From NCBI GenBank assembly GCA_016213435.1, contig JACRAL010000074.1, positions 1 to 45,422 on the forward strand: a stretch of 45,422 bases of DNA, read 5' to 3'. Below, piece after piece: positions 1 through 45,422 of the stretch. This DNA is from Bacteroidota bacterium (GTDB lineage Bacteria > Bacteroidota > Bacteroidia > Palsa-948). A program made the position numbers and the translations under genes. Each line of letters opens with the position of its first letter. Within the stretch, counting starts at the first letter, position 1. Below the pieces are notes generated by a model. It was not told the origin of the DNA, ran no database searches, and saw nothing but the letters and a program-made list of their open reading frames with translations.

Positions 1-126
1 ACAAATAAAATTGCAATCAATCTGTTAAACCAAGAAATAGAATCCAAACTCTCAATGACCCATAAAAAACTAAGAGCCAACTACGATACTGCATACTTGA
101 AAACACTATTAAATTATAATGCGTAA
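1..126 (+). CDS. C-terminal fragment of an unknown protein
   Basis: Frame 1 is open from the window edge to a TAA at 124-126, giving a 41-residue tail rich in Leu, Asn and Lys (it ends KTLLNYNA). The composition looks like a helical protein end, but I do not recognise a family. The next plus-strand gene is far downstream, so this is probably the last gene of a unit that starts outside the window. It could also be a chance open frame, because it is short. Confidence 0.45.
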   Translation, partial: TNKIAINLLNQEIESKLSMTHKKLRANYDTAYLKTLLNYNA

Positions 127-427
127 AACCTGGTTGTTGATGTTTTTTTTAGGTATTGTAACAATGCGGCAACTTATCCCATCTCCCATCCCCGCATCTC
201 GGTGGTTTTAGTGCGCTAAAATGTTTTGGCAATGGAAAAGGTGGTTTTAATTTGCACAACCGCCATATTAAAACCGGATAATATACTTGTCGCCCCGCCT
301 GCCTGATTCTTGGCAAGGATATTTTGCCAAATCGGAGTGAGTTCTCTTACATTTGGCAAGATGTTTTTTCTCATAGATTTCATCATTTACTAAATTATTG
401 TCTGTTTTTCATCATTCAGAGGGGTGG
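127..427. other. Intergenic stretch without a gene
   Basis: I see no convincing gene here. The stretch contains a small inverted repeat of TTGGCAA / TTGCCAA around 312-332, and a further TTGGCAAG near 354. It leads directly into the 21-bp array. An open frame starting at 324 only exists because the array beyond it has a period divisible by three. Confidence 0.5.
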
Positions 428-702
428 CTTGGATCCAATAAATCAATTCCACTATCCAATAAATGAGTTCCACTATCCAATAAATGAGTTCCACTATCCA
501 ATAAATGAGTTCCACTGTTCAATAAGCCTGTTCCACTGTTCAATAAATGAATTCCACTATTCAATAACTGAGTTCCACTATCCAATAAATGAGTTCCACT
601 GTTCAATAAGCCTGTTCCACTATTCAATAAATGAGTTCCACTATCCAAGAAATGAGTTCCACTGTTCAATAAGCCTGTTCCACTATCCAAGAAATGAGTT
701 CG
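428..702. repeat. 21-bp tandem array no. 1 (about 12 units)
   Basis: The octamer CCACTATC or its variants CCACTGTT and CCACTATT recurs at exactly 21-bp steps, starting at 449, 470, 491, 512, 533, 554, 575, 596, 617, 638, 659 and 680. Two sub-unit types alternate irregularly: one continues CAATAAATGAGTT, the other CAATAAGCCTGTT. The period is a multiple of three, so open frames run through it on both strands, but neither looks like a real protein. It lies between the plus-strand gene end at 126 and the 3' end of the caspase-like gene at 793. A similar 21-bp array is at 39157-39356 and a third at 18560-18777. Confidence 0.95.
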
Positions 703-792
703 AAGGGTAAAAGTTGAGCCTGTTCAGTAAACTGTGGCAGGTGCTTCAACACACCAGAAGAGTGGGGCAATGTGCGATGGCAGGGAATATCC

Positions 793-2790
793 TTATTTCT
801 TCAGGAAAATAAATTGCCCTCCTTCGTCACCCGAATTACGGATCGGGTTAAAGGCAGGCGACTGCTCGGAGTTATTCATCACCGGTACTTTGATCTTTGA
901 GTACAGCTGGCTTACATCAAAATATTTATTTTCGTTTTCCTGCAGCGCTTTCAGTAAATAATACGCAAAGATGGAATGACCGTCTTTCCCTCCATCCATC
1001 ACCGGCTCCACTCCTCCCGAGGTAATTGCCTGACGCGACTTAAGCGAGTTTGCCTGACGGTAATATTTTTCTGATTCTTCAAACGGAGCCGCAACGGTAC
1101 CTCCTCTGAAAATATCTCCGCTGAAACAAGCATCCGAAATAAGCAAGGTATGCTGCGCCTGTATGCCTCCCAGATATGTTTGAATGTCGGAATTGGATAT
1201 GAAAGCACTTGTTGAACTGCTGGCAGCATCCACCGGAACCCAATAGCCCTTATTCAACTGGGGCTTGAACTCTCCATGCCCCGAATAATAGATCATTACA
1301 TTATCATTTGAAGTAACATTATCTACCAGCCATTCTAATTCGCGTATGATGTTGGTGCGCGTAGCTTTTTCGTTATACAGTGTACGCACATGATCGGTTT
1401 TATATTTTGACTTCAGCATACTTTCTACACCCAACGCATCTTTAACTGCATTCTTCAAAGGAGGCCATGTTCCGCTGTACTTATCAATGCCTATAATGAG
1501 AATATAATATTCTGAAAAGCTAATGGTTTTTGCCTTGGAAACATTAAGCCCTTTGAGGGGGTCTCCGCTTCCGCGGTATTTTGGCATCGTATCCGCCATG
1601 CTCTGCGCGAAGGATTCTTTTTCAACTGTTTTATCAAACACGTCCTGCACTTGCATTGCAAGGAAATCGGATTGGTTTCCTTCAAAAGAAGAACACCAGC
1701 CCGCCATCATGTAGTTTCCTCCGGGCAGGGATACCATGGTTTCGGATGCATCCCATGCATGAGTTCCCACGTAGCGCTCGCACACGGTGTTTCCTTTTTT
1801 ATCGAGCCGCAGAAAGAATATCTTTTCCTTTCTGTTGTCCATGGAGTTGGTCCAGCCGGAAACAATGCAGCCGTTATCTTCAGTAGGAAAAATGGCGGTG
1901 GGTTGTTCGGTTCTGCTTCCTCCGTAATTATTATCCCATTCGGCTTCTCCTTTGGCATTTAATTTCAAAATGCGTATGTCTTCTTCTCCGTTGGTTTTGG
2001 AACGGCTTACTGCCGCCACCAGTATTCTTCCATCGGGAGTTGCGGTAACTGCCCGTGCAAAATCATACACTTCTCCGCCAAATGTTTTTTCCCATTCAAC
2101 ATTGCCGCGCTTATCGATTTTGGCAACATGAATTTGTTTGTTGGGGCTCACATCCTTTTTTGACCAGCCGGCAACAATAAAGCTTTCATTGTATGTGGTA
2201 AGGGCATTCCCTTCATCGTCATAATAACGTATGCCAAAAGGAGTTTCCCAGATTCTTCCTCCTTTCTTGTTTATTCTCAGCAGCGATGTTTCTTTATCCT
2301 GATCGCCTTTGTTTTTACAAACACCTGTGATGGCATAGCCATCGGGAGTTGCCACTATGGCTTTTGCAGCATCCCATTCGCTGCCACCAAAGGTAACATC
2401 CCACAGTGTTTTTCCTGTTTTGTCGAGAGAAAAAATCCACCAGTACTGGAGCCCTTCCTGCGGGTTAGTTGTAAATCCTGCAAATACATAATTGCCTTCG
2501 GGCGAAAGCACAGCCGCATTCACTCCGTCTTCCATATCTTTCCCTAATGTTTTCTCCCATTCCTTTTCTCCTTTAGCATTCATTTTAATGATAAGGGCAT
2601 CTTTGGTTCCGCTGGCAGAAGATTTTGTCCATCCGGCAATCACAAATCCGCCATCGGGACACGCAATAATTGTTTTTGCCTGGTCTTCGTAATCCGTGCC
2701 GAAACTCTTTTCCCATACGATAGCATTAATGGGTTGCGCTATGGATGCCAGAGAAAAGAAAGGGAAAGCAAGTAGCAATAAGTATTTCAT
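793..2790 (-). CDS. Secreted caspase-like (peptidase C14) protein with N-terminal propeller-like repeats
   Basis: The 665-residue product starts with a Sec signal peptide (MKYLLLLAFPFFSLASIAQ). Residues ~25-385 hold about seven repeats of the form W-E-K-x-F-G-G ... D-G-G-F-x-I-A-G-W, typical of secreted Bacteroidetes beta-propellers. Residues ~430-665 are a C14 caspase-like domain: IIGIDKY opens the fold, H505 lies in YYSGHGE and C555 in DACFSGD, forming the His/Cys dyad. The domain should cleave after basic or acidic residues in the cell envelope or outside the cell, but substrate and trigger cannot be read from sequence. There is no T9SS sorting domain at the C-terminus. It is the last of four minus-strand genes coding for exported proteins, 27 bp after the lipoprotein gene, so co-transcription with that gene is likely. 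Confidence 0.87.
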   Translation of the reverse strand: MKYLLLLAFPFFSLASIAQPINAIVWEKSFGTDYEDQAKTIIACPDGGFVIAGWTKSSASGTKDALIIKMNAKGEKEWEKTLGKDMEDGVNAAVLSPEGNYVFAGFTTNPQEGLQYWWIFSLDKTGKTLWDVTFGGSEWDAAKAIVATPDGYAITGVCKNKGDQDKETSLLRINKKGGRIWETPFGIRYYDDEGNALTTYNESFIVAGWSKKDVSPNKQIHVAKIDKRGNVEWEKTFGGEVYDFARAVTATPDGRILVAAVSRSKTNGEEDIRILKLNAKGEAEWDNNYGGSRTEQPTAIFPTEDNGCIVSGWTNSMDNRKEKIFFLRLDKKGNTVCERYVGTHAWDASETMVSLPGGNYMMAGWCSSFEGNQSDFLAMQVQDVFDKTVEKESFAQSMADTMPKYRGSGDPLKGLNVSKAKTISFSEYYILIIGIDKYSGTWPPLKNAVKDALGVESMLKSKYKTDHVRTLYNEKATRTNIIRELEWLVDNVTSNDNVMIYYSGHGEFKPQLNKGYWVPVDAASSSTSAFISNSDIQTYLGGIQAQHTLLISDACFSGDIFRGGTVAAPFEESEKYYRQANSLKSRQAITSGGVEPVMDGGKDGHSIFAYYLLKALQENENKYFDVSQLYSKIKVPVMNNSEQSPAFNPIRNSGDEGGQFIFLKK

Positions 2791-2817
2791 AGAGATAAAT
2801 ATTAAAAACGGAAATGA

Positions 2818-3642
2818 TTACTTTTTAATATTGAATATATATCTGTCAAAGTCGCAAGAATCTGCATCTATAACATAAATAAGTTTGATGGCAACATATC
2901 CGCTGTCTGGATTGTTAGAGGGAAATCGAGTGAGTATAACATCATCCACGGCAATGTTGCTGAGAAAATCTTTTTTAACTCCTGCCTCATAAGATTGTTT
3001 GAGAGTCACAGAAGTGGCATTGGCGTAATCAAAGTCAACAAAGCGCACAAATTTTAATCCGGCAGGAGAAAACCATTTTTTGCTGAGCAGATATGTTTTG
3101 TTAGTATCAGTTACGGTAGAATCTCTGAGGTGCTGGCTTGAAATACTTGCAGTTTTTGAAAAAATCGGAAGACCCTTTGCGAGGTCATAGGCATCTTCTT
3201 TCCCGGATAGGGAAGAATACAATTCATGTCCTGCTGTTTCAATGAGTGTGGATCCGGAGGAGGCAACATGTATACCTCTTGCTATTTTAGTTTCGTTTCC
3301 ATCCTGATCGGTTAAGATGAATTCCATCGTGATACTTGTGCTTTGAGGAAAAGAAGGCGCCTGGTATTCAAATTGCAGGCTGAACTTTTTAGTACTCAGC
3401 GAGGAGTCGAGCAATAGGGTATAACTTTGCAATGGGATTTTGCTCCGAATCATGAAGCGGTTGAGTGGTGCAGCATCCGAAGAGCCATCGATGGTAAATG
3501 TAAATATTTGGTGAGGGGTCAAATTAATAGTGGAAGTTTCCGGATAAACAAAAAGAAGTGCAGGGCTGTTCTTGTCTTTTTTGCAGGATCCGATGCCCAA
3601 TACTAAAAAGATAATAAGAGATGTGTTCTTTATTCTATACAT
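2818..3642 (-). CDS. Putative lipoprotein, unknown function
   Basis: The 274-residue product has a lipoprotein signal with lipobox LGIGSC followed by KKDKN, which is the usual start of a Bacteroidetes outer-membrane lipoprotein. The rest is rich in Ser, Thr and beta-strand-forming residues and includes a segment resembling an Ig-like or cadherin-like fold (STITMEF...DQDGNETKIA). I do not recognise a named family. It lies 27 bp upstream of the caspase-like gene on the same strand and may be transcribed with it; a role beside the caspase is only a guess from position. Confidence 0.7.
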   Translation of the reverse strand: MYRIKNTSLIIFLVLGIGSCKKDKNSPALLFVYPETSTINLTPHQIFTFTIDGSSDAAPLNRFMIRSKIPLQSYTLLLDSSLSTKKFSLQFEYQAPSFPQSTSITMEFILTDQDGNETKIARGIHVASSGSTLIETAGHELYSSLSGKEDAYDLAKGLPIFSKTASISSQHLRDSTVTDTNKTYLLSKKWFSPAGLKFVRFVDFDYANATSVTLKQSYEAGVKKDFLSNIAVDDVILTRFPSNNPDSGYVAIKLIYVIDADSCDFDRYIFNIKK

Positions 3643-3722
3643 AGATGGTTTTGCTTGGCAGGCTCAAACATAAAGAAAAAACAGATATCAATAAGTGAGA
3701 GGTGTGAATGATTCTGAACAAA

Positions 3723-3754
3723 AAACCCCGGCAGTTTTAAAACTGTCGGGGTTT
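3723..3754 (-). terminator. Rho-independent terminator
   Basis: A long, nearly perfect hairpin (AAACCCCG.CAGTTTT / AAAACTG.CGGGGTTT) is followed on the minus strand by a run of T. It sits 28 bp beyond the stop codon of the lipoprotein gene at 3782-4246. It separates that gene from the lipoprotein and caspase pair downstream, which therefore should have their own promoter in about 3643-3720. Confidence 0.85.
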
Positions 3755-3781
3755 AAGTGGTTCTTTATTTAGAAGAAAATA

Positions 3782-4246
3782 TTATTTCTCCTTAATCTTA
3801 TATATCTTAACCTTTAAGGTCTTCTTCACATTACTGCCAAGAAACATTTGTTCCTTTTCAGTTACCAAACTTACCGGAACCACAAAATCAGCATCCGGGT
3901 GATTCACCATGGCAACATAAAGAGCTCTGAACAGAGAGAAATCAAGCTTATAAAAACCTATTGCTGATGGGCCTGACAGGTTTACTAAGTTAATGTTTCT
4001 GAGAGTAGTTTCCTTTCCATTGATCTCATTATAGAAAGTAAAAAGACCGAGATACTTTTTATAAGAAACCGAAACCTCTTGTGTTCCGAGGTATTGATAA
4101 TCGTCCATAGTTACGTTCAATCTAACATCATTGGGCATAAAAGATGCTGAACGAGCAGAGCGTGTTGTCCGCAAACCAATACCGCAGGACGTCAGAAGAA
4201 CGGAGCCCAGTATCAGGGAGGTTATGAGTGTTTTAATATTTTGCAT
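3782..4246 (-). CDS. Small putative lipoprotein
   Basis: The 154-residue product has a lipoprotein signal with lipobox LLTSC at residues ~17-21. The mature part includes the segment VAMVNHPDADFVVPVS, a pattern also seen in small Bacteroidetes lipoproteins that resemble DUF-type envelope proteins; I cannot name a family with confidence. It follows the outer-membrane protein gene at 4283-5101 by 36 bp on the same strand, and a strong terminator follows it, so these two genes probably form one transcript. Confidence 0.7.
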   Translation of the reverse strand: MQNIKTLITSLILGSVLLTSCGIGLRTTRSARSASFMPNDVRLNVTMDDYQYLGTQEVSVSYKKYLGLFTFYNEINGKETTLRNINLVNLSGPSAIGFYKLDFSLFRALYVAMVNHPDADFVVPVSLVTEKEQMFLGSNVKKTLKVKIYKIKEK

Positions 4247-4282
4247 AATATGAATTCGTGTTATGGATGAATGTTGAATATA

Positions 4283-5101
4283 TTATTTTGCGAAATAATA
4301 ACTGAGAGTTAATCTTACGCTTCCTTTCAGTTCATAACTATTTGACTTGAGTGATGAGTATTTTGCATTCATCGGATCATCCTTATAGGTATAATACGTT
4401 TGGTTGGTGGCTACTCCAAGATTAGATTCTTCGTCTTTGTGTTTGTATTTTTCTCCGCGATAACCAATACCTGATACGCCCATTTCAAGACCAAGTGCAA
4501 GCGGTAAATCTGCTATGAACGCTTGTATTCCAAAAAACGCTTCAATGCCATAAATCAAACTCATTTTAGACATTTTATGGTGCGAATAATCACTGGTTGT
4601 GTTTCCAATATCTTCGTTATTTATTTGCTTTTCACGTAAAAAACCTAAAGGCAAAGAGGCTGCCAGGTAAGCATCGAATATGTTGGAGCTGAGGAAATGC
4701 TTTTCAATTCCAGGATACAGAAGGAATTCTGAAGTCATGGTTACACTGTCTTTGGATACCGATGTCGGAAGTCCCATTAAATAATTGCCAGTAGTATCAA
4801 TTTTGCCTTTTCTTACTGTAGAGTTTTTGGTTGCCTTTACTCCTAATCTCCATACCTGAGAATCTGATTTGTAGTATTTAAGAGCCAGAAGTGGAAGGGT
4901 ATTCTTGGAAGAATCACCTTTAATAAGTGTTTTAAAATCAGACATGCTTCCGCCAATCATAAAGCCAAGATTGCCCGCAACCGGACGAGTCCCGATTTTA
5001 AATTTTCCGGGGTTGTTTTGTCTGTCGGATAACTGAGCATAAGAAACAACTGACGCTGCCATGAAGAATGTAGCAAAAAGGGTAATTTTAATTAATTTCA
5101 T
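4283..5101 (-). CDS. Outer-membrane beta-barrel protein
   Basis: The 272-residue product has a Sec signal peptide (MKLIKITLFATFFMAASVVSYAQ). Alternating hydrophobic strands follow, and the protein ends in an aromatic-rich strand, VRLTLSYYFAK, as expected for a beta-barrel whose last strand carries the assembly signal. The segment GNLGFMIGGSMSDF is typical of small barrels in this phylum. The ligand is unknown. It is the first gene of a two-gene unit with the small lipoprotein at 3782-4246. Confidence 0.75.
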   Translation of the reverse strand: MKLIKITLFATFFMAASVVSYAQLSDRQNNPGKFKIGTRPVAGNLGFMIGGSMSDFKTLIKGDSSKNTLPLLALKYYKSDSQVWRLGVKATKNSTVRKGKIDTTGNYLMGLPTSVSKDSVTMTSEFLLYPGIEKHFLSSNIFDAYLAASLPLGFLREKQINNEDIGNTTSDYSHHKMSKMSLIYGIEAFFGIQAFIADLPLALGLEMGVSGIGYRGEKYKHKDEESNLGVATNQTYYTYKDDPMNAKYSSLKSNSYELKGSVRLTLSYYFAK

Positions 5102-5297
5102 AAGTGTTTGGGTTTGTTGGTTTGTGTTTTTGAAATTAAAAAATAGAAAATAGATTTTCCATTTAAAACGTAAATGTAGATACTTTTTCAGAATTGACGT
5201 TTTAATAGAATTTTCTTATTAACATCTTTTTTAACAATCTATGTTTTGCCAAATAGTCTTTAGATGAAAACAATTACAATATCTCTGTTATCATGAT

Positions 5298-5328
5298 TTT
5301 GATTGCACTCGATCCTGTCTTAATTTTG
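5298..5328 (+). promoter_or_regulatory. Bacteroidetes-type promoter of the sugar-isomerase gene
   Basis: TTTG at 5298-5301 and TAATTTTG at 5321-5328 are separated by 19 bp. This fits the -33 TTTG / -7 TAnnTTTG consensus described for Bacteroidetes sigma-ABfr promoters. It lies about 105 bp upstream of the start codon at 5434, in a 332-bp intergenic region with no other feature I could identify. Confidence 0.6.
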
Positions 5329-5433
5329 CTGTTATTAATAACCATCTGAACACACAGGGTCTCAGCACAGGTGTCAAAAAAAATCGACCTTTGATGAAGA
5401 TAGACGTGATGTCAACTTATAATTTTACAAAAG

Positions 5434-6864
5434 ATGCCTACTATTAAAAAATCTAAAATCGGACTTTTTGGAATAGGGTTAGATGCCTATTGGAATCAAT
5501 TCCCTGATTTACTGGACAGACTGCTTGGCTATCAAAGTCTGATCAAAAAAAATCTTGAAAAGGAACATTCGCTGGTTGTGGATGCAGGAATGGTAGATAA
5601 TGTTGAAAAAGCTAAAGCCGCTGCTGATCTGTTCAGGAGGGAAGATGTGGATATGATTTTTCTATATGTATCTACGTATGCACTTTCTTCCACCGTTCTG
5701 CCTGTTGTGCAGAAAATAAAAGTGCCCGTAATTATATTAAACCTGCAACCCACCAAAGCTATAGATTACAAATGGTTTAACGGACTTGGTGACCGGGGAT
5801 TGATGACGGGCGAGTGGCTTGCCAATTGTCAGGCATGTTCTGTTCCTGAAATTGCTTCCGTATTCAATCGTGCCGGTATTTCTTTTAATCTCATCACCGG
5901 ATTTCTGGATGATAAAGATGCATGGGGTGAAATTCATGAATGGATAGAAGCCTCGGATGTTGTCAAGACGATGCAAAACAACCGTTTTGGCATTTTAGGA
6001 AATTATTATGGTGGAATGCTGGATGTGTATTCCGATCTGACGCTGCAATCCGTTTCATTCGGCACACATATTGAAATTATTGAGATGTGTGAACTGAAAA
6101 AATTAAGAGATAGAGTAACGCAAGAGGAAATAGAAAATAAAATTAAACAAATCCATTCTGAGTTTGAAGTTATGCCCGATTGCGATAAGGAAGAAATTAA
6201 ACGTGCCGCAAAAACTTCCTGTGCCTTGGATAAATTGGTTGTAGCAAAACAAATCGGTTCGCTTGCATATTATTACGAAGGAGTGGAAGGAAATGAATAT
6301 CAGGATATCGTTACATCTATCATCACGGGAAATTCCATTTTAACGGCACAGCATGTACCTGTGGCGGGAGAAATGGAAGTGAAGAATGTACAAGCAATGA
6401 AAATCATGGACTGCCTGAATGCTGGCGGTTCTTTTTCTGAATTCTACGGAATGGATTTCGCAGAAGATATTGTATTAATGGGACACGATGGTCCCGGGCA
6501 TCTCGCCATTGCCGAAGGGAAACCCCGATTGAAACCATTGGGCGTGTATCATGGAAAACCCGGAAAAGGATTATCGGTGGAGATGAAAGTGAAATACGGT
6601 CATATCACTGCACTTTCTGTTGTGCAAACTCCCGAAGGAAAACTGAAACTGTTAGTAGCCGAAGGAAAGTCAGTGCCGGGACCCATTCTTGAAATCGGCA
6701 ATACAAACAGCCGTTATAAGTTTTCAATAGGCGTTAAAAGTTTTATTAACAACTGGAGCAAAGAAGGTCCTTCGCATCACTGCGCAATAGGAATTGGTCA
6801 TGTAGCTTCTAAAATCAAGAAGATAGGGTCGCTTTTAAATATGGAAGTGATTCAGGTCTGCTGA
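5434..6864 (+). CDS. L-arabinose/L-fucose isomerase-family protein
   Basis: The 476-residue product belongs to the AraA/FucI-like isomerase group. It opens with KIGLFGIGLDAYWNQFP, has a long first Rossmann-like domain (VDMIFLYVSTYA, VPVIILNLQP), then a segment with GHDGPGHLAIAEGKP and a C-terminal end SHHCAIGIGHVASKI that supplies metal-binding His residues. Proteins of this kind interconvert aldoses and ketoses in the cytoplasm, but the substrate is uncertain. Its place beside the rhamnose genes suggests a deoxysugar or a related pentose. It is transcribed toward the FGGY kinase gene, and the two stop ends overlap by 13 bp on opposite strands. A candidate promoter is at 5298-5328. Confidence 0.8.
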   Translation: MPTIKKSKIGLFGIGLDAYWNQFPDLLDRLLGYQSLIKKNLEKEHSLVVDAGMVDNVEKAKAAADLFRREDVDMIFLYVSTYALSSTVLPVVQKIKVPVIILNLQPTKAIDYKWFNGLGDRGLMTGEWLANCQACSVPEIASVFNRAGISFNLITGFLDDKDAWGEIHEWIEASDVVKTMQNNRFGILGNYYGGMLDVYSDLTLQSVSFGTHIEIIEMCELKKLRDRVTQEEIENKIKQIHSEFEVMPDCDKEEIKRAAKTSCALDKLVVAKQIGSLAYYYEGVEGNEYQDIVTSIITGNSILTAQHVPVAGEMEVKNVQAMKIMDCLNAGGSFSEFYGMDFAEDIVLMGHDGPGHLAIAEGKPRLKPLGVYHGKPGKGLSVEMKVKYGHITALSVVQTPEGKLKLLVAEGKSVPGPILEIGNTNSRYKFSIGVKSFINNWSKEGPSHHCAIGIGHVASKIKKIGSLLNMEVIQVC

Positions 6865-8177
6865 CTCCCATATTCTTTTAACTCAATAACATTCTCTGGA
6901 AGAGATCCTGAATTCCAATGATTATGAATTGCCATTGCCGCTCCTAAAGCAGTTGCCTGCGCTGCTGATGCGGCAAATACTTTTATGGATGAATACTCCT
7001 GAGACAATAAGTTCATGTAAATAATATTTTTACTAAAACCTCCATCAACAAAAATTTGTTTTACTGAAGTATCTGTCAAAACAAGATCGGTAGATTTTTT
7101 TTGCAGTGTGATAATATCCAACATTAATTGATGATAAGCAACTTCGTAAGATGAGCACTCCGGCAAATCAAGTTTTTTCTTTTTCAGTGTAGCAATAATT
7201 TGAGAATCGTACTGAACTGTTTTGTAATAATCCAAATCCGTATTGAAGTGTGCAGCCAACCGTTTGATCTGTGTTTCATGTTCGTTGCCTGCAAATAATC
7301 GGGATGCTTTTACCGGTTTTCCTTCGTAACTTAAATAACACAGACAATCCTTTTTTAATTCTTCAGCAGTAAGCGGATTTTGATTGAAAGGATTTAAACT
7401 GATGCACCAGGTTCCGGTGGAAATAAGAATAAAAGGATCTTGAAACTTTTTGAGATAAGGAATTAATGCCGAAGAGCTATCATGCAAACCCGCTCCGACA
7501 GAAAAAAATTCTTCTGAAAGAGAAACTTCCATTACTTTATCAGAAGGAAAAATCGGAGCCAGTTTTTCATCCACTCCTTCCTTAACAAGCCATGAATGGT
7601 ATTTGTGTTGAGTGAAATCCCATAAGTTTGTGTGGCAACCAATGCTCGTAATATCTGAATACATTTTTCCGGTTATTAGAAAGCTTAAATATTGTGGCAG
7701 ATGCAAGGAATATCTTATGGATTTAAATAAATCAGACTTCTCATATTTCAAGCGAAATAAAACCATTCCTGAATTCAAACTTCCCAAAGCAGGAGAAGCG
7801 GTGGTCTTGCAAAAATCTAATTCACCTCCATAAGTATCGTAGAATTTTTTCTTTAGGTCTTCAGAATATGGCTTGAGATAATTATAGAGTGGAGAAATCA
7901 CTTTTCCGTTTTTATCAAGATGCACAAAGCTGGCACCGTAAGCAGAAAAATTAATTGCCTTGACATTAAAGTCTTTGTCTGCAAGTAATTTATTTAAAGA
8001 ATTTCGAATCCATTGCGAGAGTTGTTCCACATCTTCGCAGGGATCTCCGTCTTCGTCTTTTACTTCAGGGAACTGAGTGATTTCTTCATGCACGATCCTG
8101 TACTGCTCGTCAAAAAGAAATAATTTTTTATTGGTTTTCCCAACGTCAAAAATAGCGATGACAGAAGTAGATTTCAT
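6852..8177 (-). CDS. FGGY-family carbohydrate kinase, probably L-rhamnulokinase
   Basis: The 441-residue product has the FGGY kinase architecture: an N-terminal phosphate-binding loop (IAIFDVGKTNKKLFLFD), a middle segment GCHTNLWDF near the sugar site, and a C-terminal ATPase half with LISTGTWCISLNP and IFVDGGFSKNIIYMNLL. It should phosphorylate L-rhamnulose to L-rhamnulose 1-phosphate, the usual step between rhamnose isomerase and the aldolase. Its start codon lies one base after the stop of the isomerase gene at 8179-9453, which strongly suggests co-translation. Its stop overlaps the 3' end of the convergent isomerase gene by 13 bp. Confidence 0.85.
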   Translation of the reverse strand: MKSTSVIAIFDVGKTNKKLFLFDEQYRIVHEEITQFPEVKDEDGDPCEDVEQLSQWIRNSLNKLLADKDFNVKAINFSAYGASFVHLDKNGKVISPLYNYLKPYSEDLKKKFYDTYGGELDFCKTTASPALGSLNSGMVLFRLKYEKSDLFKSIRYSLHLPQYLSFLITGKMYSDITSIGCHTNLWDFTQHKYHSWLVKEGVDEKLAPIFPSDKVMEVSLSEEFFSVGAGLHDSSSALIPYLKKFQDPFILISTGTWCISLNPFNQNPLTAEELKKDCLCYLSYEGKPVKASRLFAGNEHETQIKRLAAHFNTDLDYYKTVQYDSQIIATLKKKKLDLPECSSYEVAYHQLMLDIITLQKKSTDLVLTDTSVKQIFVDGGFSKNIIYMNLLSQEYSSIKVFAASAAQATALGAAMAIHNHWNSGSLPENVIELKEYGSQQT

Positions 8178-8178
8178 C

Positions 8179-9453
8179 TTATAAACCCGTAGCTGTGGAA
8201 TGACTGCCTCTTTCTTTCACCAGTTTTTCCCTGATCTTCAGGTCGCGGAATAATTGCATCGGATTCAATGCTGCTCCCGAACGAAGTCGTGCTTCTGCGA
8301 GCAAAGGACGAACATCTGTGCGAAAAGCATGCTGCAATATTTCCTGGCACTTTACCGTATCATTTTCATTTTGCGCAGTCCCTAAAGCTTTTCTGTCAAC
8401 CAGCAACGCTTGCGCATAAGCAATTTTAATTGCCTCGACAGATTGCAATAAATCTTCCAGCGGATCCTTTACGTTGTGCGAAGCATCTATCATCCAGCCG
8501 AGATCAGAATTGTGATCCATTTTTTTCGCATCCATACCTTCAACGAGTTCATTGAAAATTAAAAACAACTGGTAAGGTTTCATGCTTCCTGCTGTGAGAT
8601 CATCGTCTCCATACTTTGAATCGTTAAAATGAAAGCCGCCTAATTTCCCTTCCATCAATAACAAGGATACGATCTGTTCAATGTTTGCATTCGGAAGATG
8701 GTGCCCAAGATCAACTAAGGTGTATGCTTTTTTACCAAGCTTGCTCGCGTACATATAGGATTGTCCCCAATCGCCCACGCTCATGCTGTAAAAATTCGGT
8801 TCGAATGCTTTGTACTCCACAAACATTTTCCAGTCTGCCGGCAATGCAGAATAAATTTCCTGCAGACTTTCCAATGTATTCTGAAACGCTTTTCGGAAAT
8901 TTAATTGTCCGGGGAAACAAGAACCATCCGCAAGCCAGACGGTAAGCGCTTTCGATCCCAGCGCAACGCCTTGTTTGATCACTTCGATGTTATGCTGAAT
9001 GGCTTGCTTGCGCACTTTAGCATCCACATGCTGAAGCGAACCGAACTTGTAACTGTGCGGCTGTCCTTTCTGATCCTGAAATGTGTTGGAGTTGATTGCA
9101 TCAAAATGCAGGTCGTGTTTTGCAGCAAGTTCTTTTATTGCTTTTGTATTTTTCGGAATATCCCATGGAATATGCAGGGAGATGGAATTTCCGGAGCGGT
9201 TGAGTGCATGCAATAAACCCACGTCCTCTATTTTTTCTTCCAGCGTTCCCGGTTCACCGCCAATAGAAAATCGCCCAAAGCGTGTGCCACCTGCACCCAG
9301 AGCCCAGCTAGGGATTGCGATCTGAAATTTTTCCAACTTCTGAATTATTTTTTCAGATGTGTTTTCCTGTGAAGAAATAAAAGAGATTTTTTTCTTGTGC
9401 TCCGCTAACAGGCGGTGATTGTGTTCTTCAATTTGATTTTTTTTTAGCTGCAT
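8179..9453 (-). CDS. rhaI: L-rhamnose isomerase (RhaI type)
   Basis: The 424-residue product matches the Pseudomonas/Rhizobium-type L-rhamnose isomerase, a TIM-barrel metalloenzyme converting L-rhamnose to L-rhamnulose, and not the E. coli RhaA type. Recognisable parts are IPSWALGAGGTRFGRF at residues ~48-63, VWLADGSCFPGQ, FVEYKAFEPNFYS, LVDLGHHLPNANIE and GGFHFNDSKYGDDDLTAGS, which together hold the metal ligands (Glu, Asp, His) and substrate-binding residues. The length is normal for the family. It is followed after one base by the kinase gene and preceded, across a palindromic repeat, by rhaM. Confidence 0.92.
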   Translation of the reverse strand: MQLKKNQIEEHNHRLLAEHKKKISFISSQENTSEKIIQKLEKFQIAIPSWALGAGGTRFGRFSIGGEPGTLEEKIEDVGLLHALNRSGNSISLHIPWDIPKNTKAIKELAAKHDLHFDAINSNTFQDQKGQPHSYKFGSLQHVDAKVRKQAIQHNIEVIKQGVALGSKALTVWLADGSCFPGQLNFRKAFQNTLESLQEIYSALPADWKMFVEYKAFEPNFYSMSVGDWGQSYMYASKLGKKAYTLVDLGHHLPNANIEQIVSLLLMEGKLGGFHFNDSKYGDDDLTAGSMKPYQLFLIFNELVEGMDAKKMDHNSDLGWMIDASHNVKDPLEDLLQSVEAIKIAYAQALLVDRKALGTAQNENDTVKCQEILQHAFRTDVRPLLAEARLRSGAALNPMQLFRDLKIREKLVKERGSHSTATGL

Positions 9454-9478
9454 ATTTATTTTATTTTACCAATTAATT

Positions 9479-9576
9479 TTTTGCCACAAAGACGCGAAGA
9501 CACAAAGTTTAACTATGAATCCCGATAGCCATCGGGACTTTGTGTTTCTTGGAGCCTTTGTGCCTTAGTGGCAAAT
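9479..9576. repeat. Long inverted repeat with a nested TCCCGAT palindrome
   Basis: The outer arms read TTGCCACAAAGACGCG... and ...GCCTTTGTGCCTTAGTGGCAA and pair imperfectly over about 35 bases. The tip holds a near-perfect palindrome, TCCCGAT-AGCC-ATCGGGA, at 9520-9537. It lies between rhaM (stop at 9592) and rhaI (start at 9453). This is a known style of dispersed intergenic element in this phylum. As RNA it would form a long hairpin inside the polycistronic transcript and could affect the ratio of the genes on each side. Confidence 0.85.
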
Positions 9577-9591
9577 ATTTCATGGTTCTGT

Positions 9592-9906
9592 TTATGGTAA
9601 ATAAAAAACTTCCTGCAAGGGCACCGACACCGGTGAATGATCTGCATTGCTTTCCATAATATCACCCATGTATTTCCACCAGCGCTGCATCACGGGATTG
9701 TTTGGCAGATTATCCAGCGCTTTTTGATCTTCTGTGTTCATTACACCAAAAAGTGTATTTGTTTTTTCATCTAAGAAAATGGAATAATCGGAAATGCCTG
9801 TAGATTTTAACAGCGCTGCTAACTCGGACCAAATTTCATCGTGGCGTTTTTTATACTCGGCAGCACGACCGGAAAAAAGTTTCATGGTGAAGGCGATACG
9901 TGTCAT
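9592..9906 (-). CDS. rhaM: L-rhamnose mutarotase
   Basis: The 104-residue product has full family length. It interconverts the alpha and beta anomers of L-rhamnose in the cytoplasm. Visible hallmarks are [26 protein letters not shown] at the start, with the catalytic-region His in KKRHDEIW, then DYSIFLDEKTNTLFG and the C-terminal WWKYMGDIM with the paired Trp residues. The gene sits 21 bp after a small antitoxin-like gene. The first ~86 bp of rhaM occur twice more upstream (10695-10780 and 11565-11650), so this copy appears to have had its 5' end supplied or duplicated when extra genes entered the operon. Confidence 0.93.
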   Translation of the reverse strand: MTRIAFTMKLFSGRAAEYKKRHDEIWSELAALLKSTGISDYSIFLDEKTNTLFGVMNTEDQKALDNLPNNPVMQRWWKYMGDIMESNADHSPVSVPLQEVFYLP

Positions 9907-9990
9907 GGTCTGGAAATGAGGATGAAATTATTTTCTGTTGTATTTGGCTTTGGGTTCAGCTACCATTGATGGGAATGGGTCAATGTTATA
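9821..9990. repeat. 170-bp direct repeat, copy A (partner-gene 3' end + spacer + rhaM 5' end)
   Basis: This block aligns without gaps to 10695-10864. It contains the last 63 bp of the small gene at 9928-10131, a 21-bp spacer and the first 86 bp of rhaM. In the 63-bp portion I count 8 differences between copies. The equal lengths of all three parts in both copies argue for duplication or repeated insertion by homologous exchange, not for chance. Confidence 0.88.
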
Positions 9991-10131
9991 ATTAGTTCTC
10001 TTCTTTTTTCTAGATTTTGCTTTGCTCTTAAGTTCTTTAATAAACCTGCTTAAAGCAAGTTCTTCAATTTTTGTCAATGGTTTGGGATCAACAAAAATTT
10101 CCAAATCGTCTGTTGTTTTTTTCTTTTTCAT
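9928..10131 (-). CDS. Small basic protein, candidate antitoxin/partner of the GNAT-like protein
   Basis: The 67-residue product is strongly basic (many KK and KKRK runs) and soluble. Its N-terminal part (MKKKKTTDDLEIFVDPKPLT...) is unlike that of the other small protein at 10802-11014, but the C-terminal tail FPSMVAEPKAKY is nearly identical in both. The start overlaps the stop of the upstream gene by four bases (ATGA), the classic arrangement for coupled toxin-antitoxin or partner genes. It ends 21 bp before rhaM. The function is not known; antitoxin is inferred from size, charge and coupling. Confidence 0.65.
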   Translation of the reverse strand: MKKKKTTDDLEIFVDPKPLTKIEELALSRFIKELKSKAKSRKKKRTNYNIDPFPSMVAEPKAKYNRK

Positions 10132-10655
10132 TGTTTAAAATATTTGTCAAGTAGTTTTAATGCTGAGTCGGTCTGAATAACCAGCAGATGTCCGCCAAAA
10201 TGAATGGCACCGAGTGATTTAATGTAATAGTCTATCAACCTGGTTTTTGCCCGAAAAGAAACGAAACCGTCCCTACCGTGTTTAAACGAAAGCTTGCACG
10301 CAAATGCCATTAAATTTCCGGCAACACCGGCATAAATTTTATTTCTCCCAATATTGAAAGGAGCATTTTCAAGCAGATGTACATAAACATTATCAGGAGT
10401 CACAGACAAACTTATTAGTCCCTGAACAATTTCCACATTATTAGTAATTGTAAGTTTATACACATCGCGGTCGGGAAATAAAAATTCTGATTTCCAATCA
10501 AAATTCCATCCACGCTTTTTAGTGATGTGTTTCAGTTCAACACGAGTTAATGGTAAAACATCTGTCGGAAAACTGTCGCCAGTTATGACATTTTCAATAG
10601 AATTTGTCAGCTTATCTACCTCAAAGTCGAGAAGTTGTTTTTGCGCCTTTTTCAC
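10128..10655 (-). CDS. GNAT-like protein, candidate toxin of a cassette in the rha operon
   Basis: The 175-residue product begins with GTG at 10655. Its first part contains VLPLTRVELKHITKKRGWNFDW. Its second half (IYAGVAGNLMAFACKLSFKHGRDGFVSF ... LIDYYIKSLGA) resembles the acetyl-CoA-binding core and C-terminal strands of GNAT acetyltransferases. No transmembrane segment is visible. The GTG overlaps the TGA of the truncated rhaM leader frame (GTGA), and the 3' end overlaps the small basic gene by four bases, so three frames are translationally linked. Acetyltransferase toxins such as TacT-type proteins are a possible comparison; the catalytic activity and toxicity are inferred, not shown. Confidence 0.6.
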   Translation of the reverse strand: MKKAQKQLLDFEVDKLTNSIENVITGDSFPTDVLPLTRVELKHITKKRGWNFDWKSEFLFPDRDVYKLTITNNVEIVQGLISLSVTPDNVYVHLLENAPFNIGRNKIYAGVAGNLMAFACKLSFKHGRDGFVSFRAKTRLIDYYIKSLGAIHFGGHLLVIQTDSALKLLDKYFKQ

Positions 10656-10780
10656 TTGTTAAAGGTAAGGAAAATTGTCGACATTTTTTTTGATAATTCC
10701 AGCCGGATCTCATCGTGGCGCTTTTTATACTCAGCCACAGAGCCGGAAAAAAGTTTCATGGTGAAGGCGATGCGGGGCAT
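10652..10780 (-). pseudogene. Truncated rhaM 5' copy (42-residue remnant)
   Basis: From ATG at 10780 the frame reads [13 protein letters not shown]...EYKKRHDEI, clearly the start of L-rhamnose mutarotase. After about codon 30 it changes to unrelated residues and stops at 10652-10654. The stop codon overlaps the GTG start of the following gene, so the remnant may act as a translated leader for it. The missing two thirds include the second half of the active site, so it cannot be a working mutarotase. Confidence 0.85.
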
Positions 10781-10864
10781 AAATGGAAAATTAAGAGGAA
10801 GTTATTTTTTGCCGTATTTGGCTTTGGGTTCAGCAACCATTGAAGGAAATGCGTCAATGTTGTA
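10695..10864. repeat. 170-bp direct repeat, copy B (partner-gene 3' end + spacer + rhaM 5' end)
   Basis: Second copy of the block at 9821-9990: 86 bp of rhaM 5' sequence, a 21-bp spacer, and the last 63 bp of the small gene at 10802-11014. The two copies begin 874 bp apart, so recombination between them would remove exactly one two-gene cassette and leave one intact junction. Confidence 0.88.
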
Positions 10865-11014
10865 AGTGTTTTTTTTCTTTTTTGCCCCAATGCCGTATTT
10901 CTTACGTATCGCGCGTAAGCGCTTTTCCCGCAGCTCCGGATTTTTTTCGTATTCCTTTTGCAGTTTTGCGCGTATGGAACGCATCATTTTAACTGCATCA
11001 AATTTCTTTTTCAT
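10802..11014 (-). CDS. Small basic antitoxin-like partner of the PIN protein
   Basis: The 70-residue product begins MKKKFDAVKMMRSIRAKLQKEYEKNPELREKRL, an amphipathic helical pattern like that of antitoxins that accompany PIN-domain toxins in Bacteroidetes (typically FDAVxxMRxxR). The C-terminal tail FPSMVAEPKAKY is nearly identical to the tail of the unrelated small protein at 9928-10131 and lies inside the 170-bp repeat, so it may have been appended by the recombination that built the array. It starts three bases after the PIN gene stop. Toxin-first order is the reverse of most VapBC operons but is common for this subgroup. Confidence 0.75.
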   Translation of the reverse strand: MKKKFDAVKMMRSIRAKLQKEYEKNPELREKRLRAIRKKYGIGAKKKKNTYNIDAFPSMVAEPKAKYGKK

Positions 11015-11017
11015 AAT

Positions 11018-11482
11018 TTATATGTGGATAATATCTCTCGGGTTTCTTATTTCTAAAATTGAATAGCCATTTTTCAAATTTACTGCATTGTATTTTCGTA
11101 TTCGCTCAAGATTAACAATATGTTTGAAATTCCAACTCGCCAGCACATCCACTTTGTTTATTGTGGCCATTGCAATATGCAATGCGTCTTCATGAAACTT
11201 TTTTGTAATGGCTCCCTCTTTAATATATTTATCTGCAAGTTCATCTACCTCCTTATCCTTTGCAATGAATTCTATATTTTTCTTTGGGGTAGTTTCAATA
11301 TGCAGGCGCACTTCTGCCCGTGCTAATCTCAGTTCATCTATTGCTATATCAGAAATAACTGCAATTTTATTTCCTGTTTTAAACTCCTCAAATAATTTCA
11401 CAGACCATTCTTTAAATTCATCGTCAAAACAACCTCCAATGACCGATGTGTCAATATAAATTCTTTGTACAGGTTGGCTCAT
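11018..11482 (-). CDS. PIN-domain protein, probable VapC-like ribonuclease toxin
   Basis: The 154-residue product has the PIN nuclease pattern: a first acidic residue in IYIDTSVIGG near the N-terminus, a conserved Glu in ISDIAIDELRLA, an Asp in EDALHIAMATI and the C-terminal LASWNFKHIVN. These residues bind the divalent metal in PIN ribonucleases, which as toxins cleave tRNA or rRNA in the cytoplasm. The following small gene (three bases away) fits as the antitoxin. It lies inside the rhamnose operon between two copies of the rhaM 5' end, so it would be transcribed when the sugar genes are on. Confidence 0.83.
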   Translation of the reverse strand: MSQPVQRIYIDTSVIGGCFDDEFKEWSVKLFEEFKTGNKIAVISDIAIDELRLARAEVRLHIETTPKKNIEFIAKDKEVDELADKYIKEGAITKKFHEDALHIAMATINKVDVLASWNFKHIVNLERIRKYNAVNLKNGYSILEIRNPRDIIHI

Positions 11483-11515
11483 TTGGCAAAGTTATAAAAA
11501 GAAAGTCCATTAAGT

Positions 11516-11650
11516 TTATAGAAGAGTAGAAGATATTTTTTCTGAATATCTCACGAGCTCCGACAACTCCGGCCAGATATCATCGTGGCGCTTTTTATAC
11601 TCGGCAGTACGGCCGGGGAAAAGTTTCATGGTGAAGGCGATGCGGGGCAT
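11516..11650 (-). pseudogene. Second truncated rhaM 5' copy (44-residue remnant)
   Basis: From ATG at 11650 the frame reads [33 protein letters not shown], matching mutarotase through about codon 33 before diverging and stopping at 11516-11518. In the 86 bp shared with copy B (10695-10780) I count 12 differences. Upstream of this copy there is no antitoxin tail, so it may represent the original start of rhaM in the operon, left behind when the first cassette entered. Confidence 0.85.
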
Positions 11651-11697
11651 AGTGGTTAAATGTATTAAGATAAAGCAACAAACTTGTGAATAATAAA

Positions 11698-12135
11698 TTA
11701 TCTATCTACTAAGTTCAGCCCGACTTGCGACAATGCACTTGTCGTATGTTTTTCATCTTTGAGATCAATTAATTCCTTTATTGTATTTGCTTTTCTTATT
11801 GATTCAGTTGAAACTTTAAGTTTACTTATTTTAAATCTTCGACTTGCATATTTGTCTTTTCGTCTATTTGTTTTTATTACAACTGTCTTGCCATTGAATT
11901 TTACTTTTGTAATAATTGGTGCTCCTTCCTTGGTATATCTATAAATTTCAAATTTGTCTTTCATATTTTTATTAAGGTTATCCTTAAATAATATAAATCG
12001 CGATTCATTTGTGATTCCCATTAGATTTATAATTACACGGTTTTTGTTTTCTCCTTTACTGTTCAGAGGAATCTGTGAGAAAAGTTCAGTAACTATTAAA
12101 AGCAGTATTAAGGTTGGTAAGTTTTTCATAATCAC
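11698..12135 (-). CDS. Small exported protein of unknown function
   Basis: The 145-residue product starts with a signal peptide ([19 protein letters not shown]) followed by a basic, beta-rich mature region with [18 protein letters not shown]. There is a second possible start codon two residues in (12129). I do not recognise a family. It lies in the rhamnose series between the aldolase/dehydrogenase gene (54 bp upstream) and the truncated rhaM copy, on the same strand, and its local base composition is AT-rich compared with the rha genes, so it could be another inserted gene. Confidence 0.55.
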
Positions 12136-12189
12136 ATTAAAAATGCATACTAACTTTTTTTCGCTACTTCAAAAACAACAAATGATTCA

Positions 12190-14304
12190 TTACCTCACAA
12201 ACGCAGCCGCCACACCTCCATCCACATTTAAAACATTGCCGGTAGATTTATTGAGCAGTCCGCTTACAAAAACAAAGCAGGCATTGGCAATATCTTCGGG
12301 CAAAATAATTTTGTTGAGGAGCGTGCGCTTGGCGTAATACGCGGGCAGCTCTTCCACGGTGATGCCGTATGCTTTTGCACGGCCTTCTGCCCAGTCGCCT
12401 TTCCATATCTCGCTGCCTGCGATCACCGCATCGGGGTTTACCACGTTCACACGTATGTTATCTTTTCCTAATTCAGCCGCATTGAGACGGCTCAGGTGCA
12501 GTTGTGCTGCCTTGGCAGAACCGTAAGCAGCATTGTTGGGTCCTGCAATCACGGCATTTTTACTTACAATATTTAAAACATCTCCGCCCATTGCCTGTTT
12601 GCGCATAATTTCTATTCCTGCCTGTGTAATTAGGAATTGTCCCTTCACCAATACATCGTACAACAGATCCCAGTCCTTTTCGGTGTGCTCTTCAATGGGT
12701 TTTGAAATGGAAAGCCCCGCACAATTTACAATAATATCTAGGCCTCCAAATTGCAAAGCAGAACTTGCAATCGCTTGCAAAATATTTTCTTTATTCATTA
12801 CATCCGCTGCCGTAGCCACGCAGGCATCTTTTCCATATTGGGAAGTAAAATCATCGCATGTTGTTTCTAATCTTCCTGCATCGTTATCGCTGATGACTAC
12901 GCAAGCGCCTTCATCCATAAATTTTTTGGCGATGGCTTTTCCAATGCCGCCTGCACCGCCTGTTACAAAAGCAATTTTTCCGGACAAAGGTTTTGCTTTT
13001 GGCATGCGCTGCAGCTTAGCTTCTTCCAGCAGCCAGTATTCAATATTAAATGCTTCCTGTCGCGGAAGAGAAGTGTATTCTGAAATGTCTTCAGCGCCTT
13101 TCATCACGTTGATGGCGTTGATGTAAAATTCTGCTGCCACGCGTGCGGTCTGTTTGTCTTTTGCGAATGTAAACATGCCAACTCCGGGCCACAAGATTAC
13201 AACGGGATTTGCATCGCGCATCGCAGGACTGTCTGTGTGCTTGCAGCTTTCGTAATATGTTTTATAGTCCTTGCGGTATTTTTCAAAAGCAGGAAGCAGT
13301 TTTTCTTTTACCGAATTTATATCGGTGAGATTTTCTTCGGCAGAAAGCGAAAGCACAAGTGGAGATATTTTCGTTCGCAGAAAATGATCCGGACAACTGG
13401 TACCCAGCGGTGCAAGGCGCTCGGAATCTATTGAGTTGATGAACTCCAGCACTCTTTCGTCATCGGTGAAATTTCCGATTTTATTGGATTGGCTTGAGCA
13501 GAAGCCGCGGAGCAGAGGAGCAATAGAGGCCGCTTGCTGCAAGCGTTTTTCTTTATCCAGACTTTTTGATTTTGCTCCGCCAAAGACTGCTTGCTTCTTT
13601 CCGAAATTTTCTTCAAGATAAGCTGCACTCTTTTGAATTACTTCCAGCGTATTGAGATAACATTCGTACGAAGTGTTTCCCCAGGTAAATAATCCGTGAG
13701 AGCCAAGTATAAGTCCGCGAAGCGATGGATTTTTATTTACCGCTTCCTGAAGTTTTAGTCCGAGATCAAAACCCGGACGCTGCCAGCCCAGCCATCCTAT
13801 TGTTCCTTTGAATAATTCTGTGGTTATTTTTTCTCCGTCTTTTGAAGCGGCAATCGCAATGACCGCATCCGGATGAAGGTGATCAATGTGTTTGAAGGGA
13901 AGAAAACCATGGAGTGGTGTATCAATTGAAGGCGCTTTCGAGTTAAGATCAAAAATGCAGTGATTGAACAGCGCGACCATTTCATCTTCGAACTTGATTC
14001 CTTTGTAAACATTTTTTAAGCTGCGCAAGCGTTCCACATACAAGGCGGACAAACCATTTTTCTTGAGCGTTCCCAGATCTCCACCGGAACCTTTGATCCA
14101 CATCACTTCGGTTTCTGCTCCTGTCAGAGGATCTTTTGCATTTGCTTTGCAGGAAGTGTTGCCGCCACCGTAATTTGTCAAGCGCAGATCAGCGCCCAAA
14201 AGATTGGAACGATAAATTAATAATGCCACTTCATCCTTGGCGATGCCGGCCGCATGTTTTTCGGCCCATAAATAGCTGGCGTGTTTGAAATCGGTTGTTT
14301 TCAT
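12190..14304 (-). CDS. Bifunctional L-rhamnulose-1-phosphate aldolase / L-lactaldehyde dehydrogenase-type SDR protein
   Basis: The 704-residue product is a natural fusion. Residues 1 to ~410 are a class II aldolase-like domain with GGGNTSCKA, the zinc-site region HGFLPFKHIDHLHPDAV and GSHGLFTWG. Residues ~435-704 are a short-chain dehydrogenase: NAD-binding GKIAFVTGGAGGIGKAIA, the NCAGLS strand, and the catalytic Tyr-X3-Lys in AAYGSAKAAQ. The pair cleaves L-rhamnulose 1-phosphate to dihydroxyacetone phosphate and L-lactaldehyde and oxidises or reduces the aldehyde. The length is that expected for the fused family found in rhamnose clusters. It follows rhaT after a 105-bp gap filled by a palindromic repeat. 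Confidence 0.9.
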   Translation of the reverse strand: MKTTDFKHASYLWAEKHAAGIAKDEVALLIYRSNLLGADLRLTNYGGGNTSCKANAKDPLTGAETEVMWIKGSGGDLGTLKKNGLSALYVERLRSLKNVYKGIKFEDEMVALFNHCIFDLNSKAPSIDTPLHGFLPFKHIDHLHPDAVIAIAASKDGEKITTELFKGTIGWLGWQRPGFDLGLKLQEAVNKNPSLRGLILGSHGLFTWGNTSYECYLNTLEVIQKSAAYLEENFGKKQAVFGGAKSKSLDKEKRLQQAASIAPLLRGFCSSQSNKIGNFTDDERVLEFINSIDSERLAPLGTSCPDHFLRTKISPLVLSLSAEENLTDINSVKEKLLPAFEKYRKDYKTYYESCKHTDSPAMRDANPVVILWPGVGMFTFAKDKQTARVAAEFYINAINVMKGAEDISEYTSLPRQEAFNIEYWLLEEAKLQRMPKAKPLSGKIAFVTGGAGGIGKAIAKKFMDEGACVVISDNDAGRLETTCDDFTSQYGKDACVATAADVMNKENILQAIASSALQFGGLDIIVNCAGLSISKPIEEHTEKDWDLLYDVLVKGQFLITQAGIEIMRKQAMGGDVLNIVSKNAVIAGPNNAAYGSAKAAQLHLSRLNAAELGKDNIRVNVVNPDAVIAGSEIWKGDWAEGRAKAYGITVEELPAYYAKRTLLNKIILPEDIANACFVFVSGLLNKSTGNVLNVDGGVAAAFVR

Positions 14305-14327
14305 ATAAATACATTTTTATTCGGCCC

Positions 14328-14411
14328 ATCCCCCAACCCCTTCCCAAAGGGAAGGGGAGATTAGTTCTGCAAGTCTTTCCCTTCGGGAAGGATTTAGGAT
14401 GGGCTTTTTTT
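14328..14411. repeat. Double-hairpin dispersed repeat between rhaT and the aldolase gene
   Basis: Two GC-rich inner hairpins (CCCCTTCCCAAAGGGAAGGGG and CTTCCCTTCGGGAAGG) are enclosed by an outer stem, GCCCATCC / GGATGGGC. The element is a member of the CCCTAAAGGG-type family also seen at 34121-34204, 40629-40687 and 44612-44672. Read on the minus strand it lies between the rhaT stop and the aldolase start, so it may attenuate or stabilise the transcript. Confidence 0.82.
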
Positions 14412-15465
14412 ATCCTATTGAATTACCATATCCCACAATAATAACAGAAGCAAGTATAGTGCATATTCCCACAGTAATTGTCACTCTTGTTTTTGTGCTG
14501 ACTCCCACCCATTCTTTTAAAAATATACCCCACATATTTGCTACAAGAATAATGAATGACATGTGCAAAATCCAAGAGCTTGCGCCATTTCCCATTTTAC
14601 TTTCGCCCATTCCGTAGAAGAAGAACTGCAGAAACCAGGTTGTTCCCGCCAGAGCGGAGAAAAGATAATTCTTTAAGAGAGGTGTATCTTTTTTTGTGTA
14701 ATCACCAAAGGTTTTATTCTTGAAGTTTAAAATTGCGCACCAGATCACGTTGGTAGTTAAACCTCCCCAAAGGATTACTACAAACGTGACGTTGTTTTGA
14801 AACAATGGATTGAATCCCTGCGCTACTGCAGCTTCCGCCATTGGTTTTCCGGCTTCAATTCCAAAATTGAAAGAAGAACTTAATATTCCGGAGATAGTTG
14901 CAATGATCAATCCCTTCACTAATTTAAATTCCTTAACGCTTTCTTTCTTTTTTTCTTCCGATAATTCTTTCTCTTTTAAAATACCGGCACGTCCGCAGAT
15001 GGCGATGCCTGTTAGACAAACCACCACTCCAAATAAAACCAATCTTCCGCCTTCGTGGCTCATCATGTCGTAGAAGGATATTTTTCCGGGAGTAGGAACA
15101 AAATTGTAATAGATGGAAGGAACCAATGCCCCGAACGCAGAGCAGTAACCTAATATCACCGAATTGCCGAGACTCATTCCGAGAAAGCGCACTCCGAGCC
15201 CGTAATTCAGTCCGCCAATGCCCCATAGTAACCCCATGCAGTAAGTGACAAGCAGAATATTCATATTAGTACCGGAAATAATTGCTGCAAAACCCGGAAT
15301 GGTTAAATATGCGGCAAGAGGTGGAACGATGAGCCATGAAAAAAGTCCGCCTATGATCCAGTAACTTTCCCATGCCCATCCTTTTACATTTTTATAAGGA
15401 ATATAAAAACTGCCTGAAGCAAAGCCGCCAAGGAAGTGAAGAAAAACGCCAAGTAAAATCTGCAT
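14410..15465 (-). CDS. rhaT: L-rhamnose/proton symporter
   Basis: The 351-residue integral membrane protein has about ten hydrophobic segments and opens with LGVFLHFLGGFASGSFYIPYKNVKGWAWESYWIIGG, characteristic of RhaT. Later segments (LGMSLGNSVILGYCSAFGALVP, LLWGIGGLNYGLGVRFLG) are also family-like. It imports L-rhamnose across the inner membrane using the proton gradient. It is the first gene of the minus-strand rhamnose series, and a candidate promoter lies at 15513-15543. The stop codon overlaps the edge of the palindromic repeat that follows. Confidence 0.92.
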   Translation of the reverse strand: MQILLGVFLHFLGGFASGSFYIPYKNVKGWAWESYWIIGGLFSWLIVPPLAAYLTIPGFAAIISGTNMNILLVTYCMGLLWGIGGLNYGLGVRFLGMSLGNSVILGYCSAFGALVPSIYYNFVPTPGKISFYDMMSHEGGRLVLFGVVVCLTGIAICGRAGILKEKELSEEKKKESVKEFKLVKGLIIATISGILSSSFNFGIEAGKPMAEAAVAQGFNPLFQNNVTFVVILWGGLTTNVIWCAILNFKNKTFGDYTKKDTPLLKNYLFSALAGTTWFLQFFFYGMGESKMGNGASSWILHMSFIILVANMWGIFLKEWVGVSTKTRVTITVGICTILASVIIVGYGNSIG

Positions 15466-15512
15466 GAAAAGAGAATCAGATTGTTTCTATGAGAATAACA
15501 TTCAAAATTAAT

Positions 15513-15543
15513 AAAATATAATAGGCGACAGTTTATACACAAA
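15513..15543 (-). promoter_or_regulatory. Candidate promoter of the rhamnose series
   Basis: On the minus strand TTTTG near 15543 is followed after 19 bp by TATATTTT ending at 15513, a seven-of-eight match to the Bacteroidetes TAnnTTTG -7 box with the right spacing. It is about 50 bp upstream of the rhaT start. The divergent gene at 15668 would use a separate promoter in the same region. No rhamnose regulator gene is present in the window. Confidence 0.35.
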
Positions 15544-15667
15544 AGTTGTATTTGGAAGATTGATTTTATTCACTTCAATTGAGTAGGATGAGATAAACAT
15601 AAGATTGAAACGCATACTTTTTACCTTTGTTAGGTCTTGTGTGCATTCAAGTATTTTCAGATAATCC

Positions 15668-18529
15668 ATGTTTAATAAATTATTTTTCAGCGTTTTGTTT
15701 TTCTTAGCCATCCGGCTTTGCTCTTACAGCCAATACTTAGTTGATGGGCAAAATCCTGCCTTTTTAAAATGGAAACAAATAAAGACAAAAAGATTTACGC
15801 TTATTTTTCCTCTAAGCTTTACCAGCGAAGCGAACAGAATTGCAAATACGATGGAGTATCTGTACAGCTTCGAATCAAAAACGCTTCCTGCAAAGATCAG
15901 AAGAACGCCTTTGATATTACAAAACCAATCTACAATCTCTAATGGCATGACGGTGCTGGCTCCTGCAAGAATAGAATTTTATACCATGCCGGCTCAGAAT
16001 ACCGAAGCTACAGAATGGATAAATCAACTGGTTGCGCATGAATACCGTCATCTCTTTCAGGAAAATAAATTCCGTCAGGGATTTTCCGGTGCTCTGCATT
16101 GGTTGTTGGGAGAACAAGGATCTGCTCTAAGTCTGGGACTTACCATTCCTTTCTGGTTTTTAGAAGGAGATGCAGTGATGACAGAAACCGCTTTGACCAA
16201 TGGCGGCAGAGGGCGCTTGCCTTTATTTGAAATGAAACTGAGAACACAAATACTCAATCGCGGAATGTATACGTATGAAAAAGCTTCTTTCGGCTCTTAC
16301 AAAGATTATGTTCCGGGTCATTACGATGAAGGGTACTTTATTACCACTCATGTAAGAAGAAAATACGGTGCCTTTTCCTGGAACAATGTTTTAGACCGAG
16401 TTTCCAAAAATCCCATCACCTTCTTCCCTTTTTCTCACGCTCTTAAAAAAGAAACAGGCAAGGGAAGCAAAAATATTTATAAAGAAACATTTACCGAGTT
16501 AGACAGTCTCTGGAAAGTGCAGGATAAGAACCTGACTATAACACCCGCAGATACGATCACTAAAAGAAAAAGGAATTCCTATGCTGATTATTTATTTGCA
16601 CAATACCTGAGCGATGGAAACATAGTGACAGAAAAATCCGGCTTGGGAATAATAAAAAACTTTGTAGTAATAGATAAAAATGGAAAAGAGCAAACCTTGT
16701 TTGTTCCCGGCACTTATGAATCAAGCACTTTATCGGTTGTGAATGATAAAATAGTTTGGGTGGAAACAGCTTTTGACAAACGATGGGCTTACCGCAATTA
16801 TTCCGTGATCAAAACATACGATCTCAAAACCAAAACACGCAAAACGCTGACTAAGAAAACCCGCCTATTTGCTCCTGCATTCTCTCCCGATGGTTCGCGG
16901 ATAGCTGCCGTGGAAGTGGCGGAATCCAGCCAGTGCACCTTGGTTATTCTTGATGCGCAAACAGGAAAAGAATTAAAAAGAATAGACAATAATGGCAGGA
17001 AAGATTTTTACATGACTCCCCGCTGGACGAGCGATGGGAAGCAATTAATTGCTGTTGTGCTCAACGAAAAAGGAAAAAGCATTGTGGTGATCGATCTTGA
17101 AAACTCAAGCAGCAAGAAAATTATTCCTTATACCTTTCAGGATATTTCAAATCCTGCCGTGTATTTTCCTTATGTGTTTTATAACGGAAGTTATTCGGGC
17201 ATTGCCAATATTTACGCAATCAATCTGACTGACAGCAAGATGTATCAGGTTACTTCCAGGCGCTTCGGAGCCATTGATGCCGCAGTTTCTGCCGATGGGA
17301 AAAAGCTCGCCTTCTCCGATTACTCTTCCAGTGGATATAATATTGCAGAGATGGATATGCAGCCCGATAAATGGATTCCTCTCGAAAACATTTCCGATCA
17401 ATCCATTCAGTATTACAAACCTTTGGTGGATCAGGAAGCCGGTGGAAATGTTTTCAAGAACATTCCCGACACGATGTATGAGATCAAAAAATACAGAAGG
17501 GGCTTGCACTTATTTAATCTACACAGCTGGGTGCCTGCTTCCATTGATCTCAATTCGCAAAAGGTAACTTCCGGGATCAGCCTGTTATCTCAGGATGTGC
17601 TCAGCAGCACCGTCACCTCTTTAAATTATGAATTCAATAATGCCGAGAGAACGGGGAATGTTTCCGCCAATGTAAATTACATGGGCTGGTATCCGGTTAT
17701 CAACTTCGGCATTCGCGATGGCATCCGAAGTGTTCCGCCTCCTGATTTTATCCATAAAACAAACTACTCCTACAAAGAAAGATCGGCTGAACTGGGAGTA
17801 AGTCTGCCTTTGAATCTGACTACCGGAAAATATCAGTCGGCATTTAATGCATCCGCAAATACCCGTTTCACAAATGTGTCGCATTTTTCAGATACTTCTT
17901 TAAATCGCTTTGACGGAAATCTTATTCTTGCGGGAAGCGGACTAAGTTTTTACCGGTATTTGAAAACCTCGCACAAACATCTGAATCCTAAATGGGGGCA
18001 GGTTTTTTCTATAGATTATAAAAAAACTCTTTCCAACAGCGATTATAAAAGCGCATTGTTTGCTGCTTCTATTGGTTTGTATTTCCCGGGTATTCTTCCT
18101 TATCACAGCTTAAAAATAACATCGGCATATCAGCAAACGGAAGCAGTAAATTATTACATCTCTGCGCTGGTTACCATGCCCAGAGGGTTTCGTTCTTCCT
18201 CCGCGCAGTTCGATAACTTTTCCAAATTCTCTTTCGATTATAAAATGCCATTATTCTATCCGGATAAAAGCATCGGCTTCTTCGCTTATATAAAAAGGAT
18301 CAAGATGGATTTGTTTTTTGATCTTGCACAAGGAAGTATCAATGGTGTAACTGAAAACTTTACATCCGCAGGAGCAGAACTTACAATAGATACTCATTTC
18401 CTGCGCTACTTTTATCCGGTGGATTGGGGAGTGAGGGTAACTTATGTTCCAGCAACCAATATGTATTATCCCGAACTACTGTTTCAGATTAATTTCTATC
18501 AGTTACCTTCTTTCTCAGCTCATTATTGA
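15668..18529 (+). CDS. Large outer-membrane protein with a gluzincin-like motif, TolB-like propeller and C-terminal barrel
   Basis: The 953-residue product has a signal peptide ending near residue 20 (CSYSQ). Residues ~35-290 carry a metallopeptidase-like pattern: HEYRH at 124-128 and a downstream WFLEGDA with Glu166, as in gluzincin zinc peptidases with a short spacer. Residues ~300-560 contain WD40/TolB-like strands (FSPDGSRIAAVE, WTSDGKQLIAV, SADGKKLAFSDYSSSGYNI). From ~640 to the end are long alternating strands ending PELLFQINFYQLPSFSAHY, typical of a beta-barrel. The likely place is the outer membrane with the peptidase-like and propeller parts exposed. Whether the peptidase site is active is unknown. 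Confidence 0.8.
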   Translation: MFNKLFFSVLFFLAIRLCSYSQYLVDGQNPAFLKWKQIKTKRFTLIFPLSFTSEANRIANTMEYLYSFESKTLPAKIRRTPLILQNQSTISNGMTVLAPARIEFYTMPAQNTEATEWINQLVAHEYRHLFQENKFRQGFSGALHWLLGEQGSALSLGLTIPFWFLEGDAVMTETALTNGGRGRLPLFEMKLRTQILNRGMYTYEKASFGSYKDYVPGHYDEGYFITTHVRRKYGAFSWNNVLDRVSKNPITFFPFSHALKKETGKGSKNIYKETFTELDSLWKVQDKNLTITPADTITKRKRNSYADYLFAQYLSDGNIVTEKSGLGIIKNFVVIDKNGKEQTLFVPGTYESSTLSVVNDKIVWVETAFDKRWAYRNYSVIKTYDLKTKTRKTLTKKTRLFAPAFSPDGSRIAAVEVAESSQCTLVILDAQTGKELKRIDNNGRKDFYMTPRWTSDGKQLIAVVLNEKGKSIVVIDLENSSSKKIIPYTFQDISNPAVYFPYVFYNGSYSGIANIYAINLTDSKMYQVTSRRFGAIDAAVSADGKKLAFSDYSSSGYNIAEMDMQPDKWIPLENISDQSIQYYKPLVDQEAGGNVFKNIPDTMYEIKKYRRGLHLFNLHSWVPASIDLNSQKVTSGISLLSQDVLSSTVTSLNYEFNNAERTGNVSANVNYMGWYPVINFGIRDGIRSVPPPDFIHKTNYSYKERSAELGVSLPLNLTTGKYQSAFNASANTRFTNVSHFSDTSLNRFDGNLILAGSGLSFYRYLKTSHKHLNPKWGQVFSIDYKKTLSNSDYKSALFAASIGLYFPGILPYHSLKITSAYQQTEAVNYYISALVTMPRGFRSSSAQFDNFSKFSFDYKMPLFYPDKSIGFFAYIKRIKMDLFFDLAQGSINGVTENFTSAGAELTIDTHFLRYFYPVDWGVRVTYVPATNMYYPELLFQINFYQLPSFSAHY

Positions 18530-18559
18530 TCTTTAATAATTGGCAAATTGGTCTCTTAT

Positions 18560-18777
18560 ATTGAATAATTGATATTTGATATTGAATAAGTAGTCCACGA
18601 CAATGAATAATGTATATTAGGTATTGACTAAGGAAGTTATGGCAATGAATAAAGGATATTAGATACTCACTAAAGAAGCTCTTACAATGAATATAGGATA
18701 TTAGATATTCACTAAAGAAACTATCACAATGAATAATTGATATTAAGTGTTCACTAAATAATCTCTATGATTGAATA
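18560..18777. repeat. 21-bp-phased array no. 2 (about 10 half-units, 42-bp period)
   Basis: Sub-unit a (AATGAATAA...GATATT) begins at 18560, 18602, 18644, 18686, 18728 and 18770, exactly 42 bp apart. Sub-unit b (ATTCACTAAAGAA...) begins at 18581, 18623, 18665, 18707 and 18749, exactly halfway between. The underlying phase is therefore 21 bp, as in the arrays at 428 and 39157, although the sequence is more AT-rich. The array ends 69 bp before the start codon of the XRE-type regulator, in the interval between two plus-strand genes. Confidence 0.92.
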
Positions 18778-18845
18778 CTTTTTAGCTGAGGATGTGTTTA
18801 TTTAAAGAAAAACACTATTTTCGTAAGCACAAACACACATTTACC

Positions 18846-19199
18846 ATGCTGCAATACAATCTGACCAAGATATTTCAGTCGCGGGGAATAGAAAAACCCT
18901 ATGCTTTCTTAAAGAAACAGGGTTTCAGCCATAACCTTGCGCACCGCATCGCACAAAACAAGATAGATATGCTTTCGCTTGAGCATTTGGAAAAGCTATG
19001 CACCCTGCTTAGCTGCACCCCCAACGATCTGCTGGATTGGTTTCCTAAAAAAGAAGACGAAACAGCAGCCCGTCATCCTTTAAACGCATTGCGGAGAGCA
19101 ATAACAACCGTAGATCTGCCCGCCTTTTTGCGCGAAACGCCTCTGCATAAACTACAGGAACTGCAAACAATGCTTGATCAATTGCGAAAAGATAAGTAA
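18846..19199 (+). CDS. XRE-family helix-turn-helix regulator
   Basis: The product from ATG at 18846 is 117 residues. Residues ~1-65 form a Cro/C1-type helix-turn-helix (LTKIFQSRGIEKPYAFLKKQGFSHNLAHRIAQNKIDMLSLEHLEKLCTLLSCTPNDLLDWFP), followed by a linker and a Leu-rich helix that may dimerise. An upstream in-frame ATG at 18792 would add 18 residues (MCLFKEKHYFRK...) that do not look like the family, so I use the inner start. It would bind DNA as a dimer; the array immediately upstream is a possible operator, which is a guess from position. Confidence 0.82.
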   Translation: MLQYNLTKIFQSRGIEKPYAFLKKQGFSHNLAHRIAQNKIDMLSLEHLEKLCTLLSCTPNDLLDWFPKKEDETAARHPLNALRRAITTVDLPAFLRETPLHKLQELQTMLDQLRKDK

Positions 19200-19282
19200 A
19201 CGCTAAGAGTTGGCTGTTGGAATTGTTATTTTTGCGGAGGGGAGTTGCTTCTATTAAATTGTTCGTCACAATTTTAAACCCA

Positions 19283-19969
19283 ATGACAATGAAAAAATAT
19301 CTACTCATTCTGGTAGCTTTCTTTACCTTAACAGTTGCACATGGGCAGACAAACATTTATCATTATTTCCCGGGAGACACAGCCACTTGGGTTGTTGATC
19401 ATTATTCAAACGGTTGTACTGCAAGCTTTATGCGTTATTGTTCAAGCAGCTATTATGAAATGAATGGCGATACGATTATAAACGGCATGTTACACAAAAA
19501 AATATATACACGGGATGTTTATTTCTACTACATTACTCCTCCTCTAATACCAAATCCCGGAGTAGTTGGAGCAAATTATTCTTCACGCAAGTATATGGGC
19601 GCTGTGAGACAAGACAGTGTAAATAAAAAAGTTTACTACATAGATTCCACGATAACTTCGGATGCGTTATTATATAATTTTAATTTAAGGATTGGCGATA
19701 CAATGCCTCCGCTGCTATATAACAGATACCTGACGAATCCGATAGTGGTTACGAAACTTGATTCTATTTTAATTAATAATAATTATCACAAGGTTTTTCA
19801 TTTTAATGGCATGAATTTTAATTCAAGTTGGGATTTAATAGAGGGAGTTGGCTGGTCAGGAGATTTTTTTGGAATATTAGTGTCGAGTGACGGATCAGTA
19901 AACCTTGCCTGCTTTGATGGTCAAATGATAATGCCAGGTTTCGATAATGAATGTGTTGTTGCAATCTAA
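19283..19969 (+). CDS. Secreted protein, apparently missing its T9SS sorting domain
   Basis: Starting at 19283 (or at the second Met at 19289), the ~228-residue product has a clear signal peptide (KKYLLILVAFFTLTVAHGQ). The mature part, with FPGDTATWVVDHYSNGC, RKYMGAVRQDSVNKKVYYI and DNECVV near the end, resembles the N-terminal region of many Bacteroidetes T9SS cargo proteins. In such proteins a PNP-type sorting domain normally follows the last motif. Here the frame stops after DNECVVAI and the next gene starts inside it in another frame, so the sorting domain appears to be lost. Confidence 0.7.
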   Translation: MTMKKYLLILVAFFTLTVAHGQTNIYHYFPGDTATWVVDHYSNGCTASFMRYCSSSYYEMNGDTIINGMLHKKIYTRDVYFYYITPPLIPNPGVVGANYSSRKYMGAVRQDSVNKKVYYIDSTITSDALLYNFNLRIGDTMPPLLYNRYLTNPIVVTKLDSILINNNYHKVFHFNGMNFNSSWDLIEGVGWSGDFFGILVSSDGSVNLACFDGQMIMPGFDNECVVAI

Positions 19970-22900
19970 TAGCAGTTCCTACCGTCTTTTGAAAGGAGAT
20001 GGCTGTCGCTTCTCAAAACACTTCTACGGAACTATTTCCTGCAATGTGAAATCTTTTTTCAGGAACGACAAAACTTTTTACAATGATCTGTTAGCATTAA
20101 AAGGAGTAAAAGTCGAGGTATGGGAAAGAAATAAAGTGTGGGTATCTGTCAAATTAGCCGAGGGAACGACTGATGCCAATGGAAATTTTTCTGCTTATAT
20201 TGATATCTGCCGCGCTTTTGAGGGAAGCAATGTGGAGTTATTTTTAAAAATCAAAGCGCAGAACACAACGTATGATATCAAAGGAAAATCCACTAGATTT
20301 TTTGGCTCTGTTGAATACGAACAAACCGGCATTGGCTTATGGGCATACAACGGAGGTAATGGAAGCAATGTTAATTTTGGCGGACTTACCGCAAGCTTGG
20401 AATCCATAAAAGCTACCCACCTTGCCGTACTTGCCTGGGATTTTGCAAACGCTAAATCGGGCAGTACTCTTGCAACGGGACTGCTGCTGCGCACCGACCA
20501 GGATTTCGAAGGTGCTTTTACGCTGCCAAACACTTCCTGCGGGATTTCCTTTCCCTTGCTCACTATTATTTTGCTGAACAAACCAACCATCTATCTCCCT
20601 TCAGGTTATCTATGGACAGAAAACATACTTTATCACGAATTCGGTCATTTTGTGATGTGGAACCTGCAGAACAAATGCTGGATAGACCCCTTATCCGGTT
20701 CTTTTGCTGATCATGGTTATGACAAAGAAGCAAATACCCGTATTGCATGGACAGAAGGATGGGCAGATGGATTTATGGCTATATGTGATGCGTTTTATGT
20801 TGCAAAGGATGGAGAGTATGCAATAGATGAATCCCATCACAATCTTGAAACAAGAAATAATAACACAAACTATCCCAATATCAACAACGGAATGCTGTCC
20901 GAATTTTATATTGCCTGCGCAATTTTTGATTTATGGGATGGGGCAGATAAATATACAGGCACTCCACCTAATTACAAAGACATAGGTAACTGGGATGCAG
21001 GCAGGCAGGACAATGCATCGCTGAGCTTTCAAACTATTTGCCAAGCAATACGCAATGGCGACCCCAATGGATCAAACGGTAAAATAGAAAGCGTGCAGGG
21101 TTTTATGGAGCAACTCTTTAAAATAAGCAATTGCTCCAACGATTACCAGAAAATAAAAGATTGTTTTATTCAGAATAGGGTGGTAAAAGATATTGCCAAT
21201 TATTTAACCACAGGCCCATCTACCGATATAATAGCAAGAGAACAAGTAATTCCCTTTTCCGGCCCTACATTGGATTTAGGGTTTATTTCTTTTGCACTAT
21301 GGGCATACGACTTCAATCAGAAATCGGATGTCAGTGTTTTAAACTCTCCTGCTGATAATTACAACCATGCTGGTTTAACAGTAAATGAAAACGGAAAACT
21401 AAGCGATAATTTATCCGTTCAAAATGGAGCATCTTTGTATTTTAATAAAAACCTGCCTGTAGGTTTTATAGTCGATAATAGTCCAAACCGTCCCGCACAT
21501 AACTCTACCTTTTTCGTTGATCTGTGTGGCAATATGACGCTTGAAGCAGGTAATAATGGTTCAATTTCAATAGGAGACCCCTCTATTAATGCTTTTGCGC
21601 AAGTGCGGGTAAAAACGGGAAGTACAGTTAAGTTACACGCTGGAAGTAATTTAATTATCAATAATGGTTCAACACTCATCATTGAACCTGGCGCAAAAAT
21701 AATTTATGAATATGGTGCCCAAATTCAATTAGTTGGCAGTAACTCCGTATTAGAAATTAATGGGACAGTTCAAATAGGTAATGGTGCAACTTTCGCTTTC
21801 AGCGGAAATGGATTTATAAGATGGGTGCCCATCACTACGCCTAATATAATAGCAGGAATTAACTCAGGTATTTATTTTAGCAGTTTTCCTGTTAGACGTA
21901 AAGTTTTGGAAATAAACGCTCCGTTGACAGCACCTCCAAACATAACATCATTTATGATTAGCACAGGTACAGTGGAGTTTGGCATAAACGGTTCGTTGCA
22001 ATTGGACTGCCCATACAATTTCAATAATGCTGATTTTTTGGGCGGCAATATACAGGTTGGCAATACAGCCAGTTCTATGATAAACCTCTGCAATTTTGAT
22101 GGGACCTCAATATATGCTGAAATGCTCCCGGGTACTCTTTATTCAGGTGATTATTATTTCAGAATGTCTAATTCAAAGATGAAAAACACTCTATGGGAAG
22201 CATTATTTATTAGGGAGGGAGGGATGCAACTTGCAAATGTCGACTTTGACAATGTGCAGACAGCGATTAGTATGGTGGCGCCCAATAAAGTATCCACCTA
22301 CAATGGCGGCAATATTAATTACGGTGATTATGGCATCGGCAGTGATTATGGCATTTATACATACGTGGCTCCCTCCGGCTTTGAACTGATGCTTAAGAAA
22401 GTGAACATTAATTACGCTTCTATTGGTATTCATCAGGAAGGTGGAAAACTTTCTTTAAAATGTACAAAAATTGAAAATGGTTATATAGGAATTGATTTAT
22501 GGGAAAATGCTTCTTTAAATATGTCCCGGGAAACTACAAATGGAGGATATAATTGGATTTCAAATCATCTATTTTCCAACATTAGATTAAATAATTCAGA
22601 TATTGACATGAATGGCGGGGATAATTATCTTGCAAATGGGGTCGTCTATAAGCCGGCAAGTCATTTAATCATATCCGGAACGATTAACAGGTCATGTTCT
22701 TTGAGTAATATTTTATATGAAAAAAACAATCAATGGATGAATCCGGTTTCAGCTTCTGATCCACCTGCAAGCAAATATTCTATTAGATCATCTGATTATC
22801 CTTCTTGTTCCTTTACAATTCAGGATGGTCAACCCGGAATTCCTGCTGCCTGTGGCACTTATGATATACTCCCTCCTCCTCCTTCTCCTTTTCCATCAAA

Positions 22901-25900
22901 GTATCCTATTCCATTGAGTTCATGTCCTTCCTGTAATACAATTAACACCACAAGTTTCAATAATGTGCCGTATAATCAAGCCGTAACCACAGCTATGTCA
23001 CGTATGGAGTTGCAGGATACTGTGAATGGGAATGATTCTACAGCCATTGATCTTTTCAATCAAATTCTTCTTACGCGCATTGACAGCAGTAATCCCAGCA
23101 TTCTATACCTGGCAGATATTGCTTTCTCGAAAATGAATGTTGCGCTTAATAATGGATTTGCAACAGGGCGTTTTACCGCTGCGCAAAATGCTTCCACACT
23201 TAATTCCTCTGTTCAGAAAGTCCTGCAGGTGCATAACCGGCTTTCCAGTACTTCAACACCCGTGAATTATAATCAGCAGTTTTATCTTGGATTGAGTAAG
23301 GCACAGATGTACCGGACTGCCGCACGCAGGGGACTTGCATTGCAGCAGGTAGATTCTTTGAATAATTGTTTTATAGGACAGAGGGAATTGGCTCAGATAA
23401 GAAAATGGAAATCGCTTATCACCGCAGAACAGAGTATTTTGTCAGGAGCCGTTCCGCTGAATAAGTTTGATTCTCTTTTTCCGGTTACCAAACCCATCCT
23501 TAACATCACACATATTGACAGCACTGCTACTATTAGTTCCCAAGCGCAGCTCGGCATGGGAATTCAGATAGGCGCAGGAACAATCATAGCCCAAAATGTA
23601 GTGATTGGGAACAATGTAACGATTGGCAGCGGCAGTTCCATCCTTCAGGGAACCCGAATTGGCGATGGAACAATAATAGGAAATCAAACCATCATAAATC
23701 AAAGTTCTGTTATAGGGCAAAGTGTAATTATTGGCAACAATGTTTCCATAAAACAAAATGCCATCATAGGCGATAAAACACAGATCAGCAATAATGTTTC
23801 GTTGGATCAGAATGTAAAAATCGGAGGACTTGTATTTATCGAAGCCAATACATCCATTAAACAAAATGTACAGATTGCGGATGGATCTTATTTAGCCGGA
23901 CGCATTGTTCTCAACCAAAATGTAAGTTTAGGAAGCAATGTGATACTGCGCGACTCTGTAACTTTTCAGCAGGGAGTGCAAATAGGCAACAATGCTGTTG
24001 TTGGAAGCAGAGTAATTATTAATCAGAGTGCAAAAGTGGGAGCGAATGCTGTCATAGCAAACGGGCTCACTATAGGGCAAAATGCTAAAGTATGCGATGC
24101 CATGAGCGCAACCAGTAATCTTTCTGCTAACGGCTCATTGGGAAGCTGCACGGCTCCTTCTGCTCCTTCTCTGGTTGGACAAGTTCAATACAACTGTGCT
24201 TTCGCTTTATACAGAGCAAAAATCTCAGGCAATTTCTTTAATGGATTTACCGCACAAAGTACGGATACTTCTAAAAAAGATTTTTTTACGAATGCTTCTA
24301 TCGGATTTACGCCTGATAATCTTGCAACACAATACCTCTGGAATTTCGGGGATTGTTCCACTTCAACGAGCGAAAACCCAACTCACACTTATACAAAACC
24401 CGGGATTTATATAATCACCCTGACTCAAACGATTAAATGTATTCCCAATATTGTAAGTATTGGCGCAATTATCGTATTGCCTCAGCCTAGTTCAACTTTC
24501 CAGTCTTATCCTTTGTCGTGTTCTTCACCCAGCACAATTCTTTTTGACATAAATAATATACTGCCTCCGTTAAATGCACCCTCCTGTTATTCAACGAGCG
24601 GATGTGTTTCCTATAATACATTGGATTCTTCCCGGTTCAGAATCAAATACACATTTGATTTTAATTCGGAGTTCCCTTCATTCAGTGAAACATATACTAT
24701 CAAGCAAATAGCAACCAATGCGGACAGTATTCTAAAACGCACATACGCACAGATAGGTCAGCACACTGTAATTCTTACCGCTCAATTGCAGCTGAAAGAT
24801 TTACGAACCAACCTGTGGAATAATACAAATAGCATTTCAACTTCTACAAATACCTTTACGACTGAACCTCTGACAGGAACCATGGATTTTAATCCTATGG
24901 CTTGTATAAATCAATCTGTAAGTTTTACAGGAACTGCGGCAACCGGAACTCCTCCTTATACTTTTTCATGGGATTTCGGAAGTGGCAATACTTCAATAGT
25001 ACAAAATCCATCTGCAACATATACTGCAAGCGGAACATTTACCGTAACTCTTACTGTTGCTGATTCAAGAGGATGTCAGGACACTGCTCAGCAAATTATC
25101 AATGTTAATCCTTTGCCAAATGCAAAATTCGGATTTGATGTTTGCAATACTTCAGTTTCATTCCATGATTCATCTTCCGATGCTTTAAGTTATAACTGGG
25201 ATTTCGGAGATGGAAATACTTCGGATGTTGAATCACCAACCCACGATTACGCATCCTTTGGAGCTTATTCTGTTTGTCTTACAGCTACTAACCAATGCGG
25301 AAACAATACCGTTTGTCAGCATGTAGTTATTCTCCCGCAAAACCAGTGGACACGAAAAGCAAACTTTGGCGGAACAGCAAGGTTTGGCGTAACCAGTTTT
25401 GCCATTGGCACTAAAGGGTATATGGGAACAGGATGGGACGGTACTACTTTGTCTCATGATTTCTGGGAATATGACCCGCAAACAGACACATGGACACAAA
25501 AAGCCACTTTCCCGGGAATAGCAAGATTTGTTGCAGTTGGTTTTTCTTTTTCTGTCGGTACTAAAGGGTATATAGGCACCGGATGGAATGGAAGCGGGGC
25601 AACCGACCAATCCGATTTCTGGGAATATGATCAAACAACAAATGTTTGGACGCAAAAAGCAAGTTTTGGAGGCGGACAAAGAAATGGCGCAGTAAGTTTC
25701 TCCATTGGAAATAAGGGATACATAGGCACAGGGTGGAACATTGTTACTCCTCCTGTTTATTATCACAAGGATTTCTGGGAATATGATCCTTTAGCAGACA
25801 CATGGACACGAAAAGCCGACTTCGGAGGACCCGGCAGGCAAACCGCAACAGGTTTTTCTATCGGCACAAAAGGATACATTGGGTTGGGAGCAAATGCATC

Positions 25901-26594
25901 AACTTTATTTCAGGATTTCTGGGAATATGATCAGGCAAGCGACACATGGACACAAAAAGCAAATTTCCCTGCTGTGGGAAGGCAGTGGGCTACCGCCTTT
26001 TCTATCGGCACCAAAGGATATATGGGAACAGGCGGGACTTATCCAAACGGACCGTTTTATTCTGACTTCTGGGCTTGGGATCAGGCAACGGATGTATGGA
26101 TTCAGAAAACAGACTTTGGAGGAACTGCAAGAAGTTTAGCTTCCGGTTTTTCTATTGGTACGAAAGGATATTTAGGAACAGGATACGATGGTTCCTCACA
26201 AAATGATTTTTGGGAATTTTCTCCTGATGCTACCCCTTGTGCGCCCGCTCCCATGTTAAGGGTTATGCAAAACAGGCAGCAGCCAACTACAACAAACAAT
26301 GCAACTGCAATAAACAATACAATTGCAATCAACAATGGATCTGATATGATTTCTGTTTATCCAAATCCAAACAATGGAGATATGACAATTAATTATTTCA
26401 TCTCTCAAAACGAAAAATCAGAATTTGCCATTTATGATTTATCTGGAAGAAAACTCAAGAGTTACCTGTTAACAGGAGAAAACAGCCAGTTGAATATCTC
26501 AGCAAAGGACTTGCAGGAAGGAGTTTATTTTTACAATGTGATTTCTAATGGCACAACAATAAAACAAGATAAAATTGTGGTGATAAAACAATAA
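19947..26594 (+). CDS. Giant multidomain T9SS cargo: metallopeptidase-like, beta-helix, PKD, Kelch and sorting domain
   Basis: The 2215-residue product has, in order: a transthyretin-like domain (~28-100); a zinc-peptidase pattern with HEFGH at 230-234 and EGWADG at 270-275; a long parallel-repeat region (~540-900); about 30 hexapeptide repeats of the left-handed beta-helix type (~1195-1385, e.g. VVIGNN, TRIGDG, VIIGNN); three PKD domains (~1455-1520, ~1657-1722 and ~1725-1795, with WNFGD and WDFGDG); six Kelch repeats (~1800-2090, DFWEYD...TWTQKA); and a type A T9SS domain from ~2132 (SVYPNPNNGD). It should be exported and anchored on the cell surface, yet no signal peptide is present: the frame is closed by TAA at 19929-19931, just upstream of the first ATG. 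Confidence 0.88.
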   Translation: MNVLLQSNSSSYRLLKGDGCRFSKHFYGTISCNVKSFFRNDKTFYNDLLALKGVKVEVWERNKVWVSVKLAEGTTDANGNFSAYIDICRAFEGSNVELFLKIKAQNTTYDIKGKSTRFFGSVEYEQTGIGLWAYNGGNGSNVNFGGLTASLESIKATHLAVLAWDFANAKSGSTLATGLLLRTDQDFEGAFTLPNTSCGISFPLLTIILLNKPTIYLPSGYLWTENILYHEFGHFVMWNLQNKCWIDPLSGSFADHGYDKEANTRIAWTEGWADGFMAICDAFYVAKDGEYAIDESHHNLETRNNNTNYPNINNGMLSEFYIACAIFDLWDGADKYTGTPPNYKDIGNWDAGRQDNASLSFQTICQAIRNGDPNGSNGKIESVQGFMEQLFKISNCSNDYQKIKDCFIQNRVVKDIANYLTTGPSTDIIAREQVIPFSGPTLDLGFISFALWAYDFNQKSDVSVLNSPADNYNHAGLTVNENGKLSDNLSVQNGASLYFNKNLPVGFIVDNSPNRPAHNSTFFVDLCGNMTLEAGNNGSISIGDPSINAFAQVRVKTGSTVKLHAGSNLIINNGSTLIIEPGAKIIYEYGAQIQLVGSNSVLEINGTVQIGNGATFAFSGNGFIRWVPITTPNIIAGINSGIYFSSFPVRRKVLEINAPLTAPPNITSFMISTGTVEFGINGSLQLDCPYNFNNADFLGGNIQVGNTASSMINLCNFDGTSIYAEMLPGTLYSGDYYFRMSNSKMKNTLWEALFIREGGMQLANVDFDNVQTAISMVAPNKVSTYNGGNINYGDYGIGSDYGIYTYVAPSGFELMLKKVNINYASIGIHQEGGKLSLKCTKIENGYIGIDLWENASLNMSRETTNGGYNWISNHLFSNIRLNNSDIDMNGGDNYLANGVVYKPASHLIISGTINRSCSLSNILYEKNNQWMNPVSASDPPASKYSIRSSDYPSCSFTIQDGQPGIPAACGTYDILPPPPSPFPSKYPIPLSSCPSCNTINTTSFNNVPYNQAVTTAMSRMELQDTVNGNDSTAIDLFNQILLTRIDSSNPSILYLADIAFSKMNVALNNGFATGRFTAAQNASTLNSSVQKVLQVHNRLSSTSTPVNYNQQFYLGLSKAQMYRTAARRGLALQQVDSLNNCFIGQRELAQIRKWKSLITAEQSILSGAVPLNKFDSLFPVTKPILNITHIDSTATISSQAQLGMGIQIGAGTIIAQNVVIGNNVTIGSGSSILQGTRIGDGTIIGNQTIINQSSVIGQSVIIGNNVSIKQNAIIGDKTQISNNVSLDQNVKIGGLVFIEANTSIKQNVQIADGSYLAGRIVLNQNVSLGSNVILRDSVTFQQGVQIGNNAVVGSRVIINQSAKVGANAVIANGLTIGQNAKVCDAMSATSNLSANGSLGSCTAPSAPSLVGQVQYNCAFALYRAKISGNFFNGFTAQSTDTSKKDFFTNASIGFTPDNLATQYLWNFGDCSTSTSENPTHTYTKPGIYIITLTQTIKCIPNIVSIGAIIVLPQPSSTFQSYPLSCSSPSTILFDINNILPPLNAPSCYSTSGCVSYNTLDSSRFRIKYTFDFNSEFPSFSETYTIKQIATNADSILKRTYAQIGQHTVILTAQLQLKDLRTNLWNNTNSISTSTNTFTTEPLTGTMDFNPMACINQSVSFTGTAATGTPPYTFSWDFGSGNTSIVQNPSATYTASGTFTVTLTVADSRGCQDTAQQIINVNPLPNAKFGFDVCNTSVSFHDSSSDALSYNWDFGDGNTSDVESPTHDYASFGAYSVCLTATNQCGNNTVCQHVVILPQNQWTRKANFGGTARFGVTSFAIGTKGYMGTGWDGTTLSHDFWEYDPQTDTWTQKATFPGIARFVAVGFSFSVGTKGYIGTGWNGSGATDQSDFWEYDQTTNVWTQKASFGGGQRNGAVSFSIGNKGYIGTGWNIVTPPVYYHKDFWEYDPLADTWTRKADFGGPGRQTATGFSIGTKGYIGLGANASTLFQDFWEYDQASDTWTQKANFPAVGRQWATAFSIGTKGYMGTGGTYPNGPFYSDFWAWDQATDVWIQKTDFGGTARSLASGFSIGTKGYLGTGYDGSSQNDFWEFSPDATPCAPAPMLRVMQNRQQPTTTNNATAINNTIAINNGSDMISVYPNPNNGDMTINYFISQNEKSEFAIYDLSGRKLKSYLLTGENSQLNISAKDLQEGVYFYNVISNGTTIKQDKIVVIKQ

Positions 26595-26616
26595 TTCAAT
26601 TCTGTTCAAGTACTGC

Positions 26617-26656
26617 AAAGCCCTCTGTAATTAAAAAACAGGGGGCTTTTCTTTTT
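26617..26656 (+). terminator. Rho-independent terminator
   Basis: The hairpin AAAGCCCTCTGT / ACAGGGGGCTTT is followed by a T-rich tract. It begins 22 bp after the stop codon of the giant gene, ending that transcription unit and separating it from the integrase region. Confidence 0.88.
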
Positions 26657-27228
26657 TGTTTTTTTATTAAAGTAGATCATATACGCCAAACATCAGACGC
26701 AGACTTGCTAAACAAATAGGTTCAATCTAATGTTTCATCGCTTATTGCAGATAATTTTAGGATTAAGTTTTTTTCGTACTTGCAGTGATGAATAAATTCG
26801 GTGATTTCTGTCTGAATGGTTTCCATAATTACTGGTTTTAAGGAATGGATTTTGAACTTTATCGCAATGCTAAAAAGAATAAACTACCTTAAGGATAAGA
26901 AGGGAAGCGGTCTTTCAGGATTTTATGTATCAGGTTAATACCCCTCCATCTATATAGGGAAACGGATTTCCTTGTGAACGGATACAAGCCATTGACAAAA
27001 ATCAGGACATTCGATATACTCAAATCATTACAAATTAATATCAGAACTGTTGTCCCGATTTATCGGGATCATCCTGAAGAAATTTTAGGATTGAGACGAA
27101 CAACAGTGGGTATCTCTGTTCAGCCATACTTTACTTTTTTCCCGCGCCATTGTATGCTGAACCTGCGCGTACTAGTATATGCGCGTAAAGGTCCCGCTGG
27201 ATTCGTCTCCAGCGGGTCTTTGCGTAAT
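26657..27228. other. Upstream region of the integrase gene, no gene seen
   Basis: About 570 bp without a supportable gene. It holds a perfect palindrome, TCCCGAT-TT-ATCGGGA, at 27053-27068; a direct repeat of TGCGCGTA at 27164-27171 and 27180-27187; and a strong hairpin, CCCGCTGG / CCAGCGGG, at 27193-27216 that ends 12 bp before the integrase start codon. The open frame from 26974 that runs into the integrase does not resemble the family before residue 86, so I treat it as non-coding leader. Confidence 0.6.
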
Positions 27229-28107
27229 ATGCATGAAAAAATAAGAGAGTATTTAGAATGGAAGGGGACTTATGCCCACAGGGCAAGCATCAATTATAAG
27301 ATTTGGCTTAATCGCTTTGTCGAGCAATGCGGAGACAAAGCCATCGAGGACTACAGCTCAACCGATGTGGTCAAATACCACCGTTGGTTGGAAGTGCATT
27401 ATGGATCGTATTGTATTCAGTATGCGATGATAATCATGAAAAACTTCTTTCAGTTCTATAAATTAAGAAATGTAAACTGTCTTTCACCGGAACTGATACG
27501 GCTGCCACGCATCCATCAGAAATCCCATCGGGCAATAACAGAAGGGGAGTACGGTAAAATCATCAAAGGAATTCCGACCAATGAATTTCTTCCGCTCAGA
27601 GATTCCATAATGATACGCCTGATGTGGGACACAGGCGTGCGCGTATCGGAACTCTGCGACATAGACATCTCGCAGATAAATGAAAATAAAACCAGTACTA
27701 TTATTTCAACAAAGAAAAATGGCAAGAAACGAATTATTGTTTGGTCTGAAGAAACACATAAACTCCTGATGAAATTTATGGGCATACGCATGGAACTGGA
27801 AAAACAAACCCATGCATCCGCATTATTCGTAGGATGGAAAGGCAACAAAGGATGGAGCGCACGACTTACCCCAAGAACCGTAGAGCGCAGACTTAAACAT
27901 TATGTGAACTTGGTGGGCATAAAGGAGAAAATCACCCCTCACAGCTTCCGGCACGGTTGGGCGCACCACAGGCGGGACCAAAACGCTCCATTGGCGTTTA
28001 TACAAAGGGGACTGGGTCACAATAGCCCTGTATCTACCTTCATCTACGAGCAGTATGACGATAAGGAGTTTGTCCAAAATGCCCGGGGTTATCTGAAAGC
28101 TGCCTAA
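27229..28107 (+). CDS. Tyrosine recombinase/integrase
   Basis: Taking ATG at 27229, the product is 292 residues, the usual length for phage-type integrases with an N-terminal SAM-like DNA-binding domain (~1-90, EYLEWKGTYAHRASINYKIWLNRFVEQCG). The catalytic residues are all visible: R138 in GVRVSELC, H238 and R241 in HSFRHGW, H264 in LGHNS and the nucleophile Y273 in FIYEQY. It should cut and rejoin DNA at specific sites for integration, excision or inversion. The in-frame ATG at 26974 gives an 85-residue extension without family resemblance. A hairpin just before the start may restrain its expression. Confidence 0.9.
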   Translation: MHEKIREYLEWKGTYAHRASINYKIWLNRFVEQCGDKAIEDYSSTDVVKYHRWLEVHYGSYCIQYAMIIMKNFFQFYKLRNVNCLSPELIRLPRIHQKSHRAITEGEYGKIIKGIPTNEFLPLRDSIMIRLMWDTGVRVSELCDIDISQINENKTSTIISTKKNGKKRIIVWSEETHKLLMKFMGIRMELEKQTHASALFVGWKGNKGWSARLTPRTVERRLKHYVNLVGIKEKITPHSFRHGWAHHRRDQNAPLAFIQRGLGHNSPVSTFIYEQYDDKEFVQNARGYLKAA

Positions 28108-28708
28108 TACCTGTCAAAGACAGTTCTTGCATTATTTCCGGTATATGCTAAACTGATTTCAGACAGATTGATCTTTAGCAACGCTTCCGGGACTTTTATA
28201 CTTGTAAATAAACTGTTTTATATATCGAGATTATATCTCGAACCAAACATATTGAATGTCGCAAAAGCATAGTTATACGACTACCCAAACACATATAATA
28301 AAGGGTAAAACGCGTATGACTCATCTTGTTCCATTTTAATATTGAATTTATAAAATAGATTTTTTACAATTCGTTTGCCCTATATAAAAGCCCCGTTAGC
28401 AACGGGGCTTTTTGCATTGTTCCTGACATTGCAAGTCGGGCATTGCTGACTGTGGAGTTGTTATCACGAATTGTAAGTAAACGGAAAAGATTGGCGTTGT
28501 CCTTATTCATGTTCTGCTCACGGCAGGGTAAATGAGAACAGCTCCGATGTACATCGGAGCGAGACGATCAATGCGAATCCATTACGAATGAAAAGATTGT
28601 TGTGTCTCTGAGTACTCAGAGGAAAGAGCAACTCCATAGACAGCTGTGATCCCGATAATATCGGGACAGCAAGGTCGAAGATTATAAACATAACATCTTT
28701 ACGACATC
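28108..28708. other. 601-bp gap with several palindromes, no gene seen
   Basis: No convincing open frame is present. An inverted repeat TTACAATTCG / CGAATTGTAA (28364-28373 and 28467-28476) flanks the terminator at 28386-28413. Further perfect or near-perfect palindromes are GCTCCGATGTACATCGGAGC near 28541-28560, CTCTGAGTACTCAGAG near 28606-28621, and TCCCGAT-AAT-ATCGGGA at 28650-28666. The density of short hairpins suggests a structured transcript leader or an attachment/transfer region of the element. Confidence 0.6.
28386..28413 (+). terminator. Rho-independent terminator
   Basis: AAAAGCCCCGTT-AGC-AACGGGGCTTTTT forms a strong stem with a three-base loop and a T run. It lies about 280 bp after the integrase stop codon and may end its transcript. 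Confidence 0.88.
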
Positions 28709-28903
28709 ATGCAATTATTAAACGTGTGTGCGAGAAAGATATACGATAAGAACGGAGAAAAGAAAATCAAGTGGTATAAAGTCGGGCTTATGAAAATTAC
28801 AGATACAGGAAAAAAATATCTGCAAATGTTCCATCAGCCACAGACGGAGTATTTCTTATTTGAACACGATGCTAATACACCGGAGGTCAAGATAGAGGAA
28901 TAG
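28709..28903 (+). CDS. Small protein of unknown function
   Basis: The 64-residue product is soluble and mixed in charge, beginning MQLLNVCARKIYDKNGEKKIKWYKVG and ending with an acidic tail (TPEVKIEE). The pattern of short strands (KWYKVGLMKITDTG, YFLFEH) suggests a small beta-rich fold. I do not recognise a family. It lies 24 bp before another small gene on the same strand within the putative integrative element. Confidence 0.55.
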   Translation: MQLLNVCARKIYDKNGEKKIKWYKVGLMKITDTGKKYLQMFHQPQTEYFLFEHDANTPEVKIEE

Positions 28904-28927
28904 CATTATCAGAATAATAAATCGTTC

Positions 28928-29272
28928 ATGCAAAACAAAAGACCATTCAGGGAAATTCCCTTTACGATTGAACAGCTTGTCTTTTTTCGGAAGGAAGTTA
29001 AAGATGCAGGAGATTTTGATGCGCTGATGGTGGAGAAAAAAGCATTGGAGTTAAGCGGGGTGACTTTGGTCGTCTCACTTTATACGGATATTGAAGATTA
29101 CAAAGAGAAGTATATAACAGGGATATATGAACCTTTGAGAAAACACTACGATACCCAAGCGCCCTATCTATTTTGGGGAGAGATGAATGAAATGTTATCC
29201 CAATTAAAAAGGGACAGAAAGCAAAAGTTTCATCTTATTATGAAAGCCAAAGAAAACATTGATGCAAAATGA
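28928..29272 (+). CDS. Small hypothetical protein
   Basis: The 114-residue product is predicted mostly helical (FTIEQLVFFRKEVKDAGDFDALMVEKKALELSG and a Lys/Arg-rich C-terminal helix, MLSQLKRDRKQKFHLIMKAKE). No motif that I recognise is present. It follows the 64-residue gene closely and is probably transcribed with it. It ends 124 bp before the 3' end of the first methyltransferase-like gene, which runs the other way. Confidence 0.6.
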   Translation: MQNKRPFREIPFTIEQLVFFRKEVKDAGDFDALMVEKKALELSGVTLVVSLYTDIEDYKEKYITGIYEPLRKHYDTQAPYLFWGEMNEMLSQLKRDRKQKFHLIMKAKENIDAK

Positions 29273-29349
29273 AGAAGGGTTTGAAAAATTATAGAGATAT
29301 TGATATAGGGAGATTCAATTCCAAATAAAAACACAAGAGATAGATATAA

Positions 29350-29381
29350 AAAAGCCGCTCATATAAATTTATGGCGGCTTT
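29350..29381 (-). terminator. Terminator of the first methyltransferase-like gene
   Basis: The stem AAAGCCGC / GCGGCTTT with an AT-rich inner arm ATAAATTTAT is followed on the minus strand by a T run. It lies immediately after the stop codon at 29397. Read on the plus strand it also has T residues and may act in both directions for the small genes at 28709-29272. Confidence 0.75.
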
Positions 29382-29396
29382 GTGTTTGAAGAGTAT

Positions 29397-30131
29397 TCAG
29401 AACAAAACAAGTTGTGGAACTTTTTGTTCTGTTGTTTTCTCTTCTGATTTTTTCGAGAAAGAGTTTCGCTGCATCTGCCAAAGCAAGGACTGTTCTTTCT
29501 TTTCGATCTTAAAAATTCCAAGCGGAAAGAATGAAATCCGGTACCCGAACCTGAAATCATCCGGTGCAAGCGCATCAGCGCAGGCCACCTCGCCTCCAAG
29601 ACCGTTCAGAAATAGATTTATTGCGGTCATCTTCACGCATACTGGATCAACATCAATTCCGTAGTAGCAATTCGGGTGTTTGCTTCTCTTCCCATAAGCT
29701 AAGAGCATCCTTCCGCTTCCGCAGGTCGGGTCGCATATTTTCATGGAGCGGGATTCTTCCTGTTCATCCAGTGTCATTTCAGCCATCATCGAGCAAACAT
29801 GAAAGGGTGTAAAGAACTGTCCGTTTCTGCCATTAGTAAGCTCCTGCTGAAAGAATTCACCGAGAAGATCATTGCCTCCTGAATCATCTTTTTTTTCTTC
29901 CATATATGAAACCATTTCTGCTAGCAGTTGAGGGAAGTATTCCAACTTGCCACTGGCTTTATACGGTTCAATGATCTGCATATATTCTTCTTCGTAATAC
30001 GAAAGTCCTGTATCAAACTTTCGGGTAAATGCACAGATGCACATGGTTAGAAAATCCTCAAACGCTTTGGCGTAATTACTGCCGTAAGCTGCTTTCTCGA
30101 ACAGGGTTTTAAAAGAACTAATTGTTTTCAT
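29397..30131 (-). CDS. N6-adenine methyltransferase-like protein without a catalytic NPPY/F motif (copy 1)
   Basis: The 244-residue product resembles the HsdM/N6_Mtase fold. A helical N-terminal half precedes GRNGQFFTPFHVCSMMAEM (~101-119) and the SAM-binding motif I, DPTCGSGRMLLA, at 134-145; YYGIDVDPVCVKMTAINLFLNG then corresponds to motif II. The protein ends about 60 residues later at GYRISFFPLGIFKIEKKEQS without the NPPY/F motif IV needed for methyl transfer. It should bind SAM but probably does not methylate adenine on its own. A paralogue with the same layout lies 124 bp upstream on the same strand. Confidence 0.78.
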   Translation of the reverse strand: MKTISSFKTLFEKAAYGSNYAKAFEDFLTMCICAFTRKFDTGLSYYEEEYMQIIEPYKASGKLEYFPQLLAEMVSYMEEKKDDSGGNDLLGEFFQQELTNGRNGQFFTPFHVCSMMAEMTLDEQEESRSMKICDPTCGSGRMLLAYGKRSKHPNCYYGIDVDPVCVKMTAINLFLNGLGGEVACADALAPDDFRFGYRISFFPLGIFKIEKKEQSLLWQMQRNSFSKKSEEKTTEQKVPQLVLF

Positions 30132-30201
30132 CAGAAAAATGTTTTAGTTAAACTGATTTTTGTCTAACGAAAGCGTAACTCCTTGCTTCTGAAAGTCAAT
30201 A
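30131..30201 (-). promoter_or_regulatory. Duplicated upstream block, copy 1
   Basis: This ~70-bp stretch, running from the start codon of copy 1 outward, is strongly similar to 31016-31084 upstream of copy 2. Both keep TCAGAAA, TTAAACTGATTTTT or CTAAACTGATTTTT, AAGCGTAACT, and AAAGTCAATA in the same order and nearly the same spacing. On the minus strand TATTGAC and TTACGCTTT are suggestive of promoter boxes, but they do not fit the TAnnTTTG consensus exactly. Confidence 0.6.
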
Positions 30202-30214
30202 GACTGCATGAAGT

Positions 30215-30249
30215 AAAAAAAGCCGCCCCGAATAAATATTGGGGCGGCT
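30215..30249 (-). terminator. Terminator of the second methyltransferase-like gene
   Basis: The stem AGCCGCCCC / GGGGCGGCT with the AT-rich loop region GAATAAATATT is followed on the minus strand by a run of seven T residues. It lies between the two paralogous genes, so each has its own terminator as well as its own upstream block. Confidence 0.88.
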
Positions 30250-30254
30250 GGATT

Positions 30255-30971
30255 TCAATAAAAGAACAAACGCTTTTTAGGTTGTTCCTTTAAAAAATCT
30301 CTCAGAAACAATATCTCTGATTCTTCCTTGTCTTCAAACTTGAAAATACCTTTAGGGTCATCGTGATCGGGATGGTGGTTGATCCTGTATCCTATGCTGA
30401 AGTTTTCAAGACCGGAATCCTGAGCGCAGACAACCTCTCCGTTTAAATTGTGCATGAACATATTTACTGCAGCAAGTTTTACCAGAAGGGGTGTGGTGTC
30501 TATTCCGTAATACGAGTATCCCTCCCTGCTGTTTTGCTCAAAAGCAAGAAGCATTCTTCCGGTTCCTACAGAAGTGTCCAATATGCAGAGAGCACCGTCT
30601 GCATCATTGCTGAATAGCTGTGTCATCTCAAGGCATAGCGGGAAAGGTGAGAGAATAGTCTTATTCGTTTCAGGAGTAATCGCTGTCATGTAGAACTCGC
30701 CTATCATATCCGGAAGTAAGATTCTATCCAGAACCAAGCGAAAGAAGATAGAAGGCAGCCTGATAAGATCATCATAGGTGCCTGACTGCTTGTATGCTTC
30801 GCTGATACGGGCAAAGTCGTTTTCATAGTACATCCCATCTGTATGCGGGTCTTTGGTAACATGGTACATACAGAGGGTAAGAAAATCATCAAATGTCCGG
30901 AACGCTTCTTTTCCTTTGGAGGCATTTTCAAATACGCTGACAAAGGAGCTTAAAGAATGGAGTGTTTTCAT
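30255..30971 (-). CDS. Degenerate N6-methyltransferase-like protein (copy 2)
   Basis: The 238-residue product is a paralogue of the downstream gene, with shared starts (MKT...SF...FE.A..G...), shared YYE motif and shared end (GYRI...GIFK.E.KE.S). The SAM motif has decayed to DTSVGTGRMLLA at 132-143, the FFTPF motif to ILSPF, and motif IV is missing as in copy 1. It is less likely than copy 1 to bind SAM. Conservation of the overall fold without the catalytic residues suggests a structural or regulatory role, perhaps as a partner of copy 1. Confidence 0.72.
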   Translation of the reverse strand: MKTLHSLSSFVSVFENASKGKEAFRTFDDFLTLCMYHVTKDPHTDGMYYENDFARISEAYKQSGTYDDLIRLPSIFFRLVLDRILLPDMIGEFYMTAITPETNKTILSPFPLCLEMTQLFSNDADGALCILDTSVGTGRMLLAFEQNSREGYSYYGIDTTPLLVKLAAVNMFMHNLNGEVVCAQDSGLENFSIGYRINHHPDHDDPKGIFKFEDKEESEILFLRDFLKEQPKKRLFFY

Positions 30972-31015
30972 AAGAGATGGTGTTATGAGTTTATGTTAAA
31001 GAGCTAATTGTTTCA

Positions 31016-31084
31016 TCAGAAATAGGTTTTAGCTAAACTGATTTTTCTGACAAAAGCGTAACTCGTGGCTTATAAAAGTCAATA
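31016..31084 (-). promoter_or_regulatory. Duplicated upstream block, copy 2
   Basis: The counterpart of 30131-30201, with the same ordered blocks (TCAGAAA, AAACTGATTTTT, AAAAGCGTAACT, AAAGTCAATA). It lies 44 bp farther from its gene than copy 1 does, because of an extra AT-rich stretch before the start codon. Duplication of gene plus control region is the simplest reading. Confidence 0.6.
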
Positions 31085-31089
31085 CACCT

Positions 31090-31330
31090 ATTCAAGCAAT
31101 CCCTTAGATGCCGGAAGGCTGTTAAAGCCGAACGCGAAAACGTGCAAGGAGGAATTGGAATAAATCAAAAGCAAGCGGAAAAGTCATTGAAGAAAAAACA
31201 GGAAAGTGTTTTCAGCGCGAAGCGCCTGAAATCTCTTTCAGAAAAGCTCGGCTTGCTTTTGGCTTTATGCCGAGAAAATCCTTGTGCGTTTTTGTGGTCG
31301 GCTTACCCTTTTCTAAGGGATTGCTTGAAT
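31090..31330. repeat. 241-bp inverted-repeat element with perfect 18-bp ends
   Basis: The left end ATTCAAGCAATCCCTTAG at 31090-31107 is exactly the reverse complement of 31313-31330. Inside, AAGCCGA...AAAACG..CAAGGA (from ~31125) is repeated inverted as TCCTTG..CGTTTTTG..TCGGCTT (to ~31304) with only a few mismatches, and AAAAGCAAGC / GCTTGCTTTT follow. The whole element can fold into one long hairpin centred near 31210-31220. No transposase lies inside; an open frame at 31142-31351 has no family resemblance. It looks like a MITE-type element or the coding template of a structured RNA. Confidence 0.82.
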
Positions 31331-31380
31331 GATTTTTGCAACAAAGGGTAGTTTAAATATTTTTTACTTTTACCTTCATC

Positions 31381-31695
31381 ATGGGGAAACACAATAGATA
31401 TAATATAGGAGATATAGTGGAGCATAAAGAAAATCCAATATTGGAATTTAGAATTATTAATGTACTTGCTACTGTCCCTGAAAAGAAAGGGGATTACTTC
31501 TATGTATGTAAGCAAATTAATGGAAAGAAGAAACATATTGGCATAGCATTTAACTATCAAGAAAGAGATTTGAATCTAATTAAGAAGGCAAGTATTAAGG
31601 TTATAAATAAACTTTTGAAAGAAGCAGTGGGCAAGCAAGAGTATGAGAGAGCCAGCCAGATTCAGGATGGAATTAATAAATTGAAAAGTCTGTAG
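31381..31695 (+). CDS. Small protein with a UVR-like C-terminal helix pair
   Basis: The 104-residue product has an N-terminal beta-rich half (NRYNIGDIVEHKENPILEFRIINVL, then YFYVCKQING) and a C-terminal LLKEAVGKQEYERASQIQDGINKL. The latter resembles the UVR motif found in UvrB, UvrC and McsA-like proteins, where it mediates protein contacts. The role here is unknown. The gene sits alone on the plus strand just after the inverted-repeat element and before a GC-rich repeat. Confidence 0.65.
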   Translation: MGKHNRYNIGDIVEHKENPILEFRIINVLATVPEKKGDYFYVCKQINGKKKHIGIAFNYQERDLNLIKKASIKVINKLLKEAVGKQEYERASQIQDGINKLKSL

Positions 31696-31700
31696 AAGAG

Positions 31701-31743
31701 CCCACTACCGCGCCCGCCACCGCGCCCCGTACCGCGCCCCGCA
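31701..31743. repeat. Short GC-rich direct repeat
   Basis: Four consecutive variants of ACCGCGCCC(CG) (ACTACCGCGCCC, GCCACCGCGCCCC, GTACCGCGCCCC, GCAC) lie just after the stop codon of the preceding gene. The GC content is far above that of the surroundings. No function is visible. Confidence 0.75.
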
Positions 31744-31781
31744 CTTTTTGACAACCCTTGAACTTGATCTTGCTAAAATAC

Positions 31782-31820
31782 AAAAGCACCTGTTTCTCCT
31801 ATGAAACAAGTGCTTTTTTT
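31782..31820. terminator. Bidirectional terminator next to tRNA-Phe
   Basis: The stem AAAGCAC-CTGTTTC / GAAACA-AGTGCTTT is bounded by T residues on the plus strand and by T-rich sequence on the minus strand. It lies seven bases downstream of the tRNA-Phe 3' end (minus strand), so it probably ends the tRNA transcript and could also stop transcripts coming from the left. Confidence 0.8.
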
Positions 31821-31826
31821 CTTCTG

Positions 31827-31899
<73 letters not shown>

Positions 31900-31975
31900 A
31901 TTTCTGAAAAACGAGGGCAAATGTAAATAAATTTCCTGCACTGTGGTCATGTGCGTTTATTCTTAGTTTTGCCCT

Positions 31976-32758
31976 ATGAACTTGGTAATTGACATAGGAA
32001 ACACACTTGTCAAAACAGCAATCTTCAATGAAAAAGAGCTTTCATCTTTCTCCTCTTTTGAAAAGGTTTCTGTTGATGTGTTAAAGGAGTTATTGAAAAA
32101 AAATCCTTCTGTTAAAAATGTAATTCTCTCCTCGGTAGTAGAACATAGCAAGAATATTACTGATTATTTAAGATCAGAATTGCGTTTTGTGGAGTTGACC
32201 CACGAAACAAAGACCCCGATAGAAAATCTTTATCAGTCGCCACAAACACTTGGTAAAGACAGATTGGCTTCAGCAGTTGGCGCAAATTTACTATTCAGAA
32301 ATCAGAATGTACTTTCAATTGACGCTGGTACTTGTATCAAGTATGATTTCGTAAATGCAAAGAACCAATACCTTGGAGGAGGTATTTCTCCCGGCATTGA
32401 AATGCGTTTTAAGGCACTGAATCAATTTACGGATAAGCTGCCGTTATTAAATTACGCCTCATCCCTAACCCTTATCTCACAGGAAAAGGGAACAAAGTAT
32501 TTCAATAAACTTATTGGAGAGAATACGGATGAATCAATTCTTTCAGGAGTGATGAACGGTACAATGGAAGAAGTAAAAGGGATCATTGCCCGTTATCAGC
32601 AACAATATCCGGATACGAAGGTCGTTTTCACGGGCGGCTATCTGAAATTTTTTGAAAAAACTTTTAATATCGGCAGTAACGGAAAATCAAGCATCTTTGC
32701 CGATTCTTTCTTGGTGCTGAAAGGATTGAATGTAATTCTAAATTATAATGTCAAATAA
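31976..32758 (+). CDS. coaX: Type III pantothenate kinase
   Basis: The 260-residue product has the CoaX signatures: an N-terminal MNLVIDIGNT ATP-binding loop, GKDRLASAVGA at residues ~92-102, LSIDAGTCIKYDFV at ~115-128, GGGISPGIEMRFKAL and the later VVFTGGYLKFF. It catalyses the first step of coenzyme A synthesis in the cytoplasm, phosphorylation of pantothenate. The length fits the family. The downstream outer-membrane protein gene starts 11 bp before its stop, suggesting translational coupling. Confidence 0.93.
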   Translation: MNLVIDIGNTLVKTAIFNEKELSSFSSFEKVSVDVLKELLKKNPSVKNVILSSVVEHSKNITDYLRSELRFVELTHETKTPIENLYQSPQTLGKDRLASAVGANLLFRNQNVLSIDAGTCIKYDFVNAKNQYLGGGISPGIEMRFKALNQFTDKLPLLNYASSLTLISQEKGTKYFNKLIGENTDESILSGVMNGTMEEVKGIIARYQQQYPDTKVVFTGGYLKFFEKTFNIGSNGKSSIFADSFLVLKGLNVILNYNVK

Positions 32759-34115
32759 AAAAAGTTTACGGTTTGCAGGTTGCAGGTTGCAGGTTAAAGA
32801 ATTCACCATTGCTCGTTTATTATTTGTAGTTTTTCTTTTTTCCTACTGTCTATTGTCTACTGCCTATTGTTTCTCCCAATCTACCAGCAACTCTCCTTAT
32901 TCCCGTTATGGGTTAGGCGATCTGCATTCCGGAAATTATGCCAACAATGTTGCGATGGGAGGAATCTCAAATGCTCTTCAAAATGATACTACAGCTCCTT
33001 TTAATATCAACTCTGCAAATCCTGCATCGTACGCATCCTCACGGCTAACTATTTTTGATTTTGGTTTGATGAGCAATATGACTCAGCTTGAAACAGATTC
33101 AAAAAAATACCTCAACAACCGAACAGGCCTTTCGTACATGGGATTTGTTTTTCCGGTTGCCAAATGGTGGGGAACAAGTATTGGTTTGCGCCCTTACAGC
33201 AGTGTGGGTTATAAGATTTATGATCAGGCAACACTTGACAGTATTGGTACAGTAAATTATTCGTACGAAGGACATGGCGGCATCAACCAGATATTCTGGG
33301 GAAACGGATTCAAAATCAAAAAACTTTATTTCGGTGTCAATGTTTCTTATCTCTTTGGTGATTTGGTTTATTCAGGCAGAGATTCATTTCCTGTTTCATC
33401 AAACCACATGAATACAAAAGTCATTCAAACAAGCAAGGTCAATGATTTGTACTACACTTTCGGCATGCAGTACCGGCAGCCGCTTCAGAAGGGATGGTCG
33501 GTTACGTTGGGCGCAACAGGAAGTATGAAGACCAATGTAAATGCAGAAGAAACAATTTTTGCCGCCAATTATAAAAATCAAAACGGAATAGAAGTGGATA
33601 GGGATACCATTCTTTATGAGCAAGGGAAAGCAGAAATAATTTCTATTCCGATGACGATTGGAGGAGGAATAGTTTTAAAAAAATCTGAAAAATTGCTACT
33701 CGGTTTTGATTACTCGAGGCAGAATTGGTCAACATTTACTTCGCTGGATGGATCGAGCCTTCTGAAGAATAGTCAGAAAATAGCTGTTGGAATTCAGTTT
33801 GTTCCGAATAAAAATGCAGGGAAAGGAGAATCCTATTTAAAAAAGATATTTTATCGTGCGGGTTTCAGATACACCGATACATATCTTAACTTAAGAAACA
33901 CTGCCATCAAAGATTACACAATTACATTTGGCGCAGGATTTCCGCTGAGAAAGATAAAAGCGGGTGAAACATATTCCCAGTCAATTATTAATATCGGAGT
34001 TGAATTAGGGCAGTTGGGAACCACCGACAATCAACTTCTCAAAGAACGTTACATGAAGGTAGTCCTTGGCTTTACACTGAACGATCGGTGGTTTATTAAG
34101 CGGAAGTATGATTAA
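32748..34115 (+). CDS. Outer-membrane beta-barrel protein of the coaX-lptC cluster
   Basis: The 455-residue product has a signal peptide whose hydrophobic core and cleavage region are encoded by short direct repeats (GCAGGTT repeats at 32775-32795, then CTACTGTCTATTGTCTACTGCC), ending CFSQ. The mature part starts NSPYSRYGLGDL, found in a widespread Bacteroidetes outer-membrane family, and ends with alternating strands (ERYMKVVLGFTLNDRWFIKRKYD). A barrel of this type may take part in transport or envelope maintenance, but its substrate is unknown. The start overlaps coaX by 11 bp and the stop overlaps the next gene by 8 bp. Confidence 0.83.
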   Translation: MSNKKSLRFAGCRLQVKEFTIARLLFVVFLFSYCLLSTAYCFSQSTSNSPYSRYGLGDLHSGNYANNVAMGGISNALQNDTTAPFNINSANPASYASSRLTIFDFGLMSNMTQLETDSKKYLNNRTGLSYMGFVFPVAKWWGTSIGLRPYSSVGYKIYDQATLDSIGTVNYSYEGHGGINQIFWGNGFKIKKLYFGVNVSYLFGDLVYSGRDSFPVSSNHMNTKVIQTSKVNDLYYTFGMQYRQPLQKGWSVTLGATGSMKTNVNAEETIFAANYKNQNGIEVDRDTILYEQGKAEIISIPMTIGGGIVLKKSEKLLLGFDYSRQNWSTFTSLDGSSLLKNSQKIAVGIQFVPNKNAGKGESYLKKIFYRAGFRYTDTYLNLRNTAIKDYTITFGAGFPLRKIKAGETYSQSIINIGVELGQLGTTDNQLLKERYMKVVLGFTLNDRWFIKRKYD

Positions 34116-34722
34116 AAAAAGCCCTAAATCCCTAAAGGGACTTTTTGCTTTTCTCATTTCAGGGAAGGAACGGCTTCTTTTTTTGCTCCCTTTAGGGTTG
34201 GGGCTACACTCATGCCATACCGATATCAAAACGGTTATTCAACTTGATTCCGGAAAAAATCTTCCTTCTGAATCCATGAAGGACGCAGAGATTATGTACA
34301 GCGATTCGGGAACAGTAAAAATGAAACTTACGGCAGTGCAGCTCGACAGATATGTTGGGGAAAAAGAATATATCGAAATGCCTCGCGGAATGAACATCCT
34401 CTTTTACGATGATTCCATGCAGGTAAATGCTCAGCTAAAGGCGGATTATGGAATCCGCTATGAGAAAGAAGGAAAAATGGAAGCCAAAAGAAATGTGGAA
34501 GTGGTTAATGTGAAAGGAGAAAAATTAAATACAGAACATTTGTATTGGGATGAGAACAAGAAGTTGATTTACACAAATAATTTTGTAAAGCTCACTACCA
34601 AAGAGGAAGTAATATATGGTGATGGATTGGAAGCAAACGAAGATTTTTCAAAATACAAGATCATGAACATTAAAGGGCAGTTTAATTTAAAAGATAAAGA
34701 ATCTACAGACACAAAGGAGTAG
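34108..34722 (+). CDS. lptC: LptC-like periplasmic LPS-export protein (lipoprotein)
   Basis: The 204-residue product has the LptC-type beta-jellyroll pattern: EIMYSDSGTVKMKLTAVQLDRY, GMNILFYDDSMQVNAQLKADYG, KMEAKRNVEVVNVKGEKLNTEHLYWDENKKLIYTNNFVKLTTKEEVIYGDGLEANEDFSKYKI. It links the inner-membrane ABC transporter to LptA-like proteins for lipopolysaccharide export. A lipobox, GLHSC, places a lipid-anchored Cys at ~36. The first 35 codons coincide with a dispersed double-hairpin repeat (34121-34204), which supplies the signal-peptide coding sequence. It overlaps the preceding gene by 8 bp. Confidence 0.8.
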   Translation: MIKKSPKSLKGLFAFLISGKERLLFLLPLGLGLHSCHTDIKTVIQLDSGKNLPSESMKDAEIMYSDSGTVKMKLTAVQLDRYVGEKEYIEMPRGMNILFYDDSMQVNAQLKADYGIRYEKEGKMEAKRNVEVVNVKGEKLNTEHLYWDENKKLIYTNNFVKLTTKEEVIYGDGLEANEDFSKYKIMNIKGQFNLKDKESTDTKE

Positions 34723-34769
34723 GCAATAAGCAATTTGTATTTTTGTATAGTTTCTTTTTTTGTTGATGT

Positions 34770-35723
34770 ATGAAGTTTTCTAAACCACAAAAAATCAAAG
34801 ACCTTGCTTCACTGATTGGCGCTGAAGTTTCCGGCAATTCCGATTTGCTTGTTCAAGGCATCAATGAACTGAATGTTATTGAAGACGGAGACATTGCTTT
34901 TGTTGATCACCCGAAGTATTACGACAAAACTTTAAATTCAAATGCAATAGCAATCATCATCAATAAGAAAGTAGAATTTCCTTCCGGAAAAGCAATATTA
35001 ATTTCTGATGATCCCTTCCGGGATTTTAATAAACTCACTTCACATTTCGCTGGTCGTTTGTCCCCCTCTGGAGTGGGTGAAGGAGGAGGAAAAGCAATCA
35101 GTTCAACCGCCATCATCGGCAACAACACGCGCATATTCCCCAATGTGTTTATTGGCGATAACGTTCGCATAGGTGACAATTGCACCATTCATCCTAACGT
35201 GAGCATTTATGACAATTGTGTCATCGGAAGCAATGTGATCCTTCATTCCGGAGTTGTGATTGGCGCGGATGCCTTCTACTATAAAAAACGTCCTGCCGGT
35301 TATGACAGATTACTTTCCTGCGGAACAGTGGTGATAGAAGATAATGTAGAAATTGGAGCTTTGTCCAGCATTGACCGCGGTGTTACGGGAGAAACCATTA
35401 TCGGCAACGGAACTAAAATAGATAACCATGTGCAAGTGGGTCACGATACAAAAGTTGGGAAAAATTGTTTGTTCGCTTCCATGGTTGGTGTTTCCGGTGC
35501 CTGTGTGATCGAAGATGATGTAATCCTTTGGGGACAAGTTGGGGTGCCAAGCAAAATCAGGATCGGAAAAGGGGCGGTGCTTCTGGGACAATCTGCCCCA
35601 ATAAAATCGCTTGAGGGAGGAAAAACTTATCTGGGAAGTCCTGCCGATGAATCCATGAAAAAATTTAAGGAACTTGCCATGATCCGAAAACTTCCGGAAA
35701 TCTTTGTGAAGATGGGGAAGTAA
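34770..35723 (+). CDS. lpxD: UDP-3-O-acylglucosamine N-acyltransferase
   Basis: The 317-residue product has the LpxD layout. The N-terminal uridine-binding domain (~1-95) is followed by a left-handed beta-helix of hexapeptides (IFPNVFIGDNVRIGDNCTIHPNVSIYDN and so on), the catalytic His region HVQVGHDTKVG, and a C-terminal helix. It adds the N-linked acyl chain in lipid A synthesis. Between the two domains, at residues ~97-108, is an unusual RLSPSGVGEGGG stretch encoded by a palindromic repeat (35060-35091). Its place 47 bp after lptC fits an envelope-biogenesis operon. Confidence 0.88.
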   Translation: MKFSKPQKIKDLASLIGAEVSGNSDLLVQGINELNVIEDGDIAFVDHPKYYDKTLNSNAIAIIINKKVEFPSGKAILISDDPFRDFNKLTSHFAGRLSPSGVGEGGGKAISSTAIIGNNTRIFPNVFIGDNVRIGDNCTIHPNVSIYDNCVIGSNVILHSGVVIGADAFYYKKRPAGYDRLLSCGTVVIEDNVEIGALSSIDRGVTGETIIGNGTKIDNHVQVGHDTKVGKNCLFASMVGVSGACVIEDDVILWGQVGVPSKIRIGKGAVLLGQSAPIKSLEGGKTYLGSPADESMKKFKELAMIRKLPEIFVKMGK

Positions 35724-35816
35724 AATTAATTGTATTAAAAAAAGAATTAGGAAAGAAGATATTTTCTTCTGAATACTTGTTGTATATTTATTGATTGAAA
35801 AATCGCTCGTGAATAT

Positions 35817-37100
35817 ATGGGAATCCCAATAAGCACCAAATCTATGTCCAAGTCTAAACTGTTGGAAGTGAAACTTGCTTCGTTGCTGGAGATTACCAGA
35901 GCCATTAATTCAAATGCCAAAACTCCTGAACTCCTTAAGATATATGAATCGGTACTCAGGCATCAATTAAATGTAGGTAAACTGGTATTGTACACGAATG
36001 ACGAAGGATGGAGAAGTGTGATGAAATTCGGGATGGAAGCGGCTTTTACTTCTGCAGAAGTGGAGCGTTATCTTACTCCGATGAAAGATATTACCTTGAT
36101 GGATTTTGATCCAAAGGGGGAATTGGTCCCTGTTCAGAAGGCGCTCAAGCAGCATAATGTGGAAGTGGTGATTCCCGTCTATCACAAAGATCAGCCGCTT
36201 GCCTATGTACTCATCGGGGATTTAGATGAAGAGCAGATCGGAATGGGAGCCAGTGTAAAGCATTTGAATTTTATTCAGACACTTACAAACATTTTGGTCG
36301 TTGCGATAGAAAATAAACGCCTTGCGAAAGAAAACATCCAACAGGCGGAAATGAAAAAGGAAATGGAAGTTGCTTCGCAGATGCAGCACATGCTTTTTCC
36401 TTCCGAACTTCCCAACGATTCTCAATTGGAAATTGCCGCGCTTTACATCGCTCATCAGGATATTGGAGGTGACTATTACGATTTCATCAGGATTAACGAA
36501 CAGGAGGTTGCCATTTGTATTGCGGATGTTTCGGGCAAAGGAGTTTCTGCCGCGCTTCTGATGAGTAACTTTCAGGCGAACATGCACATTCTTCTCAGCC
36601 GAACAGAATCGCTCACAGAACTTGTGCGGGAACTGAATAATAAAGTGAATGATACGGCAAAAGGGGAGCGCTTCATTACGCTTTTTGTCGCCAGGTATAA
36701 CATCGTTACACGAATTTTCACCTATATCAATGCAGGACACAATCCACCGCTGGTGCTTGACAGCAATGGCACTGTCAGTATGTTAAAAATAGGATGCACA
36801 GGGCTTGGCATGCTTGAGGATCTGGACAAAGTGAAAGAAGGTGTGGTTAGCATTGAGCCCGGCACAGTCATTTTCTGTTACACGGATGGAGTAGTGGAGC
36901 AGGAAAATGAAGCCGGAGAAGAATTTGGTGTGAAACGCGTAAAAGAAATCTTACTCAACAAAGGATGTATTTCTGCTGATGGAACTCCCTCCTCCAAAAT
37001 AAAAGACATCAACAATTTCATCATCGAAAACGTAAAAGAACACAAAGGAGCAAAAGAATATGTTGACGATATAGCACTTCTTGTTTGCAGGGTATTTTAA
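35817..37100 (+). CDS. SpoIIE/RsbU-type serine phosphatase with a GAF-like sensor
   Basis: The 427-residue product has a GAF-like N-terminal half (~20-185, RAINSNAKTPELLKIYESVLRHQLNVGKLVLYTND) and, after a helix EMKKEMEVASQMQHMLFPSELP, a PP2C-type SpoIIE domain (~200-425). Its metal-binding motifs are visible: DIGGDYYDF, IADVSGKGVSAALLMS, NAGHNPPLVL, YTDGVVEQ and DDIALLV. Proteins of this type dephosphorylate anti-sigma-factor antagonists and link a signal to stress gene expression. No partner (kinase or STAS protein) lies next to it. Confidence 0.88.
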   Translation: MGIPISTKSMSKSKLLEVKLASLLEITRAINSNAKTPELLKIYESVLRHQLNVGKLVLYTNDEGWRSVMKFGMEAAFTSAEVERYLTPMKDITLMDFDPKGELVPVQKALKQHNVEVVIPVYHKDQPLAYVLIGDLDEEQIGMGASVKHLNFIQTLTNILVVAIENKRLAKENIQQAEMKKEMEVASQMQHMLFPSELPNDSQLEIAALYIAHQDIGGDYYDFIRINEQEVAICIADVSGKGVSAALLMSNFQANMHILLSRTESLTELVRELNNKVNDTAKGERFITLFVARYNIVTRIFTYINAGHNPPLVLDSNGTVSMLKIGCTGLGMLEDLDKVKEGVVSIEPGTVIFCYTDGVVEQENEAGEEFGVKRVKEILLNKGCISADGTPSSKIKDINNFIIENVKEHKGAKEYVDDIALLVCRVF

Positions 37101-37283
37101 GTCTGCATTTCTTCCGCTCCGGTTTCCCATTAACCATCATCCATCGTCCCTCTTACATTAAGGATTTTTTCGTTTCGTATTTTTTGTACAGTTTCGCTTT
37201 TCGTTTCAAAACTTCAGTTGCTCCTGCGGCTCCGAAGTTGGAGTCAAAGGAATAAAAACCCTTGCACTCTTTGCATCATTCAC
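37101..37283. other. Convergent intergenic region
   Basis: 183 bp between two convergent genes. It contains no gene. A weak inverted pair AACTTC / GAAGTT with CTCC / GGAG lies near 37209-37244. No clear terminator with a T run is visible for either gene. Confidence 0.45.
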
Positions 37284-38843
37284 CTATTGATGCTTTGCCT
37301 TCTCCTCGCCTTGCGAGTCCGTCCTTTCCGCCTTTTGGCGGACCACCTCCGCAAAAGTTTTATTCTCAATCTTGCTTTCCACCCAGCTCAGAAAGTCAAA
37401 ATCCTCCAACGCTGCTTTCTCCATCTGATCTTTCATCAGTTTCAGCAAGCTTATTTTTAATTCTCGAAAAGCATCCCTGTGTTTTTTTCCGCTGATTGTC
37501 TTACCTGTAACTTGATGCAGGCAATGCATCAACGCCTCTTCCACTTTAAAAAGCCGGTGGCGTGTGGAAAGGAAATGCAGGGTGCTGCGTTTCAATGAAT
37601 CCAGCAATTCTTCATCCTTGTGCAATTCGTAGTGGAGGAGCAGGTTAAGGATGCGCGCAAATGCCTGCGTATCCTGCCGGAGTATGTTGATGGGCTGGTC
37701 AATTATTTTTCTGACCCAGTGTAATGCTTCGTTATAACTGCCTGCACCAAAGAGCAAATAGGCAATATTATAGTGAAGGTTTATTTTATTAACAGCAGGA
37801 ACCTGGTTCAGCAAGTCTTTATTTTCTTCTATCTCTTTTAAAGCAGGGAATATTTTCGCAAAGTCACCAATGCGCATGAATGCGTTTAATTCATTTACAT
37901 AGGAATTTCCCCAGAAGGTGGCTTTAACTGCAGGGGAAGCAATAGGATAGCTGCGTATTTTCTGCAATGCCTTCTGCATCTCGCCATACAGGCCGCGGTT
38001 GACAGATAAAAGATATCCCATGAAGATCACTGAGATATTCAACGCAAAAAGATATCTTTTTTCCGGATCTCTTAACCGGTGAAGATGTGTTTCTATAAAA
38101 TCACATTGCTCTTTTGATATGGCATATCCTTTAGCAGGGTCACGCTTAAAGCGATAATAAAGAGACCATATTTCATAATAATATGCCTTTGATTCTGCGC
38201 AGGATGCCTGATTTGAATCGCGCACCAAAGGATGCCTCATCAGTTGTTTAATAAGCAATAGTTCCTTGCTTGTACGCATGGGTCCCACTTCATGACCCAT
38301 CTGTATCATTCTATGGTGTATTTTCCGGTAATCGTTAATGTTGTTTAGTTTTTTCAGCACCACTTCCATTTCTTCGTTCAGATGAAGCATCTTCGGCAAA
38401 TTAGTTGCCGCGTAAGGAATTCTTTCCATGATCAATAATTTCATCAGCAGCTCCCATTGCTCCTGTTCGTATGCAATGGCTTTGGCTGTTTTTAACAGTT
38501 TCAGCGCATGAGCGGTAAGCCCTTTGCCTAAAAGGATTTCGGCTTTGCGGAGCTGATTGTGCAGGTTGATATCCGCACCGCGGTGGTAATTTTCCAGCGT
38601 CCGGAGAATAGTATTATAAAGACGGCTGTTGGTAACAGAAAGATGCTTCAAAAAATCGTGTCCGCGGCAGGCGCTGCGAATAGCAACTTCATTATACGCG
38701 CCTTGTTTTTCCATTGCGTCATATAACTTCAGGTAGCTTTTGTTTCCTCCCTGCATGGAGGAGGAAAACATTCTGAAATACCTTTTTTCTGCCTTGCCGA
38801 GGGAGTGTATCAGCTCAAAAAGTTCAGCGCCTGCTTTTTTCAT
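37284..38843 (-). CDS. Helical-repeat (TPR-like) protein of unknown function
   Basis: Starting at ATG 38843 (MKKAGAELFELIHSLGKAEKRYFRMFSS), the product is 519 residues and almost entirely helical, with repeats such as AYYYEIWSLYYRFKRDP, KINLHYNIAYLLFGAGSYNEALHWVRKII and ARILNLLLHYELHKDEELLDSLKRS. The upstream in-frame ATG at 39008 would add 55 residues that do not resemble the family, so I prefer the inner start. No signal peptide is present, so it is cytoplasmic. The C-terminal tail is encoded by a palindrome, TCCGCC-TTTT-GGCGGA (around 37322-37352). Its role is not known. Confidence 0.75.
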   Translation of the reverse strand: MKKAGAELFELIHSLGKAEKRYFRMFSSSMQGGNKSYLKLYDAMEKQGAYNEVAIRSACRGHDFLKHLSVTNSRLYNTILRTLENYHRGADINLHNQLRKAEILLGKGLTAHALKLLKTAKAIAYEQEQWELLMKLLIMERIPYAATNLPKMLHLNEEMEVVLKKLNNINDYRKIHHRMIQMGHEVGPMRTSKELLLIKQLMRHPLVRDSNQASCAESKAYYYEIWSLYYRFKRDPAKGYAISKEQCDFIETHLHRLRDPEKRYLFALNISVIFMGYLLSVNRGLYGEMQKALQKIRSYPIASPAVKATFWGNSYVNELNAFMRIGDFAKIFPALKEIEENKDLLNQVPAVNKINLHYNIAYLLFGAGSYNEALHWVRKIIDQPINILRQDTQAFARILNLLLHYELHKDEELLDSLKRSTLHFLSTRHRLFKVEEALMHCLHQVTGKTISGKKHRDAFRELKISLLKLMKDQMEKAALEDFDFLSWVESKIENKTFAEVVRQKAERTDSQGEEKAKHQ

Positions 38844-39013
38844 AAAACTGTACAAATTATTGATAGTAAAGGTATGTATAATTCCTGTCATACGTAGCAG
38901 AAACCCTGATTCGGGCTGCTGAACATGGTGCGGTAGCTTAGTACAGAAACTATAAAAATTCTTCCCACGACAACGCTTCTTTGACCGAACTTTGGTATAT
39001 AAAACCAAACACT
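38844..39013. other. Divergent intergenic region
   Basis: 170 bp between the divergent starts of the helical-repeat gene and the small basic gene. It must hold promoters for both directions. A TTTG at ~38994 is not followed by a convincing TAnnTTTG. No RNA gene is visible. Confidence 0.4.
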
Positions 39014-39151
39014 ATGATATCATTCGGATTTGAATATGCTCCTCCTCCCTCCAAAAAGGAGATGAACATGCTGAAAGCTGATCTGCTTAAGCAGAAAGCA
39101 ACTTCAGGTAAGAAGGAGAAAAAGAAGATCATTAAGAAGAAAAAGAAATAA
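39014..39151 (+). CDS. Small lysine-rich protein, family copy 1
   Basis: A 45-residue frame from ATG at 39014: MISFGFEYAPPPSKKE, then a helical segment and a very lysine-rich tail (KKEKKKIIKKKKK). It is paralogous to the small gene at 44691-44888, whose first sixteen codons differ in only five positions, all at the first codon base. It may bind nucleic acid or acidic surfaces through the tail, but no function is known. It lies 233 bp before the duplicated-domain gene, with the 21-bp array in between. Confidence 0.6.
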   Translation: MISFGFEYAPPPSKKEMNMLKADLLKQKATSGKKEKKKIIKKKKK

Positions 39152-39156
39152 AAAAG

Positions 39157-39356
39157 ATGCACCGTAACCCTTTATCTGAAGAGCAAAACCCATCATCCGG
39201 GCACCGTAACCCTTTATTTGGAGAGGAAAACCTATTATCTGAGCAGCAAAACCCACTATCTGAGCAACAAAACCCATTATCTGAGCAGCAAAACTCACTA
39301 TCCGGGCAGCAAAACCCACTATCCGGGCAGGAAAACTCATTATCTGTGCTCTAACC
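39157..39356. repeat. 21-bp tandem array no. 3 (nine units)
   Basis: The octamer CCACTATC or its variants (CCATTATC, TCACTATC, CCTTTATC) begins at 39169, 39190, 39211, 39232, 39253, 39274, 39295, 39316 and 39337, in strict 21-bp steps. The rest of the unit (TGAGCAGCAAAAC) differs from array no. 1. A 65-residue open frame from 39157 with LSEQQNP repeats runs through it, but its composition follows directly from the repeat, so I do not call it a gene. It ends 28 bp before the start codon at 39384. Confidence 0.93.
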
Positions 39357-39383
39357 ATCTAAATTTAACTAAAAAAACATACT

Positions 39384-40625
39384 ATGGCAGCTAACAATGT
39401 AAGAGTAATCATCCCCGACAATGCGGCAGAACTCATTCTGCTTTCGCAAGACATCCTTGATAAACATACGGCAGACGGGGCGGGCAGCAAACTCAGCGGC
39501 TTAAACATGGCGGATATGCAAATTAAAACCACCCTTGCCGACACTCAGCATGTTTTAGCCGGAAACCTGAGCCGCGATGCCGAAACCGCCACACAGGAAC
39601 GCGACCTCGCCCTGGGAGCGGCAGAAAGTTTTTTACCCGGCACCGTGCTATTTTATATTACTTCCATCCGTGATTTTCTGCTGGGCAGATTCAGAGGCAG
39701 AGAACAGCGCTTGGGCGATTGGGAATATGAAGTGAATGAAGCATCAGACGGATCCATCACCATTGAAATTCCTGCAAAGGCAGCCGACCTGATAACGCTT
39801 GCCAAAGGCATACTTGCCAAACACACGGCAGATGGAGCAGGCACCCTGCTTACTGCTTTTGACATGGCAGATATGCAGCTTAAAACCACCACTGCCAAAA
39901 CCCAGCACACCTTAGCCGGAAAATTAAACCGCGATGCCGAAACCGCCACCCAGAAACGCGACCTCGCCCTGGGGCATGGCAAAAAACAAAACTCCACTAC
40001 CCCTGGCACCGTGTTGTTTTATGTATCTTCGGCAAGAGATATACTGATGGGCATTTTCAGAGGCAGGGAACAAGAGTTGGGCGACTGGGGATTTTCAGTA
40101 GATGCCAGCACAGCGCCACCTCCGCCTTCAGCAGGCATTGTCAGCATCACTTCCAACCAAAGCACCCTCAGTGGCATGCCGCTGGAAATAAGTATCAGCG
40201 GCAATCTTTCGGCAAGCGGAGGAGGAATACTTGCCACATGGGAACCGGGAATCACCAACTCTGCTGATCTCACAGCAGGAGGCACCATCGTTTTTCAGCA
40301 TGTGTATACCACCACCGGAATAAAAACCATAACAGCTGCCGAAGTAACTCCCGGAGTGTTTCGCACAGTTTCAGCATTGCAGATGCCCAATGTGAAAGCA
40401 ACCGCCATTACCCTCAGCGGTGATTTCAGCGAGGCAACCACCTTTAACTTTTATGGCAACGATATTTCATTAACCAATATGTATGCGCTCATCACCCAGA
40501 TAAATGATTACGGAACAAGCGGAGGACAGCTTAATATTTCGGGAGGCACCATGCCTGTTCCCGATCCTGCATTTCCGGCACTCATCGCATTAAGAAGCAG
40601 AGGATGGGTGGTAACAACGAATTAA
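39384..40625 (+). CDS. Duplicated-domain protein of unknown function
   Basis: The 413-residue product contains two copies of a ~115-residue domain (about 8-118 and 128-245). Each copy reads roughly A-x-L-I-x-L-A/S-x-x-I-L-x-K-H-T-A-D-G-A-G, then N/D-M-A-D-M-Q, T-Q-H-x-L-A-G, RDAETATQ-x-RDLALG, PGTVLFY, and FRGREQ-x-LGDW. The remaining ~165 residues are an Ig-like or cadherin-like segment and a short repeat end (NMYALITQINDYGTSGGQLNISGG). There is no signal peptide, which is odd beside secreted proteins. I do not know a named family for the repeated domain. Confidence 0.8.
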   Translation: MAANNVRVIIPDNAAELILLSQDILDKHTADGAGSKLSGLNMADMQIKTTLADTQHVLAGNLSRDAETATQERDLALGAAESFLPGTVLFYITSIRDFLLGRFRGREQRLGDWEYEVNEASDGSITIEIPAKAADLITLAKGILAKHTADGAGTLLTAFDMADMQLKTTTAKTQHTLAGKLNRDAETATQKRDLALGHGKKQNSTTPGTVLFYVSSARDILMGIFRGREQELGDWGFSVDASTAPPPPSAGIVSITSNQSTLSGMPLEISISGNLSASGGGILATWEPGITNSADLTAGGTIVFQHVYTTTGIKTITAAEVTPGVFRTVSALQMPNVKATAITLSGDFSEATTFNFYGNDISLTNMYALITQINDYGTSGGQLNISGGTMPVPDPAFPALIALRSRGWVVTTN

Positions 40626-40628
40626 AAG

Positions 40629-40687
40629 AAGCCCCTTCCCTAAAGGGGGGGAAATACAAATATCATAGCTCCCTTTAGGGTGGGGGC
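40629..40687. repeat. Double-hairpin dispersed repeat after the duplicated-domain gene
   Basis: AAGCCCCTTCCCTAAAGGG and CTCCCTTTAGGGTGGGGGC can pair with each other, and each contains its own CCCTAAAGGG or CCCTTTAGGG palindrome. It begins a few bases after the stop codon and resembles 44612-44672, which also follows a stop codon. Confidence 0.85.
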
Positions 40688-40729
40688 AACCAATAAACAA
40701 ATGACTAATTAACCAATAAACTAAAAAAA

Positions 40730-42211
40730 ATGAAACAAATTCTCAAAACAATTGCTGTAGCCGCTGTGCTGCTAACTTTAAACTTTAAACTTGGAACTTT
40801 AAACTGTTCTGCCAACAACCTTCAAATAGGTGCACCCACACTACCCTCTACAACAACTATCCAATTTACCATTCAATGGGACAACAGTTGGAAAGTACTT
40901 AACGGTGGTGTTAGCACTTGGGATGCTGTTTGGGTTTTTGTAAAATACCAAGATTGCTCCACCCAGCTTTGGACGCACGTTAACGTAACAGGAAGCAGTG
41001 TTACCGGTGGAGTGCTGCAAATTGACAATGCGGGGGATGGTCTTAACAAAGGAGTATTTATCCGAAGAACTGCAGATGCTGCAGGAAATATTGCCAGCGC
41101 CACAGTTACTCTTAATATGACAAGTGTTACCGATGCCGGCTACAATTATCAGGTATTCGGGATAGAAATGGTGAGAGTTCCAACAGGCAGTTTTTATGTA
41201 GGAGATGGAGCTGCCACTTGGAAATTGGGCACTTATAATGCTCCTACGACTCCTTATCAGGTTACTACTAATGGTTTAATGAATTTAGCTATAGATAATG
41301 CCTCCATTCCCAATGTTGTCCCTGCTGCTTACCCGGAGGGATATGATGCCTTCTATTGTATGAAATACGAAATTTCTCAAGAGCAATATGTTGGTTTCTT
41401 AAACTCATTGACTCATGACCAACAGGTAAATCATACAGCAGTTGCACCCACTTCACCGGCAAATACGTATGCGATGACAGTTGGCGCTGCCATACAAAAC
41501 CGAAACGGAATAAGGATAATAACCCCCGGTATATTTAACACCACCCCTGCTGTGTATGGCTGTGATTTTACTTCAGGAACATTTAACCAAGCTGACGATG
41601 GGCAGAATATTGCCTGCAACTGGATGAATTGGAATGACCTCATCGCCTATTTAGATTGGGCTGCCCTGAGACCTATGAGCGAAATGGAATATGAAAAAGC
41701 GTGTAGAGGTACTGTAATTCCTGTTGCCCTTGGATACCCTTGGGATAATGTTACTATCAATTCTGCCACTTCAGCAGCGCTTACCGGTGGCACCAGTGGC
41801 TTAGCTACCGAAACTTCCACTTCCACAGCAGATGGATTGTGTGCTTATCTTGGAGCTGCAGCAAGCGGACCGCTCAGGGTGGGTTTCGCAGCTACTGCAA
41901 TTAGCGGAAGAACAGGGGCTGGTGCCACTTATTACGGAGTGATGGACATGGGAGGAAATGTGGCAGAGCAAACTGTAATGTTATCCACGATTGCCGCCTC
42001 TAATACATTTACTACAGCGGCAGGAGACGGAGTATTAACTGCTGCCGGATATTGCAATACCGCAAATACACCCACTTTCACTCTTTCAGGAACAAGAGGA
42101 GGGGCTTGGAATGATGCTGTTACTACGTACGTGCAAATGAGTATGCGAAATAGTACAACGATTGAATTTCGAAACAAAGCAGCGGGAGGCAGAGGAGTGA
42201 GAATGCCGTAA
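40730..42211 (+). CDS. Secreted protein with a formylglycine-generating-enzyme-like (SUMF1) domain
   Basis: The 493-residue product has a signal peptide whose hydrophobic core is encoded by AACTTTAAAC-type direct repeats (40772-40806), ending CSANN. Residues ~150-493 match the SUMF1/FGE-sulfatase fold: FGIEMVRVPTGSFYVGD, YCMKYEISQEQYVGFLN, NWMNWNDLIAYLDWAALRPMSEMEYEKACRG, GVMDMGGNVAEQ and LSGTRGGAWND...SMRN...GGRGVRMP. The fold also occurs in proteins that are not sulfatase activators, so the reaction is uncertain. No T9SS sorting domain is present. It is one of four consecutive plus-strand genes with exported products or partners. Confidence 0.85.
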   Translation: MKQILKTIAVAAVLLTLNFKLGTLNCSANNLQIGAPTLPSTTTIQFTIQWDNSWKVLNGGVSTWDAVWVFVKYQDCSTQLWTHVNVTGSSVTGGVLQIDNAGDGLNKGVFIRRTADAAGNIASATVTLNMTSVTDAGYNYQVFGIEMVRVPTGSFYVGDGAATWKLGTYNAPTTPYQVTTNGLMNLAIDNASIPNVVPAAYPEGYDAFYCMKYEISQEQYVGFLNSLTHDQQVNHTAVAPTSPANTYAMTVGAAIQNRNGIRIITPGIFNTTPAVYGCDFTSGTFNQADDGQNIACNWMNWNDLIAYLDWAALRPMSEMEYEKACRGTVIPVALGYPWDNVTINSATSAALTGGTSGLATETSTSTADGLCAYLGAAASGPLRVGFAATAISGRTGAGATYYGVMDMGGNVAEQTVMLSTIAASNTFTTAAGDGVLTAAGYCNTANTPTFTLSGTRGGAWNDAVTTYVQMSMRNSTTIEFRNKAAGGRGVRMP

Positions 42212-42265
42212 CAAGGAAATTATGAATGAAATGCAACTAACTACTGACTAATGAACTAACAACCA

Positions 42266-43549
42266 ATGACCAAACGCACACTGTTTATATGGCTCATGTA
42301 CATCTTTTTCATCCCTCTCCTTTGGAGCGGAACAGAGGCGTTTGCCCAATTTACAGGAGGAGATGCAGATGGTTTATCTTATAGTATGTTAACGCAAGGA
42401 ATATGCACTCCCGGCAACAATAATATTTATATGGGAGGAACGGCAGACGGATTCTCTTACAGCAACATCTCACAAGCATCATGTGTACCCGGCAACAATA
42501 ATATTTATTCTGGTGGAACAGCGGATGGGTTTTCTTACAGCAACATAACACAAGTATGCGGCAGTATACCTGTTCAGGCAACTGTTACCGTAACCACACA
42601 AAACATGTGCAGCGGGCAATGCACAGCAACAGCAAGCGCAGCAGCAACAGGAGGCAGTGCGCCTTACACATACAGTTGGAATTCCATACCGGTGCAGGCA
42701 ACAAAAATTGCTACAGGGCTTTGTGCAGGCACCTATTCTGTATTGGTTACCGATTCAAACAGCAAAACCGATACTGCTGCAGTAATAATTAATCAACTCA
42801 CGGCTTTAACTGCCACTGTAACATCCATCGAAGCCGCTTGCATAAACAATAATGGAACAGCAACAATAACACCGGGTGGAGGAACACCCGGCTACACTTA
42901 CAGTTGGAACAACGGACAAACAACCACAACAGCAACCGGGCTTGCCATTGGAGATTATACAGCCACTGTAACAGATGCTAATGGATGTTCGTACATACAA
43001 CCTGTGAGCGTAATGCAAACACCCACGCAGGCAGTATCGGCCACTGCAAGTTCCTATGCAATTACATCAGGTGACAGTACAACACTTACTGCCGGTGGAG
43101 CAGGATATTATCAATGGTCTCCTTCTACAGGGTTAAGCTGCAGCACTTGCGCTAATACAACAGCAGGACCATTACAAACCACTGATTATTGTGTTACGAT
43201 TACAGATACTATTAGCGGCTGTTCCGATAGCGCTTGCATTACACTCACTCTTCTTCAGGAGTTGTGTGAAGTTTATATTCCCAATGCTTTCTCTCCCAAT
43301 GCAGATGGTCAGAACGACCTTCTGAAAGTACATGGTGATTGTATCAAGGAACTTAGTTTTATCATCTATGATCGCTGGGGTGAAAAGGTTTTTGAAACAA
43401 CCGATTTGTCCATCGCTATGATAAAAGGATGGGATGGCATTTACAAAGGGAAGCCGTTGAATACAGCGGTATTTGTTTATTATTTCACTGCCAGCTTAAA
43501 TAATGAAACACCCGTTGAACTAACAGGAAATATAAGTTTATTGCGGTAG
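42266..43549 (+). CDS. T9SS type B (gliding-motility-associated) surface protein with 26-residue repeats
   Basis: The 427-residue product has a signal peptide ending TEAFAQ. Three repeats of about 26 residues follow (GGTADGFSYSN...CVPGNNNIY), then SprB-like repeats (TATASAAATGGSAPYTYSWN, TPGGGTPGYTYSWNNGQ) and a C-terminal domain starting LCEVYIPNAFSPNADGQNDLLKV with YDRWGEKVFET. This is the gliding-motility-associated or type B sorting domain, which directs export through the T9SS and attachment by SprF-like partners. The 26-residue repeats are shared with the next gene, which carries a type A domain instead. Confidence 0.9.
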   Translation: MTKRTLFIWLMYIFFIPLLWSGTEAFAQFTGGDADGLSYSMLTQGICTPGNNNIYMGGTADGFSYSNISQASCVPGNNNIYSGGTADGFSYSNITQVCGSIPVQATVTVTTQNMCSGQCTATASAAATGGSAPYTYSWNSIPVQATKIATGLCAGTYSVLVTDSNSKTDTAAVIINQLTALTATVTSIEAACINNNGTATITPGGGTPGYTYSWNNGQTTTTATGLAIGDYTATVTDANGCSYIQPVSVMQTPTQAVSATASSYAITSGDSTTLTAGGAGYYQWSPSTGLSCSTCANTTAGPLQTTDYCVTITDTISGCSDSACITLTLLQELCEVYIPNAFSPNADGQNDLLKVHGDCIKELSFIIYDRWGEKVFETTDLSIAMIKGWDGIYKGKPLNTAVFVYYFTASLNNETPVELTGNISLLR

Positions 43550-43572
43550 ATATAATATCTCATAACAAACAA

Positions 43573-44604
43573 ATGAATATAAAGAATCATACAGCGATCT
43601 TTATTCTGCTTATAGTATCTTCCCTCCCCTTTGGGGAGTCCCGATGGCTATCGGGATGGGGAGGAGCTTTGTATGCCCAATTTATAGGAGGTAGTGGAGG
43701 TGGTTTGGCATACAGCATATTCACACAAGGAGTATGTGTGCCCGGCAACAATAATATTTATCTGGGAGGAACAGCAGACGGATTTTCTTATAACACCTTC
43801 ACACAAGGAGTATGTGTGCCCGGCAACAACAATATTTATCTAGGAGGAACGGCAGACGGATTCTCTTACAACACCTTCGCACAAGGAGTATGTGTGCCCG
43901 GCAACAACAATATTTATCTGGGAGGAGATGCAGACGGGTTTTCTTACATCAATATCATACAAGGCGTATGTGTACCGGGTAACAATAATATTTATATGGG
44001 CGGAATAGCAGACGGATTTTCTTACAGCAACATCGAACAAACAAACTGTAGCTTACCTATTGAACTACTTTTTTTTACTGCCGTTCTTACTGCGGACAAA
44101 CAAGTGCTTTGCCAATGGGAAACAGCCAGTGAAAGCAATAACGATTATTTCACCATTGAAAAAACCAAAGATGATAGTCAATATGCCTTTGTAGGAAAGA
44201 TAAAGGGGGGGGGAAACAGCAATGTTACGCTTGCCTATCAATTAATAGATGCGGATCCTTATAAGGGCACATCGTACTACCGGCTGAAACAAACAGACTT
44301 TAATGGAGCATACACTTATTCTCAATTAGTGCCTGTAAATTTAAACGGGGTTGAAATTATCAGCATCTTTCCGAATCCGGCTCACGATAAGTTTGAATAT
44401 GAAATCGGGAGCACAGAAAAAATGACATTGCAAGTAAAGGTTGTGAATTTACTCGGACAAATAACAATCAACGAAACAAAAAGCATAGATAAAGGCATCA
44501 GCAATCATACCTTAAATGTTTCTACCCTAAGCAGCGGAAGTTATTTGTTGCAGATAACCAACGGCAACCTTGAAAAAACACAGAAACAGTTTGTGATAAG
44601 ATAA
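43573..44604 (+). CDS. T9SS type A surface protein with five 26-residue repeats
   Basis: The 343-residue product begins with a signal peptide interrupted by a palindromic repeat (43621-43665, encoding SLPFGESRWLSGWGGA). Five repeats of the form GG-x-ADGFSY-x-x-x-QGVCVPGNNNIYLG follow, the central three almost identical at the DNA level (78-bp period). Residues ~170-250 have a fibronectin or adhesin-like beta-fold with CQWETASESNNDYFTIEKT. The C-terminus IISIFPNPAHDKFEYE...LLQITNGNLEKTQKQFVIR is a type A T9SS sorting domain. It should be released or lipid-anchored on the cell surface. Confidence 0.9.
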   Translation: MNIKNHTAIFILLIVSSLPFGESRWLSGWGGALYAQFIGGSGGGLAYSIFTQGVCVPGNNNIYLGGTADGFSYNTFTQGVCVPGNNNIYLGGTADGFSYNTFAQGVCVPGNNNIYLGGDADGFSYINIIQGVCVPGNNNIYMGGIADGFSYSNIEQTNCSLPIELLFFTAVLTADKQVLCQWETASESNNDYFTIEKTKDDSQYAFVGKIKGGGNSNVTLAYQLIDADPYKGTSYYRLKQTDFNGAYTYSQLVPVNLNGVEIISIFPNPAHDKFEYEIGSTEKMTLQVKVVNLLGQITINETKSIDKGISNHTLNVSTLSSGSYLLQITNGNLEKTQKQFVIR

Positions 44605-44611
44605 ATAAAAG

Positions 44612-44672
44612 AAGCCCCTTCCCTAAAGGGAGTGGAAATACAAATAACAACAAGCACCCTTTAAAGAAAGGG
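44612..44672. repeat. Double-hairpin dispersed repeat after the type A protein gene
   Basis: AAGCCCCTTCCCTAAAGGG is followed by CACCCTTTAAAGAAAGGG in the same arrangement as the element at 40629-40687, with a less perfect second half. It lies directly after a stop codon and before the second small lysine-rich gene. Confidence 0.8.
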
Positions 44673-44690
44673 AAAATAACAAATCGCAAT

Positions 44691-44888
44691 ATGATATCAC
44701 TCGGAATTGAATATTCTCCTCCTCCCACCAAAGAGGAGATCCGCGCATGGCGTAAATGGAAAAAGGAGATGAATAAGCTGATGGAAATTGCTCCGCTTAA
44801 GCAGGCAGCCGCTGCGAGCAAAAAGAAAGCAGCTTCGCGCAAGCGGAAAACCACTGCCGGCAAAAAAAAAGTAAAACGTAACACGTAA
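44691..44888 (+). CDS. Small lysine-rich protein, family copy 2
   Basis: The 65-residue product begins MISLGIEYSPPPTKEE, then a charged helix (IRAWRKWKKEMNKLMEIAPLKQAAAA) and a tail of Lys and Arg (SKKKAASRKRKTTAGKKKVKRNT) like a histone H1 tail. It is paralogous to the 45-residue product at 39014-39151, and the two bracket the surface-protein cluster. Whether it is cytoplasmic DNA-binding or structural cannot be told. Confidence 0.65.
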   Translation: MISLGIEYSPPPTKEEIRAWRKWKKEMNKLMEIAPLKQAAAASKKKAASRKRKTTAGKKKVKRNT

Positions 44889-44940
44889 TGAAAGCACGCA
44901 TACCACTCATCCTCAATAAGGAACTGACCGGTACTGGTCA

Positions 44941-45138
44941 TTACTTTTTTTTTGCGTTCTTCCCCTTTGGAGTGTCTCCTATGCTCGCTTGAAGTACTTC
45001 TTTCTCAAAAGTGCGCATCATTTCTACAAATGTTTGTTCGTAAGTGAAACCGCTTTTCATTCTCTGGGGATTATTTTCCCACTGTTCCAGCAGTTCTTTC
45101 AGCCGGATAGCCATCTTTTCTTTGTCTATTTTTTTCAT
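44941..45138 (-). CDS. Small hypothetical protein
   Basis: The 65-residue product is charged and helical (MKKIDKEKMAIRLKELLEQWENNPQRMKSGFTYEQTFVEMMRTFEKEVL) with a short lysine tail. The EMMRTFEKEVLQ segment resembles the C-terminal helices of small Bacteroidetes proteins next to mobile elements, but no family is recognised. It is the only minus-strand gene between the surface cluster and the transposase fragment. Confidence 0.55.
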   Translation of the reverse strand: MKKIDKEKMAIRLKELLEQWENNPQRMKSGFTYEQTFVEMMRTFEKEVLQASIGDTPKGKNAKKK

Positions 45139-45299
45139 GGAAACGATAGTTTATGGTTATACCTGCAACTATCGTTCTTTATCCCGCCAATTTTACGGCC
45201 TTATCTATTTATTTTCAACAAGTTGGTGTCGAAGGGATTTTTGTCGTGCAGCGCCAAGGCAGGTTTTACGCATTATAATTTAATAACGTGGATTCGGTT
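45139..45299. other. Gap before the transposase fragment
   Basis: 161 bp with no gene seen. The terminal inverted repeat of the insertion sequence should lie in this stretch on the minus-strand 3' side, but I could not identify its exact end without the other terminus. Confidence 0.4.
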
Positions 45300-45422
45300 T
45301 CAATTTAGTTTTAGTTTTTTAGCAAACACAGAGGGTAATTTATCAAGATACGTATATGCGCTTAGCCCTGCAAAAAGATTTACCATTGCATTGGCTGGAC
45401 TGCGATGGCGCGTATGGTCAAT
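45300..45422 (-). CDS. IS982-like transposase, C-terminal fragment at the window edge
   Basis: The minus-strand frame ending at TGA 45300-45302 codes for 40 residues containing IDHTRHRSPANAMVNLFAGLSAY, which closely resembles the end of IS982-family transposases (EHTRHRSxxNFxVNLLAGLxAY). The catalytic part lies outside the window, so activity cannot be judged. Confidence 0.75.
   Translation of the reverse strand: MDHTRHRSPANAMVNLFAGLSAYTYLDKLPSVFAKKLKLN

Follow-up and report, generated by a model that had tools for sequence, protein, structure and literature searches.

The window, the whole stretch of 45,422 nucleotides of a Bacteroidota contig that was analysed here, carries an array of small genes at the start of rhaM on its minus strand. 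In the direction of transcription, a remnant of the rhaM start is followed by a PIN pair, a second remnant, a GNAT-like pair and the intact gene. Upstream lies rhaD (12190–14304, minus strand, as are all features of the array), encoding a bifunctional rhamnulose-1-phosphate aldolase/dehydrogenase (NCBIfam NF006191, 1334.6 bits) and found directly 5' of rhaM in many relatives. Three rhaM starts are present, at 11650, 10780 and 9906. Copy 1 (11561–11650) is the remnant 5' of the PIN cassette, and copy 2 (10691–10780) is the remnant between the cassettes. Copy 3 begins the only full-length rhaM, the L-rhamnose mutarotase gene at 9592–9906 (PF05336, 110.9 bits; TIGR02625, 127.9 bits). The PIN cassette as inserted is the stretch between two rhaM-start repeats, with approximate bounds of 10793–11560. 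It encodes a PIN-domain toxin-like protein of 154 aa (11018–11482) and a small antitoxin-like partner of 70 aa (10802–11014) with the tail TYNIDAFPSMVAEPKAKYGKK. The motif match TAACTTTG (11487–11494; consensus TAnnTTTG) stands immediately 5' of the PIN start codon. The GNAT-like cassette as inserted, approximately 10010–10690, is bounded by two copies of a repeat of ~190 bp. It holds a toxin candidate of 175 aa with a GTG start (10128–10655) and a small partner gene of 67 aa (9928–10131) that ends in the repeated tail. The upstream repeat copy (10691–10883) consists of the PIN-antitoxin tail, a spacer and the rhaM start, and the downstream copy (9817–10009) of the antitoxin tail, a spacer and the start of intact rhaM.

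Sequence comparison bore out the layout given in the original prediction, which had described two toxin-like cassettes, each bounded by a copy of the rhaM start. The gapless 86-nt alignment claimed for the three starts holds, with 12 mismatches between copies 1 and 2, 12 between copies 1 and 3 and 17 between copies 2 and 3. Likewise, the 170-bp repeat reported at the inner junctions is real. It extends over 193 nt at 79% without gaps, or over 180 alignment columns at 82%, and takes in the 3'-terminal ~63 bp of the small genes together with the spacer and the rhaM start. This repeat scored 191, compared with 32 or less in 30 shuffles, and the outer pair scored 117. Direct repeats at rhaM measure ~90–110 bp and ~190 bp. 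The anatomy also agrees with the proposal that toxin-antitoxin-like cassettes sit in the 5' end of rhaM and that a second copy of the start keeps the gene complete. As had been noted, no recombinase is visible in the inserts: only toxin-like and partner genes were seen between the repeats of the window.

The assignment of the two toxin-like genes was examined by profile and structure searches. For the PIN protein, the label is better supported by the family than by the window protein itself, which remained below the Pfam cut-off (E 0.0094). All nine scanned family members matched PF01850 at E ≤ 1 (best 1e-5), and D11, E50, D99 and D112, which we take to be the PIN active-site acids, are invariant across nine sequences. 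The GNAT label is softer than first stated as well. Neither the Pfam scan nor the PDB profile search gave a match for this protein, and its single-sequence model was poor (pLDDT 38.5). Foldseek with this poor model returned nothing at E ≤ 0.001; the top rows were chains of mycobacterial isocitrate lyase 2, followed by acetyltransferases including TacT3, KacT and AtaT (E 0.015–0.13). The label is carried by a weak fold similarity. Homologs at E ≤ 1e-30 were found in 57 of 395 genomes of the class, its own genome counted. Distant homologs are followed by proteins of ~160–180 aa, one with a weak HTH match (E 0.017). Both small partner proteins of the window were without a Pfam match. In one scan of viral contigs for each of the two proteins, four close relatives of the PIN protein and none of the GNAT-like protein were detected.

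Of 145 PIN and GNAT-like genes, 140 were followed by a co-directional ORF of 40–190 aa whose start lay −60 to +160 nt relative to the end of the toxin gene, by a loose criterion with no control set. The promoter motif TAnnTTTG occurred within 60 nt upstream of 43/68 PIN and 26/77 GNAT-like cassettes, and of 39/297 control ORFs and 114/4000 random positions. Judged by sequence, the pairs have the two-gene operon structure of a type II toxin-antitoxin system, in which the toxin role is a candidate one. They resemble the GNAT-Xre and PIN toxin-antitoxin systems, as far as these are presented in the cited part of Makarova et al. 2009 (PMC2701414), in being two-gene modules. In contrast to the GNAT-Xre systems described there, the GNAT-side partner in the window is a 67-aa protein without a Pfam match, and the toxin is only a candidate.

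We then asked how often such cassettes are bordered by direct repeats. Eight of the 145 cassettes were left out for short flanks, and the window's own two cassettes were counted in. Repeat listings of the same places, rhaM loci and control loci were left out by identifier, and duplicates were removed by sequence. Significant direct repeats (score ≥50) bounded 41 of 137 PIN and GNAT-like cassettes. As a control, gene-anchored ordinary ORFs were scored, with the antitoxin represented by a constant 190 nt; 2/138 reached 45 and 0/138 reached 50. Random 480-bp pseudo-cassettes, taken in windows slightly different from those of the survey, reached 50 in 16/2000 cases. The enrichment over these two controls gave Fisher p values of 1e-14 and 6e-39, respectively. 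In 24 of the 41 cassettes the downstream repeat copy starts −30 to +60 nt from the antitoxin stop (~7 expected). No flanking repeat at score ≥50 was found for 96/137 cassettes, so that either not all cassettes follow this mode or the majority of repeats have been lost to decay. In part of the 41, what borders the cassette is a dispersed, multi-copy or low-complexity repeat and not a target duplication (L064, L131, L030 and probably L133); L064 was rejected as a target duplication, its repeat being present three times on its contig. In 12 of the 41, at ten loci, the repeat is the end of a neighbouring host gene: rhaM, a pdhB-like gene, hutU, thiL, nrdA, kdsA, ispD, a cation efflux gene, a luciferase-like gene and a sugar transferase gene. 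Repeat lengths ranged from 29 to 271 columns among the 41 and from 32 to 188 at the gene-end loci other than rhaM. Cassettes of the same families were found at many different genes in related bacteria, and the junctions inspected by eye revealed no common end sequence. Since the host genes differ and no common end was seen, the process does not look site-specific.

Two of these loci have an uninserted counterpart in which the repeat is single. In G050, hutU is followed directly by a gene whose start resembles that of the gene lying behind the hutU remnant of G088, and four more congeners have single hutU ends with other neighbours. The pdhB-like gene is single in six congeners. In G006, where it is occupied, the remnant retains the congeners' TACATTTG and ATG, and the intact copy has a different upstream sequence and, as read, a GTG start. 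The two copies are identical at 57 of 60 positions, with the differences at one end. Stacks were observed at rhaM, thiL and nrdA. Three copies at thiL bound a GNAT-like pair and a ParE-type pair, and four copies of the nrdA 3' end surround three inserts, two of which are PIN pairs. Random insertion alone does not explain the stacking of unlike cassettes at one gene end.

The anatomy, the repeats and their excess over controls, the recurrence of the arrangement at other genes and two empty sites are direct observations, and from them the origin of the array was reconstructed. We consider it likely that two toxin-antitoxin cassettes inserted successively at the rhaM start, each with a target duplication. 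Small independent cassettes of promoter, toxin and antitoxin, ~0.7 kb each, would have entered one after the other, the first duplicating ~90–110 bp and the second ~190 bp. Because the target is duplicated each time, a complete rhaM would survive downstream, and the displaced start would be left upstream as a remnant. The PIN cassette would have come first. The GNAT-like cassette would then have entered the 3' end of the PIN-side antitoxin gene, and the duplicated stretch would thereby have fused the PIN antitoxin tail to the GNAT-side antitoxin. The 170-bp repeat, which the original prediction had not recognized as such, is best read as the target duplication of this second insertion. It probably also duplicated the C-terminal tail of the first antitoxin, so that two different antitoxins now end alike. 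Addiction may prevent loss of the cassettes by recombination between the repeats. Chances are about even that the duplication formed at the insertion itself, by a staggered break or template switching. Gain and loss of cassettes by homologous exchange between the repeats is possible; it would agree with the stacks at thiL and nrdA and with nrdA copies that have diverged mostly at third positions.

The alternative of homologous (Campbell-type) integration has to be weighed against this reading. Here an excised circle with one gene-end copy, or a donor fragment, would recombine into the same gene of a relative, and the recipient's end would become a remnant beside the donor allele. We consider the differences between copies by codon position (first/second/third), at loci where one copy lies in a long ORF. 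Relative to the intact end, nearly all changes in the nrdA copies fall at third positions (0/0/6, 1/0/5 and 0/0/6), and this is also true of the remnants among themselves (0/0/9, 1/0/7 and 1/0/8). By our own reading of the letters, remnants 3 and 4 carry synonymous changes only (6/6 each). The luciferase-like copies gave 1/0/7, and rhaM copies 1 and 3 gave 4/0/8 over 86 nt, without a second-position change. Duplication followed by decay is expected to affect all positions, and the third-position bias at nrdA and rhaM thus points to imported alleles. Stacks would fit repeated events at one homologous end. Against this, nrdA remnant 2 has, again as we read it, one stop and one missense change among 6 differences, and no third-position bias was seen at kdsA (3/0/1), cation efflux (2/1/1), sugar transferase (3/2/0) or hutU (2/2/4). 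By a hand estimate with all loci pooled, the bias is no clear argument against simple decay. Over the final ~50 bp, the two pdhB-like copies show no difference. Homologous integration further predicts the same host gene beside cassettes across genomes, but only 13 similar pairs between loci (E ≤ 1e-12) were found among 255 flanking ORFs. One congeneric pair accounts for two of them, and the sole strong match across genera (76%, 706 bits) links a GNAT-like cassette with a PIN cassette. A founding insertion would still be required. Overall, we regard homologous integration as a tentative alternative, well below an even chance. The spread of a single cassette from a gene to the same gene across distant species is not supported by these 13 pairs.

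A circle model similar to that of homologous integration was drawn for transposed Arabidopsis genes (Woodhouse et al. 2010, PMC2869330), whose flanking direct repeats frequently correspond to the target site. As described in the cited part of that work, these genes share with the array direct repeats and movement without a recognized transposon; in contrast, the host is a eukaryote and the cargo is not toxin-antitoxin.

Tandem duplication of one cassette with later replacement of the toxin part, and no insertion, is improbable. In its favour, a duplicated unit could have left its ends as the antitoxin tail, spacer and rhaM start that recur at the two inner junctions. However, there is no apparent relation between the PIN and the GNAT-like part, each family occurs on its own elsewhere, and copy 1, upstream of the PIN pair, is without tail or spacer.

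Slightly less probable still is the action in trans of a tyrosine recombinase with rhaM as attachment site. ICEs of the SXT/R391 type enter the 5' end of prfC and supply a replacement 5' end, the old one being left as a remnant. The original prediction had drawn this comparison, and the anatomy fits, as here, too, an insert in a 5' end comes with a new 5' end to replace it. At 26974–28107, 15 kb from the array, the window carries a tyrosine recombinase gene (PF00589). The targeting does not fit. We inspected the best 80 of 554 other rhaM loci, of which one was without upstream sequence and some fell short of the full 4 kb of flank. None of these 80 had a duplicated start or a PIN or GNAT-like cassette, and an SXT-like hotspot at rhaM was rejected on this basis. 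In 38 of them rhaD lies 5–300 nt upstream of rhaM with no insert, and rhaD–rhaM without insert was also seen in G057. None of six congeners, one only 78% complete, had a rhaM match at E ≤ 1e-8; among close relatives no empty rhaM site was found, and the uninserted comparison consists of distant single-copy loci among these best 80. Unlike in SXT/R391, no integrase was seen in the inserts of the window, and these measure 0.7 kb instead of ~100 kb. The same families use ten host genes instead of one fixed attachment gene, unrelated genes at both 5' and 3' ends, with the variable repeat lengths given above. Site-specific integration of this type is therefore disfavoured.

Least probable is an integron-like array with the repeats as attachment sites: chromosomal integrons are known to carry toxin-antitoxin cassettes and the G219 locus has five copies of a hairpin repeat (up to 137 bp) around different genes, but at rhaM, and likewise at the other loci with gene-end repeats, each locus has its own repeat, formed by the coding end of an intact gene and, at rhaM, not of attC type, and a simple motif search, a weak test, found no paired attC-like core sites in two multi-copy repeats (G219 and G052).

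Within the genus, the antitoxin tail AEPKxKY is common to the partners encoded beside PIN, GNAT-like and DUF4160 genes and to one further small protein. Across the class, a hand count gave 25 matches in 21 of 395 genomes, compared with 7 for the reversed pattern. The six matches within the genus are all C-termini of small proteins. For the 19 outside it, three were placed in related proteins, two DUF6364-like, one a C-terminus read as HsdS-like without a family search. The tail as a pure by-product of stacking was rejected: this would explain the window but not the congener G006, where a PIN-side and a GNAT-side antitoxin from two different loci both end in the tail, and where the 11.4 and 8.7 kb examined contained no second copy. 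It is conceivable, though rather unlikely, that several unrelated small toxin-antitoxin families are minimal mobile units without recombinase, which insert at housekeeping-gene ends, preserve the gene by bringing or copying its end, stack and rewrite antitoxin C-termini. AEPKxKY may then serve all of them as one handle, such as one recognized by a single protease, and so tie their stabilities together.

Insertion with long target duplication has been described for restriction-modification genes (Nobusato et al. 2000; Furuta et al. 2010; via PMC3874152, PMC3031569 and PMC1643837). To the extent covered by these accounts, the array shares with it target-derived direct repeats of ~100 bp and variable length, addiction-type cargo without a carrier element, and a form able to amplify by recombination between the repeats. 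In contrast, the cargo here consists of PIN, GNAT-like and ParE-type toxin-antitoxin pairs and not of restriction-modification genes, the repeats are host-gene ends at ten loci, some with stacked cassettes, and one antitoxin probably received a changed end through the duplication. As restriction-modification cargo is absent, we say that the array works like the long-target-duplication process, with a different cargo.

The finding bears on an old question, namely by what route chromosomal toxin-antitoxin pairs pass from one genome to another when no carrier is involved. Gene-end repeats at the cassette borders provide a readable signature, the frequency of which can be measured with controls. 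Congeners supply both empty and filled sites, and stacks may record the order of arrival. The question thereby becomes testable through genome surveys and marked-cassette experiments. A mode known for restriction-modification genes would in this way be extended to the other large class of addiction modules.

In the window, rhaD (12190-14304) and rhaM (9592-9906) belong to a rhamnose operon on the minus strand. The operon also includes genes related to rhamnose isomerase (8179-9453) and, weakly, to rhamnulokinase (6852-8177), both scoring under their family cut-offs. The interval between rhaD and rhaM holds a DUF4362 gene and two remnants of the rhaM start (displaced duplicates of this gene end), the first followed by a PIN/small-gene pair and the second by a GNAT-like/small-gene pair. 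All three rhaM starts aligned without gaps, with pairwise differences of 12, 12 and 17 sites over the first 86 nt, and the inner repeat of the array consists of the antitoxin tail, a spacer and the rhaM start. Thus the stacked cassettes of the original prediction, each bounded by a copy of the rhaM start, are real. The DUF4362 gene (11698-12135) further separates rhaD from the first rhaM copy, and a repeat flanking it is absent from the repeat list of the window. A tyrosine recombinase gene (26974-28107; PF00589, E 3.5e-29) is located 15 kb away from the array, and two adjacent short N-6 DNA methylase proteins (PF02384) are encoded in tandem at 29397-30131 and 30255-30971. Elsewhere in the same genome (3.70 Mb, 216 contigs) a truncated GNAT-like end and its small partner gene were found (L033, G000:C86:43877-43984).

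The same operon in genome G057 has rhaM following rhaD after 29 nt. Named rhaM loci were compared using the best 80 of 554 matches, mostly Bacteroidota such as Mucilaginibacter and Chitinophagaceae. In 38 of these 80, rhaD was located 5-300 nt upstream of rhaM. None of the 80 showed an additional rhaM start or a cassette of the PIN/GNAT type within the sequence available, which extended to at most 4 kb either side, the upstream sequence being too short at one locus. The six congeners, one of them 78% complete, gave no rhaM match at E <= 1e-8, and therefore a direct empty site of the array could not be seen.

Relatives of the PIN protein (E <= 1e-25) were present in 50 and of the GNAT-like protein (E <= 1e-30) in 57 of 395 genomes of the class, own genome counted. 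We gathered 145 cassettes (68 PIN and 77 GNAT-like), of which 137 had sufficient flank. The repeat score was the best local alignment of the 500 nt before the toxin gene with the stretch from 60 nt past the toxin to 500 nt past the antitoxin. A score of at least 50 was obtained for 19 of 62 PIN and 22 of 75 GNAT-like cassettes. As controls, 20 stretches of 20 kb from ten of the surveyed genomes were used. No ORF of 120-260 aa reached 50 (0/138) and two reached 45; 16 of 2000 random intervals, scored with windows slightly different from those of the survey, reached 50, and a single stretch contributed 13 of these. The downstream repeat copy began -30 to +60 nt from the antitoxin stop in 24 of the 41 repeat-bounded cassettes (about 7 expected).

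These 41 are not in every case target duplications. L064 was rejected, its repeat occurring three times on the same contig, as were L131 and L030, where five and four repeat copies bound other genes. The repeat of L133 looks of low complexity. At L352, a 137-bp hairpin repeat in five full or partial copies bounds different genes, one a GNAT-like pair, and looks like a repeat-bounded gene array. At L338, copies of a 271-bp repeat bound a DUF2442-like gene and a GNAT-like pair, the repeat overlapping short HTH-like ORFs (labels assigned by eye).

At ten loci with 12 PIN or GNAT-like cassettes, all within the 41, the two copies were the intact end of a host gene and its remnant; the other 29 cassettes were without assignable host gene. 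Host genes were rhaM and nrdA (two cassettes each), thiL, hutU, kdsA, ispD, a luciferase-like, a cation-efflux and a sugar-transferase gene, and a transketolase-domain gene read as pdhB-like. The duplicated end is the 5' end at rhaM, the pdhB-like and the cation-efflux gene, and the 3' end at the remaining ones. The pattern is more general than first thought. In two genera, a GNAT-like (L031) and a PIN cassette (L068) lie 5 and 41 nt downstream of the same gene of about 466 aa, 76% identical.

Stacking was also observed elsewhere. In G050, the thiL 3' end is present in three copies, which bound two pairs, one GNAT-like and one whose toxin is of the ParE family (PF05016, E 6.9e-12); the nearer remnant is less diverged (68/71 identical) than the other (60/65). 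The nrdA 3' end occurs in four copies around three inserts in G034, two of them PIN pairs, and the start of the cation-efflux gene is present three times in G085. Thus, rhaM is not unique.

Filled and empty sites could be compared at two genes. In G088, hutU is followed by a GNAT-like pair, a 59-nt remnant of the hutU 3' end and a gene starting MGVCKYCGQKAGF. In the congener G050, hutU is directly followed by a gene starting MGVCKFCGQKAGF, and in four further congeners by other genes. The pdhB-like gene has one start only, an ATG, in six congeners, with TACATTTG upstream in five of them. In G006, the remnant retains TACATTTG and the ATG, and the intact gene behind the antitoxin starts with GTG (read by eye).

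Insert, repeat, empty site and stacking are observed, and the chemistry of the step is a proposal. The target would be duplicated while the cassette enters. In line with this, the pdhB-like copies are nearly identical (57/60 duplicated positions), repeat lengths vary, inspection of the junctions by eye found no common end sequence, and neighbour genes mostly differ (255 flanking ORFs gave 13 similar pairs at E <= 1e-12). In a second reading, the cassette would bring along the gene end as a donor allele and integrate through homology. It is favored by the nrdA copies, whose differences are nearly confined to third codon positions: remnants 3 and 4 show only synonymous changes against the intact end (6/6 each), although the 6 changes of remnant 2 include one stop and one missense (letters read by eye). 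Likewise, rhaM copies 1 and 3 are without second-position change, and the luciferase-like copies differ at 1, 0 and 7 first, second and third positions. However, a third-position bias is absent in the kdsA, cation-efflux, sugar-transferase and hutU copies.

The last 20 residues of the two window antitoxins are nearly alike. This tail was found in 5 of 140 partner ORFs, one imperfect (the window and G006 have two each, G002 one). In the simplest order, the PIN cassette would have come first and the GNAT-like cassette would then have entered the PIN antitoxin gene at its 3' end, where a target duplication of about 190 bp would hand the tail to the GNAT-side antitoxin. In G006, however, the tail is common to two families at separate loci and a second copy was not found nearby; therefore stacking alone is insufficient to explain it. 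The motif AEPKxKY occurs at six places in seven genomes of the genus, always at the C-terminus of a small protein, and the reversed pattern gave no match in these genomes. Carriers are the partners of two PIN and two GNAT-like proteins, a DUF2442 protein adjoining a DUF4160 protein (a toxin-antitoxin-like pair), and a weakly DUF5647-like protein beside which a toxin gene was not found. The small proteins are of four kinds, three of them partnering toxin-like genes (window 9928-9990 and 10802-10864; L281, L282, L284, L285). In a further set (L309, L310, L311), the motif is internal in two DUF6364-like proteins from genomes of another family, the DUF6364 match resting on partial sequence of the first; in a 433-aa protein read as HsdS-like, the motif lies close to the C-terminus. 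Conceivably, the tail serves as a protease or chaperone handle.

Mruk and Kobayashi (PMC3874152) state that certain restriction-modification systems are able to insert with target duplications that are long, of variable length and on the order of 100 bp; the Helicobacter pylori case is described in PMC1643837. Makarova et al. (PMC2701414) predicted GNAT-Xre modules and reported that a toxin-antitoxin-like module had recently inserted at several places, in one case inside an operon; neither 'direct repeat' nor 'target duplication' appears as a term in the available text of that paper. The literature searched, which did not cover Furuta 2010 or Nobusato 2000, gave, among the matches listed, no report of toxin-antitoxin pairs inserting with long target duplication. 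The array is probably a variant of the known insertion with long target duplication. Target duplication may found such cassettes and homologous integration may spread them among close relatives, both acting in turn.

Follow-up and report, generated by a model that had tools for sequence, protein, structure and literature searches.

Why should two distant intergenic regions of one contig carry tandem repeats with the same 21-bp period but with different sequences? In the window (the whole stretch of DNA analyzed here, 45,422 nucleotides), an array at positions 39159..39346 of the forward strand (array 2) shares its period with an array at 433..701 of the reverse strand (array 1). Intergenic tandem repeats are usually set aside, either as junk or as small repeat proteins predicted in error. 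The initial annotation proposed that the units of both arrays carry an octamer, CCACTATC, maintained by selection on this core or by a generating process with a fixed period.

Repeat Units of Array 2

Array 2 consists of about nine 21-bp direct repeats of the type CAAAACCCAYTATCYGRGCAG, as established by TRF, unit listing and lag score. TRF returned periods of 21, 42 and 63 bp, the last two being super-periods, with 0-1% indels. From position 39169, the array runs as nine nearly indel-free units that keep the 21-bp phase, in agreement with the first description. Its best self-match lag score was 92 vs. a shuffle maximum of 15.6, and thus lies far over chance. A 65-codon ATG-to-TAA frame (39157-39354) covers the array and agrees with the span originally reported (39157-39356). 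The array sits closely 5′ of a gene at 39384-40625. Upstream of it lies a small Lys-rich ORF of 45 amino acids (39014..39151, forward strand, MISFGFEYAPPPSKKE...KKKKK); comparison of relatives revealed similar ORFs 5′ of the paralogues L036 and L051, and in part at L039.

The octamer reading for the most part did not withstand closer analysis. Exact CCACTATC is present in only two of the nine units (at 39253 and 39316), and the remaining units show looser variants, e.g., CCTTTATC and TCATTATC. In none of four arrays is the octamer the best-conserved part of the unit: among the 21 possible unit windows it ranks second in array 2, sixth in array 1, and seventh and fourth in two relatives. Its direction relative to the adjoining gene is opposite in arrays 1 and 2. 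When the own genome was scanned for CCAYTRTY at 21-bp spacing, only arrays 1 and 2, the array-2 relatives on contigs C156 and C169, and two isolated, chance-like places were found. The two window arrays are far from being the only such loci, since dozens of arrays exist; the octamer does not recur in these others. An octamer is common to about 2% of array pairs by chance, and within the genome 5 octamer-sharing pairs were counted vs. 1.3 expected (P 0.005). Across 22 arrays, no core motif was shared, and their joint alignment was no better than the control with reversed arrays.

3′ of the array-2 locus, two secreted-type proteins (SprB repeat with CHU_C tail; Por secretion tail) contain 78-bp in-frame repeats at 42410-42554 and 43720-44026.

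The Adjoining Gene and Its Superfamily

The gene to which array 2 belongs (39384..40625, forward strand) encodes a protein of 413 amino acids with two copies of a predicted helical domain, a proline linker and a conserved beta C-terminal domain. Searches of Pfam, NCBIfam and PADLOC assigned it to no family above cut-off. The gene has 22 matches within the genome, mostly to the common C-terminal domain, and its product is a member of a modular, unannotated superfamily combining a helical N-domain with a beta C-domain. The N-domains are predicted to be helical, and the model of a single-domain member, the 138-aa product at L066, reached a mean pLDDT of 86.7. In longer members, a linker and then a variable beta domain come after the N-domains, and two proteins (L206, L222) carry a CarboxypepD_reg domain. 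For the full window protein, the model can be trusted in the C-terminal part alone, the N-half being of low confidence. This protein is acidic, with a pI of 5.3 for its N-part.

No library named the N-domains, and Pfam and NCBIfam scans recognized no DNA-binding family in them. The N-domain model gave no convincing structural relative by fold search, and comparison by sequence with solved structures gave no match. Likewise, no relative of the window protein was found in the phage and plasmid records searched, nor any match of the A4 domain alignment in IMG/VR or of the A5 domain among PADLOC defence families. The superfamily is patchy: three queries retrieved it from 16, 16 and 19 of 395 genomes of the class, often in several copies per genome. 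A scan of genome contigs yielded two named relatives only. An array beside a homologue is present in two named MAGs, L102 (Bacteroidota bacterium) and L101 (Verrucomicrobia bacterium).

Relation Between the Two Window Arrays

Array 1 comprises 12.8 units of 21 bp (TRF, lag and unit data, and a relative at C196) and stands 5′ of a fragmentary copy from the same gene family (234..371, reverse strand); this copy matches residues 7-52 of the 39384 product with 52% identity (E 1.4e-4). The longer array of array-1 type at C196 is likewise located 5′ of a stretch that looks like the beginning of the gene. The intact gene after array 2, the fragment after array 1 and the similar layout at C196 indicate that a single gene, in different copies, accompanies both arrays. 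Thus, the proposal that the two distant regions form one family was correct, but what links them is the adjoining gene and not the octamer. It was also right that the period was kept while the sequence was not. Compared over whole units, arrays 1 and 2 are only weakly similar (z 2.0).

A hybrid array (L002, C156:5081-5350) begins with the 5′ flank of array-1 type and a single such unit, continues with array-2 units and ends with the array-2 3′ flank, which matches the array-2 locus as far as ATGGCAG, the gene being lost beyond. Arrays therefore recombine. This hybrid, together with the arrays at C156 and C169 which stand alone without a gene, favors the idea that an ancestral array beside an ancestral gene was merely inherited, its period being kept automatically by unequal exchange and the array itself having no function. 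The paralogues L058 and L063, which have flanks and end units in common and differ in their middle units, show the concerted-evolution pattern that such an origin would leave. Near-identical paralogues can bear different unit sequences, and sister arrays retain a sparse common pattern.

Beside array 1, positions 793-2790 encode a caspase-like (Peptidase_C14) protein.

Linkage of Arrays to Genes and Periods of the Arrays

The paralogues in the same genome have differing arrays closely 5′ of their starts, and homologues from other genera and families of the class, picked by protein similarity alone, also have arrays. Within 500 bp upstream of the gene, we found an array for 31 of the 38 members of the starting set and, in two N-domain families not used in finding the rule, for 17/23 (L052 type) and 19/24 (L042 type), vs. 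11 of 657 control genes, drawn at random from contigs sampled in six genome groups. Some of the loci are not independent, since L081 and L093 have an array in common and L092 is close to L100. In the starting set, a significant periodic segment of any kind was detected in these 500 bp for 35 of 39 genes, and in 33 of these 35 it was 21 bp or a multiple, counting 41 and 62. Members without an upstream array often had one directly downstream (L051, L067, L069, L218, L219, L231, L263).

The period was 21 bp in the first two N-domain families and 42 or 41 bp in the L042 type, where lag 21 was not a leading signal, i.e., there is no 21-bp sub-period. The array period follows the N-domain family, and neither the genome nor the repeat's own sequence. 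Indeed, gene-linked arrays of 21 bp and of 41/42 bp coexist in the same genomes (e.g., G000, G009, G091, G123, G127, G182), and this split by family makes it doubtful that a generator acting genome-wide is the only cause. The initial suggestion of a fixed-period process nevertheless holds in part: tandem-repeat periods in this genus are mostly multiples of 7 (7, 14, 21, 42, 63), in 38 of 60 cases in G000 and 12 of 17 in G001, as counted in L103-L142, which are random own-genome contigs totalling 415 kb, and in L163-L169. The excess was smaller in most other sampled genomes. What the generator does not account for is that the period of gene-linked arrays tracks the protein family across many genomes.

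This genus-wide richness also fits the functionless inherited array, and co-inheritance of array and gene would by itself make the period follow the family even if nothing bound the repeats. The persistence of arrays in most members, in many families of the class and in the Verrucomicrobia MAG, is however hard to explain without selection, as is the retention of dyads in old 41/42-bp arrays described below. We therefore regard a functionless array as a serious rival, although a rather doubtful one.

Dyads, RNA Structure and Coding Potential of the Units

The 41/42-bp units are self-complementary (Stouffer z 14.5; 11 of 26 at p < 0.01) and contain two dyad centers about 21 bp apart. Arrays of 21 bp gave weaker dyad signals (4.0 and 2.7), and many had no significant dyads. 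Mismatches at dyad pairs were G-T in 122 cases vs. A-C in 144; this lack of a G-T excess speaks for double-stranded DNA rather than RNA. Significant inverted segments were detected in 12 of the 43 arrays tested, and units in both orientations were most evident at L102, L082, L226, L066 and L068. No 10.5-bp harmonic was found inside the units, and a 7-bp harmonic was weak.

These data bear on a second serious rival, according to which the repeats are transcribed and every unit is an RNA ligand of the neighboring protein, comparable to type III toxin-antitoxin systems or TIGR guide arrays. Locus-specific repeats up- or downstream of one gene do resemble ToxIN (PMC8860590) and TIGR-Tas (PMC12045711), and some 41/42-bp units would make good hairpins. 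Four arrays (L036, L040, L066, L048) also fold better than their column-permuted versions. Over all arrays, however, nested folding brought no gain vs. permuted arrays (mean whole-array z -0.2), an Rfam search of the arrays gave no match, and neither a Nop domain match nor unique spacers were found. Besides, the dyads without G-U excess and the occurrence of both unit orientations in some arrays do not suit an RNA. An RNA array is thus unlikely in our opinion.

The open frame over array 2 is not isolated. In 10 of the 12 own-genome loci, array 2 included, the array is covered from end to end by an ATG frame, vs. 4.0 expected after unit permutation and 6 in antisense, and at two loci (L102, L052) the frame starts with a signal-peptide-like stretch. 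The array might accordingly be a small gene for a repeat protein of 7 or 14 residues per unit, made together with the downstream protein. Yet enrichment was not clear in other genomes (6/15 vs. 3.8 expected), and the open frames showed no codon constraint: synonymous changes amounted to 42/210 (20%) in frame vs. 82/422 (19%) off frame, and variable columns had no mod-3 bias (combined p 0.85). Moreover, many arrays contain stops, and several have a period of 41 bp, which is not a multiple of 3 and excludes a steady reading frame. A translated repeat peptide is consequently very improbable, despite the own-genome excess of open frames.

A Possible Two-Part Module

In the reading that we prefer, with a probability of roughly 0.4, array and adjoining modular protein gene together make up a two-part module, to which the array contributes the cis-acting DNA; its phased sites would be bound while their letters drift by concerted evolution. 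In favor of it are the gene linkage, the family-specific period, the dyads, the changes of orientation inside some arrays and the negative codon and general RNA-fold tests, together with end units that are conserved between paralogous loci whose middle units differ (L058, L063). Such modules would carry tandem DNA sites at two helical turns (21 bp, direct) or at four (41-42 bp, with two alternating dyads about 21 bp apart), a spacing that would place every site on the same face of the helix. A protein would assemble on this lattice, most likely the neighboring gene's product by way of its helical N-domain, or else a partner, and such an assembly would explain why the period tracks the N-domain family. 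Unit letters would be replaced as a block through unequal exchange between units, so that period and register would persist while the sequence becomes locus-specific. We infer the binding itself, the identity of the binder and the purpose, which could be autoregulation, DNA anchoring or another nucleoprotein assembly.

Several observations count against DNA sites: the unrecognized N-domains, the acidic window protein, the many 21-bp arrays devoid of significant dyads and the lack of a 10.5-bp harmonic. In addition, the different units borne by near-identical paralogues disallow a strict sequence-specific recognition by the product, barring a structural or partner-based readout.

We found no description of such gene-linked arrays in the open-access literature, and judged against that literature only, the evidence points to an undescribed partnership of array and gene. 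More tentatively still, these may be widespread two-part modules of Bacteroidota and at least one Verrucomicrobia MAG, in which the type of helical domain sets a locus-specific site spacing in whole turns, and in which the spacing, not the sequence, is heritable. If this is true, dozens of differently lettered modules coexist, many of them in one genome, and they may serve as private addresses for each paralogue. In genomes outside the set from which the rule was formed, the array can be predicted from the neighboring protein and its period from the domain type of that protein. Thus, anonymous repeats and anonymous genes become a testable pair, of which the spacing, not the sequence, appears conserved.

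Comparison With Known Systems

Plasmid iterons (RK2, P1, F, R6K, pPS10) are replicon-specific direct repeats of 17-22 bp beside the gene of their cognate protein, and a half-turn separation of two iterons abolishes cooperative binding (PMC4980987). The exact 21-bp direct repeats upstream of a gene, at about two helical turns, are similar here. In contrast, neither a Rep nor a winged-helix family was recognized (Pfam, NCBIfam), relatives of the window protein are absent from plasmid records, many copies are located on large chromosomal contigs, and the period, exactly 21 or 41-42 bp, depends on the protein family.

Type III toxin-antitoxin systems (ToxIN, CptIN, TenpIN) have a cluster-specific repeat array directly 5′ of a single gene (PMC8860590). 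Our loci differ in other repeat lengths, in that no general nested RNA fold was detected, in the lack of a conserved terminator between array and gene, and in that no ToxN/AbiQ-like endoribonuclease was matched (PADLOC with the A5 domain, Pfam, NCBIfam). In TIGR-Tas, arrays lie 5′ or 3′ of one gene, with repeats that are uniform within a locus, differ between loci and are palindromic in some clades (PMC12045711). The units here measure 21 or 41-42 bp vs. about 36, are near-identical within young arrays and do not alternate with unique 9-nt spacers, and Pfam scans of the families gave no Nop domain. The likeness to iterons, to ToxIN and to TIGR-Tas thus fails each time because the protein family does not match.

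In centromeres of the ParR/parC type, tandem direct repeats precede a gene whose small, helical product binds DNA. The loci described here have a similar layout, but no ParM/ParA partner gene and no ribbon-helix-helix match were recognized.

Other Arrays and Array Neighborhoods

A third array in the window (18546-18758) has a 42-bp period with 21-bp traces and lies 5′ of a Cro/C1-type HTH gene (18792-19199) which is outside the modular family. A second family of small proteins (82-94 amino acids, 6 copies, DGSGWAVKRV near the C-terminus), for which no Pfam family was found above cut-off, is encoded directly beside 21-bp arrays (L146:5293-5541, L133:9872-10156, C163:45896-46138).

Rho-independent terminators beside arrays are striking at some loci, and are not general. 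At six loci (L080, L081, L092, L100, L199, L202), the array is directly preceded by a hairpin that resembles a terminator and has a T run; this suggests that the array fills the gap from the end of the upstream gene to the next start. L062 and L079, whose genera belong to separate families of the class, share a conserved leader of about 300 bp with a terminator-like hairpin, followed by a degenerate 21-bp array. Finally, long (CA)n microsatellites precede the otherwise identical arrays of L081 and L093 (positions ~975-1055), and their repeat numbers differ between these two genomes of one genus.
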